Shown piece by piece: positions 1 to 64,000 of a stretch of DNA of 64,000 bases. The stretch's first letter is position 1; each line of letters opens with the position of its first letter. The translations under genes were made by a program, and so were the position numbers. The notes beneath the pieces were generated by a model. It was not told the DNA's origin. It did no database searches and saw nothing but the letters and a program-made list of their open reading frames with translations. Source of the stretch: Streptomyces sp. NBC_00425 (GTDB lineage Bacteria; Actinomycetota; Actinomycetes; Streptomycetales; Streptomycetaceae); NCBI RefSeq assembly GCF_036030735.1, contig NZ_CP107928.1, positions 496,001 through 560,000 of the forward strand. Direction: 5' to 3'.

Positions 1-43
1 CCGAGCAGCAGGCCGCCGGCTTGTTCTCAATGATCTTCCCCAT
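1..43 (-). CDS. Partial gene start, possibly zinc-finger tyrosine recombinase
   Basis: An ATG at 43 opens a minus-strand frame that leaves the window after 14 codons (MGKIIENKPAACCS). It directly follows the XRE gene. This is the slot taken by the zinc-finger recombinase in the related cassette at 27.5-31.2 kb, whose N-terminal half has a similar KPAPCSGCG stretch. The identity is inferred from this order and short resemblance only. Confidence 0.3.
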   Translation of the reverse strand, partial: MGKIIENKPAACCS

Positions 44-58
44 GATGGTGTGACCAGG

Positions 59-382
59 TCACATCGGCGGCAGGGAACGGCCGTCGCGGCGCTTGGGCAC
101 GACGGCCGGGGCCACCATCGAGCCGGTCGTGGCCTCCTGGACTCCAGCCTGCCGACCTGGGCGGGTGACTTTCCCTGGCTCGGGAATCAGCAGATCGCCG
201 ATCTCGCAGCCGAGCACGACACAGATCACGTCCAGGTCCTCCAGCTTGAGGGAGACCGGCTGGCCCGACCACAGGCCGGACATCTTCCCGGCCGAGATCG
301 CCAAGCCGTGTTCGGCCAGGCTCCGCTGGAGCTCGGAGGCCTTCCAGATCCCTTGTTCGCGGCGGTCAGCCGCAGGTTCCAC
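59..382 (-). CDS. Small XRE-type HTH regulator with a shifted N-terminus
   Basis: This Cro/C1-like regulator lies directly downstream of the recombinase. The body (ELQRSLAEHGLAISAGKMSGLWSG, about residues 16-39 read in two halves, then DLDVICVVLGCEIGDLL) is a compact HTH followed by the usual DLDVIC-VLGCE tail. The open frame can start at a GTG at 382. The natural start appears to be the ATG at 387, which overlaps the recombinase TGA and begins MKWNLRLTAANKG. That frame joins the HTH body only if one base is restored near 345-350. The gene is therefore either translated from the GTG or frameshifted. A relative lies at 29636-30022. Confidence 0.7.
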   Translation of the reverse strand: MEPAADRREQGIWKASELQRSLAEHGLAISAGKMSGLWSGQPVSLKLEDLDVICVVLGCEIGDLLIPEPGKVTRPGRQAGVQEATTGSMVAPAVVPKRRDGRSLPPM

Positions 383-383
383 T

Positions 384-1382
384 TCATCCCATCAGTCCTT
401 CCAGCCGCTTCGCGGCCCGCTGCTGCCCGGTCACCCAGGCGTCCTCGACCCGGGTCTGCTGGACGTGGATGTACTTCATCGTGGTGGCGATCCATGAGTG
501 TCCGAGGACTTCTTGGATCCCGAGCAGATCAAGCCCTCCGAGGTAGAGCTCGGACGCGCAGAAGTGCCGCAGGACGTGCGGAGTCAGCGTGTCGGCCCAG
601 CCGGGCAGATGGGCTTTCGCCGCGGTGGCCAGACCGTTGCGCAAGGCGTCGTCGCCGACGCGGCGCGAGGAGCTGTCGGTGTTCTTGCGCTCGGAGGGGA
701 GCAGAGGGGCGGCGGGGCGGGGGTGGTCGTCGTCGAACTGGCCCCACACGTCCTCGATGAACCACCGCAGCATGCGGTCGGCGCCGTTGATCAGCGGCAC
801 CATCCGCTCGCGCGGGCCCGAGCCGCGGGCGCCTTTGCCGTGGCGGACATGGAGCTTGCCGAAGCGGCCCAGGTCCCACTTGACGTCGGCCAGGTCGAGT
901 TCGCATGCCTCGCTCACCCAGAGTCCGACCTGCGACAGCAGCTTCGATGCGGTGTAGTTCCGCGCGGTGGGGGCGAACTTGCGGCAGGTTGCCAGCTCGC
1001 CGCCCCAGCCGGTGAACAGTGTCTTGATCTCCGGCGCGGTCGGCGGGATCCGCAGGGCGGCGTCCTTGGATCCCCGCGGGCGGTTCATCTCGTCGATCGG
1101 GCACTCGACGACCCGACCGGTCATCCGGTGGATCTCGACCTTGTGCCGCAGCTCCAGGAACAGGAAGGACGTGGTCAGCGCCTGCGCGCGGGCCAGCCGG
1201 GTGCCGCTCGGCGAGCCCCGCAGCACCTTCCCGAAGTACCCGTCGGCATCGGCCGGCTCCATATCCCACAGCGGCTGGCCGAACCGGGCCCGCATCTGGT
1301 CCAGGTGCCCGGCGTCCCCGCGGATGGTGCCGTCGGGCTTCCGACCTGGGAGGCGTCGAAGGCCTTCGCCGTTCTGCTGTCA
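384..1382 (-). pseudogene. Decayed tyrosine recombinase/integrase
   Basis: The C-terminal catalytic domain of a phage-type integrase is clear. It has the box II motif TPHVLRHFCASELY, the GHSWIATTMKY segment with the likely nucleophilic Tyr, and GKLHVRHGKGARGSGPRERMVPL between them. The Arg normally found in the GLRI-SEA box reads Trp here (GLWVSEACELDLAD; TGG where CGG would give Arg), so one catalytic Arg is missing. The frame opens after a TGA at about 1380. Upstream codons in other frames look like the lost N-terminal domain. The enzyme is probably inactive. Its stop codon overlaps the ancestral start of the XRE gene, so the two were translationally coupled. Confidence 0.75.
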
Positions 1383-1600
1383 CAGGCGCCTTCGGATCGA
1401 AGGTGGCTTCGGCCGATCACGGCCTGTCAAAACTTCTGACAGCAACACCGGTTTCCTGGTCCGTTCCTACTCGGACACCAGTCGTCGAGTGGTTCGAGAT
1501 CGTGGGCAGGATCGCCCTCCTCATCGATGCCGCAGTCGTCGTACAGCCAGGCAGATGCAGGCACCTTTCGTTCCGGGAACCTGTCGGCGACGATGGTCCG

Positions 1601-2143
1601 ATGGACCCCGAGCGGGATGTGCTGTGGACCGCCAGAGACCGCAGGCGCTATTCGCTGCGCCGGTGGCTCACCCTGTTCGGGGTCGTGCTGGTCGGGGTTT
1701 GCGGATGGCCGATGACCAAGGCGTCGGCCGACCCGGATCGTGGTCTGATCGACATGGGATGGATCCTTGTCGTCGGCGTTGCCGTGGCGGTCCCGGCCGG
1801 CATCGCACTCTGGATCTGGGACCGGCGCCGCGTCCTCGACGTCCACGCTGACCACGCTGACCACGAACTTCACCTCGGCCTGGTCAACGGACGCGTCGTC
1901 CACCTCGACCCGGCCGCAGTCCGGCAGATCCGGATGACCTGGCGGTTGTCGTCCTGTGGCAGCTTCGGCAACGCGAAACTGCGCTTGGTCACTGACCAGC
2001 TGCTTGGCTACCACGGACGCTACGACCTGATCGACACCGGGAGGCTGCAACCCCTGATCGCCCGCTGGGAACAGCGATGTCCGGGCATCGAGGTGACCGT
2101 GAAAACGCTCACTCCCCACTCCGTCCGCGAATCCACCGAATGA
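1601..2143 (+). CDS. Two-pass membrane protein of unknown function
   Basis: A 180-residue protein starting MDPERDVLWTARDRRRYSLR. Two hydrophobic segments (LFGVVLVGVCGWPM and MGWILVVGVAVAVPAGIALWIW) are separated by a short loop. A soluble C-terminal domain of about 100 residues follows. It begins DRRRVLDVHADHADHELHLGLVNG and ends near VKTLTPHSV. The pattern of a membrane hairpin plus cytosolic beta-rich domain recalls PH-like bacterial domains, but I cannot assign a family. An in-frame open stretch extends upstream to 1403. I prefer the ATG at 1601, where protein-like composition begins. Confidence 0.6.
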   Translation: MDPERDVLWTARDRRRYSLRRWLTLFGVVLVGVCGWPMTKASADPDRGLIDMGWILVVGVAVAVPAGIALWIWDRRRVLDVHADHADHELHLGLVNGRVVHLDPAAVRQIRMTWRLSSCGSFGNAKLRLVTDQLLGYHGRYDLIDTGRLQPLIARWEQRCPGIEVTVKTLTPHSVRESTE

Positions 2144-2196
2144 ACGGACGGGACGGGTTTTCCGAGATCTTGTCGCAGGAGGCCCGCCGTCCACCA

Positions 2197-2423
2197 TTGC
2201 GTGTCTTCGTCGCCGGCGCCACCGGCGCTGTCGGCAGTCTGCTCGTCCCGATGCTGGTTGCGCCTGGGCACGAGGTCACCGGGACTTCACGGACCCTGGC
2301 CGGGATCGAACGGATCAGAAGCCTCGGAACGACGTGATCCACCAGCTCACCGACCTCTCCGGCGCGGACGGGGCCGCCAACGGCCGAATACGAAACGAGG
2401 ACTCTTCAGGAGTTCCGAAGTAA
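2197..2423 (+). pseudogene. Remnant of an NAD(P)-binding epimerase/SDR
   Basis: The N-terminal Rossmann start RVFVAGATGAVGSLLVPML (GxxGxxG) is followed by EVTGTSRT, as in extended SDR/NmrA-like reductases. The reading continues in a different frame with DVIHQLTDLSGADGAANGRI, the next expected block of the family, and stops at 2421-2423. Roughly three quarters of the gene is absent, and a frameshift near 2330 joins the two surviving pieces. This is a dead fragment. Confidence 0.6.
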
Positions 2424-2640
2424 CGTCACAAGCTGGCCGAGCAGCCCAACGAGGGAGAAACCCCAGGCCAGGGACTCTGGACCCCAGCAAGGGGTCAGGG
2501 GAACTCACGGGATGTCGCATAAACAGTGCGGTCAGGTTGTGGCGTTGGAGGAATGCTTGCTTGGACGGGCTGAGGGCGGTGGCCCGGGTGGCGGCCGAAA
2601 CTAGCGCTGCGACCGGAAAGATGCACCGGCTCGCGACGCC
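2424..2640. other. Intergenic stretch, no gene recognised
   Basis: Lies between the SDR remnant and the integrase remnant. No reading frame with family resemblance, RNA gene or clear repeat was seen. Confidence 0.5.
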
Positions 2641-2960
2641 CGGCACGGCACCTCGCCGCGTTGTCGCATCACCCGGCCTCGAGGCGGACCGTCTCGTTGA
2701 TCCGCAAGCCCGCCCGCGGCCACAAAGACGCCGCCACGTCTTCCCTGGCCGCCACCAGAAAACCCCGGCACGACGTGCGCGGCAACGATGCCCGCCACGC
2801 CTGGAACAGCCTCTCCGCCTCCCCGTCGACAGCGGGACCCGCACCCCACCCGGGCCAGGCGCCGGGGCCGGTTTGAACTCATCCACCCACCCCGCCCCAC
2901 CCGATGCATCCGCAGCGCTCACCCGGCCAGACTCCAGCCCGACCACCGGAATCACGCCGG
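2641..2960 (-). pseudogene. Internally deleted relic of the integrase at 30-31 kb
   Basis: Reading leftwards, VVGLESGRVSAADASGGAG and WVDEF match the N-terminal segment of the integrase at 31.1 kb. The text then jumps to NRPRRLARVG and, in shifting frames, to the LFGAWRASLP and GLRINET regions of the same protein. About 290 bp present in the 30-31 kb copy are missing. The join falls at the shared WVDEF/PVDEF words, pointing to deletion between short direct repeats (aactcatc plus acc). The flank at 2955-3010 also resembles 31141-31205. Confidence 0.65.
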
Positions 2961-3216
2961 AAGTTCACCATTGCCGAACAACCGACCACTCCCCCGACCA
3001 GGCACCCACCCAGATCAAATGACCAGAGAGCGCTCCTGGCCTGGGACGACGGGGCTTGTCCGGGGCTCCGTCCACCGCGGGAAAGAAGTCACTCGCAAGG
3101 TGAAGCGTGCTCCTCTGATGCCGTCTTCGTGTCGAGGCCAGGGCGTCGGCGGTGGTCTGGCAGGCTGGCGCGGTGCTGCTGGTCGGGACGGTCCGCAAGC
3201 CGGGCACTCCGACTGC
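2961..3216. other. Intergenic stretch, flank of integrase relic
   Basis: The first 60 bases resemble the sequence just upstream of the integrase at 31.1-31.2 kb (gccgaacaaccgaccac followed by cccgaccaggcaccca). The rest holds nothing I can identify. Confidence 0.45.
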
Positions 3217-3495
3217 TCAGGCGGGGACGGGCTCCGGGTCGGCATCGTCAAAGGGTGGATAGCTCTCGCTGCCCATGCGCTCGGCCGCATCAATGTAGTC
3301 GGCAAGGGCGTCGCGGGATTGAGCGAGCGTGGCCATCTGATCGTCCAGTGGCTGGAGCCGTGACCGCATCGCGGATAGCAACTCGGGACATCCGAGCAGC
3401 TCTGGGGCCTCGCCAGTCGCGCAGGGCAGCAGGTACGCGATGCCCTCGGAGGACAGACCGGCATCGCGCAGGTGCCGGATCTGCTTCACCCGCAA
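3217..3495 (-). pseudogene. C-terminal half of a MerR-family regulator
   Basis: The text LRVKQIRHLRDAGLSSEGIA followed by YLLPC, then LQPLDDQMATLAQSRDALADY, is the latter part of a MerR regulator: the second wing of the HTH and the dimerisation helix. The N-terminal DNA-binding helices are absent. At about 3490-3495 the frame runs into an IS21 IstB-like tail on the other strand, so an insertion probably removed the 5' half. Confidence 0.65.
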
Positions 3496-3571
3496 CATCA
3501 TCGAGACCGGCACCGACTCCTACCGCCTCGCCCAGACCAAAGCCCAGGCCGAACGTGCCGATGCCAGCTGA
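3492..3571 (+). mobile_element. Tail of an IstB-like gene (IS21 family)
   Basis: The final codons NIIETGTDSYRLAQTKAQAE up to the TGA at 3569-3571 resemble the C-terminal end of actinobacterial IstB ATPases, recalled from memory. Only about 25 codons remain. They abut the truncated MerR gene and explain its loss. Confidence 0.4.
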
Positions 3572-3608
3572 TCAGTGGACACCCTCCCCGTCCTGACCTC
3601 AGCTTCTG

Positions 3609-4355
3609 TCAACGCCCGGTAGTAGCGGCAACCGATTCAATGACGCCCCGCCAGGTCCGGTGATAGCCCTCGCGAAGCGGCCCGCCGACAAGGTCGAGGA
3701 TTTCCGATACTGCGTCCATCATCAGCGTCGGGTCTCCCGACTCACACAGATGCAGGTGCCCTTCAAGCAGGGCGGCCCCGCGCTGATCGTCCGCCTCCAG
3801 AAGACGCCGTGGTAGCCACTTCCCTCCGCCGATCCACGCGTGGTGGTAGTCGCAGAGCAGATCGGCCGCAGCACTGAGAACGAACCCGGCCACCGCAAGG
3901 CGCTCGAATCGGTCACTCGTGTCGGCGAGATCGTCCAGCGCGTCCGTCAGCCCATACCTCTTCGTTTCGACTGTCTGCGGTTCCAGTGCCGGCGGACCCT
4001 CGCGGAGGTCCGCTTCGGCCAGGGCACGGGCACGCCCGGCCTCACCATTTGTATCGACGAGGACGAGACCGGTGGCATACATGCTCTGCAGGACCGCACG
4101 ACGCGAAGCAACATCCGCAGCGAAGAGGTCCACGAGACCGGCACGGGTATGGACGAAGAACTCCACGACACGGCCCTCGAACCGGATCGTCTCCCGGCGA
4201 GTCTCGCCACCGTCCCCGATGAGTATCGCAAGGTCTAGGTCACTACTGGCAGTGGTTCGCCCGGCGGCCGTCGACCCGGCAAGAATCACGCTCAGCGCAT
4301 CGGGGAAACGGCCATGGGCAACACGTCGCGCCTGGTCAACGGGGTTCACGTCCAT
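3609..4355 (-). CDS. Nucleotidyltransferase-fold protein
   Basis: The protein carries the Pol-beta-type nucleotidyltransferase signature: AGSTAAGRTTASSDLDLAIL, with Gly-Ser at residues 27-28 and the metal-binding Asp pair at about 39 and 41, counted from ATG 4355. The remaining 170 residues form an alpha-helical domain. It is intact at about 248 residues. An in-frame ATG at 4385 would add ten residues. The family includes MNT-type antitoxins, aminoglycoside adenylyltransferases and AMPylators, and the sequence does not decide between them. No HEPN partner is adjacent, so a complete MNT-HEPN pair is not supported. Confidence 0.75.
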   Translation of the reverse strand: MDVNPVDQARRVAHGRFPDALSVILAGSTAAGRTTASSDLDLAILIGDGGETRRETIRFEGRVVEFFVHTRAGLVDLFAADVASRRAVLQSMYATGLVLVDTNGEAGRARALAEADLREGPPALEPQTVETKRYGLTDALDDLADTSDRFERLAVAGFVLSAAADLLCDYHHAWIGGGKWLPRRLLEADDQRGAALLEGHLHLCESGDPTLMMDAVSEILDLVGGPLREGYHRTWRGVIESVAATTGR

Positions 4356-4385
4356 AACGGTCAGCGTTCCAGACCCTTTGATCAA

Positions 4386-4741
4386 AGGCGACGGAATTTT
4401 CCACCCACCGGCGTGACCGCTACAAACCCTGACGGATCCGAGGCACGGAAGACGGATCCGACCACCCGATTTCGAGCTCCACCGTCACTGCGCCTCGACG
4501 CAGATCGATCACTCCATCGCTTCCATCGCTTCCATCGCGAAGCCACGCGACGATCACGTACCACACCCTCGAACGGATGAGCGACTTCAAGTCTCACTGA
4601 CATTCACTGGTCCGTAGCCCACCAACCGCCATCCGAAGTCAGCGATAAATGCCTCCCGCTGACGCTTACACAGCCAGACAAGCAGGACGGCACCGCGACC
4701 TGGAAGAAATGGTATGGCCATCACCCGCTGGCGGCATTCGT
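4386..4741. other. Intergenic, no gene
   Basis: Holds a short ttccatcgc tandem (about 4510-4538) and no credible frame. It separates the nucleotidyltransferase from the end of the AraC gene. Confidence 0.5.
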
Positions 4742-5860
4742 CTACGGGTCCGGTTGCGGCTGGTCACGTAGTTCCCCGCGCCCCTGACTCGGCGTTGTTC
4801 CCGCCGTCTGCGAAGAGAAGCCCTCGCGCAGCTGCAACGGTGCCATGCCGTGCCAGCGGCGGACAGCCCGGCGCAGGGCGCGTTCGTCGGAGAAGCCCGA
4901 CTGGCGGGCCACCTCGCGGAGGGTGAGGCGAGGGCGGTGTAGCAGCTGTTCGACGCGCTCACGCCGGACGCCGTCGACGATCGCCTCGTAGGAGGTGGCG
5001 CAGTCGGCCAGGCGGCGGCGCAGCGTCCGCTCGCTCGACGCGTGTCTACGGGCCTGCTCGGAGAAGGAGGGGACGACCGGGAGGCTCTGCGCGACGGAGA
5101 TCTCCAGGATCTCCAGCAGGTCCTGCTGCCGCCGGCGTGAGGCCATCTGCCCTTCGAGGAGTTCGAGGGTCGAGGCGTAGGTGACCGGATCGCGGCCCGG
5201 CATCGGCCGGTTGATCCATGCCTGCGGTACCACCAGCCGGTTGCGGGAGGCGCCGAAGTGCAGGGGGCAGCGGAAGAGGTCGCGGAAGGGCCGGACGTCG
5301 CGCGGGGCGGCGAAGGCGAAGTGGACCTCCTGGGGTGCGAGGCCGGCGTCGGCGGCGAGGCGGCCCAGGGTGACGACGCTCGAGAACGCCTCCTCGACAA
5401 GGAAGACGGCGACGTTCGGGTCGACCATGGGGTCCGGGAGGTCGGCTCGGACCACGTAGTCGGAGCCCTCCCGGCCCGCCGACCAGACCGTCATGGCCCC
5501 GGACACGTTCTGGAAGCGTACCCCCGCCTCGATGGCGACCCTGAGGGTGTCACTGGCGAGCATGGCGAAGCCCAGCAGCCCCCAGGCGGTGAGGTGCTGT
5601 GCGGCTCCGACCCGCAGGCCCAGGTTCTCGTCCCCGGTGAGTTCGACAGCGCGCCGGATGACGGCACTGCCCTGGCGGTAGGAGACGCGCAGGGCCGCCG
5701 AGCGCATCAGGGTCTCGGTGAGACCGACCTCGTCCAGTTCCGGCTGTAGGTCGACTCCGTACTCCTCGGTGATCTGGTCCAGGTAGCGCAGGATGTTCGG
5801 GGCGATCGTCGCCGACGTGCTGCGGGTGGTGCCGTTCTCCGGACGGGTTGCCTCGGTCAT
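4742..5860 (-). CDS. AraC-family regulator with Arabinose_bd-type sensor domain
   Basis: A 372-residue regulator. Residues about 20-220 form the sensor domain seen in OruR/VirS-like AraC members (ILRYLDQITEEYGVDLQPEL, later WGLLGFAML). The C-terminal AraC HTH pair is at about 265-350 (LTLREVARQSGFSDERALRR). The start MTEATRPENG is set by GGAGAG eight bases upstream. It is the last gene of the FMO-SDR-ALDH unit, 61 bp after the dehydrogenase on the same strand. It probably regulates that operon, as VirS does for the mymA operon of mycobacteria; this is an analogy of gene content. Confidence 0.85.
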   Translation of the reverse strand: MTEATRPENGTTRSTSATIAPNILRYLDQITEEYGVDLQPELDEVGLTETLMRSAALRVSYRQGSAVIRRAVELTGDENLGLRVGAAQHLTAWGLLGFAMLASDTLRVAIEAGVRFQNVSGAMTVWSAGREGSDYVVRADLPDPMVDPNVAVFLVEEAFSSVVTLGRLAADAGLAPQEVHFAFAAPRDVRPFRDLFRCPLHFGASRNRLVVPQAWINRPMPGRDPVTYASTLELLEGQMASRRRQQDLLEILEISVAQSLPVVPSFSEQARRHASSERTLRRRLADCATSYEAIVDGVRRERVEQLLHRPRLTLREVARQSGFSDERALRRAVRRWHGMAPLQLREGFSSQTAGTTPSQGRGELRDQPQPDP

Positions 5861-5921
5861 GGCTTCTCTCCAGGGCCGTACTCGCGGCCACTTTAGGCAT
5901 CTGCGTCCGGTTTCGGCCCCG

Positions 5922-7349
5922 CTAGCGGGTACGGATCCAGACGGTCTTCTCCCTGGTCCACTGCGCGAAGGCGTCCGTGGACCGCTCCGCCCCGCCGAAT
6001 CCGGACTGCTTCCAGCCGCCGAAGGGGGCGGTGATGTCGCCCTCGCTGTAGGAGTTGACGGAGACCACTCCGGCCTGGATGCCACGGGCGAGGCGGAAGG
6101 CGGTGTCGAGGTCGTGGGTCCACAGTGAGGCGGCAAGGCCGTAAGGGGTGGCGTTCGCCGTCCGGATCGCCTCCTGCTCGGAGGCGAAGGTCTGGACGGT
6201 GACCACGGGACCGAACAGTTCCTCCGTGAGGACCCGGCTGCCGTCGGTGGCGCCGACGACGACGGTGGGCGGGTAGTAGGCCCCGTGCGGGTGCAGGCCC
6301 GCCGGCAACCCGGCGGTGTGGGCCACGGCTCCGGCGGCGACCGCCTCGTCCACGGCGCCGGCGACCCGGTCTCGCGCCGCAGTGCTGATCAGCGGTCCCG
6401 TGCGGGTGTCCGGCTCGGCCGGGTCGCCGATGACCAGGGCCCCGGCGGCGGCCGTGAACCGTTCCACGACCTGGGCGGCGATGTCCTCGTGGACCAGGAT
6501 CCGGGAGCCGGCCGTGCAGTTCTGTCCCATCGTCAGGAACGCGGCCTCGATCATGTCGTCGATGAGGTCGACGTCGAAGTCGAGCGCGTCCGGCATGAGC
6601 ACCTGGGGGCTCTTGCCGCCCATCTCCAGGGAGACCCGCTTGAAGTTGGTCTCCGCGGCGTCGGCCAGGATCCGCCGTCCGGTCGCCGTCGAGCCGGTGA
6701 ACGAGAGCGCGCCGATCCCGGGGTGGCGGGCGAGCGCCCGGCCGGCTTCCGCGCCGTAGCCGGGCAGCACGGCGAGGGTGCCGTCCGGCAGCCCCGCCTC
6801 CGTCGCCAGCCGGGCCACGTGGAGGGCCGAGCGCGGGGTCGCCTCGGCAGGCTTGAGCAGCAGGCTGTTGCCCGCGGCGAGGGCGGGCCCGATCTTCCAG
6901 GCGGCCATGGCGAGCGGGTAGTTCCAGGGGAGGACGGCGGCGACCGCTCCGACGGGTTCCCGGCTCATCAGACCCAGGTGGTCATGGCTGGTGGGGGCGG
7001 TGCGGCCGAAGACCTTGTCGGCCACCTCCGCGAACCAGCGGATCGACTCGATCGCGCCTGGCACATCGCCGGTACGGCACTCCGTGATGGGTTTGCCCGC
7101 GTCCTCGCAGTCCAGGCGGGCCAGGATCTCGGCGTCGCGTTCCATCAGCTCGGCGAGGCGCAGCAGGACCGCGGCCCGCTCCCGGGGCGGCCGAGCCGCC
7201 CACACCCCGCTGTCGAAGGCGCGCTGCGCCTGGTCCACGGCCGTGTCCACCTCGCCCGCGGTGGCGGCGGGCAGGGTGTCGAGGGTCTCCCCGGTGGCCG
7301 GGTTGATGACGGTGAGCAGGCGGTCGTTCGTATGCGTGGCCACGGTCAT
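5922..7349 (-). CDS. NAD(P)-dependent aldehyde dehydrogenase
   Basis: A full-length 475-residue ALDH that oxidises an aldehyde to the acid. Visible landmarks are PWNYPLAMAAWK with the catalytic Asn at 143, the Rossmann SFTGSTATGRR, the general base Glu242 in SLEMGGKSPQ, and the nucleophile Cys278 in GQNCTAGSR. The start ATG overlaps the TGA of the SDR (ATGA), behind CAGGAGGC, so translation is coupled. The likely substrate is an aldehyde formed by the two upstream oxidoreductases; the substrate itself cannot be told from the sequence. Confidence 0.93.
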   Translation of the reverse strand: MTVATHTNDRLLTVINPATGETLDTLPAATAGEVDTAVDQAQRAFDSGVWAARPPRERAAVLLRLAELMERDAEILARLDCEDAGKPITECRTGDVPGAIESIRWFAEVADKVFGRTAPTSHDHLGLMSREPVGAVAAVLPWNYPLAMAAWKIGPALAAGNSLLLKPAEATPRSALHVARLATEAGLPDGTLAVLPGYGAEAGRALARHPGIGALSFTGSTATGRRILADAAETNFKRVSLEMGGKSPQVLMPDALDFDVDLIDDMIEAAFLTMGQNCTAGSRILVHEDIAAQVVERFTAAAGALVIGDPAEPDTRTGPLISTAARDRVAGAVDEAVAAGAVAHTAGLPAGLHPHGAYYPPTVVVGATDGSRVLTEELFGPVVTVQTFASEQEAIRTANATPYGLAASLWTHDLDTAFRLARGIQAGVVSVNSYSEGDITAPFGGWKQSGFGGAERSTDAFAQWTREKTVWIRTR

Positions 7350-8224
7350 GCCTCCTGCACCAGTTCCCAGCGGCCGTCGACCTGCCGGGCCAGTCCTCTG
7401 CGGCGCAGATCCTCCAGATACCGGGCCAGGCCACGCTCGCCGCGTTTGCGGAAGAGCGGCAGAAGCCGTGGCAGAAGGTTCGGCATGAGCATGGAGAAGC
7501 GGACCATGACCGATTCGCCGACGCGTGGATACGCCTCGAGCCGCGGCCGGTCGAGCAGGCTCACCACCGCGGCGACGACGCCGGACGGCTGCTGCGGCGG
7601 GTCCTGGAACTGCAGGGAGTTGCCGCCGTCGACGGCCTCCCGGCGCAGCATCGGGGTGTCGGTGGCCGACGGCAGCACCGAGCCGACGCGAATGCCCTTG
7701 GTGCCCAGGTCGAGGGCGATGGACAGCATCGCGCCGCGCAGCCCGAACTTCGACGCCGCGTAGATCGGAGTCTCCCCCTGGGGGAAGATGCCGGCGAGGG
7801 ACACGGTGGTGACGACGCGGGGATCGGCGGAGGCCATCAGCAGGGGAACGGCCAGCCGGGTGGCCACCAGCGGGGAGATCATGTTGAGGTCGATCTCCCT
7901 CTCGATGCTCTCCACCGTGCGCACGTCGAACCGCTCGGTGCTGGTCATACCGACGTTGTTGACCAGCACATCGAGGCGGCCGAAGGCGGCGGCGACCTGT
8001 TCGAAGAGGTCCGCGACCCCGGCCCGGTCCAGCAGGTCGCAGCCGAGGCCCAGGTGACCGGCGCCGGGCAGGGATTCTGCGACCCGCCGCGCGCGCTCAC
8101 CGGCGATGTCGACGACGACGCACACCGCGCCGCCGATCGCGAACCGCCGGCACAGCGCGCTGCCGATGCCACCCGCGCCGCCGGTCACCAGCATCACCTT
8201 GCCGGTGTAGTCGTAGCCGCTCAT
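7346..8224 (-). CDS. Short-chain dehydrogenase/reductase
   Basis: A classical SDR of about 292 residues. The cofactor loop is TGGAGGIG (14-21), NNVG is at about 89-92, and the catalytic set is Ser142, Tyr155 and Lys159 (YAASK). An extra C-terminal helical tail of about 60 residues (MLMPNLLPRLLPLFRKRGER and onward) is amphipathic to hydrophobic and may associate with membrane or lipid, as in fatty-alcohol-type SDRs. Its ATG overlaps the stop of the monooxygenase (ATGA), and its own stop overlaps the ALDH start. All three are one translationally coupled operon. Confidence 0.92.
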   Translation of the reverse strand: MSGYDYTGKVMLVTGGAGGIGSALCRRFAIGGAVCVVVDIAGERARRVAESLPGAGHLGLGCDLLDRAGVADLFEQVAAAFGRLDVLVNNVGMTSTERFDVRTVESIEREIDLNMISPLVATRLAVPLLMASADPRVVTTVSLAGIFPQGETPIYAASKFGLRGAMLSIALDLGTKGIRVGSVLPSATDTPMLRREAVDGGNSLQFQDPPQQPSGVVAAVVSLLDRPRLEAYPRVGESVMVRFSMLMPNLLPRLLPLFRKRGERGLARYLEDLRRRGLARQVDGRWELVQEA

Positions 8225-9567
8225 GCCACCGTCTCCTTGCTGCGGTCGGCCCGCATGGCCGGAGGTCGTCCCTCGGTGGGCCAGCCCATGGCGGCGGCGG
8301 TCTTGGTGAGGTACTTGGTGTACGCGGCGCTGTCGACGTAGCCGGTGTGGCGCGGGGAGTCCACGAACCGCAGACCGCCGGTCAGGTCCGGGCGGTCGCT
8401 GCGAATCATGCGGGCGAACCGTGCGGCGTTCGGCAGGCCCCGGCGGGTGTCCTGGACGAAGCCGGCGATCAGCTGCGCCTGGGCGTCGAAGAGTTGGTAG
8501 GCGCCGGAGTTGGTCTCGATGAAGCCGACGCCGAACAGCCCCTCGTGCTCGCGGGAGAACGACGACAGGTACAGGTCGGGGTGCTGCTCGTCGCCGAAGT
8601 AGGTTTGCGCGACGGGCACTTTGTGCACATAGCCGGTCGCCAGCAGGATCAGGTCGAAGTCGTTCCTGCTGCCGTCGGTGAAGTGGACGGTGCGGCCCTC
8701 GGCGCGCAGGACGCCCGGCCGCGCGGTGATGTCGCCGTGCTGCAGGTGGTGCAGGAGCATCGAGTTGACCGTGGGGTGGGCCTCGAAGAGCTTGTGGTCC
8801 GGCTTCTGCAGGCCGAGGCGGGTCGGATCGCCGTTGACGATCCGCAGGAGCGTGCCGAACAGCCTCTGCTCCAGCCACTTCGGCATCCGGGGCCCGACAC
8901 CTTCGAGGGTGTCCACGGGCCTGCCGAACAGGTGCTTGGGGATGAACCAGTAACCGCGGCGCATGCTGATCTCCGCGTGGTCGGCGGCACGGGCCGCGTC
9001 GCAGCCGATGTCGCAGCCCGAGTTGCCCGCGCCGACCACCAGGACCCGCTTGCCGCGCAGTTCGTCGCTGCTGCGGTAGCCGAGCGTGTGCCGGATCTCG
9101 CCGCTGAAGTCACCCGGGATCTCGGGGATGTTGGGGTGCCACTGCGAGCCGGTGCAGACCACCACCTGCGCGTGCCGACTGGGGCGCCCGTCGGCACGGG
9201 TGACCGTCCAGGTGCCGTCCGCGTTCTTCGCTATGTCGCGCACCGCGGTGCCGAACTCGATGCGTTCCGAGAGCCCGTACGCGTCGGCGAACGACGTCAG
9301 ATACGACAGGATCTGCCGCTGCGGCGGGTAGTCGGCGAAGTGGTCGGGCATCGGCCAGCCTCCGAAGCCCGAGACGGTCTTGCTGGAGACGAAATGGGCC
9401 GACTCGTACATCGGGCTGCCCGGGTTGTCGATGTCCCACAGGCCACCCGGACCGGTGTGCCGCTCGATGTGCGTGTAGGGAAGCCGTCGCTCACCGAGCG
9501 CCCGTGCCACTGCCAGCCCAGCGGGACCGGCACCGATGACACATGTGTCGATTTCGGACTCCTTCAC
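8221..9567 (-). CDS. Flavin-containing / Baeyer-Villiger-type monooxygenase
   Basis: An FAD- and NADPH-dependent monooxygenase of about 448 residues. The FAD site is CVIGAGPAGLAVARAL near the N-terminus. The family signature FxGxxxHxxxY appears as FSGEIRHTLGY, and the NADPH site is VVGAGNSGCDIG. The GTG at 9567 is preferred because a perfect AGGAGG lies eight bases before it; an upstream GTG at 9591 has no such site. First gene of the FMO-SDR-ALDH-AraC unit. The set suggests successive oxygenation and oxidation of a hydrophobic ketone, alcohol or aldehyde. Confidence 0.93.
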   Translation of the reverse strand: MKESEIDTCVIGAGPAGLAVARALGERRLPYTHIERHTGPGGLWDIDNPGSPMYESAHFVSSKTVSGFGGWPMPDHFADYPPQRQILSYLTSFADAYGLSERIEFGTAVRDIAKNADGTWTVTRADGRPSRHAQVVVCTGSQWHPNIPEIPGDFSGEIRHTLGYRSSDELRGKRVLVVGAGNSGCDIGCDAARAADHAEISMRRGYWFIPKHLFGRPVDTLEGVGPRMPKWLEQRLFGTLLRIVNGDPTRLGLQKPDHKLFEAHPTVNSMLLHHLQHGDITARPGVLRAEGRTVHFTDGSRNDFDLILLATGYVHKVPVAQTYFGDEQHPDLYLSSFSREHEGLFGVGFIETNSGAYQLFDAQAQLIAGFVQDTRRGLPNAARFARMIRSDRPDLTGGLRFVDSPRHTGYVDSAAYTKYLTKTAAAMGWPTEGRPPAMRADRSKETVA

Positions 9568-10178
9568 GAGTCCACCTCCTCTCGTCGCCACTGTCGGCGT
9601 GGGAGAAACTTAGGCAGCGCGCAAGCACCGGCGGACTGGCCCGTGCGGCCACAAAGGGGACTGCAGCGGCCAGCCCACTGACCGCCCCGGCGTGCCACAG
9701 ACCGATGCCCCTGCCACCCGGCCGACGGCGAACCTGCCCCGCGAGACACCCCCAGCCCGTCCGTCTTCCGACGGCCGGACTGTTGACTCCCTGCCCCCGG
9801 CCGTCCCCTTCCGGCCACGCGCACCCCCTGCCCCTGCCCCTGGGCCTGTCGCTCTTGACTGTCGGGCTGTTGGCTCCTGGTCGCCCGGGCCGTCGGTTCC
9901 TCGGTCCGGACCCTTCGCTCCTGGCTCCTGGGCTGTCGGCTTCCTGCCGCCCGAGCCATCAGCTCCCAGCCACCCGAACCGTCGGCTCCACGGCACCAGC
10001 CGCCGTGAGCTCTTGACCCCGAAGTCATCGGCTTTCGGCCCCGGGCCGTCCGCCGTCGGCCGCCAGGGTCCCCCGTGTGGCCGACGGTGTCCTCCGGTGG
10101 GTCGGTCCGGATTTCTACGGTTGCTCCAATTCGCACACGCCGGCCCGTCCACGGTCCGTGACAGGAAGAGGGTCCCCC
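9568..10178. other. C-rich intergenic region between divergent transcription units
   Basis: About 600 bases separate the monooxygenase start (minus) and the MFS start (plus). The middle is full of imperfect gccgtcggctcc / ggctcctggc words. Long frames exist on both strands, but they have biased composition and no family resemblance. Promoters for both units must lie here; I could not place a convincing -35/-10 pair. Confidence 0.5.
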
Positions 10179-11462
10179 ATGACCGCATCCGTCGGAGCGA
10201 CGGCTCCGCCCCGGTCCGCGGGCGGCGGCCCGCTCGCGGGAGCCCGTCGGGTCGCGGCCACCGTGTTCGCCGCCCAGGGCGTGGCGGTGGCCGCCGTGTC
10301 CACCACCGTGCCCGCCGTGGAGAGCCGTCTGGGGCTGTCGTCCCTGACGATGACCGCCCTCACGATCGCCCTGACCCTGGCTGCGGGCGCCGGCAGCTTC
10401 GCGGGTCTGGCCGCCGTACGCCGCTCGGGTCCCGTCGCCGTCATGCGCGCGGCGGTTCTGACCGCGGCCGCGACCCTGTTGGCCGTGGCGTGGGCACCCG
10501 GCCGAGCCGCCGCCTCGGCGGCCTACGTCCTCTTCGGGCTGGCGCTGGGCGCCATCGATGTGTCCGTCAACACCCGCGCGGCCACCGTCGAACGCCACTA
10601 CGGGCGCAGCATCCTCTCCTCCTTCTACGCCGCATGGAGTGCCGCGGGCGTGGCAGCCGCGCTGCTGACGGCGGGCCTCTCCGGGCTGGGCTGGCCTGTC
10701 CAGCACGTCCTGACCGCGCACGCCGTACTCGTGGCCCTCCTGGCGTTGACCGCCCGGCCCCACGCCCTCACGCCCGTGCCCTCCTCGTCCAGCGACCGCC
10801 CGGCGCCGGACGACACGATCCCGGGGCCGCGGGTGTGGGCGCGGCTCGTCCCCTTCGGTGTCGTTCTGCTCGTCGCCTACGTCGTCGACTCCACGGTCTC
10901 GGCCTGGTCGACGGCCTACCTTCACCAGACGCTCGCCGCGTCCCTGGCCGCTGCGCCGCTCGCGTACGCGGCCTACCAGGCGGGCACGGTGACCGGCAGG
11001 GTGGGCGCCGACCTGATGGTGCGCCGGGTCGGGCCGGTGGCGGTGGTCCGCGCCGCGGCCCTGCTCGCGGCCGTCGCCCTGGCCGGTCTGGCGGTGGCCC
11101 CGAGCTGGCCGTACGCGGTCGTCGCGGCATGCTGCGCGGGCCTCGGAGTCTGCGCCCTGACACCGTTGTGCGTCGCCGCGGCCGGCCGGCTGCGACCCGG
11201 TGCCCCCGAGACGGTGCTGGCCCGGCTCAACGTCTTCAACTACGTCGGCGTGCTCGTCGGAGCCGGTGCGAGCGGGGGTCTGGGGGCTACGGGCCACTTC
11301 CGCATCGCCTACGCGATACCCGCCGCCCTCGCCGTGGCCCTGGTGGCCATGGCGCGCTTCTTCCGCCCGACCGCGCCCGGGCCGCCGCATGCGTGGACAA
11401 CCCGCCGCCCGGGCTCGGCCCACGTCGTCCCCGTGGCCGTGGACAGAGGTCGTAGGCCCTGA
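10179..11462 (+). CDS. MFS transporter
   Basis: A 427-residue major facilitator with about twelve hydrophobic helices, two six-helix halves and a short hydrophilic linker (near PVPSSSSDRPAPDDTIPGPR). The segment LFGLALGAIDVSVNTRAATV in helices 4-5, and a related one in the second half, resemble fucose-permease/FsrB-like MFS exporters. The ATG at 10179 follows GGAAGAGG. The substrate is unknown. It is divergent from the monooxygenase operon and could export its product, which is a guess from position only. Confidence 0.88.
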   Translation: MTASVGATAPPRSAGGGPLAGARRVAATVFAAQGVAVAAVSTTVPAVESRLGLSSLTMTALTIALTLAAGAGSFAGLAAVRRSGPVAVMRAAVLTAAATLLAVAWAPGRAAASAAYVLFGLALGAIDVSVNTRAATVERHYGRSILSSFYAAWSAAGVAAALLTAGLSGLGWPVQHVLTAHAVLVALLALTARPHALTPVPSSSSDRPAPDDTIPGPRVWARLVPFGVVLLVAYVVDSTVSAWSTAYLHQTLAASLAAAPLAYAAYQAGTVTGRVGADLMVRRVGPVAVVRAAALLAAVALAGLAVAPSWPYAVVAACCAGLGVCALTPLCVAAAGRLRPGAPETVLARLNVFNYVGVLVGAGASGGLGATGHFRIAYAIPAALAVALVAMARFFRPTAPGPPHAWTTRRPGSAHVVPVAVDRGRRP

Positions 11463-11990
11463 CCGCGTTTCCCCGCCCGGCCGGCCGTCCCCGGACACTC
11501 CGCGCCCCGACTCGGTTCTGTCGATCGACGGTGCCGTGATCGTCATGCGACTGCTGATGCGGCAAGACCATGGCTCAGCTGACCGCCGCCCTCCGCGGAC
11601 ACCGCCTCACGCCCCGGCAGAACACCGACGACGAAGGCTCTCAGCGGACGATGCACCCCGCCGAAGCGGGCAAGGCCCAGTACTCCGTCAAGCCGCACAC
11701 AAGTGGGGCGAGCAGGCCGGACCTGGTCGAGATGGCCAGGGCGGCCGCCATCGGACCCTCTGAAGCGGGTGGTGTGAGGCCGGAGGCGCTGCGCAGCGCG
11801 GACGCGCGCCGACCGAAATTGACAGGGTTTGCACACGGGGCGAACCTGGAATCAGACGGCCTGAACGCTGAACGGCCTCTCAGAAATCTGCATTGCACCC
11901 AGATTTGCGTTCGTCGACTCCGGCCGCGCCCGAGAGGAGACTCGCGTGCACGGGCGTGTGCGAACCATCAGCGGGGACTAGCCGATTTCC
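11463..11990. other. Intergenic, no confident gene
   Basis: Open frames exist but none resembles a family. A short frame GTG 11946-TAG 11981 (VHGRVRTISGD) follows GAGAGGAG and could be a leader peptide; I would not rely on it. Confidence 0.4.
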
Positions 11991-12128
11991 ATGATCAAGG
12001 TCGGCGTCTACCGCCCCGACCTCACGCTCATCGACCACGCCTCCGCCAACGGTTCGTACAGCGTCGTCCCCGTGGGCCAGTTCGCGGACACGGCGCGCGC
12101 GGGCCGACGCCTGATGGGCCGTACCTGA
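11991..12128 (+). CDS. Short hypothetical peptide upstream of the amidase
   Basis: A 45-codon frame, MIKVGVYRPDLTLIDHASAN and on to RRLMGRT, with balanced composition unlike the surrounding shadows. It has no convincing ribosome site. It may be the start of a longer gene that has been cut off. Confidence 0.3.
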   Translation: MIKVGVYRPDLTLIDHASANGSYSVVPVGQFADTARAGRRLMGRT

Positions 12129-12218
12129 CCCGACTCGTGGCCATCGCGCCGCATCTCCTCCTCGTCGGGCCCCTGGACCATCTGTGACGCGAAGTTGTGC
12201 AACTGAAAGGACGGCGTC

Positions 12219-12935
12219 ATGCCCGAGAAGAACGTCGGCGACGAGGACGTGAAGGCGGCCATCGAGAGGACCGACACCGGCGATGGACCCGGCACCGACA
12301 ACCTTGACGACCTTCCGGAGAGCGACTTCGTCGGCGAGGACGACGCGGCTCCCGGCCAGCAAGCGACCGCCACCATCCCCTACGACTGCCCCGTCGCGAA
12401 CTTCATCGACCAGCTCAGCGCGACGGGCCACGTCACCCACACGTCGTACAAGAAGACGTCGGTCACGCTGCACCACAACGCCGGCCGGCTTTCGCACCAG
12501 GGTGTGCTCGACGTCTGGACGGTACGTCCGGCTTCGGCCCACTTCGACGTCGACGCCGCCGGCGCCGTCGCTCAGTACGTCAAGGTGCACGAGTACGCCT
12601 GGGCCGTCGGCAACATGGCCGGCAACCAGACCTCGATCAGCATCGAAATGGCGAACGCAACGCTCGCGCCCAACTGGACGGTCGACGATGTCACCTGGAA
12701 GAACGCGGCACGTCTCGCCGGCTGGCTTTTCGCCGAGGTGATCGGCGAGCGCCCCAGCAGGAGCAACCTCTTCTACCACCACCACTGGTCCTCGACCGTC
12801 TGCGCCGGCCCGTACATGGACCGGATCTACGACGAGGTCCTGGCTGCGGCGCAGGCGGCGTACGACCACTTCAAGGACACACACCCCACCCTCCGGCCGG
12901 ATGCCGAGCCGGTACCGGTCGAACGCCGACACTGA
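12219..12935 (+). CDS. N-acetylmuramoyl-L-alanine amidase (phage endolysin type)
   Basis: An Amidase_2/PGRP-fold enzyme of 238 residues that cleaves the bond between N-acetylmuramic acid and the L-alanine of the stem peptide. The zinc ligands are visible: His85/His86 in VTLHHNAG, His188/189 in FYHHHWSSTVCAGP, and Cys195. The first 50 residues are acidic and probably disordered. There is no signal peptide, so release would need a holin or lysis. No holin lies alongside, and the gene looks like a single phage-derived leftover. AAAGGA precedes the ATG. Confidence 0.85.
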   Translation: MPEKNVGDEDVKAAIERTDTGDGPGTDNLDDLPESDFVGEDDAAPGQQATATIPYDCPVANFIDQLSATGHVTHTSYKKTSVTLHHNAGRLSHQGVLDVWTVRPASAHFDVDAAGAVAQYVKVHEYAWAVGNMAGNQTSISIEMANATLAPNWTVDDVTWKNAARLAGWLFAEVIGERPSRSNLFYHHHWSSTVCAGPYMDRIYDEVLAAAQAAYDHFKDTHPTLRPDAEPVPVERRH

Positions 12936-13124
12936 CCAGCCGGGACGAATCCAAGGTCCGCCGAGTCCATCTGTCCCAGGTAGTTCCCGGACCAGAAGTC
13001 GGCGTCTGCGGCGAGCAGGCGTGCTGCCCGCTTGACAAGGCAGCGCTGCCTCTTGGGCGCCCTGCCCACCCGCCGGGCCGCCTGCGCTGTGGGCGGCGCC
13101 CGCCAGGCTCACCGGTTACGGCCT
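12936..13124 (-). other. Fragment of an unknown gene
   Basis: A minus-strand frame reading LLAADADFWSGNYLGQMDSA then DLGFVPAG* (stop near 12938) has natural composition, but its start is lost in frame breaks upstream. I do not recognise it. Confidence 0.25.
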
Positions 13125-13380
13125 TTACTGTGCGCCGAGCGTCATCCACTTCTCGGGCTTCTCCAGGGTTGCGAAGCCCGACTTCGCGTAGATCGCGTGC
13201 GCGTCCGCGGTGGCCAGCAGCACGCGTCGCAGCCCATAGGGCGCGAGATACTCGCAGACGGCGGCGACCAGAGCGTGCCCCAGGCCCTTCCCCCGGCTGC
13301 CGCGAGCGATGTAGACGTCGCACAGCCAGGCGAACGTGGCCTGGTACCGGTCGACGCCGGAGGGCTGGCTCAGCCTCAGG
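13125..13380 (-). pseudogene. C-terminal fragment of a GNAT acetyltransferase
   Basis: The text DVYIARGSRGKGLGHALVAA is the acetyl-CoA-binding motif (R/Q-x-x-G-x-G/A), followed by RRVLLATADAHAIYAKSGF, the usual GNAT end. About half of the domain is missing at the N-terminus. The frame runs straight into the antisense of a HEAT-repeat gene, marking a breakpoint near 13380. Confidence 0.7.
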
Positions 13381-13935
13381 CCGTTCGCGGGGCGGGGGCT
13401 CCCGGGGCTGGAGGGTCGAGCCGTGCGATGAGGGTACGGCAGACCCGCTGGAGTTCCTCGTCGTGGTCGATGCTCTGGAACCTGCCACCGCGTCGGGGCT
13501 GGGCCAGTTGCTCGCGGAGCAGGGGCAGGGCCGGTGCCGCGAGTGGGCCCATGCGGTCCAGACAGGCCACGACGTGATTGGCCGTCGCCGAGTTCTGGGC
13601 CATGGCCAACAGCAGGGTGTCCAGGACGGCCGGCGCCTCGGCCTTGCCGCCGACCTCCCAGAGCGCGGCCGCGCAATGCACCCGGACCCATTCGTATTCC
13701 TGCGTCAGGAGGTTACGCAGGCGCGGCAGTGCGATGGAGGCGGACGGGCCGATCTCGCCGAGCAGATCAGCCGCATCACTGATCCGGAAGGTGATGCGGT
13801 CGTCGAGGAGGGGGAGCAAAAGAGGTAGGAGCTCGGCCAGGCCGCCGTCGAGGGCCCACAGCGCGGCGACGGCGGCAGGACGGACGTGCGCGTCGGTGGC
13901 GGTGGTAAGCGCCCGGATCGTGCCCTTTGCGCCGG
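13376..13935 (-). pseudogene. HEAT-repeat protein, N-terminally truncated
   Basis: Repeating helical pairs (HVRPAAVAALWALDGGLAEL, RISDAADLLGEIGPSASIAL, WVRVHCAAALWEVGG) are typical of actinobacterial HEAT/PBS-lyase repeat proteins. These are usually several times longer. Homology begins abruptly at about 13930, where the Tap-like sequence starts on the other strand. The last bases overlap the GNAT fragment. Confidence 0.6.
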
Positions 13936-15413
13936 TTGGGGCGGAGAAGCTGCACGGCTCGGGCAAGGACGCCGACCCGCTGCTGGTCCTCACCGAAGCC
14001 GCGTGCGAGCGCTACGGCCTGCCCGCCGCACTGTCGGAGTCCGAGCGCCTCGCCGGGCGGCTGCCGGAGGGGCACAAGGTCATCAGGCAGCTTGAGCGCG
14101 CGGATCGGCAGCTGACCAAGCGGGGGCTGGGGCCGTGGGCGCGGATCTACCGCCCCGCCGTAGGCGGCCGCCGGCAGTGCGTGCAGCTGTGCATCCCCTC
14201 CTGGCGCGCCCTCGACGATCGCGCCTGGGGACACGCCGCCCAGCTGGAGCCCGCAGAACTCGCCCGGGTGCTGGGGGTGTACGCGGCCCGGGTGATGACG
14301 CCGGTCGGCCCCACCGCGGTGACGGGACTGCAGCTGATGACCACACTCAATCCGCCGACCCGCGCGAGCGAACCGGACGAGAACGGCAGACGGCACCGCG
14401 AGCACCGGCCCGGCTCGCTGGGAACGGAGCCGATGGACCCCGCGCCGTGCGAGGCGACCGACGGACACCCCGTCCTGGCGCACCTGCCCCGCTTCCACGT
14501 GCGCGGGCCCGGCGAGAGGCTGTTCGAGGAGGCCTACGACTGGGCGCGGGATCTGACCGATGCCGAGTGCATGCAGCGGCACCTGGTCGGCCTGGATGTG
14601 AACCTCGCCTTCGGCGCGGCCGCCAACGGCGCCGTCGTCGGCCTGGCCACGCCGCCCGTGCACGTCACCGGTCCGGTCTTCGACGCGGCGGTGCCCGGCT
14701 CCTGGCTGGTCGACCTCTCCCACGTCGACCTGTCCCGGGTGAAGGTCGGCAAGCAGTGGCGCGCCCTCGACGCCGCGCTGATGCCCAACCCGTTCACGCC
14801 GACCGGCGAACCCCCGACGGGAGCGGCCTGGTACGCCACGCCCACCGTGGCGTACGCCGTCGAGCTCGGCTACGACGTCGCGCCCGTGGAGGCCTGGGTG
14901 CGCCGTGAGAGCGGCCGGTTCCTGGACGGCTGGTACAAGCGGCTGCGCGATGCCTATGTCGCCGCCATGGCGGACCTCGGCGTCGCGGAGAAGCTGTCCC
15001 CGGCCGACTTCCTGGAGGCGATGGACGGCTACAAGAGCCGTGATCCCCGGCCGGAGCTCGCCGAGCGGCTTCAGGGCGAGGTCCGCGCACGCTGGCAGCC
15101 GCAGATCAGGGCCCGGGCAAAGCAGGCCGCCGCCTCCGCGAACGGCATCATGATCAATGTACAAGCGAGGTTCGGCTACACCGCCGCCGGCAACAGCACC
15201 GACCAGGCCCGGGTGCGTCACCTCACCCTCGCCCTGCACCCCCGGCACGCCGCCCGCCTTTTCGAGGCCCGCGAGGCCGGCATGGACGAGGACGACCTCC
15301 TCCAGGTCGCCGCCGAGGTTCTGGGCGAGGTCTACTTCCGCGACAACGGCCGCCGCGCCCACGGCCTCGAAGTCGAACTCAAAGATCTCGTCGACCTCGA
15401 GTTCGAGCTGTAG
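13920..15413 (+). CDS. tap/tpg: Chimeric telomere protein: Tap fused in frame to Tpg
   Basis: Residues about 1-375, counted from GTG 13920, match the middle and C-terminal region of Streptomyces Tap, the telomere-associated protein that recruits Tpg to the 3' overhang of linear replicons. The evidence is KLHGSGKDADPLLVLT, LGPWARIYRPAVGGRRQCVQ, AARVMTPVGPTAVTGLQLMT and PGSWLVDLSHVD. From about 15041-15055 onward the text is the C-terminal two thirds of Tpg, the terminal protein that primes end patching: EVRARWQPQIRARAKQAA, INVQARFGYTAAGNSTDQAR, YFRDNGRRAHGLEVEL. The frame is continuous through the join. The Tap HTH N-terminus and the Tpg HTH are both missing. The start is uncertain because the frame stays open back to 13578 through antisense HEAT sequence. 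Confidence 0.85.
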   Translation: MPFAPVGAEKLHGSGKDADPLLVLTEAACERYGLPAALSESERLAGRLPEGHKVIRQLERADRQLTKRGLGPWARIYRPAVGGRRQCVQLCIPSWRALDDRAWGHAAQLEPAELARVLGVYAARVMTPVGPTAVTGLQLMTTLNPPTRASEPDENGRRHREHRPGSLGTEPMDPAPCEATDGHPVLAHLPRFHVRGPGERLFEEAYDWARDLTDAECMQRHLVGLDVNLAFGAAANGAVVGLATPPVHVTGPVFDAAVPGSWLVDLSHVDLSRVKVGKQWRALDAALMPNPFTPTGEPPTGAAWYATPTVAYAVELGYDVAPVEAWVRRESGRFLDGWYKRLRDAYVAAMADLGVAEKLSPADFLEAMDGYKSRDPRPELAERLQGEVRARWQPQIRARAKQAAASANGIMINVQARFGYTAAGNSTDQARVRHLTLALHPRHAARLFEAREAGMDEDDLLQVAAEVLGEVYFRDNGRRAHGLEVELKDLVDLEFEL

Positions 15414-15450
15414 ACCGGTCGGGGGCGCCGGGACGGGAGAGCAGGAACGG

Positions 15451-15582
15451 ATGCCGGGGAGAGTTGTGGCAGCAGGGGTGTTACGGACGACCTTCGACAT
15501 TCACTTCTACATGAACGAAGTGACTGGAGAAGTCTACTACTACGACTACAAGGTAAAGTTCGGCGGAGGACAGAGAAATTGA
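15451..15582 (+). pseudogene. C-terminal tail of a polymorphic-toxin-like protein
   Basis: A 43-codon frame ending FYMNEVTGEVYYYDYKVKF then GGGQRN* looks like the last strand-rich segment of an RHS/contact-type toxin. Its stop overlaps the start of the following gene (TTGA). The base composition is visibly more A+T rich than the flanks. No upstream toxin body is present. The toxin reading is inference from composition and the adjacent small gene. Confidence 0.4.
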
Positions 15583-15950
15583 GAGTGCGATATTTGGGCG
15601 CCTCAGATGCGCCCCCCAAACCAATAGACGGAAGATACCACCTCACCGTTGGGCGAGAATACGTCGTACTCGAACTCAACGTACGCAGCGACGGTTCTTC
15701 TTCCCTGCGGATCGAACACTCACCAGAGGACCTGGCAGGCCTATACAGCGGAAAGTACTTCGAGCAGGTATCTGACATCATCCCTTCCCAGTGGAGTATC
15801 GAGATCAGCCAGCAAGCCGGCCTGAGTCTTGGACCGAAAGAATGGATCTCAGGAGATTTCTGGGAACGCATGATGGAACGTGACCCGGAAGCAGAATCCT
15901 CCTTCGAAGTGACGCGCGACGCGATTACGACAGAGGACCCGATCCCCTAA
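15579..15950 (+). CDS. Small acidic protein, candidate immunity protein
   Basis: A 123-residue soluble protein (MRVRYLGASDAPPKPIDGRY; later EYVVLELNVRSDGSSSLRIE). It starts at TTG 15579 overlapping the upstream stop; GTG 15585 is an alternative. Codon use is A+T-richer than its neighbours, which suggests recent acquisition. Position behind a toxin-like tail and an own terminator (15966-15994) fit an orphan immunity gene, but I recognise no immunity family. Confidence 0.55.
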   Translation: MRVRYLGASDAPPKPIDGRYHLTVGREYVVLELNVRSDGSSSLRIEHSPEDLAGLYSGKYFEQVSDIIPSQWSIEISQQAGLSLGPKEWISGDFWERMMERDPEAESSFEVTRDAITTEDPIP

Positions 15951-15965
15951 CATCGATCCTTCGCG

Positions 15966-15994
15966 ACGGTCCGCCGATCTATTCGGCGGACCGT
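15966..15994 (+). terminator. Intrinsic terminator after the immunity-like gene
   Basis: A perfect 12-bp stem (acggtccgccga / tcggcggaccgt) with a 5-base loop, followed by cttgctttc. It lies 16 bases after the stop at 15950. Confidence 0.8.
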
Positions 15995-16089
15995 CTTGCT
16001 TTCCGCCCCGCGGGAGCGGCGTCGGTTGCCGACGGCAGCCGGCCGGTCGGCCCGGCAGTCATCCGGCGGCCGCTACCGGCCCTCGGTCC

Positions 16090-16480
16090 CCCATCGTCTC
16101 CCGCGGCGGATTCCCGACGGCCGCTTCAACGACATCTTCGCCGCGCTGCGCCACGACCGGGATCGCGCACTGCTGGCCTTCTGGGTCTCGAACGGGGCGA
16201 GGGCCAGCGAGCTGCTGACCAGTCGGCAACGCGATCCGTTACCCGGCGAGCAACTCCTCGGAGTAATCCGCAAGGGAACCGCAGCCTTCCAGCAACTGCC
16301 CTCGTTGCCCTACGCGTTTGGGTGCTACTGCTGTACCAGCACGAAGCATGGCGGGCCGGCGTTCCCAGGGGTGGGAACGAGGCGCTGTGGTGGACGTTGC
16401 GTCAGCCGTTTCGGCCGCTCGTATACCACGCCGCGCGGGCTATGCTGAACCGGGCCAACGCGCTGAGCGGACAGGGCCGG
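16090..16480 (+). pseudogene. Tyrosine recombinase fragment with frameshift
   Basis: DRDRALLAFWVSNGARASEL is the first catalytic-Arg box of a tyrosine recombinase, followed by LLGVIRKGTAAFQQLP. After about 16310 the sequence continues in another frame with LLYQHEAWRAGVPRGGNEAL and WWTLRQPFRPLVYHAARAML. The HxxR box and Tyr are missing. This family is distinct from the integrases at 0.4-1.4 and 30-31 kb. Confidence 0.6.
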
Positions 16481-16489
16481 GCGGACGTC

Positions 16490-16722
16490 GTCGTAGAGGT
16501 CGCTGTCGTCGAGCTGCAGCCGCTGTCCGGCCCGAAGTCCTGGTGGAAAACGGATCCGGTGGGTTGTCTCTGCGAAGACCTCGCCCGTCCCGTGGCAGGA
16601 CTCGCAGCCCTCCGCACCGCGCGCATTCGACTTGGAGGCGCAGCCCGGACAAGGATTCCTGTCGGTGAGGATAAGTGGACCGACTTGCTCGAATACGCCC
16701 TGTTCAGCGCCTTCAGGACGTG
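16490..16722 (-). pseudogene. DnaJ-type zinc-finger fragment
   Basis: One minus-strand frame reads GVFEQVGPLILTDRNPCPGC, then GCESCHGTGEVFAETTHRI and RFPPGLRAGQRLQLDD. The paired CxxC/CxxCxGxG motifs followed by an FPPG-x-x-x-GQRL strand recall the central zinc finger and first beta domain of DnaJ-like chaperones. There is no J domain or start codon. Another truncated gene. Confidence 0.4.
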
Positions 16723-16772
16723 AACCTCTCGCCTCGCCGCACGCGCTTCCGCAGGTGGAGCTGGGCCCTGTT

Positions 16773-17474
16773 CTAGGAAGAGTGGTAGGCGCTCACCAGC
16801 AGAGTGTCGGCGGTGCGAGGCCCGCCGGTGGTCGCGGGCAGCACGTCGGCAGTGATGTTGGTGAATCCGGCCTCGTCGAGCAGTTTGGTCCACACGTGCT
16901 CTTGAAGGACCCAGCGGCGCATTGTGGTGGTTTCACCGTCCGGTGTCTTCGCCGGGATGTAGGCAGCCACAGCATCGGGCTGGGCAGGTGCCCCGCTCAA
17001 GTAGTGGGCGAGGGTTGCGAACACCAGTCGTCCCCCCGGCCTGAGGGCGGCTGCCGCCGCGGGCAGCAGCTCGCGCGGGTCGGTGAAGTCCACTGCGCCG
17101 AAGACGCTGTACAGCACGTCGTACGAGCCGGTCATCCCCTCCAGGTGGGGCACCGCGCCAGACTGCACGATGCACAGGCGAGGAGCGAGGTGAGCGTAGA
17201 GGTCGGTTGCCACGTCATGCTGGGCGGGCGAGGCGTCGACGGCGACGACCCGGGCCGGCTGATGGTGAACTGCCAGGTGTGCTGCGTGCCGGGCTGCGCC
17301 GGCGCCGAGGTCGCCCACACATCGGCCGGTCAGGTCACCGAGGGCCTCAGGGCCGGGCCCGGCGTCCTGGCCCCAACTCCAGTAGAAGGCGTCGGGAACG
17401 GCTCGGTCAGTGGTGGCGCGGGCGCGACCGTAGTGGTGCCAGAGGTCTGCGGTGCTGGTGGTCACCCAGCCCAT
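16773..17474 (-). CDS. Class I SAM-dependent methyltransferase
   Basis: A 233-residue methyltransferase. Motif I is CVGDLGAGAARHAAHLA and the acidic post-motif is ARVVAVDASPAQ. Motif II/III lies around SYDVLYSVFGAVDFTD and the motif after it is ALRPGGRLVFATL. Domain order and length match small-molecule or rRNA-type methyltransferases of the UbiE/Methyltransf_25 group. The substrate is unknown. It starts at ATG 17474 and is apparently a single gene. Confidence 0.85.
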   Translation of the reverse strand: MGWVTTSTADLWHHYGRARATTDRAVPDAFYWSWGQDAGPGPEALGDLTGRCVGDLGAGAARHAAHLAVHHQPARVVAVDASPAQHDVATDLYAHLAPRLCIVQSGAVPHLEGMTGSYDVLYSVFGAVDFTDPRELLPAAAAALRPGGRLVFATLAHYLSGAPAQPDAVAAYIPAKTPDGETTTMRRWVLQEHVWTKLLDEAGFTNITADVLPATTGGPRTADTLLVSAYHSS

Positions 17475-17584
17475 CCTGGCGGCCGCGGCCGCGCCGCGGA
17501 CCGGTTCGCTGAAATCTCACCCGGGCGTGCTCTCAGGCCCCCGCCGTATGGCCGGCGCCCAAGGAGCTCGCCGTTGCGGCGCGG

Positions 17585-18055
17585 TCAGTGCGAGTCGTTG
17601 CCGGGGTGGCACGGGCCGCAGTCGGCGGCGTCCGTCCACAACGGCAGGTCGACCTCCCAGCCGTCGGCGGCGACGATGTGGGCCGTCTTCACAACGGAGC
17701 CGTCGTTCTTCATGTCCACCTTGGGCACGTGGTGCAAGAACTCGCCGTCGTTGAACTTCTCGCACAGCTCGGCGTACGCGACGGTGTCCAGGATGACCGC
17801 GTGAACGCCGATATCGACGAGCTTGCTGGGCGCAAGCCCCAGCCCCTCGCCCCGGTGGTTCATCGCAGTCAGCAGGTAGGCGTAGCCCTGGCCGAGGACC
17901 CGAGCGGCCATGACCGAGTCGTAGGGGTAGTCCCGCATGAGGAGCCCGACCTGCTTGTCCCACAGGTCGGCCGGCACAGCATCGCGCGCGCAGCGGACCG
18001 GACCGGTCGTCGGGTCGGCGGCCGGAGGGGATGCTACAGCGGCAGTGTCTGCCAT
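17585..18055 (-). CDS. Conserved-looking hypothetical, partner of divergent regulator
   Basis: A 156-residue soluble protein. MADTAAVASPPAADPTTGPV leads into an alpha-helical body (VMAARVLGQGYAYLLTAMNH; VHAVILDTVAYAELCEKFN). The C-terminus is rich in Cys/His/Trp (LPLWTDAADCGPCHPGNDSH). The ATG at 18055 has GGAGG seven bases upstream. It is divergent from the XRE-TPR regulator at 18244, with a shared 188-bp promoter region, so it is a likely target of that regulator. The function is unknown. Confidence 0.65.
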   Translation of the reverse strand: MADTAAVASPPAADPTTGPVRCARDAVPADLWDKQVGLLMRDYPYDSVMAARVLGQGYAYLLTAMNHRGEGLGLAPSKLVDIGVHAVILDTVAYAELCEKFNDGEFLHHVPKVDMKNDGSVVKTAHIVAADGWEVDLPLWTDAADCGPCHPGNDSH

Positions 18056-18243
18056 GGTGTGCCTCCGATGGACGGTGCCCCGCGGCGCGGGGCGGTGACC
18101 CCAGCACACCGCGCCGCGCGGCTGTGCGGCACTCAAGTCTTCATCTGTGCAAGGTGTTTGCATGTTGCGCAAGCGGCCTCGACGAGCCCGGCCGCTGCCC
18201 GTAGCGTGGAGGACCCCCTGTCTGTGCGGTGTGGGAGGGACGC

Positions 18244-19536
18244 GTGCCCGTTGACCCGCTCTGGAACAGCACGACAGCCCGGCAATTAGCCGCGCAGCGA
18301 CGCCCCGGCGCGCTCATTCGGCTCGGACGCCAGCACCACTGCTGGACGCTGGCCGTGCTCGCTGACCGGATCGGCTGCTCGCCCGCTACCGTGTCCCGTT
18401 TGGAGCGCCGCACCCAGATCGCCGACCTGGCCTTGGTGCATCGTGCCGCTCGGGAAGTAGGCGTGCCCAGACATGTCCTCATGACATCCCTCGCGCCACC
18501 GCCCGCTATGGCAACGACGGCCACTAGAGTGACGGCCAGTCAGCGTGACGCCGAGGAGGACCCCATGCGCCGCCGTACGCTGCTCGCCGCCACGGCGGCC
18601 GCAGGCCCCGCCGCCCTGTTGATGGGCCTGGACGACGCTCTGGCCGACACCCCCGCCCCGTCTGATGCAGGGCCGCTGAACGGCCGTCTGACGGGCGCCC
18701 GCGCTCTGTATGACCGGGGCGCGCACGCACGGCTCCTGGCCGCACTGCCCGCCCTCATCGCCGACGCGCATCAAGGCGCCGTCTCCCGCCGCAGTCTCGA
18801 CCAGGCCCGGCTGTCCGCCGTGTACAGCCTCGCCTCCGCCGTGCTCATCAAGCTCGGCTCCTACGACCGCGCCCGGCTCACCGCGGACCGTGCCCGTACC
18901 TGGGCCGAGATCTCCGGCTCCCCGCTCGCAGCTGCGGCCGCGGCACGGGAATTGGCCATCGTGCTGCGCCACCAGGACCAGCACGGCGCCGCGCAGCGCC
19001 TGATGACCTCGGTGACCGACGACCTCGAGACGAGCGGGCTGCGCACCGACGCCACTGCCGCCGCCTACGCACAGATGCTGTGCACCCTGGCCTACACCGC
19101 CGCCCGGGCCGGGCAGCGCACCGAGGCCCTGGCGATGGCCGAGGAGGCCCGCCGCGCCGCCTGCCGACTGCCCCAGGCCGCTCCACCCGGCCGGCTGTTC
19201 GCCATCAGCCCGGCCGCTGTCGACCTGTATGCGGTCGGCGTGCACTGGGCACTCGGCGACGCCGGCGCCGCCCTGAACGCCGGGAAGAACCTTCGGCCCG
19301 AGCAGTTCCCGACCGCCGAGCGCAAGGCCCGCCTGGGTACCGACATGGCGCGCGCCTGGTGGGCCTGGCAGCGGCCGGAGCAGGCCGCCCGCGCACTGCT
19401 GGACGCCTACCGGGCCAGCCCCGGCGAAGTCCGTGACCGCCCCGCGATCCGCCGCATCGTCACCGAGCTCACCGAGCGACACCCCCGGACCAGCGGCGTA
19501 CGCGAACTGCACGCCGCAGTGACACGGACCATCTGA
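18244..19536 (+). CDS. XRE-HTH regulator with TPR-like C-terminal domain
   Basis: About 430 residues. An N-terminal HTH (LAVLADRIGCSPATVSRLER) is followed by a linker holding RRRTLLAATAAAGPAALLMG, a stretch common in this Streptomyces family. A long alpha-helical TPR-like region follows (YDRARLTADRARTWAEISGS; AGQRTEALAMAEEARRA). Proteins of this build often sense peptides or small signals. The GTG at 18244 is preferred, with GGAGGG six bases upstream, over a GTG at 18229. It is divergently transcribed from the gene at 17585-18055. Confidence 0.82.
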   Translation: MPVDPLWNSTTARQLAAQRRPGALIRLGRQHHCWTLAVLADRIGCSPATVSRLERRTQIADLALVHRAAREVGVPRHVLMTSLAPPPAMATTATRVTASQRDAEEDPMRRRTLLAATAAAGPAALLMGLDDALADTPAPSDAGPLNGRLTGARALYDRGAHARLLAALPALIADAHQGAVSRRSLDQARLSAVYSLASAVLIKLGSYDRARLTADRARTWAEISGSPLAAAAAARELAIVLRHQDQHGAAQRLMTSVTDDLETSGLRTDATAAAYAQMLCTLAYTAARAGQRTEALAMAEEARRAACRLPQAAPPGRLFAISPAAVDLYAVGVHWALGDAGAALNAGKNLRPEQFPTAERKARLGTDMARAWWAWQRPEQAARALLDAYRASPGEVRDRPAIRRIVTELTERHPRTSGVRELHAAVTRTI

Positions 19537-19708
19537 CGCCCATGCGGCGGCACGGGCGCCCAGCCCCACAGGGTCCGGGACGCTGCGCTTGAGCGCCTTC
19601 TGCCTGCGGCAGTGCTGCCACTTCCTCCAGCAGGCGCGGTCCCACTTGGTGCCGCGCGGCAGTGCGGGCATATTCGGCCGCGGGCTCACAGCCGACGGAC
19701 AGCCCGAA

Positions 19709-19861
19709 TCACAGCGCGCTCGCTTTGAGCAGGCGCAGCGTGCTGCCGACGATCCAGAGCCCGCCTTTGTCCTCGCGGATGCCCTGCCACACCAGCCAGG
19801 CCCCGCCGATCTCGAACAGGGCGGCGACAACGAACAGGGCAACACAGCGAGCGACGGCCAT
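19709..19861 (-). pseudogene. ynfA: Truncated YnfA/UPF0060-type membrane protein
   Basis: [20 protein letters not shown] followed by [19 protein letters not shown] is the N-terminal half of a YnfA-family four-helix membrane protein. After [12 protein letters not shown] a TGA ends the frame at about 50 of the usual 110 residues, so the last two helices are lost. Confidence 0.65.
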
Positions 19862-19871
19862 ATCGGGTGAC

Positions 19872-19994
19872 CTACAAGCCGGCCGTCTCGGTGATCTTCA
19901 GCAGGTCCTTGGAGCGGCGGCGCCGGCCAAGCCACCAAGGGCCGGCGGCAAGCACGGCCAGGACGACGGCGAGGGCGGGCAGCCAGCCCACCAT
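19872..19994 (-). CDS. 40-residue single-pass membrane peptide
   Basis: [20 protein letters not shown] then [20 protein letters not shown]: one hydrophobic helix followed by a basic cytosolic tail. It ends 11 bases before the YnfA-like start. Upstream, another hydrophobic stretch (LACCALSVLITAGVVG) sits in a different frame, so this may be the end of a frameshifted two-helix protein. Confidence 0.4.
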
Positions 19995-20578
19995 CGCCCC
20001 AGCTCCGGCCCCACGACACCCGCCGTGATCAGAACCGACAGCGCGCAGCACGCCAACCAGGCTCCCGAGCGTCTTCGGGGCGCGCGCCCAGGGCGGGGGC
20101 AGCGGCAGAGTCCGGCATGGCGGTTCTCCTCGGCGAGGTCGTCAAAGGGGATGGGGCAGCAGGTGTGGGACGCGCAGACAGTGGCGACGATCATACGAAT
20201 CCACCGTCCCCCGCCGCGCCGGCACCGCAGTAACGGCCCCGCTCGTTGCAGGGGCGCGCGCTGGCTTCGGCGGCAGGAGCGGGGGCCGCGGAGGCCCAAG
20301 CGATCTTCTGAACGCCTTCCTGCTTCGTCAGGCCGGGCTCAGGAAGAGCTCTCCCGCGAACGAGGCGATCCGGTGAGCGTCTGCCGGATCGCCTCCCCGT
20401 CGGGCGTCCGTCCCTTGAACCGCTCCTGGGCCGCAGGTGCGGGGCCGACCGGCGCTACCGTCCGGTGGCTTTATTCGTGAGTTTGGGTTCTGGCACAGCT
20501 TCCGTGCTCGATGACGCTCCGTGGCCTGTATCCGTCGGTGAAGCGGCCATCCTGCGGCAGGCGCGACATGATGCGGTC
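19995..20578. other. Intergenic, mostly unassigned
   Basis: Contains the possible upstream part of the small membrane gene (minus strand, about 20010-20194). Otherwise I see no gene. Confidence 0.4.
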
Positions 20579-20968
20579 ATGCGGAACCAGCCTGTACTTG
20601 TTTTTGATGGGGATTGCAGCTTTTGCTCTACGTCGGTGAGGTTCGCTGAGCGACGCCTACAGCCTCGTTGCCAGACCATTCCTTGGCAGTTCGCGGACTT
20701 GGAAGCTCTTGGTGTCACCTCAGCACGAGCCGAGCATGAAGTTTTGTGGGTGACTCCCAGAGGCGTTGTGTATGGAGGCGCTCAGGCTGTCGCGAAGGCG
20801 CTCTTGAGCGCGGGGGGAGGATGGGCGCTGGCGGGTGCGTTGCTCATGCTGCCTCCCATACGGTGGGTTGCCCACGGTGTGTATCGACTCGTCGCGAACA
20901 ATCGTCACCGCATGCCAGGAGGTACCGCGGCATGCGCTCTGCCCAACCGTCGAGCGGTTGGGCTGTAG
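20579..20968 (+). CDS. DCC-family thiol-disulfide oxidoreductase-like protein (DUF393)
   Basis: A 129-residue protein starting MRNQPVLVFDGDCSFCSTSV. The VFDGDCSFC motif defines the DCC family; its CxxC would be the redox pair, with the first Cys in DGDC. A later hydrophobic helix (WALAGALLMLPPIRWVAHGV) and C-terminal RLVANNRHRMPGG match full-length members. Codon use is slightly less GC-biased than the neighbours. It is intact and stands alone. Confidence 0.85.
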   Translation: MRNQPVLVFDGDCSFCSTSVRFAERRLQPRCQTIPWQFADLEALGVTSARAEHEVLWVTPRGVVYGGAQAVAKALLSAGGGWALAGALLMLPPIRWVAHGVYRLVANNRHRMPGGTAACALPNRRAVGL

Positions 20969-20986
20969 CCGAACTTCCCAGCACTG

Positions 20987-21537
20987 TCAGGACGGCAGGA
21001 CACGTTTGCGGAGCAGGGCGAAACCTGCACGGCCGAACATGGCGCTTGAGCATCTTGATCCGGTTGACATGGCCTTCGACAGGACCCGAGTTCCAGGGCA
21101 GGGTCGGGCCGGCGATGACGGCATCACGGTCGCGGTCGATGCCTGCGGCGAGGGTATGGAGGCTGGGTAGATCGTCCTGTCGGACGGCGTCGAGCCAGTC
21201 CGGCAGCCGCTCGCCCTGTCGACCGGTGAGCATGGTCGCGAAGGACCGGACGTGCCCGGTGAGGGCATCGAGTTCGGGGCAGTGCGTCCGAACGGCCTTG
21301 AGGTGAAGTTGCTCGGTCTCGATGAGGGTGTCCGGATGGCGGAGGATCCATCCGGCGACGGTCCGGGACGAGGGCGGCCGGGCGGTCACCGGCCGTCGTG
21401 CGGTGCGCTTATCGTGCAGGTAGGCGCGAACGCGCTGGTAGCTTCCCTTGTAGCCGAGTGGCACGATCTCCTCCCGCAGCTTCCACGCGTTGGTGCAGCC
21501 CTCGTTCCAACGGTCGTCCAGGTGGACTTGTAGTCAT
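20987..21537 (-). mobile_element. ISL3-family transposase remnant
   Basis: C-terminal third of an ISL3 transposase. DDRWNEGCTNAWKLREEIV leads into LGYKGSYQRVRAYLHDKR. The acidic DDE-domain end PWNSGPVEGHVNRIKMLKR follows, then after a one-base shift MFGRAGFALLRKRVLPS*. A TGA and a second frame slip mark the 5' break at about 21535. It is not functional. Confidence 0.75.
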
Positions 21538-21845
21538 CTCTCGGCGGACATGGACCAATACGGAGCAGCGCTCTGCTGGACCCTCGCACTGTTCGCCTTG
21601 GCCTGGGCCCCACCCCGCGAGACCGCACAAGCCCCCGGGACTTCCACAGCTGGGTCATCGACGCCTTCTTCACCGCCGCGGACCCTCCCCAAGGACACAC
21701 CCTCAGCCCCTGAACACCACCGCCCTGTGGCCAGCGGCCAGGCATGCCGGCCCCCGCGCAGGCCGGTTCGGGGCCGCGTCGTTCGCCCACCCTGAGCACA
21801 CGGCCGGGCACATCGTTCTTGGCGGGCAGCAGGGCCCGGTGGCCG
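21538..21845. other. Intergenic, no gene
   Basis: Low-information GC-rich sequence between the ISL3 remnant and the nuclease-like gene. Nothing recognised. Confidence 0.45.
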
Positions 21846-22325
21846 TCATGCCGCAGCCGCTGCGCCGGCCGATCCGAAGACCTCGTCGAAGTGGTGCGCC
21901 TGCTCTGTGCGTACGAGGTGGAAGGCCCCGCTGCGGTGGCGCAGGGCGTGGGCGGTGTAGTGGACCACCTCGGCGGGGGTGAAGACCTTCAGGTCGCCGA
22001 AGACGTAGTACAGCGGAGTCGGGGCGTGGGCCGCGGTGAAGAAGAGGCCGGCGCTCACGGTGTCGGCGCTGACGGCGTAGCGGTCGGTGTCGGTGCTGGG
22101 CATGCGGTCTTTGGCGTCGATGGTGATCAGGTCGGCGCCGCGGGCGGCGATGAGGTCGGGGAAGTGCCGCAGGGCGGAGCGGGTCCGGCGCAGGGCTTCG
22201 CGTACGGCGGGCGGGTAGGTGCCCTGTCCGCAGGGCTGGACGGTCCAGCCGCGGGCGCGCAGCGCGGCTGCCACCCGACGTTCGTGCATGTCGCCTATCG
22301 CCTGGCGGTCCTGCCATTGCGTCAC
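21846..22325 (-). CDS. PD-(D/E)XK nuclease-like protein
   Basis: A 159-residue protein. An N-terminal helix with a conserved-type Glu ([20 protein letters not shown]) is followed by [20 protein letters not shown]. The PD-x(n)-D-x-K arrangement is the catalytic core pattern of Holliday-junction/restriction-type nucleases. The GTG at 22325 has AAGGGGA upstream; ATG 22289 is an alternative. It is head-to-head with the zinc-finger gene and next to a large helicase, which suggests a joint DNA-processing role. The nuclease assignment is inferred from motif spacing. Confidence 0.6.
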
Positions 22326-22336
22326 CCTGGTTCCCC

Positions 22337-22747
22337 TTGCGCGAGCTCGTCCTGGAATTCAGGATCACCCACCTGGAGAGTGAGCTGAACGCGGCGCTGA
22401 AGCCGTTCAGCATCGGCATCGGCAGCCTGGACGACCGCTACCCCACCATCCTCTCGGTCGTCTTCCTGCAGCTGTACAACCACCTCGCCGAGGACGCCAC
22501 GATCCGCGAGTGCGCCAACGAGACCTGCCGCCGCAGCTTCGTGCGCCAGCGCGGCCGCGCCGAGTACGGGCAGAACCGCACCAGCGGCATCAAGTACTGC
22601 ACCCGCGAATGCGCCCGCGCCCAGGCCCAGCGCGAACTGCGCCGACGCCGCAGGCAGCAGACTCCCCCGCTCCAGCAGCCGCCGTCCCAGAGTCCGGAGC
22701 CGCGGGACAGCCCGGAGCCTGCCGGCCAGGCGGGGGATGCGTCGTGA
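22337..22747 (+). CDS. Zinc-finger protein, probably lacking its N-terminus
   Basis: The segment [20 protein letters not shown] followed by [20 protein letters not shown] forms a CxxxxC...CxxxC zinc ribbon of CGNR-like type with a basic tail. The region before it ([36 protein letters not shown]) is helical. No good start is visible. The TTG at 22337 sits against the start of the divergent nuclease gene, so the 5' part may have been removed. The stop overlaps the helicase GTG (GTGA), implying coupled translation. Confidence 0.6.
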
Positions 22748-25383
22748 TCAGTCTTCGGGAACACCAGGCGCAGGCCGTCTCGCGAATCCGCGCGTGGGCG
22801 GGATTTCCCGTACGGTCGTCCACGCCCGCCCAGGGGCTTCGGGCGACGGTGGTCTCCGCGACCGGCTCCGGAAAGACGATCACGGCCGCGTGGGCCGCGC
22901 TGGAGTGCTTTCGTGGCGGGCGGATCCTCGTCATGGTGCCCACGCTCGACCTGCTCGTGCAGACCGCCCAGGCGTGGCGCAGCGTGGGCCACCACGCGCC
23001 GATGGCCGCGGTGTGCTCGCTGGAGAAGGACGAGGTCCTGGAGCAGCTCGGCGTGCGGACGACCACCCACCCGATCCAGCTGGCGCTGTGGGCGGGGCAC
23101 GGGCCGGTGGTCGTGTTCGCGACGTACGCCTCCCTCGTGGACCGTGAGGATCCCGAGGACGTCACGGGCCGGGCGAAGGTGCGGGGGCCGCTGGAGGCCG
23201 CTCTGGCGGGCGGGGAGCGGCTGTACGGGCAGACGATGGACGGCTTCGACCTCGCCGTCGTCGACGAAGCCCACGCAACCGCCGGTGATCTCGGGCGGCC
23301 GTGGGCGGCGATCCACGACAACACCCGCATCCCGGCCGACTTCCGGCTTTACCTGACCGCGACCCCGCGCATCCTCGCCTCCCCCCGCCCGCAGAAGGGC
23401 GCGGACGGCCAGGAGTTGGAGATCGCGACCATGGCGTCCGACCCGGACGGCCCCTACGGCGCGTGGCTGTTCGAGCTCGGGCTGTCGGAGGCGATCGAGC
23501 GGGGCATCCTCGCCGGGTTCGAGATCGACGTCCTGGAGATCCACGATCCCTCCCCCGTCCTTGCGGAATCGGAGGAGGCGCAGCGGGGCCGGCGCCTGGC
23601 GCTGCTGCAGACCGCGCTCCTGGAGCACGCCGCCGCGCGCAACCTGCGCACCGTCATGACGTTCCACCAGCGTGTCGAGGAAGCCGCCGCGTTCGCGCAG
23701 AAGATGCCGCAGACGGCAGCGCGACTCTACGAGGCCGAGGTCTCCGACAGGGACCTGGCCGGCGCGGAGACCCTGCCGAAGTCGTCGATCGACGCCGAGT
23801 TCTACGAGCTGGAGGCCGGCCGCCACGTGCCCCCGGACCGCGTGTGGTCGGCATGGCTGTGCGGCGACCACCTCGTCGCCGAACGCCGCGAAGTCCTGCG
23901 CCAGTTCGCAGGCGGCCTCGACGCCGGCAACAGGCGCGTGCACCGGGCGTTCCTGGCCAGCGTGCGGGTCCTGGGCGAGGGCGTCGACATCGTCGGCGAA
24001 CGCGGTGTGGAGGCGATCTGCTTCGCCGACACCCGCGGCTCCCAGGTCGAGATCGTGCAGAACATCGGCCGGGCCCTGCGCCCGAACCCCGACGGCACGG
24101 CCAAGACCGCCAGGATCATCGTGCCCGTCTTCCTGAAGCCCGGCGAAGACCCCGCCGACATGGTCGCCTCCGCCTCGTTCGCCCCCCTCGTAGCCGTCCT
24201 CCAAGACCTGCGTTCGCACTCGGAACGCCTCGTCGAACAGCTCGCCTCACGCGCACTCACCAGCGGCAAACGCAAGATCCACCTCCAGCGCGATGAGGAC
24301 GGGTGGATTGTCGGGGCCGGCGGAGAGGGCGACGGCGATGAGCAGGAGCAGGACGACACCGACGCCGCTGCCGAGTCCGCCCTGCTGCACTTCTCCAGCC
24401 CGCGCGACGCAGCCACGATCGCAGCGTTCCTGCGCACCCGGGTCTACCGGCCCGAATCCCTCGTCTGGCTCGAGGGCTACCAAGCCCTCATCCGCTGGCG
24501 CACCCACCACAAGATCACCGGCCTCCACGCCGTCCCCTACGACGTCGAGACCGAGGTCGGCGTCACCAAGGACTTCCCCCTCGGACGGTGGGTCCACCAA
24601 CAGCGCAAGGCCCTGCGAGCCGGAGAACTCGAGGAGCGGCGCAAGACCCTGCTGGACGCCCCGGAAGCCGGGATGGTCTGGGAACCCGGCGAAGAAGCGT
24701 GGGAGAACAAGCTCGCCGCGCTGCGGTCCTACCGGCGGGCCCTGGGGCACCTCGCCCCACGCCAGGACGCGGTGTGGGGCGAAGACGACGCGATGGTGCC
24801 CATCGGGCAGCACATCGCCAACCTCCGCCGCAACGGCGGCCTGGGCAAAGACCCGGAACGGACAGCACAGCGCGCGCAGCAGCTGGCCGCGATCGACCCG
24901 GACTGGAACTGCCCCTGGCCACTGGACTGGCAACGCCACCACCGCGTACTCGCCGACCTCCCCAACATCGCACCCGGCGTCCTCTTCGAAGGCGACGACC
25001 TCGGACGATGGCTGCAGCGACAGAAGAATCCGGGCACCTGGGCCCAGCTGTCCGAGGAGCAGCAGGAACGGCTGACCAAGCTGGGCGCACAGCCCGTCCA
25101 GGCGCCCGCTCTGGCCCCGGCGGTCCCGCATGCGACGAAGGGCCCGAGCAAGGCGCAGCAGGCGTTCCAGCGCGGACTTACAGCCCTCGCACAGTGGATC
25201 GAACGCGAAGGCGTCCACCGGCCCGTACCCCGCAACCACAGCGAACCGATCACGGTCAACGGCGAGACAGAGCCGGTGGTCGTGAAGCTGGGCGTATGGG
25301 TCTCCAACACCAAATCAAGGCGGGATCGGCTGGACGCCGACCAGCTCGACGCACTACGGAAGCTGGGAGCGGAGTGGGCGTAG
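22744..25383 (+). CDS. DEAD/DEAH-box helicase with C-terminal helicase-associated repeats
   Basis: An 879-residue superfamily 2 helicase. The Walker A motif is SATGSGKT (38-45) and Walker B is VVDEAHA (about 172). Motif III is LYLTATP and motif VI is [10 protein letters not shown]. An acidic linker ([16 protein letters not shown]) separates the motor from about four helicase-associated (HA) repeats of 60-70 residues ([79 protein letters not shown]). This resembles the helicase-like genes near Streptomyces chromosome and linear plasmid ends. The GTG at 22744 overlaps the zinc-finger stop. Confidence 0.88.
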
Positions 25384-25965
25384 CAGCCCTGAGTTTGTTT
25401 CCCGCCAAGCCGTGGCTGGTGACCCATGCCGCGTGAGGCCGACTGACGGTGATGGGAGTTGCTGTGAGGCCGACTTGCCGAAGCCAGTAGGGAGCGTGAG
25501 CAGTGCGTGGCGCCCGGGGGCAGGCAGTGGTTCCTGTCCCCAGGCGCGCGGGGCATCCGCGGCAACGGATGTGATTCCCCTCGACGCTGCGGCGTGCTGT
25601 CCGGACCAAGGGAGAACAGGCCGCGTCGCCCGGCTTCGCAGCCAGAAGGCGGCGACTGGATATACCTTCGGTTCGGCGCGTGTGTTGCAACAGCGGCAAC
25701 GTGCTGCCGAATGCCGGCGGACGTTCGCGGACAACTCAGGCTGTGATCTGCGCAGATGTTCGGGGTTGTCCGGCTGGGCTGTCATGGTGGCGGACAACGG
25801 GTGCACAGCGCGGACGCGCCGGCCTCGTGGGCAGTACGCATCCGGAAAACGAGGGCGGGCGATCTGCTGTCGGCCGGGTTGTCCACCTGGAAAAGTGGAC
25901 CACGCGTCGCGAGCGGCAACTCCTGACGCCACCTCAATCATGTCCGGACCAAGGGATCTTTCTTC
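25384..25965. other. Intergenic, with repeated words
   Basis: Contains two copies of tgtccggaccaaggga (about 25600 and 25941) and two of gtgaggccgact (about 25432 and 25468). There is no credible gene. It probably carries the promoter of the small membrane gene. Confidence 0.45.
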
Positions 25966-26139
25966 ATGCACATGTGCCGCATTCACCTGCCCAAAGGCAG
26001 CAGCGTGGACCTTCCCGGCTACCTCCCGGTGATCGTCATCGTCGTCGTCCTCGTCCTTCTCGGTTACGACATCAGCGCAGCCATCGCCGCGGTGATCGCC
26101 GCGGGCGCCGCTGCCCGGGAACTCGGGCGCACAGCCTGA
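25966..26139 (+). CDS. 57-residue membrane protein
   Basis: Reads MHMCRIHLPKGSSVDLPGYL then PVIVIVVVLVLLGYDISAAI. A hydrophobic helix runs from about residue 19 to 33, and a second Ala/Ile-rich stretch reaches ARELGRTA*. An ATG at 25972 is an alternative. AAGGGAT lies upstream. It sits between the helicase and the three-HTH regulator on the same strand. Confidence 0.55.
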   Translation: MHMCRIHLPKGSSVDLPGYLPVIVIVVVLVLLGYDISAAIAAVIAAGAAARELGRTA

Positions 26140-26231
26140 GCCTTCCCGTCTCGGTCTGATGTCCGCTTCGGCGGTGCCACCGGTAGTGGCACCGCCGCTT
26201 GTCGCATACCGGGAAAGGGGTGCGGCCATCC

Positions 26232-27380
26232 ATGGCACGGCCTGAAAAACCCATCGCTCTTGATGCTCCGTTCGCTGCTTTCGCTCTGCAGCTGCGCGCT
26301 CTGCGCCGGCAGGCGGGCAACCCCACCTACGACGCCATGTCCCGGCGGATCGGCGGCATGGTGTCGGTGACCACGCTCGCCAAGGCCGCCGGCGGCGACC
26401 GTCTTCCCTCGCTCGAGGTGACTCTCGCCTACGCGACGGCGTGCCACGGCAACCGGCAGCACTGGGCGGAACAGTGGCTGCTCGCGCAAGGAGACGCTCT
26501 GCCGTCACAGGCAGGCGCCTGGGCCGCGGTGCCGCCTACCGCGAGCACAGCGGCGTCTGCGGCCGATTTCGTTGAGGCCCTTCGCCAGCTGAGGCTGTGG
26601 GCTGGCATGCCCTCCTACACTCAGCTCGCCCGCCTGACCGGATTGGGCCGCACCACTCTCTGTGACGCGCTGGCCCCCGGGCGCGCCGGCCTCCCCAGCC
26701 GCGACGTCACCTCCCGTCTGGTGCTCGCATGCATGCGCCATGCCTGCGAGCACCGGTCATGGCTCAGTCAGGACGTGCCGATCGCTGTCACGGCCGAACA
26801 GGCGCAACGCGCTTTCCTGCACATGTGGCACCAGATCGCCTCGCAGGAACTCACCCGGCGTCACGCGTCCGGAACCGGTGTCTCCGCAACGCCCCGCCCT
26901 TCAGCCTCCGTCAGGCGCACGCGTCCGCCTGTCCGGCCAGTCGGGGAAGAGTCCGGTGCGGTCAAGGAGCAGCAGTACGTCGGGCTCATCAAGAGACACG
27001 AGGCCCCCACGGACCGCAGCATCCGGCCTGAGGTGCAGGAACTCGCCAGTGCACTGCGCACGCTGTTCGCCTCGCTGGATATGCCGATGCGAAGCTACGC
27101 CGCCCGCGCCTATCTGAATGTCAGCTCCCTTTCCCGGTATCTCAGTGGCGCTCGCGTCCCCCCGCGGTCGTTCATCGAGGGCTTGGTGCGCACAGTCAGG
27201 GAGTCCGGCGAGCCGCTCCCCGAGTACGCACACGAGCGGCTGTTCGAGCTGTACGACAATGCTCTGCGTTCCTCCCCCTACCCCGGCGACCAGCTCAGTC
27301 TGCTGAGCGTGCGGCATGAAGCCGCCCAGCAGCGCATCAGGGAGCTCCAGGAAGAGATCCGCCGGCTCAAGGACGGATAA
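26232..27380 (+). CDS. Regulator-like protein with three XRE-type HTH units
   Basis: A 382-residue protein with three helix-turn-helix-like modules. The first is at about 10-75 (FALQLRALRRQAGNPTYDAM ... SVTTLAKAAGG), the second at about 105-165 (LRQLRLWAGMPSYTQLARLT ... RTTLCDALAPG) and the third at about 265-325 (LRTLFASLDMPMRSYAARAY ... SSLSRYLSGA). It ends in a short coiled coil (QQRIRELQEEIRRLKDG). It has no recognised sensor domain. It could act as a scaffold or multi-site DNA binder. It follows the helicase and small membrane gene on the same strand. Confidence 0.75.
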   Translation: MARPEKPIALDAPFAAFALQLRALRRQAGNPTYDAMSRRIGGMVSVTTLAKAAGGDRLPSLEVTLAYATACHGNRQHWAEQWLLAQGDALPSQAGAWAAVPPTASTAASAADFVEALRQLRLWAGMPSYTQLARLTGLGRTTLCDALAPGRAGLPSRDVTSRLVLACMRHACEHRSWLSQDVPIAVTAEQAQRAFLHMWHQIASQELTRRHASGTGVSATPRPSASVRRTRPPVRPVGEESGAVKEQQYVGLIKRHEAPTDRSIRPEVQELASALRTLFASLDMPMRSYAARAYLNVSSLSRYLSGARVPPRSFIEGLVRTVRESGEPLPEYAHERLFELYDNALRSSPYPGDQLSLLSVRHEAAQQRIRELQEEIRRLKDG

Positions 27381-27416
27381 CCCTGCCACCACACCTGTAC
27401 CGGCTCGGCGTGCCCT

Positions 27417-27433
27417 CGACCGTATGACGGTCG
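27417..27433. terminator. Short hairpin between convergent genes
   Basis: cgaccgt-atg-acggtcg: a 7-bp stem with a 3-base loop, 37 bases past the stop of the three-HTH gene. There is no U-tract, so it is a weak or factor-assisted terminator. Confidence 0.45.
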
Positions 27434-27470
27434 TCGGCCCGCGGCCGCCATCGTCGATTTGACGATTATC

Positions 27471-27497
27471 GGGCCGACCGGAACCTTCGGCCGGCCC
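27471..27497. terminator. Candidate bidirectional terminator
   Basis: gggccgaccg and cggccggccc pair with one mismatch across a 7-base loop. It lies between the convergent three-HTH gene (plus) and zinc-finger recombinase (minus). Confidence 0.45.
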
Positions 27498-27518
27498 GGG
27501 GCCCTGCGCGGCCGACGG

Positions 27519-29453
27519 TCACACGGCGGGGAAGTTCCCGGTGACGATGTAGCGGGTGGCGGCCTGGATGCTGAGTCCGAACAGCTCGCAGATCATCCGG
27601 GCGACGCCGCCTGCGGCCTGGGCCTCGTCAATGATGCGGTCGCCGCGCAGCAGGTGGCTGGAGGCGGGGTAGTGCCGGTAGAGCCAGGGCCGGCTGACGG
27701 GGGTGGTGGACAGGGCGGTGCGCACGGTGATGAAGAAGTGCCGGTTGGCGGTGTGCGGCCAGCGCCGGGTGCGGTGGGCGAGGTAGGCGGTCAGGCGTGT
27801 GCGGACCGGTTCGGCGACAGGGACGGTGCGGCCAGGCAGGTGCAGGCGGCCGTCGCCGAGGCCGCCGGCGTCGGCGAGGGTGAGGTGGCGGATCTCGTCG
27901 GCGCGCAGGGCGTGGAAGGCGAGCAGGGCGGTGACGGCTGCCCGGGCCGGGTTCGGGTCGGTGAGGGCCTGGCGGATCGGGGCGGTGTCAGCCGGCAGAG
28001 GGATGGTCTGGGCGGGGGTGCCGACGCGCAGGTGGACGGCCGGGTTGCGGCCGATGATGCGGTGGGCGTGCAGCAGGGTGAACACGGCGCGCAGCCCGGA
28101 GGCGGTGTGGGTGTGGTCGGCGCCGGTCAGGCGGCAGGCGGCCAGGTGTTCACGGAGCTGGCCGGGGGTGACGCCGGTGAGGTCGCGGATGCCGGCGTCG
28201 GCGAGGCGGGCGAGGACGGGCAGCGCGAAGTGCAGCTGGTGGTGCACGGTGACCGCGGAGCGGGGCCGGCTGCGCGGGGGGTGGGGGTGGCCGTGCAGAC
28301 GGACGGTCGTCCAGTGGGCGAGCTGGCCGGTCATCGGCTCCGGCAGGCCGGCGGTGGCCCGCGCGAACCAGGCGTCGACGGCCGGGACGCGGTTGTCCTC
28401 GGCGAAGTGGTGCGCGGCGAGGAACTCGTGCAGCAGGCGGGCGGGCAGCCCGATCCCGGTCAGCTCGTCGATCAGGGTCGCGGGGACGGGGGCGCCGGGG
28501 GGGTCCTGCACCGCGAGCAGGATGTGCAGGCCGCGGCGGACGGTGCTGAGTCTGCGGCGCGTCCAACCCCGGGCCGCGGCCCAGCCGGTCAGCTGCCCGC
28601 CCAGCCAGGCGGCCGCGACCGGGGCGGCCGCCGCAACGTCCAGGGCGGCCGCGAGGATCCGGGGCGGCGCGGCGAACAAGGCCAGCTGCCGGTGCGTCAC
28701 CGCCCCCACCGGCGCCGGGGACGGCATCGGGGACGGCCGTGTGCCCGGCACGGCCGGTCCGCCGGCGGGCCGGGGGCGGCGTTCCTGGGCGCGGGTGTTG
28801 GCGAAGGACAGCTGCACCCAGCCGCCCTCCAGGGCGGCGGCATAGGACAGGCGGGTGTCCCCCGTCGCGCGGCGCATCCTGGCCCGCTGAACCCAGCACA
28901 TCCGGCATGCCCGGTCGCGGTTGACCGCCACCGTGCGCGCGCACCACGCACACGGCCCGCCCGGACCGGTCCGGGAGAACTTGCGGCGCCAGGCCAGACA
29001 GCCCCAGTACCGCCAGCGCGAGGCACGACTGGTGCCCCACGCGCAGCAGTCCGGACACGCATCGCGCCGGTCGGGCGAGAACGGGTGACAGCCGGTGCAC
29101 AGGCCCTGGTGGTAAAAGAAGCCCGCTTTCCCGCACGCGGTGCAAGGCGGCGGCGTGTGCGGACCCCCGGGCAGACACACGAAGCAGACGTCGACCCGCG
29201 GCACCGTGAACGCCGCCGGCCGCAGCCCGCACCCGGAACATGGAGCAGGCTTCCCCGCACGCCGGGCCAACTCCCTGGCCCGTTCCGCCTCCCCGCGGGC
29301 GGCATCGCGACGGGCGGACACCTCCTGACCGGCCGTCATCCCCACCGCCGACGTGAACCCGTGGCCCCCGGCCGCCCGCCCGGGCCCGGCAGACCCTCGG
29401 CCGGCTCCGCCCGCTGCCCCCATCGGCCGCTCCCTCCCGGTTCCGGTCTGCAT
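27519..29453 (-). CDS. Tyrosine recombinase with N-terminal zinc fingers
   Basis: A 644-residue protein. Residues about 70-200 contain repeated Cys pairs (PCSGCGLRPA, VCFVCLPGG, CTACGKAGFFYHQGLCTGC, CPDCCAWG, CAWCARTV, CRMCW), a string of zinc ribbons. The C-terminal half is a recombinase fold: FHALRADEIRHLTLADAGGL (Arg I), PASSHLLRGDRIIDEAQAAG (H-x-x-R box) and FGLSIQAATRYIVTGNF with the candidate nucleophilic Tyr. The frame is intact. ATG 29453 is the longest start; ATG 29339 is an alternative. It is the third gene of an integrase/XRE/zinc-finger-recombinase cassette. Confidence 0.75.
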   Translation of the reverse strand: MQTGTGRERPMGAAGGAGRGSAGPGRAAGGHGFTSAVGMTAGQEVSARRDAARGEAERARELARRAGKPAPCSGCGLRPAAFTVPRVDVCFVCLPGGPHTPPPCTACGKAGFFYHQGLCTGCHPFSPDRRDACPDCCAWGTSRASRWRYWGCLAWRRKFSRTGPGGPCAWCARTVAVNRDRACRMCWVQRARMRRATGDTRLSYAAALEGGWVQLSFANTRAQERRPRPAGGPAVPGTRPSPMPSPAPVGAVTHRQLALFAAPPRILAAALDVAAAAPVAAAWLGGQLTGWAAARGWTRRRLSTVRRGLHILLAVQDPPGAPVPATLIDELTGIGLPARLLHEFLAAHHFAEDNRVPAVDAWFARATAGLPEPMTGQLAHWTTVRLHGHPHPPRSRPRSAVTVHHQLHFALPVLARLADAGIRDLTGVTPGQLREHLAACRLTGADHTHTASGLRAVFTLLHAHRIIGRNPAVHLRVGTPAQTIPLPADTAPIRQALTDPNPARAAVTALLAFHALRADEIRHLTLADAGGLGDGRLHLPGRTVPVAEPVRTRLTAYLAHRTRRWPHTANRHFFITVRTALSTTPVSRPWLYRHYPASSHLLRGDRIIDEAQAAGGVARMICELFGLSIQAATRYIVTGNFPAV

Positions 29454-29635
29454 CGATCACCGCGTAAAGAACGCCGGGCGAAGCAGCCCCGCCGCCCCCT
29501 CCCCTCTGAGGGGTGTGCGGGCCTGCCCTGCGGCCCGGTCGGAGGCAGCCCGCAGGGCGGTACGGCCGCCGCGCGGCAACTCCCAGGCCTGCCCCAGCCC
29601 TTCAGGCACGGGTCGGCCTTTCGGGCGCGGGCCGC

Positions 29636-30022
29636 CTACACCGGCGGCAGTGACGGCCGCACCACACCGCCTCCGCCAGGTCCCTTGCCCGCCCCCGCTC
29701 CCGCAGGGCCGGCGGCCGGTCCCCCGCCGGCCCACGTACCAGCTCCTCCGGCGGCCGGGCCCAAGCCGGCCGGGTGCGGAGGCCGGCCGGCAGGGGTGTC
29801 CAGGACGAGCAGCCCGGCCGCGTCGCAGCCCAGCACCCGGCACAGCACCTCCACGTCGTCCAGGCGCACCGACACCGGCGCCACCGGCGCCGACCACAGC
29901 GCGGACATCTTCCCCGCACTGATCTCGAGCCCCGCCTCGGCCAGCAGCCGGCGCATCTCGACCGCCTTGAACACGCCCCGCTCGGCCGCCCGCAGCCGCA
30001 ACTCCCACCGCACGCACTCCAC
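29636..30022 (-). CDS. Small XRE-type regulator of the recombinase cassette
   Basis: The HTH body GVFKAVEMRRLLAEAGLEIS / AGKMSALWS and the DDVEVLCRVLGCDAAGLLVL tail match the regulator at 59-382. A Gly/Pro/Ala-rich C-terminal extension of about 45 residues follows. It has an unbroken MECVRWELRLRAAERG start, which shows what the left copy has lost. It lies 15 bp after the integrase relic and probably belonged to the same operon. Confidence 0.75.
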   Translation of the reverse strand: MECVRWELRLRAAERGVFKAVEMRRLLAEAGLEISAGKMSALWSAPVAPVSVRLDDVEVLCRVLGCDAAGLLVLDTPAGRPPHPAGLGPAAGGAGTWAGGGPAAGPAGAGAGKGPGGGGVVRPSLPPV

Positions 30023-30037
30023 CCGCCCTCTTCGCCC

Positions 30038-31210
30038 TCACGTCCACAGCGGCCCTGCTGCGCCGGCTGGATACGGATCCACGTCCAGCAGGCGCCCGGC
30101 GACCCGGGCGTTCGCCTCCTGCCAGCACCGCTCGATCCGCTCGGCCGGCACATGCACATAACCAGCCGTCGTCGACAGCCACACATGCCCCAGCAACGCC
30201 CCCACCGCCTCCAGCCCCACACCCCGCTCGTACAGGTGCGAGGCGCAGAAGTGCCTGAGCGGGTGCGGCGTCAGCCTGCCCGACCACGCCGGCAGCCACC
30301 TTTCGACCGCGACCGCCAGCCCCTGCCGCAAGGTCACCGCGCACGCCGCGCACCATCCGCCGCCGGGCGCGTGCCGCCTACTCGGCAGCAGCGCCGCCCG
30401 CCCGCCGGCCGGCCCGTCGCCGAACTGCGGCCGCACCTAGGCCAGCCACCACGCCAGCAGCCGGTCCACCCCGTCGATCGCCGGCACCAGCCGCTGCCGG
30501 GGCCCGCTGCCCCTGGAGCCCTTGCCCCAGCGCACGTGCAGCACCCCGTGCGCACCCACCCGGGGATGCCAGTCCCCCACCTCAAGGCGGACCGTCTCGT
30601 TGATCCGCAAGCCCACCCGCCGCCACAACGACGCCGCCACATAATGCCGCGCGGCCACCAAAAGGCCGCGGCCCGGCGTGCGCGGCAGCGACGCCCGCCA
30701 CGCCCCGAACAGCTCCTCCGCCTCCCGCGCCGAGGGCGGGAGGCGCACCCCCACCCTGGCCAGACGCCGGGGCCGGTTGAACTCATCGACCGGCTGCGGC
30801 ACCGGCCGGCCCGTCAACTCCTGAACCAGCCGCCCGTGCCGCACCCCGACGAAGACATAGAACCGGTACACCGCCTGCGCCATCTGCCCCCGCGTCTGCG
30901 ACCCCGCACCACGATCCCGGGCAGCGGCCAGCCAGCCATCCACATCCCCCGGCCCCACCCCCCCCCCACACCGGGACCTGCGCGAACGCCAGCAGTCCAC
31001 ACACCCACGCCCGCTGCTGACCCACCCACCCATCCGTCACCCCCCGCGCCGCCAACGCCAGCACAAACTCATCCACCCACCCCACCCCGCCACCGTCCGC
31101 CCTCGCAGCCATCACCCGCCCAGACTCCAGCCCCACCACCGGCAATTCATGACGAAAGTTCACACATGCCGAACAACCGACCACATCCCCGACCAGGCAC
31201 CCATCCACCC
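30038..31210 (-). pseudogene. Integrase broken by a C10-run frameshift and an amber codon
   Basis: From 31210 leftwards, LPVVGLESGRVMAARADGGG and WVDEFVLALAARGVTDGWV are in one frame. At a run of ten C (about 30961-30971) the reading shifts to GVGPGDVDGWLAAARDRG and continues through the catalytic domain (WRRVGLRINETVRLEVGDW with its Arg). At 30437-30439 an in-frame TAG interrupts WWLA/VRPQFGD. After it, TPHPLRHFCASHLY and GHVWLSTTAGYVHV hold the other catalytic residues. With one base restored and the TAG read as sense, the protein would be complete. Confidence 0.8.
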
Positions 31211-31343
31211 TGACCAGCAACGGCCACACCCGGCCGAACCTGGCCTTTCAGGTAGAGGCCATGGATGCCATCGGGCGCCGTACCGGGAGCGGCACGCGTG
31301 CCACAAGGTTTCCGCAAGGTCCTGGCGGCACGATGCACGTATG

Positions 31344-32337
31344 CGCCGCGCGACCTCTGAGAGCCCGCGCGGGCATGGCCTTCGTACTGATCCCAGTAAT
31401 CAGTGATTCCAGAAAGGGGACTCTCATGTCCGCTTCCTCGTCCGTATCCTCGCCCCGCCCGTCACGGCCGAGGCTCGCGGCCGTCTCCGGTCTGGCGTTG
31501 ACCGTGTCGTTGGTCGGTGCGGCCGTCGCGCCGACAACGGCCTCCGCGGACACCGGCGACCGCACCAGGACCGTCGACTGTGCATCGCTGTACGTGTCGG
31601 ACAGCGGCGGCACGGTCCACGCCAGGACCAGGAACTGCACGGTCACCTGGGGCAAGAACATCCACGACAACGACTACTGGCAGACCGTGAAGTTCCAGCT
31701 GCTCGACGACGACACCGACGGTGTGTGTGCCAAGGCGAACGCGATCGCATCCGACTCGGGGAAGAGCGCCTCGTTCAGCGAGTGCGACGGTGTCTGGACG
31801 ACGAAGACCGCCACGCTGAACGGCCGCAGCTCCAACATCTTCATCAGGGTCGCCTACGGGTCGCACTCCCAGCACGGCAAGATCAGCACGAACATCGGGG
31901 CGCCTTCCGGGTTCTGACCGGCGGGCTCGGGGCGGGGCCGGGGACGCTCTGAGGGATTCCGAACCAGGGCAGTGACGGCAACGGATGGGCCGATGGGACA
32001 AGGCGATCGCAATCCACAGGTCCGCCGAGTCCCCGCGGCGCCGCTCCGACGCCTCCGCCTCCTCCTTCTCGTCGGCCGCTTCGATTTACGTCGTCGGTAC
32101 GGTCACCTGCGTGCAAGGGAGTTGGTCGGCGACGGCGTTCGCGTAGGCGCCCGCGCGTTCACGGCCGTCGGTGAGGCAGAACCCCGGCGTGCGGTTGGGC
32201 GGGGTGGTGGCCCAGACGCTGAGAGCCGCCGCGCGCTCGTCGCCGGAACCCCCGTCGTCCCCGTCGGGCAGCAGCCGTGCTCGAGCCACTGATGCTGGAA
32301 GGCAGGATGACTCAGGGCTGGGCGGATGAGCGGTGGA
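31344..32337. repeat. Left arm of a 994-bp inverted repeat
   Basis: Reverse complement of 41319-42312; coordinates of paired bases sum to 73656. All stretches I compared were identical, including the whole secreted-protein gene. It also carries, on the minus strand at 32086-32290, the tail of an unknown protein (TPGFCLTDGRERAGAYANAV then ADQLPCTQVTVPTT*). Identity ends at a partial IS256-like sequence on the inner side. Confidence 0.88.
31426..31917 (+). CDS. Small secreted protein, copy 1
   Basis: A 163-residue protein. The signal peptide (PRLAAVSGLALTVSLVGAAV then APTTASA-DTG) is followed by a compact, Cys-containing domain: TVDCASLYVSD, RNCTVTWGK, DGVCAKANAIA and FSECDGVW. The four Cys could form two disulfides. 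GAAAGGGG precedes ATG 31426. It occurs twice in the window as part of the inverted repeat and is probably exported through Sec. I do not recognise the family. Confidence 0.72.
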   Translation: MSASSSVSSPRPSRPRLAAVSGLALTVSLVGAAVAPTTASADTGDRTRTVDCASLYVSDSGGTVHARTRNCTVTWGKNIHDNDYWQTVKFQLLDDDTDGVCAKANAIASDSGKSASFSECDGVWTTKTATLNGRSSNIFIRVAYGSHSQHGKISTNIGAPSGF

Positions 32338-32560
32338 TGCTCTGACGGGTGGGCTGCGGGTGTACGTCTGGGCCGACGGCATCCACCTCAACGTCCGCCC
32401 GGAGGAGCCCAAGCCTGCGTGCTCACCCTGGTCAGGGGACGCGCCGACGGCTCGAAGAAAACCATCCAGGACATCCACAACGCCGAGGACAAGCAGCACG
32501 CCCACGCGGCGATCAAGACGTTGGCCCAGCCCTGCGTTTGACCTGCTCCTCGCGGCCGGA
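32338..32560 (+). mobile_element. IS256-type (mutator) transposase fragment
   Basis: GGLRVYVWADGIHLNVRPEE, then in shifted frames VLTLVRGRADGSKKTIQDI and HNAEDKQHAHAAIKTLAQ, match scattered blocks around the catalytic region of IS256-family transposases. Internal sequence is missing. It starts exactly where the inverted-repeat arm ends. Confidence 0.55.
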
Positions 32561-32894
32561 GCCGTGGCATGCGCCCTTTCCTGAGAAGCTGTGTCTGAGC
32601 CCCACATGACAAGGGAGTAGGTCCTCGACCTGGGCAGATTCCGAGGGACTGAGCTGTTCCGTCTCCGCACAGGTGGCCGCCCTTGAACAATGTTGATCAC
32701 GCCTTCCTTGGTCACTCCAGCAATACCCGCCGGTACTCTCGCCGCCTCCGGACAGCCGACTCTGCATCGAAGGTGACGCGTTGCTGTGTCCCTGGCATCT
32801 CGCCGATGCCGAAGCCGTCATGCCGACGGAACGTGTGGAGCAACACCTGCTGCTCGGCGAAGACCGTCGCTACCCCGGCGAGGCCCCTGGCTTG
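32561..32894. other. Unassigned stretch beside the WD40 gene
   Basis: One plus-strand frame (ALLCPWHLADAEAVMPTERV then EQHLLLGEDRRYPGEAPG) has protein-like text, but no start or family can be assigned. It is probably a gene relic. Confidence 0.3.
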
Positions 32895-35357
32895 TCAGGA
32901 TGTCCTCGACAGCACCCCGACCTCGCAGCCGAACCCGACCGCGAAGCGCCCGCCCGGTGCCGCTGCGAGTGAGTGCACGGGGAATGGGAGCAGGTGGTCG
33001 GTACCGGCTGAGCGCCCTGCGGTGAGATCGCGGAACCGCACGGTGCGGTCATCGCCGAGGGCCGCGACGAGCCGTCCGTCGGCCATCGCTGAGACCGCCA
33101 GTGTGTTGCCGGAGCCTGACTCGGCGGCCTGGGCGTCGCGGATCTGCTGCCCCGTGGACAGGTTCCACAAGCGTATCGTCCGGTCCCGGCTCTTGCTGAT
33201 CGCGATGGGAACTCCGCCCAGGGTGGCGGTGGCCACGGCGGTCACCCAGTCGGTGTGGCCGGTCAGGGGTTCGCCGAGCTGTCGGCCGGTGGCGATGTCC
33301 CACAGTCGCACCGTCTTATCCCAGCTGCCCGTCACTGCCACGGGCTGTCCGTCGAGAACCGTGGTGGCGGCTGCGGTAATACGGCTGGAGTGGCCGGTGA
33401 GAGGTGCGACCAGGGGCTGTCCGGTAGTGAGGTCCCAGACGCCCACGACGCGATCACTGCCTGCGGTGAGGGCGACGGGCAGGCCGTCCAGGGTCGCCGA
33501 GGCCATGGCCAGGACTCTGCCGTGGCCGCTGGGGAACGGACGGTGGACGGTTTTGCCGGTGGCGAGCTCCAAAATGTGCAGGGTGGCGTCGGGAGCGGCT
33601 GTGACGACGACCGAGTGTCCGCCCACCACCGCAGTCGTCATGGCGGACACCTCTGCGCTCAGGGAGTCGGAGGTCTGCGAGCCGGTGGTCAGGTCCCAGG
33701 TGCGCACGGCGTGGTCGGCGCCTGCGGTGACGAGCACGGGGACACCGTCAAGGACCGCTGTGGCGACCGCCAGGACGGATTCGGTGTGTCCGGCACGCAG
33801 TCGGCCGCCATCTCCCCGGGCAGCGGTGAGGTCCCAGGTGCGCACCGTGTGGTCTTCCCCTGCGGTGACGGCGACACCGCGTCCGTCCACCGTGGTCGTG
33901 GCGACGTCCCACACCTGTCCGGTGTGCCCGGTGAGGGGCTCACCCTCCTGTTCGCCGGTGGCGAGATCCCAGGCCCGTACGGTGCGGTCGCGGGATGTCG
34001 TGACCGCCAGGGTGCACGTCCCGACCGGGGTGCTGGCGATGGCCCACACCCGATCGGTGTGACCGGTCAGCACACTGCCCGCGTGCGACGGGTCGAGCGT
34101 GTGCCAAAGCGTTACGGTGCCGTCCGGACCGGCGATGAGGGAGACGGGCGTGTCCCCCAGCACCAGGCTCCGGGAAGCGGCCCTCAAGCACTCGGCGGCG
34201 AGCAGGCCGTTCGTCCGGGCGGAGATCAGGCGTGCCAGGTCGATGAGGTCTCTCGGATCGCTCCTGATCAACTCCTTGCCTGCGGCTGCTTCCAAAGGGA
34301 TGCTGCGAATGCTCCGCGTGCCGTCAGGGCCTGTGGGGTCCATGAGGCTCGTCGGCAGGTCCCAGAAGCGCAGGGTGTGGTCCACGCCCACAGCGAGCGC
34401 GACACAGCGCTCTTCCAGGATCAGTGTCGCGGACGGGCCGTCGGGAAAAACAACAGGGGCGAGGTCGCCGACGAGTTCCGGTGCGCCCTCGTAGTGGGAG
34501 CTGAGGACCACGACCCGACCATCGACGACCGTGAGGGCTGACACTGTGTCGACGACCGCCAGGGCTGACACTGCGTCACCGTACTCGGAATCCGCCAGCA
34601 ACTCCCGCAGGTCGGCTGCCAGAAACACGTGGCGGTCCAGATCCCACACACGGCCCGCCTGGCCCTCTTCTTTGGTTACGGCGATGTGCCGTCCTTCGAG
34701 TGTCCACGGGCCCTCGGCCGGCAGGCACTCGCCGACCTCGCGGCCGGTGGCCAGGTCCCACACCTGTGTGTGGTCGTCCGGTGGACACGTTACAACGACC
34801 TTGCGTCCATCCAGCTCCCCTATGCCCACCATCCAGGGGAACACGCCGAGTCGACTGCCGGTTGCCTGGTCCCACACACCCAGCGTCCGGTCCGCCTCGA
34901 TGGCCAGCACCACGTGCCGGCCGTCCAGGACCAACCGCGCCAGCCCCAGGGCCAGTTCGCCCGCAGAGCGCCCCGTCTCCGGATCCCACAGCCTCGCGGT
35001 CCCGTCAGTGTGGCACGTGAGGACCAGGGGGTGCCCGTCGACCACCACCGTGGCCAGGGCCACCAACTCGGGCGACAACGACGATATGTCGTCGGGAGGA
35101 GCTGCCGTCAGCGTATGTAGCCGTTCCCCCGTCGCCAGGTCCCAGACACACACCGTCGCGTCGCGGCTCGCCGAGACAACAACCGGACGCCCGTCGACGA
35201 CCACCGTCGCCACTGCGACCACGGGGCCTTCGTGACCGCTGAAGGTACGGAGCAGCCGAGGGTCGGACGCGGAACCGCACGTCCAGTCCGCCCGCCAAGA
35301 GGCAGGCTCATGCGAGGAAGTCGCTTCCCGGGACACGTGATCAGATCTTTCCATCAT
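32895..35357 (-). CDS. WD40-repeat protein, two-propeller size
   Basis: An 820-residue protein made almost entirely of WD40 repeats. I count at least fourteen, for example FSGHEGPVVAVATVVVDGRP, RDATVCVWDLATGERL, LTGHTDRVWAIASTPVGT, RDRTVRAWDLATGEQ and WDKTVRLWDIATGRQL. That is enough for two seven-bladed beta-propellers. There is no kinase, NTPase, caspase or TIR domain, so it is probably a binding platform. Central repeats (near SLMDPTGPDGTRSIRSIPLE) are degenerate. The start MMERSDHVSREA is chosen because homology begins just after it. Upstream in-frame codons belong to cas relics. Confidence 0.82.
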   Translation of the reverse strand: MMERSDHVSREATSSHEPASWRADWTCGSASDPRLLRTFSGHEGPVVAVATVVVDGRPVVVSASRDATVCVWDLATGERLHTLTAAPPDDISSLSPELVALATVVVDGHPLVLTCHTDGTARLWDPETGRSAGELALGLARLVLDGRHVVLAIEADRTLGVWDQATGSRLGVFPWMVGIGELDGRKVVVTCPPDDHTQVWDLATGREVGECLPAEGPWTLEGRHIAVTKEEGQAGRVWDLDRHVFLAADLRELLADSEYGDAVSALAVVDTVSALTVVDGRVVVLSSHYEGAPELVGDLAPVVFPDGPSATLILEERCVALAVGVDHTLRFWDLPTSLMDPTGPDGTRSIRSIPLEAAAGKELIRSDPRDLIDLARLISARTNGLLAAECLRAASRSLVLGDTPVSLIAGPDGTVTLWHTLDPSHAGSVLTGHTDRVWAIASTPVGTCTLAVTTSRDRTVRAWDLATGEQEGEPLTGHTGQVWDVATTTVDGRGVAVTAGEDHTVRTWDLTAARGDGGRLRAGHTESVLAVATAVLDGVPVLVTAGADHAVRTWDLTTGSQTSDSLSAEVSAMTTAVVGGHSVVVTAAPDATLHILELATGKTVHRPFPSGHGRVLAMASATLDGLPVALTAGSDRVVGVWDLTTGQPLVAPLTGHSSRITAAATTVLDGQPVAVTGSWDKTVRLWDIATGRQLGEPLTGHTDWVTAVATATLGGVPIAISKSRDRTIRLWNLSTGQQIRDAQAAESGSGNTLAVSAMADGRLVAALGDDRTVRFRDLTAGRSAGTDHLLPFPVHSLAAAPGGRFAVGFGCEVGVLSRTS

Positions 35358-35377
35358 GGCCCCAAAGCTATGGGGCC
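35358..35377. promoter_or_regulatory. Palindrome abutting the WD40 start codon
   Basis: ggccccaaagctatggggcc has 7-bp arms (ggcccca/tggggcc) around a 6-base centre and directly adjoins the ATG at 35357, where a ribosome site should be. It could be an operator or an RNA hairpin limiting initiation. Confidence 0.4.
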
Positions 35378-35424
35378 GCACTGACAACGACTTTCGGAGT
35401 GCGGGCCGCTCGGCATGGTGTCGA

Positions 35425-35677
35425 GGGCGCGCCAGCGTAGTCAGGGCGGGGGTGGTGATGGACACGCCCGGGCCAAGGAGCAGGCGGGACAGGGCGGCAG
35501 TCGGGAGGTAGACCAGGTCGGTCCGGTCATCGGCGACCTGGATCTGTGCGCTATACGCCGGTGTCGTCCTGAACGACGCGGACCATGTCCAGGTAGAGGA
35601 ACGACAGGGAGTCCGCGACGCGGGGCAGCATGGCCCATGTGGGAGCTGCCGGGCGTCGAAGTGGTGAAGGAGCTCAT
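35425..35677 (-). pseudogene. cas1: N-terminal fragment of type I-E cas1
   Basis: One frame gives RVADSLSFLYLDMVRVVQDD TGV*. One base further, another gives AQIQVADDRTDLVYLPTAAL and LLLGPGVSITTPALTTLAR. Together they are the N-terminal beta-domain of a type I-E Cas1 integrase. Sequence after LAR is lost at about 35425, and the alpha-helical catalytic domain is absent. It sits downstream of the cas6e relic, as in intact type I-E operons (cas6e-cas1-cas2). Confidence 0.75.
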
Positions 35678-35749
35678 GCCGCCCCTTCGTTGTTGCGGTT
35701 TGCCGTCTTGCTCGGCTTGTGCGGTCGCGCGACGTTGCGGCGCAGGCGT

Positions 35750-36060
35750 GATCAGTCACCGGTCGGGCGGGCGCGAGGCTGAGCAGGCCGCAGCCGTAGG
35801 CCTTGCCTCGTCCTATTCCTTCCTCGACTCGCTGACGCAGCAGTACCGGGTCGCTGATGAGGGCGTTGCCTTCGAATCGTGTCCGGGCGTTGTGGATGCG
35901 TTGCTTGTCCGGTCCTTTCGTGCCGGTGGCGGCGTCCAGATGGGTGGCGTGGATGGTGTCGAGTTTCAGTCCGGCTTGGCTGGCTTGGTTTTGCCACCAT
36001 TGGACGGCGGCGGGGCCGGTGAGTGCCACGATGGATTTGAGAAGCCGTTGTCGTACCGAA
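35750..36060 (-). pseudogene. cas6e: C-terminal fragment of cas6e
   Basis: LTGPAAVQWWQNQASQAGLK, then DPVLLRQRVEEGIGRGKAYG and CGLLSLAPAR, form the second ferredoxin-like half of the type I-E crRNA endonuclease Cas6e. The sequence includes the glycine-rich GIGRGKAYGCG loop that contacts RNA. The N-terminal half with its catalytic residues is missing. It is on the same strand as the cas1 fragment. Confidence 0.8.
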
Positions 36061-36151
36061 CTTGGTGGGCTCGTTTCCGCAGTTCAGGCATGATGTCGGA
36101 TCGGCGAGGAAGGCTCGGGCCGTCGGGTTGTCTCGCCGGTGGAGGTGTCGG

Positions 36152-36706
36152 GTGGCGTCGGTCGTGGGGTTGCTGGAGAAGCGGGAGTTGGCCGCGCGGG
36201 AACGCGTGGAGGGGCTGCGCGAGGAAGCGGACCGGGTGCTGGCTGAGCTCGCGGTGGCGGAGACGGACTGGCAGGAGTGGGTGATCGCCCGACAGCGGGT
36301 GGGCGAGGTCTTGTCCGTGCCGCGCGAGACTGCTGTGGCCGGCCCGGCCCTGGTCGAGGCACTGTCGGTGCCTGAGGCGGTCCCCGTCCCCGAGGTGCCT
36401 GCGGGGGCGCCCGTGCCGGGGGCCGTGCGGGCGCGTTCGGTCGTGCCGGTGTGGCGGCCAGCGTTGTCGGCGAACATGCTCGCGGTGGACTACCAGCGGA
36501 TCCTGGCCGCGTTGGCGGAACGCCGCTCGGGCGGGGGCGGGGTGATGACGTGCCAGGAGATCGCCGTCGTGCTCGGGCTGGAGGTGTGCCCGGCCAGCGT
36601 GGAGGGAGTGCGGTCGAAGATGAAGCGGCTCGCGGACCGCGGTTGGGCCTTGGAGCCGGCGCCGGGCCGGTTCACGCTCGCCGACGGGCCAGCCTGCGGC
36701 TCATGA
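36152..36706 (+). CDS. Coiled-coil protein with winged-helix-like C-terminus
   Basis: A 184-residue protein. The first 60 residues form a charged helix (LLEKRELAARERVEGLREEA DRVLAEL). A Pro/Val-rich linker follows, then a domain with VDYQRILAALAERRSGGGGV, TCQEIAVVLGLEV and RSKMKRLADRGWALEPAPGR. That last part has the look of a winged helix with a C-terminal strand. The GTG at 36152 has GGAGG six bases upstream. Its 3' end overlaps the 3' end of the IS5 transposase by 35 bp, so the last codons may come from the element. Similar orphan proteins recur in Streptomyces near insertion sequences, as I recall. Confidence 0.6.
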   Translation: MASVVGLLEKRELAARERVEGLREEADRVLAELAVAETDWQEWVIARQRVGEVLSVPRETAVAGPALVEALSVPEAVPVPEVPAGAPVPGAVRARSVVPVWRPALSANMLAVDYQRILAALAERRSGGGGVMTCQEIAVVLGLEVCPASVEGVRSKMKRLADRGWALEPAPGRFTLADGPACGS

Positions 36707-37613
36707 GCATCGTCATCGACCACAGCACCATTTGCTCGTGGACGGCAGGCAGTGTCTCGTAGTTGCGCACCAAACGGCGCGAGCGGAACAACCACGCGAA
36801 CGTCCGCTCCACGCACCAGCGCCTCGGCAGCACCACGAACCCCGCGACATCGTCGCTTCGCTTGACGATCTGCAGGAGCTGGAGCTTCTGCCTCGCCCAA
36901 GTGACCAGGCGGCCCGCGTAGCCGCCGTCGGCCCACACCAGGACGACCTTCTTGTAGCGGTTCCGCACGCGCTTCATCAGGGGCACGGCCGCGTGGCGGT
37001 CCTGGACACTCGCGGTGGTCACCATGACCGTCAGGAGAAGGCCGAGGCAGTCCACCACGATGTGGCGCTTGCGCCCCGGCACCTTCTTGCCTGCGTCGTA
37101 TCCCCGTGAAGAGGCCGGCACGGTCGCCGCGGCCCGCAGCGACTGCGAGTCGACGATGGCGGCGGTCGGTTCCGGGTTGCGGCCGGCGTGCTCGCGGACC
37201 AGGCCCCGGAGCCGATCGTGCAGCTCGGCCAGCAGGCCCTTCGCACCCCATCGTCGCGCGAAGGCGTAGACGCGGTCCCACACGGGGAAATCGCCCGGCA
37301 TCGCCCGCCACGTGATGCCGCCCGCGACCAGGTAGCGCACAGCGTCCAGCATCTGCCGATGACAGTAGCCCTCCGGCTGCCCGCCCCGGCCCTCCAGCCA
37401 GGGCGGGACCGGCATCGCATCCCGCACGACCGCCCACTCCGCGTCGCTCATGTCCGAGGGGTACCGCGGCTCCCGATCCGGATGGTCGCCCGCATTCCCG
37501 AACCGGTGAGCGAGGCAATCACACGACCGTGCACCCGAGTTGGACTGCGCCGGCTCGGAACCGCAAGACTGCGACACAAGGGCCTCCTGATCAGCCCGTT
37601 GGGAATTCGACAA
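36672..37613 (-). mobile_element. IS5-family transposase, apparently intact
   Basis: A DDE transposase of 313 residues from ATG 37613, or 259 from ATG 37451 (MSDAEWAVVRDAMPVPPWL). It shows the N-terminal QPEGYCHRQMLDAVRYLVAG and ITWRAMPGDFPVWDRVYAF. The catalytic set is Asp in AIVDSQSLRAA, Asp in VLVWADGGYAGR and Glu in RRWCVERTFAWL. The frame is uninterrupted, so it may still be active. I could not define terminal inverted repeats by eye. Confidence 0.8.
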
Positions 37614-37697
37614 TCCCGAGCTGGTCAGGAGTCCCCGCCTTCATGCCTGGGTTGCGGCAAGATCACCCGTTGGTGGTCCCGACTTCTGCCTGTCCGC

Positions 37698-38093
37698 TCA
37701 CGCGTTAAGGATGTGTCCGGTCGTCGCGTCCACGTGAGCGGGGATCTCGTCGTGGCGGTCGCCCACGGTCGGCGTCCCGGTCGGCTCGAACATGAGGATC
37801 GCGGCTCCGGACGGCGCGTACGGCTTGTGCTCCGTACCTGCAGGGACGGTAAAGATCGCCCCCTGCCGCAGCAGGACCGTGCGCTCACCCTCAGGCTCGC
37901 GCAAGGAGATGTGCAGCTCCCCGTCGAGCACCAAGAAGAACTCGTCCGTGTCGTCGTGGACGTGCCAGATGTGTTCGCCCTCGACCTTGGCGACCCGGAC
38001 GTCGTAGTCGTTGACGCGCGTGACGATGCGCGGACTCCATAGTGCATCGAAGGAGGCCAGGGCCTGGCGAAGAGAGATCGGCTGGTTGCTCAT
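37698..38093 (-). CDS. Single-domain cupin
   Basis: A 131-residue cupin. Motif 1 is HVHDDTDEFFLVLDGELHI, with metal-binding His, His and Glu; motif 2 is AIFTVPAGTEHKPYAPSG. Such proteins bind metal and serve as small isomerases, dioxygenases or sensors; no specific reaction can be read. It is divergent from the GlxA-type regulator with about 50 bp between starts, so the two almost certainly share control. Confidence 0.85.
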   Translation of the reverse strand: MSNQPISLRQALASFDALWSPRIVTRVNDYDVRVAKVEGEHIWHVHDDTDEFFLVLDGELHISLREPEGERTVLLRQGAIFTVPAGTEHKPYAPSGAAILMFEPTGTPTVGDRHDEIPAHVDATTGHILNA

Positions 38094-38145
38094 GGCCTCA
38101 TCCTCGGCAGCTTCGCATGGGCAGCGTGAGTGCTAAGAATTGCAC

Positions 38146-39138
38146 ATGGCGAAAGAATCCTCGCACCAAGCTCACGCGGCAGGCGTACATCGGGTGGTCG
38201 TGATCGTGGACGAGAACTCGAACCCGTTCGAGCTCGGCTGCGCGACGGAAATCTTCGGCCTGCGCAGGCCGGAGATCGGCCGCGATCTCTACGACTTCCG
38301 GCTCTGCTCCCCCGAGCCCTCCACCCCGATGCGAGACGGATTCTTCACCCTCACAGCAGTCGCCGGCTTGGAGGCAGCCGATACAGCAGACACCTTGATC
38401 GTCCCCAACCGCCCCGACGTCGAGGTGCCCCGCCGACCCGCCGTGCTCGACACCATTCGACGGGCACACGCGCGCGGCGCACGCATGATCGGCTTCTGCA
38501 GCGGCGCCTTCACCCTGGCCGAGGCCGGAGTCCTCGACGGGCGCCGGGCCACAGCCCACTGGCAGTGGGCTGATGCCTTCCGTGCCCGCTTCCCTGCCGT
38601 CCACCTCGAATCAGACGTGCTGTTCGTGGACGACGGTGACATCCTCACCGCCGCAGGAAGCGCGGCCGCACTCGACCTCGGCCTGCACGTGGTCCGCCGC
38701 GACCACGGCGCCGAGGTTGCCAACTCCGTAAGCCGACGGTTGGTCTTCGCGGCACACCGCGACGGCGGGCAGCGGCAGTTCGTCGAGCGTCCCATACCCG
38801 ACCTCCCCGACGAGTCCCTGGCACCCGTACTGGCCTGGGCGCAGGAACGGCTCGACTCACCACTCACGATCGCAGACCTCGCGGCGCGGGCGGGGGTCAG
38901 CCCGGCTACGCTGCACCGCCGCTTCCGGGCACAGTTGGGAACGACCCCGTTGATGTGGCTCACGGGGGAACGGCTCGCCTTGGCCTGCCGACTGATCGAG
39001 CGAGGCGAATCACGTTTCGAGGTAGTCGCACGACGGAGCGGTCTGGGCACTGCTGCCAACCTGCGCACGCTGATGCGTCGCGAAACGGGCATCACTCCGT
39101 CGGCGTACAAGCGCCGGTTCGGACCCGAGGTGAACTGA
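38146..39138 (+). CDS. GlxA-family AraC-type regulator
   Basis: A 330-residue regulator. An N-terminal DJ-1/PfpI-like domain (HRVVVIVDENSNPFELGCAT; IGFCSGAFTLAEAGVLDG with the conserved Cys) is joined to a C-terminal AraC HTH pair at about 235-325 (LTIADLAARAGVSPATLHRR; FEVVARRSGLGTAANLRTLM). ATG 38146 is preferred over TTG 38140. It is divergent from the cupin gene, its likely target. Confidence 0.88.
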   Translation: MAKESSHQAHAAGVHRVVVIVDENSNPFELGCATEIFGLRRPEIGRDLYDFRLCSPEPSTPMRDGFFTLTAVAGLEAADTADTLIVPNRPDVEVPRRPAVLDTIRRAHARGARMIGFCSGAFTLAEAGVLDGRRATAHWQWADAFRARFPAVHLESDVLFVDDGDILTAAGSAAALDLGLHVVRRDHGAEVANSVSRRLVFAAHRDGGQRQFVERPIPDLPDESLAPVLAWAQERLDSPLTIADLAARAGVSPATLHRRFRAQLGTTPLMWLTGERLALACRLIERGESRFEVVARRSGLGTAANLRTLMRRETGITPSAYKRRFGPEVN

Positions 39139-39267
39139 CGGCAAGGACGTCCATCCATGCCAAGCCAGCTGAAAGATCACACGACCGAGTCGGCATAGTC
39201 GAACTCGCGCTCAACATGATCGGTACGACAACGGCTTCTGAAGCCCAAGCCTCAGGACCGCACACCA

Positions 39268-39375
39268 CCTGGATACGTGTCTTGGGAGGCTGGCGTCGAG
39301 GCCGGCATCAACTCCTTCACCAAGGATGGCGAAGAATGGGCCTCCATTCCGGTCATCATCACAGAAGCACGGTAG
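39268..39375 (+). pseudogene. C-terminal tail of a polymorphic-toxin-like protein
   Basis: YVSWEAGVEAGINSFTKDG followed by EEWASIPVIITEAR* resembles the last strands of RHS-associated toxins, recalled from memory. Only 36 codons remain, and two bases separate its stop from the next gene's ATG. This mirrors the arrangement at 15451-15950. Confidence 0.45.
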
Positions 39376-39377
39376 GC

Positions 39378-39722
39378 ATGGATCCGACTGTAAGATTGAA
39401 AAGGGTTCCCGAAGGGGACGTGTCCCTTAGGGACATGAGATATCTCGCGCAGATCGATCTTGATGCTGCGGCGCTGGAGGAACGCTGGGGCAGCCCAGAT
39501 ACAGTCCGCGATGACCTCGCAGAGTGGGTTTGCTTCGCCTTCACCCCAGCGGAGGGGGAGGCGTTCTTCCTGCAGCGGGAGCTGCATCACCCGCCTTCAA
39601 ATGGTTTTGTACTCAGTGTCTCCGAGGGGCTCTTCTGCGGGGACACCGTCCATGGGATCGTCGCAGCCCTGGGAATTGCCGGAGCCCAGGTGACTCACGT
39701 GAACGCCGAGGCAACCCCGTAG
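39378..39722 (+). CDS. Candidate orphan immunity protein
   Basis: A 114-residue acidic protein: MDPTVRLKRVPEGDVSLRDM, then LAQIDLDAAALEERWGSPDT and FAFTPAEGEAFFLQRELHHP. It has no signal peptide or membrane segment, and its A+T content is higher than its neighbours'. It sits two bases after a toxin-like tail and ends before a terminator, the usual layout of a toxin/immunity unit. The family is not recognised. Confidence 0.55.
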   Translation: MDPTVRLKRVPEGDVSLRDMRYLAQIDLDAAALEERWGSPDTVRDDLAEWVCFAFTPAEGEAFFLQRELHHPPSNGFVLSVSEGLFCGDTVHGIVAALGIAGAQVTHVNAEATP

Positions 39723-39793
39723 CGCTCAGCGCCAGCGAGGACCTCTTCCAGTTCTACGCCCGACAGTTCTTGAGTAGCTCTCAAGAAACGTCA

Positions 39794-39831
39794 CGAGATC
39801 CCGTTCCGCCGAAAGGTGGGGCGGGATCTCG
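39794..39831 (+). terminator. Terminator after the immunity-like gene
   Basis: cgagatcccg and cgggatctcg form a perfect 10-bp stem across an 18-base loop, 71 bases after the stop at 39722. Confidence 0.65.
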
Positions 39832-40047
39832 GCGTTTGCGGGGTGCTGATCACGTTTGAAGACGTGGCATCACATGCCGCTGGGATGCGTGGACAGCCAG
39901 TCGGGGTGCGCGGCTTTGAGATCGTCCCTGACCGCGGCGCTGGGCGCGAATACATCCCCGCCACCGTCATAGGGGTGATTGGCTGTGAACGACTTCTCTG
40001 GCCCCAGCGAAACGCTTGGGTTCTAGAGGTGGTCGCAACACCAGACC

Positions 40048-41290
40048 CTGAGGGGTGTTGCATTGACCAAGCCGCGGCGGACCTATAAGGAGCGTGGACC
40101 TGCCCCGTTGGCCGAGAAGCGTGACCAATACCTTCGGCTCATGGCGCAAGGATTGAGTAACTCGGCCGCGTGCCGAGAGGTGGGCGTCAACCGCAAGACG
40201 GGGAACCGGTGGAGGTACGGACGGAAGGTCGTCGACCGGTCCGGCCGGGAGCACGTCTACCTGCCCATCACCGAGGAACGGGACACCGGCGCGGGCTCGC
40301 CGCGGTTCCTGTCGGAGGACGAGCGGATCGTCATCGCCGACCTGCTGCGGGCCAAGAAGTCCCTGCGCGCCATCGCCCGCGAGCTCGGCCGGAACCCGGC
40401 CACGATCAGCCGTGAGGTGCGCCGCAACCGCGACCCGCGCACCGGCAAGTACCGCCTGTGCCAGGCCCAGCGACGAGCGGCCCTGCGCCGCGCCCGCTCC
40501 AAGGAAGGAAAGATAGGCCGCGATCCGGAGCTGAAGGAGTTCATCCAGCAGCACCTGGACCGGCGCTGGAGCCCGGAGCAGATCAGCCAGGTCCTGCGCT
40601 CGGCCTTCCCGGACGAGCCCGACCGCCACCTGGCCCACGAGACCATCTACCAGGCGATCTACCTGCGCACCGCGGCGGCCTGGAACGCACGCCCGGCGTG
40701 CTGCGCACCGGCCGCCGCTCCCGACGCCGCAGACGCCGCGCAGACCAGCGCACCACCCGGTTCGTCTACCCCGGCGAGCCGGTCAGCCAGCGCCCGGCCG
40801 AAGTCGCCGACCGCCTGGTCGCGGGACATTGGGAGGGCGACCTCATCGTCGGCCAGGGCAACCGGTCGGCCATCGGCACCCTGGTCGACCGCACCACCCG
40901 CTACGTCAAGCTCCTGCACCTGCCCGACGGCCGGGGATCCGAGCACGTCCGCGACGCCCTCGTGCACACCTTCGCCAGCCTGCCGGCCGACCTCGCCCGC
41001 TCGCTGACCTGGGATCAGGGCAGCGAGATAGGTCGGCACGACGAGTTCACCCGCGCCACCAGCATCCCGGTCTACTTCTGCGAGCTGGCCAGCCCCTGGC
41101 AGCGCGGTTCGAACGAGAACACGAACGGCCTGCTGCGGCAGTACTTCCCGAAGGGCACGGACCTGTCGATCTACAGCGCCGAAGACCTCGCCTACGTCGC
41201 CGCCGAACTCAACGAACGCCCCCGCAAGACCCTCGCTGGCAGACACCCGCCGAGCTCTTCGCTAGGCTCGTCGCAACACTTGAGTGATCG
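40048..41290 (+). mobile_element. IS30-family element, transposase frameshifted
   Basis: The transposase starts at about 40063 (MTKPRRTYKERGPAPLAEKR) with an HTH (IARELGRNPATISREVRRNR). At about 40680 the frame slips by one. The catalytic domain then continues: VAGHWEGDLIVGQGNRSAIG with Asp, LARSLTWDQGSEIGRHDEF with Asp, ASPWQRGSNENTNGLLRQYF with Glu. A second slip near 41235 precedes WQTPAELFARLVATLE* at 41287. The ends show related ctgaggggtgttgc and gcaacacttgagtg words as imperfect terminal repeats. The single protein cannot be made without frameshifting. Confidence 0.75.
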
Positions 41291-41318
41291 CGTGTTGCGA
41301 TGATCGCCAGAATCCGCC

Positions 41319-42312
41319 TCCACCGCTCATCCGCCCAGCCCTGAGTCATCCTGCCTTCCAGCATCAGTGGCTCGAGCACGGCTGCTGCCCGACGGGGACG
41401 ACGGGGGTTCCGGCGACGAGCGCGCGGCGGCTCTCAGCGTCTGGGCCACCACCCCGCCCAACCGCACGCCGGGGTTCTGCCTCACCGACGGCCGTGAACG
41501 CGCGGGCGCCTACGCGAACGCCGTCGCCGACCAACTCCCTTGCACGCAGGTGACCGTACCGACGACGTAAATCGAAGCGGCCGACGAGAAGGAGGAGGCG
41601 GAGGCGTCGGAGCGGCGCCGCGGGGACTCGGCGGACCTGTGGATTGCGATCGCCTTGTCCCATCGGCCCATCCGTTGCCGTCACTGCCCTGGTTCGGAAT
41701 CCCTCAGAGCGTCCCCGGCCCCGCCCCGAGCCCGCCGGTCAGAACCCGGAAGGCGCCCCGATGTTCGTGCTGATCTTGCCGTGCTGGGAGTGCGACCCGT
41801 AGGCGACCCTGATGAAGATGTTGGAGCTGCGGCCGTTCAGCGTGGCGGTCTTCGTCGTCCAGACACCGTCGCACTCGCTGAACGAGGCGCTCTTCCCCGA
41901 GTCGGATGCGATCGCGTTCGCCTTGGCACACACACCGTCGGTGTCGTCGTCGAGCAGCTGGAACTTCACGGTCTGCCAGTAGTCGTTGTCGTGGATGTTC
42001 TTGCCCCAGGTGACCGTGCAGTTCCTGGTCCTGGCGTGGACCGTGCCGCCGCTGTCCGACACGTACAGCGATGCACAGTCGACGGTCCTGGTGCGGTCGC
42101 CGGTGTCCGCGGAGGCCGTTGTCGGCGCGACGGCCGCACCGACCAACGACACGGTCAACGCCAGACCGGAGACGGCCGCGAGCCTCGGCCGTGACGGGCG
42201 GGGCGAGGATACGGACGAGGAAGCGGACATGAGAGTCCCCTTTCTGGAATCACTGATTACTGGGATCAGTACGAAGGCCATGCCCGCGCGGGCTCTCAGA
42301 GGTCGCGCGGCG
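41319..42312. repeat. Right arm of a 994-bp inverted repeat
   Basis: Reverse complement of 31344-32337. The outer end is cut exactly by the IS6-family element at 42312, and the inner end lies about 30 bp past the IS30 element. The plus-strand frame at 41367-41570 is the same unknown protein tail found in the left arm. Confidence 0.88.
41739..42230 (-). CDS. Small secreted protein, copy 2
   Basis: Identical in translation to the protein at 31426-31917: signal peptide ending near TTASA, then a four-Cys extracellular domain. It has the same GAAAGGGG ribosome site. Because the upstream IS6 insertion lies about 80 bp before the start, this copy has lost the far promoter flank that copy 1 keeps. 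Confidence 0.72.
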   Translation of the reverse strand: MSASSSVSSPRPSRPRLAAVSGLALTVSLVGAAVAPTTASADTGDRTRTVDCASLYVSDSGGTVHARTRNCTVTWGKNIHDNDYWQTVKFQLLDDDTDGVCAKANAIASDSGKSASFSECDGVWTTKTATLNGRSSNIFIRVAYGSHSQHGKISTNIGAPSGF

Positions 42313-43175
42313 GCGCTGTCACGTTGGCTGAGCGGGTGGGATGATCTTCTGGTTGATCGTGTTGGAGGGGGCTGTTTCCGTGGGGGCCGTGGCTCCGTCG
42401 TACAAGGGGCACCGATACCCGGTCGAGGTCATCTCCCACTGCGTATGGCTGTACCACCGCTTCCCCCTCAGCTTCCGCGAGGTCGAGGAACCGATGCTCG
42501 AGCGCGGGATCGTCCTCTCCTACGAGACGGTGCGCCGCTGGTGCGCCAAGTTCGGGCAGCGGTACGCCGATTCGCTGCGCCGCCGCCGGCCCCGGCCTGG
42601 TGACAAGTGGCACTTGGACGAGGTCTTCATCAAGATCAATGGGGAACAGAAGTATCTGTGGCGGGCGGTCGACCAGGACGGCAACGTCCAGGACATCTTG
42701 GTACAGAACCGCCGGGACACCGCTGCGGCCAGGCGCTTCTTGCGCAGGCTGATGAAGAAGACCCGCACGGTGCCGCGGGTGATCGTCACTGACAAGCTCC
42801 GCTCCTACGGCGCCGCCCGCCGCGAGGTCATGCCCTCCGTCGAGCACCGGCAGTCGAAGCACCTGAACAACCGCGCGGAGAACAGCCACCAGCCAACAAG
42901 GCAGCGCGAACGGGCGATGAAAGGCTTCCGCGGCACCGGCACAGCCCAGCGGTTCCTGTCCTCGTTCAGCGGCATCTCACCCCACTGCCGGCCCCGCCGC
43001 CACCTGATGCCCGCACACCACTACCGAGCCTAGATGGCCGTCCGCTTCGCCATCTGGGAGCAGATCACCGGCGCCGCCTACCCCTCCACCACGGCCTGAG
43101 CACAGCCCGGAACCGGGCTCCACCACGCCACGACGCACCATCAGACACCCACCCACCCAACAACGTGACAGCGCC
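42312..43175 (+). mobile_element. IS6-family element, copy 1
   Basis: Bounded by inverted ends ggcgctgtcacgtt (42312) and aacgtgacagcgcc (to 43175), 864 bp. The transposase at 42341-43033 is one open frame with HTH SYETVRRWCAKFGQRYAD and the DDE residues: Asp in DKWHLDEVFIKING, Asp in RVIVTDKLRSYG, Glu in NNRAENSHQPTRQRER. A TAG after HYRA removes the last 21 residues present in copy 2. No 8-bp target duplication is visible at the two flanks. Confidence 0.88.
42341..43033 (+). CDS. IS6-family transposase (copy 1)
   Basis: A 230-residue DDE transposase that carries out replicative transposition by cointegrate formation. The catalytic residues and HTH are intact. The C-terminus is about 21 residues shorter than the frame in copy 2 because CCGAG reads CCTAG here. 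Since the catalytic core is complete, activity is plausible and could supply copy 2 in trans. Confidence 0.85.
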   Translation: MIFWLIVLEGAVSVGAVAPSYKGHRYPVEVISHCVWLYHRFPLSFREVEEPMLERGIVLSYETVRRWCAKFGQRYADSLRRRRPRPGDKWHLDEVFIKINGEQKYLWRAVDQDGNVQDILVQNRRDTAAARRFLRRLMKKTRTVPRVIVTDKLRSYGAARREVMPSVEHRQSKHLNNRAENSHQPTRQRERAMKGFRGTGTAQRFLSSFSGISPHCRPRRHLMPAHHYRA

Positions 43176-43490
43176 GTTCGTGCAGCTCGCCGAGGTCTAC
43201 GACTCGGAACAGACCCCGTGGTCTGCCGCACGCCGGGAGGCGTATGCGAACGACCAGGCGTCCCCGGACACGCTGATCGCGGTGTCCGCCGCCTCCAACC
43301 GGTCCAAGGCCGACAAGGACCCGGCGGAGTGGCTTCCGTCGGACGGCTCCTACCACTGCACGTATGCCGCGACCTGGGTCGGCACCAAGCTCCGCTGGGA
43401 CCTGGCCGTCGACGAGGCTGAGCGCCAGGCACCTCTCGGACTCGCTGAGGACTGCCCAACACGACTGTCGTCTACGAGCGCGCTGCCTCG
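43176..43490 (+). pseudogene. C-terminal fragment of a secreted HNH/DUF1524-type nuclease
   Basis: FVQLAEVYDSEQTPWSAARR, then REAYANDQASPDTLIAVSAA, SNRSKADKDPAEWLPSD and CTYAATWVGTKLRWDLAVDE, are the region after the catalytic DxDH of actinobacterial HNH-family secreted nucleases, including the SNRSK-DKDP-W block. The N-terminal half was removed by IS6 copy 1. A late frame slip shifts the last codons (DCPNTTVVYERA). Confidence 0.65.
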
Positions 43491-43868
43491 TAGAGGCCCG
43501 CAGCTCAGCTGCAAGGGGTGGCAGCGACCGGGTGCTGGGAAGGAACCTGTTGACCTGTCCAGCCTATCCACCACCAAGACGAGCAGGACCGGCTGTGCGA
43601 CATCGTGGCCGGCTGGGGCGGGGGGCACCGTCGCCTACACCCCGCCCCGTAGTGCCTTCTCGCATGGAGGGCCAGACGGCGCAGCCCGCTCGCCGTGGTG
43701 GTGGCGGCGTCCTAGCGTGGAGTAGCCCAGGACCGTGGCCCCAGCCGGGGCCTCCTGCCCGGGCCGTTCGGTACGGATCCCGCGTCGCGGCAGGGCTCTG
43801 TGGTCGCAGCAGGCCGCTCAGCAGCACACACATCACCGGTGCTCGCGCCGCTGGTGGGACGGAGACAG
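43491..43868. other. Intergenic upstream of the sulfatase
   Basis: There is no credible gene. It should contain the sulfatase promoter. ggacggagac just before 43869 is its ribosome site. Confidence 0.5.
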
Positions 43869-46229
43869 ATGGCGCAGTCGTCGTGGAGTGAGTACAGGCC
43901 GGGGCAGCGGTTTCCGGGGGCGATCGGGCGGACGACCGATGAGTCGAGTCCGGCGTGGCCCCAGCCGGTGCGGGCGGTGGCGGGTGCGCCGAACGTGTTG
44001 TTCATCGTGTTCGACGACACGGGGTTCGGGCAGTTCGGCTGCTACGGCAGTCCGATCGAGACGCCGAATCTGGACGCGCTGGCCGCAGGCGGGCTGCTGT
44101 ACAGCAACATGCACACCACCGCGCTGTGCTCGCCGTCGCGCTCCTGCATCATCACGGGCCGCAACCACCATGCCAACGGCATGGCCGCGATCACGGAACT
44201 GGCCACCGGCTACCCGGGCTACAACGGGCAGATCCCGTTCGAGAACGGGTTCCTGTCGGAGATGCTGCTGCAGCACGGCTACAACACGTACATGGTCGGC
44301 AAGTGGCACCTGATGCCCTCGGAGCAGGAGTCGGCGGCCGGGCCGTACGACCGGTGGCCGCTGGGGCGGGGTTTCGAGCGGTTCTACGGGTTCCTCGGCG
44401 GCGACACGAGCCAGTGGTATCCGGACCTGGTGTACGACAACCACCAGGTCGAGCCGCCGGCCACGCCGCAGGAGGGCTACCACCTGACGGAGGACCTGGT
44501 GGAGCGGGCGATGTCGTTCATCGCCGACGCCAAGCAGGTCGCCCCGGACAAGCCGTTCTTCCTGAACCTGTGCCCCGGTGCGACGCATGCCCCGCACCAT
44601 GTGCCCAAGGAGTGGGCGGATCGCTACCGGGGACGGTTCGACGACGGCTGGGACGCCTACCGCGAGCAGACCTTCGCCCGGCAGAAGCAGCTCGGCGTGG
44701 TGCCCGCCGACGCCCGCTTGTCCCCGCGCGATCCGGACGTGCCCACGTGGGAGTCGCTGTCCCCGGAGGCAAGGAGACTTGCCGCGCGGATGATGGAGGT
44801 CTACGCCGGGTTCCTCTCCCACACCGACCACCACATCGGGCGGCTGGTGGACTTCCTGAAGGAGACCGGAGAGTTCGACAACACGCTGATCATGGTGGTA
44901 TCCGACAACGGGGCGAGCGCCGAGGGCGGGGCGACCGGCACCACCAACGAAGTGCAGTTCTTCAACAACGCGCCCGAGACGCTGGAGGAGAGCCTGACGC
45001 AGATCGACGAGCTCGGCGGCCCCTCCACGTTCAACCACTACCCGTGGGGATGGACCTGGGCGGGCAACACGCCGTTCCGGCGGTGGAAGCGGGAGACGTA
45101 CCGCGGTGGCGTCAGCGACCCGTTCCTCGTCCACTGGCCCGACGGCATCAAGGCCCGAGGTGAGATCCGCGACCAGTTCGCGCACATCATCGACATGGTG
45201 CCCACCGTCCTGGACGTGCTCGGCATTGAGGCGCCCACGACCATTCGGGGGGTCACCCAGTCACCCCTGCACGGGGTCAGCTTCGCGCACACCTTCGACG
45301 ACGCTGGCGCGGCGAGCCGCCACCGCACCCAGTACTACGAGATGCTCGGGCACCGGGCGATCGACCACGACGGATGGCGGGCGGTCTGTCCCTGGCCCGG
45401 TCCCTCATTCGAGGAGGCCGAGCGGCCCTTTGGCACTCCGATCACCATGGCCGACCTCGACGACCTCGACGCCCACCACTGGGAGCTCTACCAGGTCGGC
45501 GAGGACATCGCCGAGACCCGGAACCTCGCCCAGGAGCACCGCAGCAAACTCATCGAGATGATCGCGCTGTGGTACGTGGAGGCCGGCAAGTACAACGTGA
45601 TGCCGATCGACGGCAGCGTCCTGCAGCGCATCATGACCGAGCGCCCGCAGATCACCGAGAACCGCACCAGCTACACCTTCCGTTCCGGCACCCAGGCCGT
45701 GCCCGCCGCAGTCGCCCCCCGGGTCCTCAACCGCCCGCACAGCGTCACCGCCGACGTCGAGATCCCGCCCGGCTGCGCGCAGGGCGTCTTGCTCTGCCAG
45801 GGCACCAACGCCGGTGGCTGGTCCCTCTACGTCAAGGACGGCCACCTCCACTACGCCCACAACTACGTACAACGGGCCCTGCACCACGTCGCCTCCAGCG
45901 AAACCGTGCCCGAGGGGCGGCACGCGCTGCGCTTCGAGTTCGAGCCCACCGGCGCCCCCGACATCGCCCACGGCAAGGGCGCACCCGGCCGCGCCCAGCT
46001 CTACATCGACGGCCGCCTCGTCGGCGAGACCGAGATGCCGGTCACCACGCCGATCACGTTCAATCCGGGCGGCATGGCTTGCGGCGCCAATCCCGGATCT
46101 GCCGTCACCCCCGACTACCAGGCGCCGTTCCGCTTCACCGGCACTCTTCACAGCGTCACCGTCGACCTGTCCGGCGACCTCATCGTCGACGCCGAGAGCG
46201 AGATGCGCATGCACATGGCCCGCCAGTGA
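43869..46229 (+). CDS. Type I (formylglycine) sulfatase
   Basis: A 786-residue arylsulfatase-family hydrolase that cleaves sulfate esters. The metal-binding start is NVLFIVFDDTGFGQFGCYG. The signature CSPSRSCIITGR has Cys87 as the residue converted to formylglycine. GYNTYMVGKWHLMPSEQES and VVSDNGASAEGG supply further active-site residues. The C-terminal 250 residues are beta-rich (VLLCQGTNAGGWSLYVKDGH) and typical of long bacterial arylsulfatases. There is no signal peptide, so it is cytosolic and needs a separate formylglycine-generating enzyme, which is not in the window. It is the main intact cargo between the IS6 copies. Confidence 0.92.
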   Translation: MAQSSWSEYRPGQRFPGAIGRTTDESSPAWPQPVRAVAGAPNVLFIVFDDTGFGQFGCYGSPIETPNLDALAAGGLLYSNMHTTALCSPSRSCIITGRNHHANGMAAITELATGYPGYNGQIPFENGFLSEMLLQHGYNTYMVGKWHLMPSEQESAAGPYDRWPLGRGFERFYGFLGGDTSQWYPDLVYDNHQVEPPATPQEGYHLTEDLVERAMSFIADAKQVAPDKPFFLNLCPGATHAPHHVPKEWADRYRGRFDDGWDAYREQTFARQKQLGVVPADARLSPRDPDVPTWESLSPEARRLAARMMEVYAGFLSHTDHHIGRLVDFLKETGEFDNTLIMVVSDNGASAEGGATGTTNEVQFFNNAPETLEESLTQIDELGGPSTFNHYPWGWTWAGNTPFRRWKRETYRGGVSDPFLVHWPDGIKARGEIRDQFAHIIDMVPTVLDVLGIEAPTTIRGVTQSPLHGVSFAHTFDDAGAASRHRTQYYEMLGHRAIDHDGWRAVCPWPGPSFEEAERPFGTPITMADLDDLDAHHWELYQVGEDIAETRNLAQEHRSKLIEMIALWYVEAGKYNVMPIDGSVLQRIMTERPQITENRTSYTFRSGTQAVPAAVAPRVLNRPHSVTADVEIPPGCAQGVLLCQGTNAGGWSLYVKDGHLHYAHNYVQRALHHVASSETVPEGRHALRFEFEPTGAPDIAHGKGAPGRAQLYIDGRLVGETEMPVTTPITFNPGGMACGANPGSAVTPDYQAPFRFTGTLHSVTVDLSGDLIVDAESEMRMHMARQ

Positions 46230-46371
46230 CCCGCGGGTGGCCTACGGAGTCGCGGACCAACCCCGCAGTGGGCAACACCTGCGCGAGGAGAGGCGATCCA
46301 CCGGGTACAGCAGGCCCAACGTAGGCACTCCACTACCGGCCCACAGGGAATACCGCACGGTTCGAATGACG

Positions 46372-46669
46372 CTCCCCGCCAGCTGGCGCCTCCGCCTGGA
46401 CCGCCGCCGAACGCCAGGCGTACGCCAACGACCTGGACGACGCCCGCGCCCTGATCGCGGTATCGGCGGCCAGTAACCGATCCAAGGCCGACCAGGACCC
46501 CACCACCTGGCAACCCCCGACCACCGGCTATCGCTGCACCTACGCAACCGACTGGGTCGCCATCAAGACCAGGTGGAGCCTTGCCATCGACCCCGCTGAA
46601 CAGACGGCGATCTCCGAGATCCTCGATGCCTGCCCCAACGCACCCATCGAGGTCACTCTCGCCCGCTGA
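46372..46669 (+). pseudogene. Second C-terminal HNH/DUF1524 fragment
   Basis: AWTAAERQAYANDLDDARAL, then IAVSAASNRSKADQDPTTWQ, CTYATDWVAIKTRWSLAID and a natural stop at 46667-46669. It is homologous to the fragment at 43176-43490 but not identical, so it is an independent family member. The N-terminus is cut by a TGA near 46367. Confidence 0.65.
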
Positions 46670-46870
46670 CCATGCAGATACACGCTCGAGGGGTTCCGAA
46701 CCCGTGGTTCGGAACCCGTTCGGCGCCTGCTCCGCGATGGGCTTCAACCTTGCCTTCGACGCCGGCGAGTAAGCCCCGCCCAGGGCCGACTTCGGACGAA
46801 CGAACGGGAAACCGCTCACGTGTGCGGATGCGGGATGGGCTCTGTCAGACCCCGCTGTCACCATCCGGCC

Positions 46871-48163
46871 ATGGCCCAGATCAGCCCCAAACTTGCCCAC
46901 GCCTTCTTCGCGGACATCTCCGCCGACTCCCCTGTTCCGCTGGACCCAGACGACCTCCTGCACATGGCTCATGTGCGCCGTCACGGCCGCGCCATCTTCG
47001 GCGACATCGCGGTGCGCTGCTTCAAGAACAAGTCGAAGGGGACGTACGACGAACGCGAGATCCGCCGCGCGGCCCAAACGTTCGCGGACTTCCGCCTGGA
47101 CGTCGACGACGTCGTGGAGGTGCAACTGCCCGCCTACTTCGACGCCGCCGACGGCGACGACCAGGGCATGGGGTACCGCGGCCCGGCCGCCTGGCGGCCC
47201 CAGATCGCGTCGTGGCTGTTCTGGGAGGCCCGCCGCAAGCATCAGGAGGGGCGGCCCTACGAAGAGTGGAACGACAGCTGGAAGCGCCTCGGAGCCAACG
47301 GGCTGCCCGGCACGCTGACGTGGGACGAGTTCGTCGCGGCGCGCAGCAGGGTCCGGCACCGGCAGAACATCGCCAACACCCGGCCGCTGGACTTGATGAC
47401 CTGCTCCGGCGGCAGCCTGTTCCTGCCGAGGGCCTACTCCGAGCTCCTGGACCGCTGGGAGCAGGTGGAGGAGGACCTGGTCGGCGAGGCCCGGACCTGC
47501 TCCAGCTGTCGTGCACAGGGCCCGCGCTGGGGCGGCTGGCGCACGCAGACTCCGCTCGGCTACGTCACCCTGTGTCCGCCGTGCTCAGGTGCCACCTTCC
47601 AGCGGCACACCGGGCACCTGCGCGGCGTGCTGTACGACTCACGCCGCATGCGCGGCATCCGAGCCGACGACTACCTGTGCCGGCTGTGCGCCGAACGCCG
47701 GGCGGCCGCGTGGGATCACTGCCACGACCACGGCTATCTGCGCGGGCCTTTGTGCGGCAGCTGCAACACCTTCGAGGGCAAGAGCGTCCCGCGCCACTTT
47801 CTCGAGGAGAAGGAGGAGGCCGTCCTGCACCTCCTGGAATGCCGCGGCTGCCTGGAAGGGCGGATCCTGCCCGGCCGGTACCACGTCGGCCTCGTTCAAA
47901 AGCATCTGGAGGCGACCGAGCGCCACCGACACCGCAGCCGCCCGTGCCGGCGCCAGCCGTGGGCCCGGCACGTGGAACTCGCCCACGGGGCACACCGCTT
48001 CGAGCTGGAATGCTGGCAGCACAACACGACGTGGACGAAGGACGTCACCGTGCCCGACACCCTGGCGCTCGTACGGGACTTCGTCGACCAGGCGCTCGCC
48101 GCGCGGCCGGGCACCGTAACCGTGCCCGCGCAAGCGGCGCTGGGCACACAGACGCGTGCATGA
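46871..48163 (+). CDS. Endonuclease VII-like (HNH/beta-beta-alpha-metal) protein
   Basis: A 430-residue protein. The C-terminal core CRLCAERRAAAWDHCHDHGY followed by LRGPLCGSCNTFEGK is the recombination endonuclease VII motif: Cys zinc ligands flanking the catalytic DHCHDH. An additional CxxC pair (CSSCRAQGPRWGGW...CPPCSG) precedes it. The first 200 residues are helical with no known domain (AHAFFADISADSPVPLDPDD). Phage T4 EndoVII resolves branched DNA; this longer actinobacterial form may be a defence or mobile-element nuclease. ATG 46871 is chosen for homology onset. Confidence 0.8.
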   Translation: MAQISPKLAHAFFADISADSPVPLDPDDLLHMAHVRRHGRAIFGDIAVRCFKNKSKGTYDEREIRRAAQTFADFRLDVDDVVEVQLPAYFDAADGDDQGMGYRGPAAWRPQIASWLFWEARRKHQEGRPYEEWNDSWKRLGANGLPGTLTWDEFVAARSRVRHRQNIANTRPLDLMTCSGGSLFLPRAYSELLDRWEQVEEDLVGEARTCSSCRAQGPRWGGWRTQTPLGYVTLCPPCSGATFQRHTGHLRGVLYDSRRMRGIRADDYLCRLCAERRAAAWDHCHDHGYLRGPLCGSCNTFEGKSVPRHFLEEKEEAVLHLLECRGCLEGRILPGRYHVGLVQKHLEATERHRHRSRPCRRQPWARHVELAHGAHRFELECWQHNTTWTKDVTVPDTLALVRDFVDQALAARPGTVTVPAQAALGTQTRA

Positions 48164-48189
48164 ACATCCGACCCCCCGCGGATACGCGT

Positions 48190-48232
48190 GTGAGGCCCCA
48201 AACCGGCACAGCAGCGCGGTACGGGGCCTCAC
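48190..48232 (+). terminator. Terminator after the EndoVII-like gene
   Basis: gtgaggcccc and ggggcctcac form a perfect 10-bp stem with a 23-base loop, 26 bases after the stop. Confidence 0.6.
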
Positions 48233-48580
48233 GGACATCCGGCGGTCAGGACCGCAGCGCCGTCAGCGGCGGGTCTCCCACCAAAGGATCAGCAGCGTCA
48301 CGGCACCGCTGCCCAGCTTGTAGGCCACCCCCTGAAGGAAGTGGTGGTGAACACTTTGTCCACCGCTGCCGCCCCGTTTCCGCAGGTGGATGCGGATGGA
48401 CGCCTACCATCTGTCCACGGGGCGAGGATGTTTGTCTCATGAATTCACGCTAACCTCGATCTTGCTTACCGACTGGAGACCAACCCGCACCACCCGAGAC
48501 GAACACCGCCTACCAGGCCATCGTGAACACCTTCAACCAGCATCCCGATCAAGAGTTCCGAGCCCGTGAGCTGCACGAAC
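48233..48580. other. Gene relics next to IS6 copy 2
   Basis: On the minus strand, GVAYKLGSGAVTLLILWWET then RR* (stop near 48267) looks like the tail of a small membrane protein. On the plus strand, YQAIVNTFNQHPDQEFRARE followed by LHE runs into IS6 copy 2 and is the cut-off start of an HTH-like gene. Confidence 0.35.
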
Positions 48581-49443
48581 GGCGCTGTCACGTTGTTGGG
48601 TGGGTGGGTGTCTGATGGTGCGTCGTGGCGTGGTGGAGCCCGGTTCCGGGCTGTGCTCAGGCCGTGGTGGAGGGGTAGGCGGCGCCGGTGATCTGCTCCC
48701 AGATGGCGAAGCGGACGGCCATCTCGGCTCGGTAGTGGTGTGCGGACAGCCGGTGGCGTCGGGGCCGGCAGTGGGGTGAGATGCCGCTGAACGAGGACAG
48801 GAACCGCTGGGCTGCGCCGGTGCCGCGGAAGCCTTTCATCGCCCGTTCGCGCTGCCTTGTTGGCTGGTGGCTGTTCTCCGCCCGGTTGTTCAGGTACTTC
48901 GACTGCCGGTGCTCGACGGAGGGCATGACCTCGCGGCGGGCGGCGCCGTAGGAGCGGAGCTTGTCAGTGACGATCACCCGCGGCACCTGCGGGTCTTCTT
49001 CATCAGCCTGCGCAAGGAGCGCCTGGCCGCAGCGGTGTCCCGGCGGTTGTGTACCAAGATGTCCAGGACGTTGCCGTCCTGGTCGACCGCCCGCCACAGA
49101 TACTTCTGTTCCCCATTGATCTTGATGAAGACCTCGTCCAAGTGCCACTTGTCACCAGGCCGGGGCCGGCGGCGGCGCAGTGAATCGGCGTACCGCTGCC
49201 CGAACTTGGCGCACCAGCGGCGCACCGTCTCGTAGGAGAGGACGATCCCGCGCTCGAGCATCGGTTCCTCGACCTCGCGGAAGCTGAGGGGGAAGCGGTG
49301 GTACAGCCATACGCAGTGGGAGATGACCTCGACCGGGTATCGGTGCCCCTTGTACGACGGAGCCACGGCCCCCACGGAAACAGCCCCCTCCAACACGATC
49401 AACCAGAAGATCATCCCACCCGCTCAGCCAACGTGACAGCGCC
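48581..49443 (-). mobile_element. IS6-family element, copy 2 (inverted, frameshifted)
   Basis: Near-identical to copy 1 in opposite orientation, with the same ggcgctgtcacgtt ends, 863 bp. The transposase starts at 49414 and is intact to LRRLMKKTR. A one-base deletion (about 48990) then shifts it, and the remaining text PRVIVTDKLRSYGAARREV lies in the neighbouring frame down to 48657. The C-terminal MAVRFAIWEQITGAAYPSTT A, absent from copy 1, is retained. It is probably inactive on its own. Confidence 0.87.
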
Positions 49444-49746
49444 CCCGGCAGTACCAACACCGCGCCGGTCGCACTGTGAACCGAATTCGCGTCCATCAAG
49501 GTTCGGTGGCACACGCTCAGAGTTCGATGACACCGGACACAGGGGCAGATGTCCCGTGCCACTGAACCTTGACCGTTGCCAACGAACCTTGACGGACGCG
49601 AGTTTGAGTCATCGAAGTTTGATCATCCCTGGTCAGAGGCTCTCGATGGCCGGGCTGGGTGACCGCGCGGGTTACGCGGTCGAGCGCGGCGCTCCGGGGA
49701 CCACATGACACCGCAGCGCGCTGACCAGGGGTGATATCGATCAAAC
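49444..49746. other. Intergenic with repeated ccttgac words
   Basis: Holds tcaaggttcggtggcac (about 49497), gtgccactgaaccttgacc (about 49556) and gaaccttgacgg (about 49580). A reverse-complement relative (ggtcaaggttcattgacac) lies at about 51802. These look like ends of a vanished element. No gene. Confidence 0.45.
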
Positions 49747-49814
49747 TTCCCTACGTTGTTCTGCGGGACGTGGTGAGCCCTTCCCTACGTTGTTCTGCGG
49801 GACGTGGTGAGCCC
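49747..49814. repeat. 34-bp perfect tandem duplication
   Basis: Two adjacent 34-bp units (49747-49780 and 49781-49814) beginning ttccctacgttgttctgcgg, just left of the IS110 leader. It could be a duplicated element end or slippage product. Confidence 0.85.
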
Positions 49815-50011
49815 TTCGTATGGTTCATCCACCCAGGGGCGTCGGGTGTGGCTTTCAAACTTCTGCCACTTGTGGCTTCCATCGATTGGCCGCCCGACGC
49901 CCCACGACGACTCGGCTGCCAATTAGGAATTGCGAATGATCGCTACGTAGGGAATCGACAGCGAGGTCGTCCGTGGGAGGCACCAGCAACACCACCGCAC
50001 GGAGGCACCAC
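49815..50011 (+). ncRNA. Candidate IS110 bridge-RNA leader
   Basis: Non-coding leader of an IS110-group element. A perfect 11-bp stem pairs 49836-49846 (ggggcgtcggg) with 49893-49903 (cccgacgcccc). Inside its loop gtggc/gccac form a second short stem beside repeated tgtggctt words. IS110-group elements are known to encode a structured guide (bridge) RNA upstream of the recombinase. The assignment is from position and foldability only. Confidence 0.4.
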
Positions 50012-51201
50012 ATGGCCGCCATCTGGGCTGGCATCGACGCAGGCAAAGCCCACCATCACTGCGTCGCGATCGACGAGAGCGGCCGCCGGTGCTGTCGCGA
50101 CGCGTCGCTAACGACGAACCCGAACTGCTCGAACTTCTCGCCGACATCCTGGCCCTGGGGGACGAGGTGACCTGGGGCATCGACCTGGCCGACGGCGGAG
50201 CCGCCCTGGCCATCGCGCTCCTGGTCAACCGCGACCAGCCGGTCCACTACATCTCCGGCCGGGCCATCCACCGCGCTTCCGAGAGCTACCGCGGCGAGGG
50301 CAAGACCGACGCGAAGGACGCCGCCGTCATCGCCGACCAGGTCCGCGTCCGCCGCGATCTGCATCCGCTGCGGGCCGGCGACGACACCGTCATCGATCTC
50401 AAGATCCTCACCGGCCGCCGCATGGACCTGGTCGCCGACCGCACCCGCACCGTCAACCGCCTCCGTGCCCAGTTCACTGGCATCTTCCCCGGCCTGGAGC
50501 GGGCCCTGGACCTCACCAACACCGGCCCGCTCACCCTGCTGACCGGCTATCAGACCCCCGCGGCTATTCGCCGGATCGGCGTCAAGCGGCTGGAGACCTG
50601 GCTGCGCAACCGCCACGTCGTCCGCCCCGACCGGCTCGCCGAAACCGCCGTCCAGGCCGCCGAACGGCAGCACACGAGCCTGCCCGGCGAGAAGCTGGCC
50701 GCCACGTTGGTACACACCCTGGCGAAGGAAGTGATGAGCCTCAACCAGCAGGTCGCCGAGCTCGACAAGGCCATCGAGGCCCGGTTTCGCGACCACCACA
50801 CCTTCGAGGTGATCACCAGCATGCCCGGCCTGGGCATCATCCTCGGCGCCGAGTTCCTGGCAGCCACCGGCGGCGACATGACTGTCTTCCGCACCGCCGA
50901 CCGCCTCGCCGGCTTCGGCGGCGTCGCCCCGGTGCCCCGCGATTCCGGGAAGCTGAGCGGGAACCTGCGCCGCCCGCAGCGGTACAACCGCCGCCTCCAA
51001 CGCGTCTTCTACACCTCGACGTTGTTCAGCATCCGCCACTGCGAGGAATCCCGGCGCTTCTACGATCGCAAACGTGCCGAGGGCAAGCGCCATACCCAGG
51101 CCGTCCTGGCTCTCGCTCGCCGCCGCGTCAACGTCCTCTGGGCCCTTCTGCGCGACGGACGGCGCTACGAGCCAGCTCCGCCGGCAAGGGCTGCCGCATA
51201 G
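50012..51201 (+). mobile_element. IS110-family recombinase with one frame slip
   Basis: The start is MAAIWAGIDAGKAHHHCVAI DESGRR, with the first Asp of the DEDD RuvC-like site in GIDAGK. At about 50088 the frame shifts by one. It then runs uninterrupted to 51201: LALGDEVTWGIDLADGGAAL, GEGKTDAKDAAVIADQV with the paired Asp, and the Tnp20 domain SMPGLGIILGAEFLAATGG and FGGVAPVPRDSGK. Apart from the single slip the gene is full length. Confidence 0.82.
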
Positions 51202-51249
51202 GAAGGGACGCGACACGCTGCGCGCGTCCAGTTGGCCTGACCGACCCCG

Positions 51250-51687
51250 TCAGACCAGGCAAAACTCGTTACCTTCCGGGTCTGCCATCACCACGTGATC
51301 CGGCCTGCCCTGCAACTCGTCCTCACGGACCACGGTCGCGCCCGCAGCGGTCAACCGCTCCACCGCCTCGACCACGCGCGGCCAGCGCACCTCCCACGGG
51401 GTTTCACGGCCGCCACCAACTTGCACGTCGATATGCAGCCGGTTCTTCGCCGCCTTCGGCTCCGGCACCTTCAGGAAGGACAAGGTAGGGCCCACGCCGT
51501 CCGGATCTGAGAGGTACGCCCCGTCATCCCACTCGTCCTCCGGAACCTCATGATGCGAGAACCACTCCTCCCAGCTCCCGAACCCTGCGGGCGCGGGCTT
51601 CTCCTCGTAGCCCAACGCCAGCGCCCAGAACGCGGCCAGTTTCCCCGGGTACGCGCAGTCGATCGTCAAGCTCCACTTGGTCGCCAT
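51250..51687 (-). CDS. VOC/glyoxalase-superfamily protein
   Basis: A 145-residue protein starting MATKWSLTIDCAYPGKLAAF. Two beta-alpha-beta-beta-beta halves end in the hallmark DHVVMADPEGNEFCLV, with a possible metal ligand Glu. Full length for the Glyoxalase_6-like group common in actinomycetes. GGGGAGGG lies upstream of ATG 51687. The substrate is unknown. Confidence 0.85.
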   Translation of the reverse strand: MATKWSLTIDCAYPGKLAAFWALALGYEEKPAPAGFGSWEEWFSHHEVPEDEWDDGAYLSDPDGVGPTLSFLKVPEPKAAKNRLHIDVQVGGGRETPWEVRWPRVVEAVERLTAAGATVVREDELQGRPDHVVMADPEGNEFCLV

Positions 51688-51871
51688 GAGCCCTCCCCAG
51701 TCGGATGAACGGACTGTACCGCGCACCTCCGACACCTCCTGCCCGCTACCTCAAGCGTGCGCCGCGGCTTGACGAACGACATTAGGAATCGATGGCGCGC
51801 GGTCAAGGTTCATTGACACGGGACAGCAGACGGCGCCGCCGGTGGGCAGCCTGCCCACTAGACTCGAACGG

Positions 51872-52219
51872 GTGAACGATTCTAGTGACTTGCCGCCTGA
51901 CCTCCCCCGTCTTCGGACGCTGGAGACCTGGCTGATCCTGACCCTGGACCGGGTGCAGCGGCAGATCGCGGACGCCGAGCGCCAGGAGCAGGAACGCCAG
52001 CGCGCCGTCGCCGCCCGGCCGCCGGCCCCCGCCTGGCTCCTGGAGCTCGGTCTCAACCGAGACGCTCCCCCGGTGTACATCCACGAGGGCCACTGCCACA
52101 TGGCGGGCAAGAGGGCGCACGGCATCACACGGGCGGAGGCGCTGCGCTGGCTCGCCAGCGGTGTGGCCGCCTACTCGCACTGCCGGGCGGACACGGTGCT
52201 CAGCTTCCTCGACGGGTGA
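51872..52219 (+). CDS. DUF6233-type Streptomyces protein
   Basis: A 115-residue protein. An N-terminal helix (LPRLRTLETWLILTLDRVQR QIADAE) leads to VYIHEGHCHMAGKRAHGITR, with a Cys/His cluster, and a C-terminal EALRWLASGVAAYSHCRADT. This matches the build of the abundant Streptomyces DUF6233 family of unknown function. The GTG at 51872 is preferred over one at 51842. Confidence 0.75.
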   Translation: MNDSSDLPPDLPRLRTLETWLILTLDRVQRQIADAERQEQERQRAVAARPPAPAWLLELGLNRDAPPVYIHEGHCHMAGKRAHGITRAEALRWLASGVAAYSHCRADTVLSFLDG

Positions 52220-52220
52220 C

Positions 52221-53104
52221 TCAGGCGCTGCGGCGAGGATTCTTCGCGGCGGTCTTCTTGGCCGGCTGCTTCTTCGCCGCCGTCTTCTTCGACTTCGGCA
52301 TCTTGTGCACGTCGGCGTCCTCGCCGCGGGCGGCCTTCGCCTTGGATACGGACTCGGTCAGGGCGGCCATCAAGTCGAGGACCTCGCCCGGCTTCTCAGG
52401 CTCTGGGGCGTCCGGGAGCGGCTGGTCCGCCCGCTTCGCCTCGATGATCTTTGCGAGGGCGTCGGTGTAGGCATCCTCGAACTCAGGACCGGTGAGGTCA
52501 TCGCGGCCCATGGTCTCCATCAGCGCCAGCGCGCCCTCGATTTCACCCTCGGACACTTCCACCGGCGGCGGCAGCAGCTCGGCGGGGTCGCGGACTTCGT
52601 CCGGCCAGCGCATCGCGTGCAGCACGATCGCGTCCTCGCGCACCCGCAGCAGGCCCAGGCGCTCGCGGCCCGACCATGCGTACTTGGCGACCGCGACCTT
52701 CGCTAACGCGCCAGGGCCTGGCGCAGCAGCTTGTAAGGCTTGGCTGCGACCTGCCCGGCCGACTGCAGGTAGTACCCCTCCGCGATCCGGATCGGGTCCA
52801 CAGACTCCAGGGGCACGAACGCCTCGATCTCGATCGCCTTGGCAGTCGGCAGCGGCAGATCCCGCAGCTCCTCCTCGCTGATGGGGATGACCTGCGTCTT
52901 CGTCAGCTCGTAGCCCTTACCGATCTCCGCCTGAGAGACCTCGCGGTCCTCGATCTCGCACACCTTGCGGGTGCGGATCCGGCCCATGTCCTCCAGGTGG
53001 TACCGGTGGAAGTGGATGCTGTGGTCCTCGGTCGCGCTGACCACGTTGATCGGCACCGTGACCAGGCCGAAGCTGATCGCGCCGCTCCAGATTGTTCGGG
53101 GCAT
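52221..53104 (-). pseudogene. ku: Frameshifted Ku protein gene
   Basis: Start MPRTIWSGAISFGLVTVPIN, the usual bacterial Ku N-terminus. It continues 133 residues to YKLLRQALAR, where a TAG follows. One base off, the protein resumes with VAVAKYAWSGRERLGLLRVR, EDAIVLHAMRWPDEVRDP and a Lys/Ala-rich tail (KKTAAKKQPAKKTAAKN) to 52221. Ku binds double-strand ends and recruits LigD for end joining. As written the gene makes only the first half of the beta-barrel. It could be a sequencing indel or real loss. Confidence 0.85.
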
Positions 53105-53228
53105 AGGGCACCTCCGCCGCGGGCCCCGAACAGGGTCAGCCTATGAGCCGGTCGTGACACCGGCACCTCGACGGCGCGGGCAGGCAGCGACACCCTGGAC
53201 CCCGACAGTTCAGCTCCCGGGGGTGCCG

Positions 53229-53696
53229 ATGGAATGGGTCGCACTGGCCAGCACGATCGTGGGTGGAGGAATCGCGACCGCATCGGCCGGAATCCTTGAT
53301 CATCGCCGGTGGAGACGGGAGCGGGGCGACCAGCACATCGAGGGCCGCCGTTCGCTCTACGTCTCCTACCTCTCTGCTCTCGCATCGGCGCGTCACGCGT
53401 GCCGCGTGACCGTGCGCGAGCCGGATCCCGATCCTCAGCAGCGCAGGCGCGCAGTGTGGGAAGCGTTCGAAGCCTGCACGAGCCTGCGATACGAGCTGTC
53501 GATCTGCGCGCCGCGCTACGTGGTCGAGAAGTCCGACGATTCCTTCCGGCGGCTTCGTGACCTGCGCGATGTGGTCGCTGACGGATTCGGTCGAGACAGC
53601 AGCGAGTACGTCACCGGGCGGCTTCACTATGACCGGGCATATCAGGCCCTTCGAGCTCGTAACACGATCTTGTTGAGGTGTCCTGGCCGGGCGTGA
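53229..53696 (+). CDS. Membrane-anchored hypothetical protein, 3' end replaced by IS
   Basis: MEWVALASTIVGGGIATASA is an N-terminal membrane anchor. It is followed by a charged helical region (HRRWRRERGDQHIEGRRSLY; RDVVADGFGRDSSEYVTGRL). The final residues RARNTILLRCPGRA come from the adjoining insertion element, so the natural C-terminus is lost. Confidence 0.55.
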   Translation: MEWVALASTIVGGGIATASAGILDHRRWRRERGDQHIEGRRSLYVSYLSALASARHACRVTVREPDPDPQQRRRAVWEAFEACTSLRYELSICAPRYVVEKSDDSFRRLRDLRDVVADGFGRDSSEYVTGRLHYDRAYQALRARNTILLRCPGRA

Positions 53697-54025
53697 CCGA
53701 TGTGACGATTCAGCCGTTCGGGAGGGTGTGAGTGCTCGGCCGTGGATCGTGGATGACGACTTGTGGACGCTGATCGAGCCGCTGTTGCCGCCCTGGCCGG
53801 AGCGATCTCCGGGGCCTCGGCCGGTGGCGGACCGGCTGTGTCTGCAGGGCATCCTGTACGTGCTCCACAACGGCATAGCCTGGCAACTGCTGCCCCTGGA
53901 GCTGGGGTTCGGCTCCGGACAGACCTGCTGGCGGCGTCTGGAGAGGTGGCAGCAGGCTGGGGTCTTCGACCGGCTGCACCGCATTCTGCTTGCCGAGCTG
54001 AATGCGGCCGGCGAACTCGACTGGC
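53660..54025 (+). mobile_element. IS5-like transposase 5' fragment
   Basis: The transposase starts at GTG 53728: SARPWIVDDDLWTLIEPLLP, then LCLQGILYVLHNGIAWQLLP and LGFGSGQTCWRRLERWQQAG. This is the N-terminal domain of the IS5/IS1647-like group. It breaks after LAELNAAGELDW at about 54022 and joins an MMPL fragment. The element's end lies just left, around 53660-53690 (cacgatcttgttgaggtgtcc). Confidence 0.7.
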
Positions 54026-54436
54026 CTTCCCGCGCACGTCAGGCAGGGCCAGCACCCCGCCGCTCCCCCGCACCCCGGCGGCCGCCTGCGCCGCCGCCAT
54101 GGCCGCCTCATACGCAGCGTCCCCAGAGCGCAACTGCCGGGAAGAGAAGGCAAGGACGACCTGCTCCTCCCCCAGCTCGGGCATCCGGGCGGCCACGAGA
54201 CGCGCAGCCTGCTGGGAAGCACCGTCCTCCGGCACCGGCAAACCGGTACCGCGCAGACGGCTGAAGCCGATGACAAGGAAAATCAGCGCAGCCGCCGCCG
54301 CGAACCCCCACACCACCACGCTCGCCATGCCCAGGCAGCCGGACCACCACGGCCTACTCGCCCGCCTCGCAGCGGCAGGAGCAGGATTCCCCTGTCCGAT
54401 CACACCCCTCCAATGACCACCCCACCTGAGGGACAC
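54023..54436 (-). pseudogene. N-terminal fragment of an MMPL-like transporter
   Basis: Starting near 54436, VVVWGFAAAAALIFLVIGFS is a membrane helix. ASQQAARLVAARMPELGEEQ and VVLAFSSRQLRSGDAAYEAA follow, the first periplasmic porter segment of actinobacterial MMPL/RND exporters. The frame is cut at about 54023 by the IS5 fragment, so the rest of the roughly 700-residue protein is gone. Confidence 0.5.
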
Positions 54437-54728
54437 GCACGTTGGGCAAGGGGAAACACCACCCGCAGACGCGTGCGCAACTTCGTGCTCCTGGTCGACC
54501 GAGGCGCCCCGTCACCCGGCCAGGACGGCTCCCCGAGCACCAGTCGCAGCTCGGAGCGCGCCGCCGGCACCGAGGGGGGAGGGGTGCCGCCACAGCCGCA
54601 GACAGGAGCAGCAGGCGGCGGCGCAAGACAGTGGTCACGACAGTGCCGTGCCCATGCATGTCTGGTGTGGCGGCACGTAAGCCACAAAGGCCCACGTAAC
54701 CTGATGCTTTCAAGATCGTTGACCAGGC

Positions 54729-54956
54729 ATGAACAACACCATGCGCGCACTTGCTGCTGTCGGCATCGCCGTGGCCGCTCTGTCGTCCGCGGGAACCGCA
54801 ATGGCTGATCAGGGGCACAGTACCGGCGACATCGGAAGCGTTGCACGGGACGAGTCGGCGAACTTCAACTCCACGTCTTTCGGCGACGCGGTCAACAACG
54901 GGATCGGAAACATCCTTGCCTCTCTTCAAGAGGTGGGTAACCGGGCACTTCTCTAG
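54729..54956 (+). CDS. Small secreted protein
   Basis: A 75-residue protein. The signal peptide MNNTMRALAAVGIAVAALSS AGTAMA is cleaved before DQGHSTGDIG, leaving a mature peptide of about 49 residues rich in Asn/Ser/Gly (FNSTSFGDAVNNGIGNILAS). It is reminiscent of small Streptomyces surface peptides but lacks chaplin or rodlin signatures. Its TAG stop contains the TA target of the IS630 element. The stop is preserved because the element begins with G. Confidence 0.65.
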   Translation: MNNTMRALAAVGIAVAALSSAGTAMADQGHSTGDIGSVARDESANFNSTSFGDAVNNGIGNILASLQEVGNRALL

Positions 54957-55036
54957 TGCTCTGACCGCATTGGTTCGCCGGGTCGGGGTCCGCGAACTGA
55001 ACCTCGACGCCGGTGAGTTCCTGGCAAGATCTCCGC

Positions 55037-55351
55037 ATGTCCGAAGAGAAGGTCGACGCCCTCAGGCAGAGGATGGCCGAGCACATGGCCATGCCGTTCC
55101 CACCCGGCTTTCGCGGCCTCGACATCGAGAGCCAGGACATGGTGATGCTCGACGCGGACGCCTATGGCTATGCCCTCGGCGTCGTCAAAGGTCCGCTCAA
55201 CGAACGGCGCCGCGCGGGCCTGTCGCGGCTGATGACCGTGGTCGAGCGGGTCCTTCCGGCGATCGACGACGAGTACGCGACCAGGTACTACACGCACGTG
55301 CGCGACATGGCTGCTATGGCCGCCGAAATCGAGGTCCAGCGCGACATGTAG
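55037..55351 (+). CDS. Passenger gene inside the IS630 element
   Basis: A 104-residue helical protein: MSEEKVDALRQRMAEHMAMP, then FRGLDIESQDMVMLDADAYG and YALGVVKGPLNERRRAGLSR. It is soluble and unlike any transposase accessory protein I know. It begins about 55 bp inside the left terminal repeat and ends 53 bp before the transposase start. Its ribosome site is poor. Confidence 0.55.
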   Translation: MSEEKVDALRQRMAEHMAMPFPPGFRGLDIESQDMVMLDADAYGYALGVVKGPLNERRRAGLSRLMTVVERVLPAIDDEYATRYYTHVRDMAAMAAEIEVQRDM

Positions 55352-55403
55352 TCCTCTGGCATGGAACGTTCGGCGGGGCGATGATCGGGACGTTTGGTGT
55401 GCG

Positions 55404-56555
55404 GTGACGTCCGATCCGATCGCTGGGGGTGTGGTGGCCGAGCCTGTCCGCGTGCGCAGACTGACCGACCAGGAGGGGCAGAAGCTGCAGCAGATCGTGC
55501 GCCGGGGCAGCACCAGCACGGTGCGTTACCGGCGGGCGATGATGCTGCAGGCCTCGGCCGGCGGCAACCGGGTCCCGGTGATCGCCCAGCTGGTCCAGGC
55601 CGACGAGGACACCGTCCGTGACGTGATCCACCGGTTCAACGAGATCGGCCTGGCCTGCCTGGACCCTCAATGGGCGGGAGGCCGTCCCCGCCTGCTCAAG
55701 CCTGACGACGAGGACTTCGTCATCAAGACGGCCACCACCCGCCCCACCAAACTCGGCCAGCCCTTCACCCGCTGGTCCATCCGCAAACCCGCCGCCTACC
55801 TGCGGAAAGCCCACGGCCGCGTCATCCGTATAGGCCGCGAGGCGTTACGCAGCCTGCTCGCCCGTCGCGGCGTCACCTTCCAGCGCACAAAGACCTGGAA
55901 GGAATCCCCAGACCCGGAACGGGAGGCGAAGCTGGACCGGATCGAGGAGGTCCTTCACCGCTTCCCGGACCGCGTGTTCGCCTTCGATGAGTTCGGCCCG
56001 CTCGGGATCCGGCCCACGATGGGCTCGGGCTGGGCCGCCTGCGGCCACCCCGAGCGGCACCCGGCCACCTACCACCGCACCCACGGAGTCCGGTACTTCC
56101 ACGGCTGCTACTCGCTCGGCGACGACACCCTGTGGGGCGTGAACCGGCGCAGGAAGGGCGCCGGGAACACGCTGGCCGCACTGAAGTCGATCCGCGCCCC
56201 GCGACCCGACGGCGCACCGATCTACGGCATCCTGGGCAACCTGTCCGCCCACAAAGGCGCCGACATCCGCCGTTGGGCGAAGAAGAACAAGGTCGAGCTG
56301 TGCTTCACGCCGACCTACGCCTCCTGGGCGAACCCGATCGAAGCCCATCTCGGACCGCTTCGGCAGTTCACCATCTCCAACTCGAACCACCCCAACCACA
56401 CCGTGCAGACCCGGGCTCTGCACTCCTACCTGCGCTGGCGCAACGCCAACGCCCGTCACCGAAACGTCCTGGCCGCCGAACGGAAAGAGCGCGCCCGCAT
56501 TCGCAGCGAGAAGGGCATCCGCTGGGGCGGACACCCTCTCAAGACCGCAGCCTGA
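55404..56555 (+). CDS. IS630-family transposase with altered catalytic Asp
   Basis: A 383-residue protein, uninterrupted. The N-terminal HTH region is TVRYRRAMMLQASAGGNRVP. The first catalytic Asp lies in RVFAFDEFGPLGIRP and the Glu in SWANPIEAHLGPLRQF. The second Asp, expected in ILDNLSAHK, is Gly here (YGILGNLSAHKG; GGC at about 56235). The DDE triad is therefore incomplete and the protein is probably catalytically dead despite perfect element ends. Confidence 0.85.
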   Translation: MTSDPIAGGVVAEPVRVRRLTDQEGQKLQQIVRRGSTSTVRYRRAMMLQASAGGNRVPVIAQLVQADEDTVRDVIHRFNEIGLACLDPQWAGGRPRLLKPDDEDFVIKTATTRPTKLGQPFTRWSIRKPAAYLRKAHGRVIRIGREALRSLLARRGVTFQRTKTWKESPDPEREAKLDRIEEVLHRFPDRVFAFDEFGPLGIRPTMGSGWAACGHPERHPATYHRTHGVRYFHGCYSLGDDTLWGVNRRRKGAGNTLAALKSIRAPRPDGAPIYGILGNLSAHKGADIRRWAKKNKVELCFTPTYASWANPIEAHLGPLRQFTISNSNHPNHTVQTRALHSYLRWRNANARHRNVLAAERKERARIRSEKGIRWGGHPLKTAA

Positions 56556-56599
56556 CCAACCCGGCGAACCAATGCGGTCAGAGCACTAGCAGACGGGTT

Positions 56600-56768
56600 C
56601 TATCCGACGTGCGGGGAGATGAGGTTCTGCAGAAATTCCTGCGTTTTGTCGTCTCGTGAGTAGAAACGGGTTCCCTGGGTGCCTCTGGTGGCCAGTACTC
56701 GGTAGGTGTTCAGGGCGTACGGCAGGTAGCGGTGAGGTGGGAGGTCGCGTAGCTGGGGGTCGTGGCTT
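56600..56768 (-). pseudogene. C-terminal fragment of a DUF2075-like DNA/RNA helicase
   Basis: LPYALNTYRVLATRGTQGTR then FYSRDDKTQEFLQNLISPHV G*. The NTYRVLATRG-x-G-T block with a closing 'TQEFL' helix resembles the C-terminal end of Schlafen-type/DUF2075 helicases. Only 55 codons remain after an upstream TGA. Confidence 0.5.
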
Positions 56769-56779
56769 CATCGGGTTGG

Positions 56780-56930
56780 GCGATCCGCTTACCCCCGACG
56801 CCAGTCTCGCGCGCTCGCCGGGCCGGGACCGCGTCGGACGGTGAAGGTGACGAGCTGGAGCGGTGGCTGCGGCGGGAGAACACCCAGTTCGAGCGGGATA
56901 GCAGGAACTGGTCTAGAGCGTGATGTGATC
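56780..56930 (+). mobile_element. Possible IS3 OrfA fragment
   Basis: A plus-strand frame reads DELERWLRRENTQFERDSRN ahead of a TAG. The LRRENxQxERD pattern is the leucine-zipper part of IS3 OrfA. Nothing else of the element is present. Confidence 0.3.
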
Positions 56931-57079
56931 AAACGCTGCATCGGTGCGCCACGTCTGGCAGGGAGCGCGGCTCGCTCCCGCCGGGCGGGTCGGCTTCGGA
57001 AGGCCGTACGGGGTCGGCCGCCGTATCGTCGGGGCGTTGGAAGCCTGGTGGGGAAGGCCCACCGAGGGAGGCGGATGCC

Positions 57080-57379
57080 ATGAGCGTGCTTCGGATCGCA
57101 CTGCAGGACGACTTCCAGGGCGAGCATGTCGTGGTCGCCGTGGACGGAACCGTCGTCCTGGACGACCCCTCGGTGCGCACCAGACGGCAGATCGGCCTGG
57201 CCCGGTCAGTCGAGGTTCCGGTACGGGACGGCGCGGTCACGGTGGAGGTCTCGGTCCAGGGAGGGCCACGCGAGAGCGTGGAGATCGACAGCACCATCAG
57301 CAAGGCCGTGCTGGTCGACTTCGACGCCGACGACGGCCTCACCCTCCGAGCGAGCGGAGATCTCCCCGGTTACTTGTGA
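57080..57379 (+). CDS. Small beta-rich hypothetical protein
   Basis: A 99-residue protein: MSVLRIALQDDFQGEHVVVA, then VDGTVVLDDPSVRTRRQIGL and AVTVEVSVQGGPRESVEID. The alternating pattern suggests a beta-sandwich. AGGGAGGCGG lies upstream of the ATG. It stands 350 bp upstream of the metalloprotease gene on the same strand, and such a small beta protein could be a partner. No function is assigned. Confidence 0.6.
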   Translation: MSVLRIALQDDFQGEHVVVAVDGTVVLDDPSVRTRRQIGLARSVEVPVRDGAVTVEVSVQGGPRESVEIDSTISKAVLVDFDADDGLTLRASGDLPGYL

Positions 57380-57727
57380 CCGGCCTGTCGGCCGGGCGAG
57401 GCGCTCCAGGAGGGCTCGATCGGCCGCGTTCGAATTGCGAACCGGGCTGGTCGGGCTTCCACTTGAAGGGTGCGGCCCGCCGACGGCAGGGGTGTGCGCA
57501 CGACTGCGCAACAGGACGGGGCGCACGATCCGGGCCGGGTTCGGCAGCCGTCCGCATCGCGCTCAGGCATCCCGACCGTTGCAGCGCCCTGTCCTGATGC
57601 GGCACGCCATGCCGATAGGCCAGGCGCCCGCAGAGGCGCACCACGCGCGCCGCAGCGGCCGGACATCCACCCCTTCCGCGGTACCACCACGCCCGGGCAA
57701 GGGAGCCCGGGCTGAGGAGAGGCCTGC
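57380..57727. other. Intergenic upstream of metalloprotease
   Basis: No credible frame. GAGGAGAGG at about 57715-57722 is the ribosome site of the next gene. Confidence 0.5.
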
Positions 57728-60178
57728 ATGACCACACAACAGCACCGCCCGGCGAGTGGGCTCGACGAGCTCGTCCGCGCCGTCGTTGAGGAGATCTCCC
57801 GTCGCGCTGGTGACGGCCAGGAACGAGCCGGGTACGGTTCGGGCCCGTATGCCGAGGGCGTCCAGGACCGCTGGGGCACAGCGGCCGGCGCTCAGCCGGC
57901 AGCGCCGGCCGCGGCCCTCCTGGTCCAGCGCAGCGGCGTGTACGTTCGCACCGACCTGCCCGTCGTCCCCACCCCCGACCACGACGGCATGCAGATCGTG
58001 CAGGAGGTGACCACGATGCCCGGCACGGTCGCGCTGGAGGTGCGGCCGACCGGTGCGGCGATGCCGGCAGGCGCCCTCACCGACCAGAACGCCATGGCGG
58101 TCGAGCAGCCCCGGACCGGTCAGCCGCCAGCCGAGACGATCCCGCCCGGCGCCGCCCTCGACCTGTTCGAGGAACTGCGGGTGGACGTGGACGGGCAGGC
58201 CCCCACGATGACCGTCTCGGGCCGCATTTGGCGGCTCATCACCGGCGGTCTCACCTGGATGGCCAAGGTGACCAAGCAGCCGGACGGCTCGTACACCGGC
58301 CCGATCAGCTACCGCGACGGCAACGGCTCCCTGCGCCCCGCCACCTCGATCAGCGTGCAGCTGACCGGCAGCCCGCCGCTGCAGCCGCTCGCCGCACGGG
58401 TGGCCTTCCGCCGCCCGGGCGCGGCCGACCTGGTCCTCGGCTACACCTTCGCGCGGTCGGCGTTCCGCGAGGTCGGGATCGAGTTCGACCGCGTCGAGGG
58501 GGCCGAGCAGACCGACGCGTACGCGTTGCACGACCACCCCGTGCGGCCCGACGGCCTGCCCGACATCACCCTCACGATCGAGGACGCCTTCAACCGCCAG
58601 GGAATCAAGGTCACCCGTAGCGGCGGCGGCAACGTGATCCCGCGCTCCGCTTCCGTCGACGACAAGTGGTCCGACATCGAGATGCACGACGCGATGCAGC
58701 AGCACTGGTCCGAGTGGAAGCCCGGGCCCGGCGGGCAGGGCGTCGCCCAGTGGCAGGTGTGGACGTTGTTCGCGGGCCTGCACGAGCCGGGCCCGGATTT
58801 TACTCCCCGCCAGCTCGGCGGCATCATGTTCGACGACATCGGGACCGCCCAGCGGCAGGGCTGCGCGATCTTCTCCGACTCGTTCATCTCCGATCTGCCG
58901 CCGAACGACCCCGCACCCGAGGCGTTCGCCCGCCGGATGCGCTACTGGACGGCCGTGCACGAGATCGGCCACTGCTTCAACCTCGCGCACGCCTGGGACA
59001 AGTCGCGAGGGACTGCATGGGTTCCGCTTCCCGATGAGCCCGAGTCCCGCAGCTTCATGAACTATCCGTTCCTGGTGTCCGGCGGTCCGCGGGCGTTCTT
59101 CTCGGACTTCCGGTACTTCTTCTCGGAGAGCGAGCTGCGCTTCCTGCGGCACGCACCCGAGCGGTTCGTTCAGATGGGCAACATCCCCTGGTTCGACCAC
59201 CACGCCTTCGAGCAGGTCCGCCAATACTCCGCCCCCAGCCCTCTGACGCTCTCGCTCCGCGTCAGCCGCAATCGCGACCACGAGGGCGCGTACCGCTACG
59301 GCATGCTCGAGCCGGTCATCGGGGAGCTGAAGCTGGCCAACACCTCCACCGACCCGGTGATGGTCGACCGCAACAAGCTGATGAGCGACGACCTCGGCGT
59401 CGTCATCCAGCGTGAGGGGGAGGCCGAGGCCCGGATGCACCGGCCGTACCTGAAGTACTGCATGCGCCCGGCCCCGGTGGTGCTGCAGCCCGGCGAGGCG
59501 CTCTACGGGCAGATCGTGCTCAGCTCCGGACTCGGCGGCTGGCAGATCGCCGAACCGGGCACGTACCGCGTGTACGCCGCGCTACGCACGGCCGCCGCCG
59601 GCGCCACGACATCCGCCGCCGGCTCCACGGCTGGACAGGTCATGGCCGCGCCGCTCATGCTCCGGGTGGAGCGCCCGGCCAGCCGTGAGCAGGAGCGGCT
59701 GGCCGACGACGTCTACACGGACACCGTGGGACGCGTGCTGGCGCTGGGCGGAAGCCGGGTGCTGAACGGTGCCAACGACGTGCTGCGCGAGCTCGTGGAG
59801 CGGATTCCCGGCGAGGCCGTCGCCAAGCACGCCGCCGCCTGCCTGGCACTGGCCGAGACCGTCCCTGGCAAGGTCATGCAGGGCGGTGGCGACGGGGCGG
59901 CTCCGCGCCTGGAGCTCACGACCGCCGACACCGAAGCGGGCCGGCAGCGCGCCGAGCAGGCGTACGGGGACCTGGACGCCGCGGCCGAGACCTTCGGCCA
60001 CATCCGTCTGACCCGCAACATCGAGCGCATCGCCCGGTCGCTCGGCCAGCAGGGCGCGGGCGAGCCCGCCACACAGCTGGTGAGCGGTCTCGCCCGGACC
60101 CTGGAGAGCCGCCGGGTCAAGCCCGATGTGGTGAAGCGGGTCCGCAAGCTGGAGCATCAACTCGGCGGCGGCGAGTAG
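57728..60178 (+). CDS. Metzincin-like zinc metalloprotease
   Basis: An 816-residue protein. The zinc site HEIGHCFNLAH (His411, Glu412, His415, His421) is followed by a Met-turn in SRSFMNYPF (Met444), the metzincin hallmark. Before the catalytic domain come about 400 residues of low-complexity and beta-rich sequence (LDLFEELRVDVDGQAPTMTV; FDRVEGAEQTDAYALHDHPV). After it come a beta domain (LRVSRNRDHEGAYRYGMLEP VIGELKLANTSTD) and an alpha-helical C-terminus. There is no signal peptide, so it is cytosolic or released by another route. It may act with the small gene upstream. Confidence 0.82.
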   Translation: MTTQQHRPASGLDELVRAVVEEISRRAGDGQERAGYGSGPYAEGVQDRWGTAAGAQPAAPAAALLVQRSGVYVRTDLPVVPTPDHDGMQIVQEVTTMPGTVALEVRPTGAAMPAGALTDQNAMAVEQPRTGQPPAETIPPGAALDLFEELRVDVDGQAPTMTVSGRIWRLITGGLTWMAKVTKQPDGSYTGPISYRDGNGSLRPATSISVQLTGSPPLQPLAARVAFRRPGAADLVLGYTFARSAFREVGIEFDRVEGAEQTDAYALHDHPVRPDGLPDITLTIEDAFNRQGIKVTRSGGGNVIPRSASVDDKWSDIEMHDAMQQHWSEWKPGPGGQGVAQWQVWTLFAGLHEPGPDFTPRQLGGIMFDDIGTAQRQGCAIFSDSFISDLPPNDPAPEAFARRMRYWTAVHEIGHCFNLAHAWDKSRGTAWVPLPDEPESRSFMNYPFLVSGGPRAFFSDFRYFFSESELRFLRHAPERFVQMGNIPWFDHHAFEQVRQYSAPSPLTLSLRVSRNRDHEGAYRYGMLEPVIGELKLANTSTDPVMVDRNKLMSDDLGVVIQREGEAEARMHRPYLKYCMRPAPVVLQPGEALYGQIVLSSGLGGWQIAEPGTYRVYAALRTAAAGATTSAAGSTAGQVMAAPLMLRVERPASREQERLADDVYTDTVGRVLALGGSRVLNGANDVLRELVERIPGEAVAKHAAACLALAETVPGKVMQGGGDGAAPRLELTTADTEAGRQRAEQAYGDLDAAAETFGHIRLTRNIERIARSLGQQGAGEPATQLVSGLARTLESRRVKPDVVKRVRKLEHQLGGGE

Positions 60179-60408
60179 GCGTCCGCCCGCGCCGGGCTGT
60201 TTCACCTGCCCTCTGCCCGGAGCCGTCCGGGCGGGGGGCTCGTGACACCGGGCTCGGTGGGCAGCGGAATCCGCTGGCGGGTTCGATCGCTGCACTGGGC
60301 GCCGCACCCCGCGCCTGGAGATCGTCTTCGACGACCTCGACCGGTTCGACCCGCACACCGTCGACCGCATCACCGACGAAGTCGCGGGATCTCAGGAAAC
60401 GACCGCGG

Positions 60409-61095
60409 CTACGTCGTCTCGCGCTGGATGAGCGCCAGGATGTCGCCCGCGACAGGCCCGCTCGGTGCCGCCCGGACCGGAGCGCCGACCGTCGCGAGGA
60501 TCGCGGCGGTGAGGTTGCCGGCCCCGGCGGTGAGGTCCATCCCGATGGTGGTCAGGGCGGGTACCGCGAGCGAGCTCACGGGGAGGTCGTAGACGCCGAT
60601 GAGTGCCAGGTCGTCCGGGATCCCGATGCGCTGGGTGCGGCAGCTCGCCAGGACGGCGAGAGCGATCAGATCGTTGAACGCGCCGACCGCCGTGACCGGG
60701 GTGGTGCCCTGGGTCCACTCCACGACGGCGTCCCGGGCGCTGGCCCGGGAGTAGTGCACGCTGACCACCTGCGGCGCCGGGAGATCGAGATTGCGGCAAG
60801 CCTGGGTGGCTCCTTCCAGGCGCGGCAGGCAGAAGGGCCGCTCGCGGGGGTCGTCCAGTGCGGCGTAGCCGATGTGCCGGTGGCCGCGTGCCGCGAGGTG
60901 CTCGATCTGCAGCCGTCCGATGTCTTCCTGGCTCAGCCCGGTCAGATTGGTGCCGTCCGGTGTGAACACGCCGTCGATCAGGGGGATTTCCGCCCGCCGC
61001 AGTGACTGCGCGTCGACGGACGGCAGGCTGCCGAACGCGACGACCACCGCTGGCTGGACGTGCTGCCACAGCTCGGCGAGCGGCGTGGCCGTATC
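60409..61095 (-). pseudogene. LacI-family regulator lacking its DNA-binding domain
   Basis: The periplasmic-binding-protein-like sensor of a LacI/GalR regulator: LWQHVQPAVVVAFGSLPSVD, LAARGHRHIGYAALDDPRE, TAVGAFNDLIALAVLASCRT and DDLALIGVYDLPVSSLAVPA. Text before about 61095 is unrelated. The HTH and hinge (about 60-100 residues) are missing, so it cannot bind an operator. Confidence 0.72.
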
Positions 61096-61551
61096 CGGCG
61101 AGCGTGCAGGTACTGATCCATGACGAGGAGGATGACTGCTTCGGGCTGTGGTTGATGCGCGACGGTGTGCTGGTCGAATTGCCGGTCCCGGGCCATAGGC
61201 GCCTGCACGGCCCAGCGCCGACAACCGATGAATTTCCGCCCGACCCCCGGCCTGCTGTTGCGGACCGGAGCGACCGTGCCCACCAGCTTCTCGACGGACC
61301 GCCAGGACAAGCGCCCCGCCTGGTAAGCCGAGTCAGCTACTGCAAGTTGATTGGTGTCGGCGGACACCCGAGGTCAGGCCGACATCACGAGTTCAAGTTC
61401 CATAGGCAATGGACCGCCACGGACCGATGTAAAGTCCCAGGCCCAGTAGCGAGTGAGCCTAGCGGCTCCGTTGGCCGAGAGCCGTCCCAGCGGAGTCCGC
61501 GCGGATGGTCAGGCCTCCCGGGCATCGTGGGGTTGGACCGGGCCCGCCTCG
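61096..61551. other. Unassigned region between LacI fragment and XRE gene
   Basis: Slightly lower G+C in places. Frames on both strands have no recognisable product. It contains the breakpoint that removed the LacI DNA-binding domain. Confidence 0.4.
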
Positions 61552-62409
61552 TCAGCGCGGGTTGACGGCACGGCGAGCGCGACTGATCACGTTCTGGGCG
61601 TCGGCCCCGTACGCGGCCGACTCCCGCAGCGTGCTCCACACCCGCAGGTACGTCGCCACCGAGTCGGCGTTGTCGAGCCACAGCTCGGCGTGCCAGTCCT
61701 CTACGACTACCCGCCGATCGTCGTACACCCAGAACCCGTTGCCCGGGTAGATCTTCAACGAGGCGGAGAACGGGACCACGCCGAGCTCCAGCGTGTCCAG
61801 ACCGATCACGCTGGTGAGCCGGTCGAGCTGCGCGGCGAGCACGGAGGGCGGGCACACCAGCGCGTACAGAGCCCCCTCCCACATCATGACCCGGTACTTC
61901 CGGCCCGGCTCGTACAGGCCTTCCTGGCGGCGGATACGGGCCCGCACAGCGTCCTCGGTGTCACGCGGCGACTGCATCAGGTTGGCGTGACGGGTCAAGA
62001 CGTGGCGAGCGTAGTCCGCGGTCTGCAGCATGCCGGGCACAAGGTTGTTCTCCCAGATGGTCAGCACCTTCGTGCGGTCGTGCTCGGCGGTGATGGCCTC
62101 TTGTACGGGCCGGTGGCCGGCGGAGAGCTGGCGGCGCCACGATCGTATGTGTGACTCGAAGCCGCGCAGCTGCGCGAGGAGACCGGCGTAGGCGTCCGGC
62201 TGCCCGGTGGCCTGCGCCCACGCCCGTAGTTCCTCGGCACCGGCAGTCTGCCGGCCGTTCTCCAGCTTGCTCACCTTGGACTTGGTCCACCCGAATCCGA
62301 GGCGCTCGGCAAGCTGGGCGCCGGTGAGCCGACCGTCAGGGCACGAGAGCCTCAGTTCACGAAGTCGGAGCCCGAGGGGCTCGCGCGCCTGCTGGTAGTC
62401 GGTTGTCAC
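61552..62409 (-). CDS. XRE regulator with DUF5753-type C-terminal domain
   Basis: A 285-residue regulator. The HTH is at about 10-70 (LRLRELRLSCPDGRLTGAQL; GWTKSKVSKLENGRQTAGAE). The DUF5753 domain follows (YARHVLTRHANLMQSPRDTE; RKYRVMMWEGALYALVCPPS; GFWVYDDRRVVVEDWHAELW). GTG 62409 begins 10 bp after the stop of the DUF6879 gene, so both are one operon. Proteins of this type regulate small Streptomyces loci, often their own. Confidence 0.85.
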   Translation of the reverse strand: MTTDYQQAREPLGLRLRELRLSCPDGRLTGAQLAERLGFGWTKSKVSKLENGRQTAGAEELRAWAQATGQPDAYAGLLAQLRGFESHIRSWRRQLSAGHRPVQEAITAEHDRTKVLTIWENNLVPGMLQTADYARHVLTRHANLMQSPRDTEDAVRARIRRQEGLYEPGRKYRVMMWEGALYALVCPPSVLAAQLDRLTSVIGLDTLELGVVPFSASLKIYPGNGFWVYDDRRVVVEDWHAELWLDNADSVATYLRVWSTLRESAAYGADAQNVISRARRAVNPR

Positions 62410-62419
62410 CGGGGCTCCG

Positions 62420-63157
62420 TCACTTCTGGTCGACCTCGAACTTCGTGTACGGGACGGCATAGTGCCAGGCTGCATCCCTGGCCTGGCAGTAGCGGTTGAC
62501 CGCGGCCGGCTCGGTGATGAGCTCTGCGTCGGTGAGGTTGTCGTCCTCGTCGAAGACCAGTCGGGCGACGAGCCGCGAGTCAAACAGCCAGAAGTCCTCT
62601 GCGGGCAGGTGGAGCCGCTCGGCGTCGGTGCGGGCGAGGTTGCGGATGTCCTCGCCTACGGCACAGTTGCGGGCGGCGTTGCTGCGCAGGTACGTCTGTC
62701 CCGGTGTGGCCGGGGAGTCGACGAGCCGAACCCGTTCGAACCGTTTGCCCTCGCCGGTCTGGGCGCGGACGTTGCGGCACCAGTCGTCGTCGTAGTCCCA
62801 GTCGATGCGCCGTCCTGCCGTGAACTGGGCCCACTCGGCCGTCTGTTCGTCGCTCGCGTACCGGCCGCGGGTCTCCAGCCTCCACGCCGTGTGCTGGAAC
62901 GTCGTGAAAAGGCGGCCGAACTCCTCATCGGCGTTGATGAGTCGGGGGGTGTCATCGCGCGGCCCGAAGTCGACGAGGGTGTTACGCGGGACGATGACGG
63001 CGACTTCGTCGGCGTCGAGATGCTGGAGTTGGGCGAGGTCTTCCGGGTCCGTGAGCGGCGGGCCGTGCACGATGACGTCACCGGTGTCGAGGTCTTCGTG
63101 GATGCTGGGGCATCCGCCGCCGCCAGAGCCTGTGCCGTTGAACCGCAGCCGTCGCAT
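62420..63157 (-). CDS. DUF6879-family protein
   Basis: About 245 residues. A short Gly-rich start (MRRLRFNGTGSGGGGCPSIH) leads to a middle region (DEEFGRLFTTFQHTAWRLET). The family core is RSNAARNCAVGEDIRNLART, followed by LHLPAEDFWLFDSRLVARLV. This core typically accompanies XRE/DUF5753 regulators in Streptomyces. ATG 63172 is an alternative start. It is co-transcribed with the downstream XRE gene. The function is unknown. Confidence 0.8.
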   Translation of the reverse strand: MRRLRFNGTGSGGGGCPSIHEDLDTGDVIVHGPPLTDPEDLAQLQHLDADEVAVIVPRNTLVDFGPRDDTPRLINADEEFGRLFTTFQHTAWRLETRGRYASDEQTAEWAQFTAGRRIDWDYDDDWCRNVRAQTGEGKRFERVRLVDSPATPGQTYLRSNAARNCAVGEDIRNLARTDAERLHLPAEDFWLFDSRLVARLVFDEDDNLTDAELITEPAAVNRYCQARDAAWHYAVPYTKFEVDQK

Positions 63158-63245
63158 GTCTTTTCCCTTCATCGGAGCCGTGGAGTGGGGCCAGCCTCCC
63201 CGGCGCCCGGGTGCCGGACACGAGACCGGACCGACCCACATGGGA

Positions 63246-63282
63246 AACTTCCTGCAACTTCGCGAAGAGGTCAAAAAACTTC
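63246..63282. promoter_or_regulatory. Three phased AACTTC half-sites
   Basis: AACTTC at 63246, 63256 and 63277, spaced 10 and 21 bases, so on one face of the helix. The second forms the palindrome cttcgcgaag (63258-63267). They lie between the divergent DUF6879 and 63332 genes and are a plausible operator for the XRE regulator. Confidence 0.45.
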
Positions 63283-63331
63283 GAGAAACTATCTGGGCGG
63301 GAAGCAACTCGATACTTCTACCGTCCGGTTC

Positions 63332-63547
63332 ATGGCTTCTGCACCTTCGGCGCGAGACGCCGACGCCGACCCCTTCGCCGCCGTGGAGTCGCTGCGCGTG
63401 GCCCTCGACCAGGCCGGAATCGTCCTGCCGTCCCTGGCAGTGGACCCGGGCACGCCCGCGCTCCACCTCGTCGACCTCGGGCGGATCCGCGCAGACGTGG
63501 CCGTACGCCTGGCGCACGCACTCCAGCGAAGGGAGCCCACGCCATGA
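63332..63547 (+). CDS. 71-residue hypothetical protein
   Basis: MASAPSARDADADPFAAVES, then LRVALDQAGIVLPSLAVDPG and LVDLGRIRADVAVRLAHAL: a helical protein of a type common in Streptomyces next to XRE/DUF5753 loci. Its TGA overlaps the ATG of the next gene (ATGA), so the two are coupled. Confidence 0.7.
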   Translation: MASAPSARDADADPFAAVESLRVALDQAGIVLPSLAVDPGTPALHLVDLGRIRADVAVRLAHALQRREPTP

Positions 63548-63906
63548 GCACGTCCCAGCAGGCCGAGGTCCCGCCCACCGACATCGTGACCGTGATCCCG
63601 GTCCCCCGACAGAACGACATGAGCCCTGAGCAGGTGCGGGGCGCGCACTGTGTGTGGTGCAGCGTCCGGCTGACCGCCGCCGCGGTGTCCCTCGACCGCC
63701 GTCAGGGCCGGTACATGGGCGTATACGGACCGTGGTTCCCCCGGGCCTGCGACCCGTGCACCCGCGCCCAGGCGCGTCGAGTCCTGGACGTCCACCTCGA
63801 GGCCTGCGGGCGCTGCCCCGGGGTACCGACGCCCTGCCCGGACCGCGAGGCGTTGGCGAAGCTCGCCCGCGAGGGGGCACACCACGAGAGGCTCAGCAAA
63901 AGCTGA
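63544..63906 (+). CDS. Cys-rich small protein, probable zinc binder
   Basis: A 120-residue protein with VRGAHCVWCSVRLTAAAVSL, FPRACDPCTRAQARRVLDVH and EACGRCPGVPTPCPDREALA. Four Cys pairs indicate two zinc ribbons. It starts at ATG 63544 in ATGA overlap with the preceding gene. It is known to me only as a recurrent Streptomyces hypothetical. Confidence 0.75.
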   Translation: MSTSQQAEVPPTDIVTVIPVPRQNDMSPEQVRGAHCVWCSVRLTAAAVSLDRRQGRYMGVYGPWFPRACDPCTRAQARRVLDVHLEACGRCPGVPTPCPDREALAKLAREGAHHERLSKS

Positions 63907-63958
63907 GCACACCCAGGCCCCTGCCGCCGGCCTGCGCTGCGGCGCGCCGACAGCAGGA

Positions 63959-63998
63959 ACGCCCGGTCCGTATCCCGCGAAGAACCCGGACCGGGCGT
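63959..63998 (+). terminator. Strong hairpin terminator
   Basis: acgcccggtccg and cggaccgggcgt form a perfect 12-bp stem with a 16-base loop, 52 bases after the stop of the Cys-rich gene. Confidence 0.7.
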
Positions 63999-64000
63999 GT

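Follow-up and report, generated by a model that had tools for sequence, protein, structure and literature searches.

An open frame joining fragments of the telomere genes tap and tpg in a Streptomyces chromosome is very probably a recent dead scar

Protein-primed synthesis of 13 nt can be achieved with Tap and Tpg alone (PMC4513846, 2015). The authors of that report noticed no polymerase motif in Tap, and they compared Tap–Tpg with the hepatitis B P protein. For the Tpg protein of S. lividans, the accessible text of PMC3572947 identifies T114 as the deoxynucleotidylated residue; a negative charge at position 115 is needed, whereas D117 is dispensable. The same text states that deleting 4 or 8 residues from the N terminus inactivates the protein, as do the changes A42D, V52D, R54P, and Y55F in the HTH region, where some other changes are tolerated. 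Damaged copies of both genes have been described. Three of the five lone tpg variants tested are pseudogenes (PMC3572947), and a truncated tap pseudogene, a C-terminal remnant of 92 amino acids, lies beside a tpg (PMC7205883).

The DNA analyzed here is a 64-kb window corresponding to positions 496001–560000 of a single contig of 9,805,310 bases. On its forward strand, positions 13920–15413 form an open frame of 497 codons with no stop and no frameshift. The first-pass annotation had read this frame as an in-frame fusion of Tap and Tpg, and two separate NCBIfam matches bear this out. Residues 4–377 match positions 200–552 of the 695 positions of telomere_Tap (NF047542; E 7.5e-179) with 596.7 bits, which is below the curated cut-off of 600 bits; intact plasmid Taps reach 1065 and 1085 bits against the same profile. 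Residues 372–497 match positions 58–183 of the 183 positions of telomere_Tpg (NF047541; E 4e-51) with 173.6 bits, which exceeds the curated cut-off of 90 bits over a partial profile only. A Tpg match downstream of the join had been proposed as a test of the fusion, and this match is significant. Both profile matches are far beyond chance. When Pfam was used, the fusion gave only a weak, sub-threshold match.

The structure of the locus is best understood by comparison with four tap–tpg operons of Streptomyces linear plasmids (L001–L004; NZ_CP109231.1, NZ_CP130631.1, NZ_AP026074.1, and NZ_CP098484.1). Gene order and strand are the same as in the fusion, and DNA identity is 86–90% in the Tap part and 83–84% in the Tpg part. 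In the plasmid operons tap and tpg are two distinct genes that each encode a full-length product, whereas in the fusion both are truncated and joined. Homology to the operons begins near 13929, runs through tap to 15046, jumps ∼690 bases relative to L002 and L003, and continues in tpg from 15045 to the stop at 15413. The frame thus contains an internal fragment of tap (13929..15046, forward strand; Tap residues ∼212–582 of 744) followed by a 3′ fragment of tpg that retains its native stop (15045..15413, forward strand; Tpg residues ∼64–185). The join had been placed at about 15041–15055 (DPRPELAERL), and DNA alignment locates it at 15045..15046 (forward strand), where a 2-base CC overlap falls within a Pro codon of DPRPEL.

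The losses are larger than had been proposed. The first ∼375 codons do correspond to Tap, as the annotation stated, but they encode an internal fragment rather than the N terminus. Likewise, the Tap end and the HTH of Tpg are missing as proposed, with ∼160 residues absent from the Tap C terminus and the Tpg N terminus and HTH both gone, but the loss of the first ∼211 residues of Tap and of the native tap start, which is absent from the locus, had been missed. Those residues comprise the HTH, a linker, and the strands that open the following domain. Since the HTH of intact Tap spans residues ∼16–80, none of it is present in the fusion.

A single deletion is an incomplete account of this locus because a second break also truncated a gene on the other strand. 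The remnant of a HEAT-repeat gene (13345..13938, reverse strand) retains the last 188 of 707 residues. Over 594 bases its DNA shares 98.0% identity with a HEAT-repeat gene of a Streptomyces plasmid (NZ_CP130719.1), and its protein is 95.7% identical over 188 amino acids to residues 520–707 of the 707 encoded by that gene. The break at 13929–13938 is common to tap and the HEAT-repeat gene, which are divergent and both lack their 5′ parts. Downstream from tpg, plasmid-like sequence continues at 15414..15488 (forward strand) and then meets a third break; alignments with L002 and L003 extend to 15488, and those with L001 and L004 end near the stop. Positions 15489–15960 gave no match to plasmids. 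Beside the HEAT remnant, a GNAT acetyltransferase frame (13125–13691, reverse strand) has a best Pfam match that covers only profile positions 57–116 of 116, and is possibly another truncated gene.

The open frame extends mechanically upstream to a TTG at 13578, for a total of 611 codons. However, the leader upstream of ∼13930 is the HEAT-repeat gene read antisense. GC contents at the three codon positions are.51/.74/.86 in the leader; the corresponding values are.76/.52/.93 for the Tap fragment and.79/.43/.89 for the Tpg fragment, and by this pattern the leader is non-coding.

Checking the fusion led us to examine the Tap core itself. The predicted model of the core has a family-B polymerase-type fold with exonuclease-like, palm, and fingers domains. 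This predicted core matches phi29-type family-B DNA polymerases. Candidate motifs A, B, and C were assigned by eye in the plasmid Tap P0003 as D434-V-N, K594...G602-K603, and S-D664-C, and those of their residues that were counted do not vary in either set of Taps compared (29 of 29 and 78 of 78). The region of D434 is what we take to be the family-B polymerase motif A. Other comparisons did not point to a polymerase. Comparison of Tap with phi29-like polymerases by profile gave no significant support, with reversed controls scoring alike, and identity to phi29 DNA polymerase, free or bound to terminal protein (2pyj, 2ex3), is only 9–12%. The first full-length Tap model was poor (pLDDT 46.3), and among the matches listed for it only the HTH was represented. 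When the first Tap alignment was searched against PDB sequences, it gave 12 chains at E values up to 10, of which the best two are HTH proteins and none is a polymerase. A literature search found no paper that, in the portions available, states that Tap is a family-B polymerase. If true, a family-B Tap core would account for the priming and extension of DNA by Tap and Tpg alone, and the named residues D434, K594, and D664 of P0003 allow an immediate test of the idea.

Only a portion of this core, residues ∼42–413, is present in the fusion (a text search placed the left edge near 45). In the core model, the fusion lacks the three strands and one helix with which the N-terminal domain opens, and it stops just before the helix formed by residues 414–430, which carries the motif B candidate; core residues K424 and D494 (the latter in candidate motif C) lie beyond the cut. 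Candidate motif A alone is retained, and the codon for its Asp (14595..14597, forward strand) specifies fusion residue 226, equivalent to D434 of P0003. Because candidate motifs B and C are gone, the fusion should not polymerize if the predicted core is correct. The comparison with the hepatitis B P protein is limited to the idea of a primer domain and a polymerase in one chain. The TP domain of the P protein is N-terminal according to the available text of PMC4513846, whereas the order is reversed in the fusion, which also lacks the candidate catalytic motifs.

The Tpg part is better preserved at the priming site. The annotation had pointed to a Thr in STDQAR near the region where Tpg is primed, and this residue is indeed retained at the equivalent position. 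Its codon (15198..15200, forward strand) encodes fusion residue 427, which corresponds to T114 and is followed by the equivalent of D115, an equivalence drawn from the residues named in the accessible text of PMC3572947 together with alignment A2 rather than by aligning the fusion with the S. lividans protein itself. Fusion residues 426–429 are S-T-D-Q, with S-T-D at Tpg positions 113–115 and Ala at position 117, so that the priming Thr precedes an acidic residue as in Tpg. In contrast, the fusion lacks the N terminus and the HTH on which the activity of S. lividans Tpg depends (PMC3572947).

The genome also carries intact copies. A second intact tap–tpg pair had been suggested as something to look for, and full pairs are present at contig positions 4500–7145 and 9798167–9800812, at both chromosome ends. 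The two terminal 5-kb tap–tpg loci are identical, and the inverted repeat that contains them shows 99.9% identity across the 8 kb compared. The fusion locus lies ∼510 kb from the left chromosome end.

These observations bear on whether the frame could encode a working single-chain telomere protein, in which Tap as polymerase or recruiter and Tpg as primer share one chain. Such a protein would be consistent with the open frame, with the retention of candidate motif A and of the priming Thr and its following Asp, and with the constraint over most of the branch described below. However, both HTH regions, the Tpg N terminus that is essential according to the accessible text of PMC3572947, candidate motifs B and C, and the native start are all missing, intact pairs are present, and the fusion is not conserved in the searches made. 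We consider a working single-chain protein extremely unlikely. The annotation had left open the choice between this and a dead scar; the intact terminal pairs and the lost Tpg regions and motifs argue for the scar.

No second genome with the join emerged from the protein, 36-mer, and 33-mer searches, and a conserved fusion family was rejected. A protein search with the Tpg part, covering proteins 0.55–1.75 times the length of the 497-residue fusion (∼273–870 residues), found one match among 909 candidates, which is the same protein. A 36-mer spanning the junction, allowing up to three mismatches, occurs in one of 392 genomes of the genus, the source genome itself; the occurrence of the same fusion in other genomes, which the annotation had proposed to look for, was thus not found. 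An exact 33-mer is absent from genome_contigs and viral_contigs, collections from which the source record may be left out. DNA searches of the 392 genomes gave matches in 359, and among the matches listed only the source genome covers the whole query. Plasmid matches come in two or three pieces in the 60 records listed of 440 that match. In the best 80 of 574 named Tap loci, 78 have a separate tpg 7–20 bases after tap (median 13), and none of these 78 is fused to tpg; the other two have no Tap frame under the filter used.

The restriction of the join to one genome raises the issue of an assembly or sequencing artefact, particularly since tap–tpg sequences are repeated in this genome. This was judged unlikely on three counts, and we find it scarcely credible. 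First, the same protein, with 505 amino acids from a GTG at 13896, is present in a protein collection from two contigs, the longest of which is 25,867 bases. The protein therefore does not come only from the 9.8-Mb contig, although the contigs are possibly from the same strain. Second, the terminal pair of this genome shares no more than ∼52% (Tap) and ∼48% (Tpg) identity with the halves of the fusion, so the fusion is no copy of the terminal pairs and a misjoin with them cannot explain its halves. Third, the break on the HEAT side is equally sharp.

To assess selection on the fused sequence, a codon-model tree was built from 24 sequences, consisting of the window and 23 relatives kept from 35 loci; the other 12 loci were dropped because the Tap or the Tpg piece did not align over its full length without gaps. 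Omega is 0.085 on the window branch versus 0.079 elsewhere (2dlnL 0.11), with a likelihood range of ∼0.055–0.13 for the window branch. Relaxed selection was thus tested by branch omega and not seen. An omega of 1 on the whole window branch is rejected (2dlnL 104.9), which indicates that most of the branch evolved under constraint. This is as expected either for genes that were alive until recently or for a fusion that is still alive.

A second measure gave a different picture. At positions invariant in the 23 relatives, the fused sequence carries nine changes, against a branch-length expectation of 1.96 (P 2e-4). Eight remain when one residue at the break is set aside (P 1e-3). Tap alone accounts for six changes versus 1.06 expected, and Tpg alone for three versus 0.90 expected, which is not significant (P 0.063). 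This excess is weak evidence for recent decay, since the counts are small and only this one of the two measures points to decay.

Another possibility is that the fusion is expressed from a chance start, with a product that works in trans and might, for instance, compete against intact Tap or Tpg for partners or for DNA at the telomeres. The frame keeps two long conserved segments, and in-frame GTG codons are located at 13896, 13902, and 13920. However, a Shine–Dalgarno core is absent from all 10 in-frame starts between 13578 and 13920. This test is weak because the intact terminal tap of the same genome likewise lacks the core by the same rule. A scan for sigma-70-type promoters found none, where only 0.1 was expected and other Streptomyces promoters were outside the reach of the scan. 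In addition, the Tap fragment is cut within the N-terminal alpha/beta domain of the core model, which makes folding of the fusion doubtful, and changes have occurred at conserved positions. We regard a product acting in trans as very unlikely. In a more specific version, which seems to us highly unlikely, a crippled family-B-polymerase-like Tap core with its own primer domain, translated from a chance start and unable to polymerize, might be primed by intact Tap or Tpg or might sequester either of them, and would thereby tune telomere patching.

The best explanation for these data is that the fusion is a recent dead scar and not a working single-chain telomere protein, and we hold this to be very probable. 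The scar is favored because essential parts are missing and intact tap–tpg pairs exist at both chromosome ends; the two breaks, the lost native start, the truncated HEAT-repeat neighbor, the non-coding leader, the restriction of the join to one genome in the searches made, and other tpg remnants in this genome support the same conclusion. A tap–tpg operon of the linear-plasmid type, lying in subtelomeric debris, was broken at least twice. One rearrangement at 13929–13938 removed the 5′ parts of tap and the HEAT-repeat gene, and a deletion of ∼690 bases took the 3′ end of tap and the 5′ end of tpg, by chance leaving one frame. The native promoter would have been lost and useful expression would be absent. 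End-patching would presumably be absent as well, since regions essential in Tpg and candidate Tap motifs B and C are gone.

The fusion is one more tap/tpg remnant, and as a fusion it matters little. It resembles the Streptomyces pseudogenes in the available text of PMC3572947 and PMC7205883 in being a truncated copy in a genome with working copies, but differs from them in that parts of both genes lie in one open frame. It neatly illustrates that chromosome-arm turnover can generate a chimeric frame that is open, looks conserved, and would be annotated as a protein. The polymerase-like Tap core predicted along the way matters more than the fusion.

Further tap and tpg remnants were seen. In the same genome, two tpg remnants fall under the family cut-off, one with an internal TGA (G000:C1:9565242-9565601, forward strand) and one at G000:C1:154700-154876 (reverse strand). 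Elsewhere in the genus, a damaged tap (L020, G153:C82:28626-29740) has a 595-amino-acid frame broken near its end, with the match continuing in another stretch, and another damaged tap (G108:C1:248946-249467) matches only query bases 575–1096, at 93%.

Two other frames lie downstream from the fusion within the window. A frame resembling an ISL3 transposase (20844–21464, reverse strand) scores 22.4 bits against a Pfam cut-off of 23, and a helicase-type frame (22510–25383, forward strand) encodes 957 amino acids. Among the 12 plasmid records listed for 9500–34000, of 231 that match, seven carry a helicase annotation where the match falls; six of these listed seven match within ∼11 kb of the record end, and in the other, H90, the match is ∼31 kb away. 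Since many of these listed relatives sit near plasmid ends, the helicase region may be what remains of an old linear-plasmid end or of a chromosome end that was displaced.
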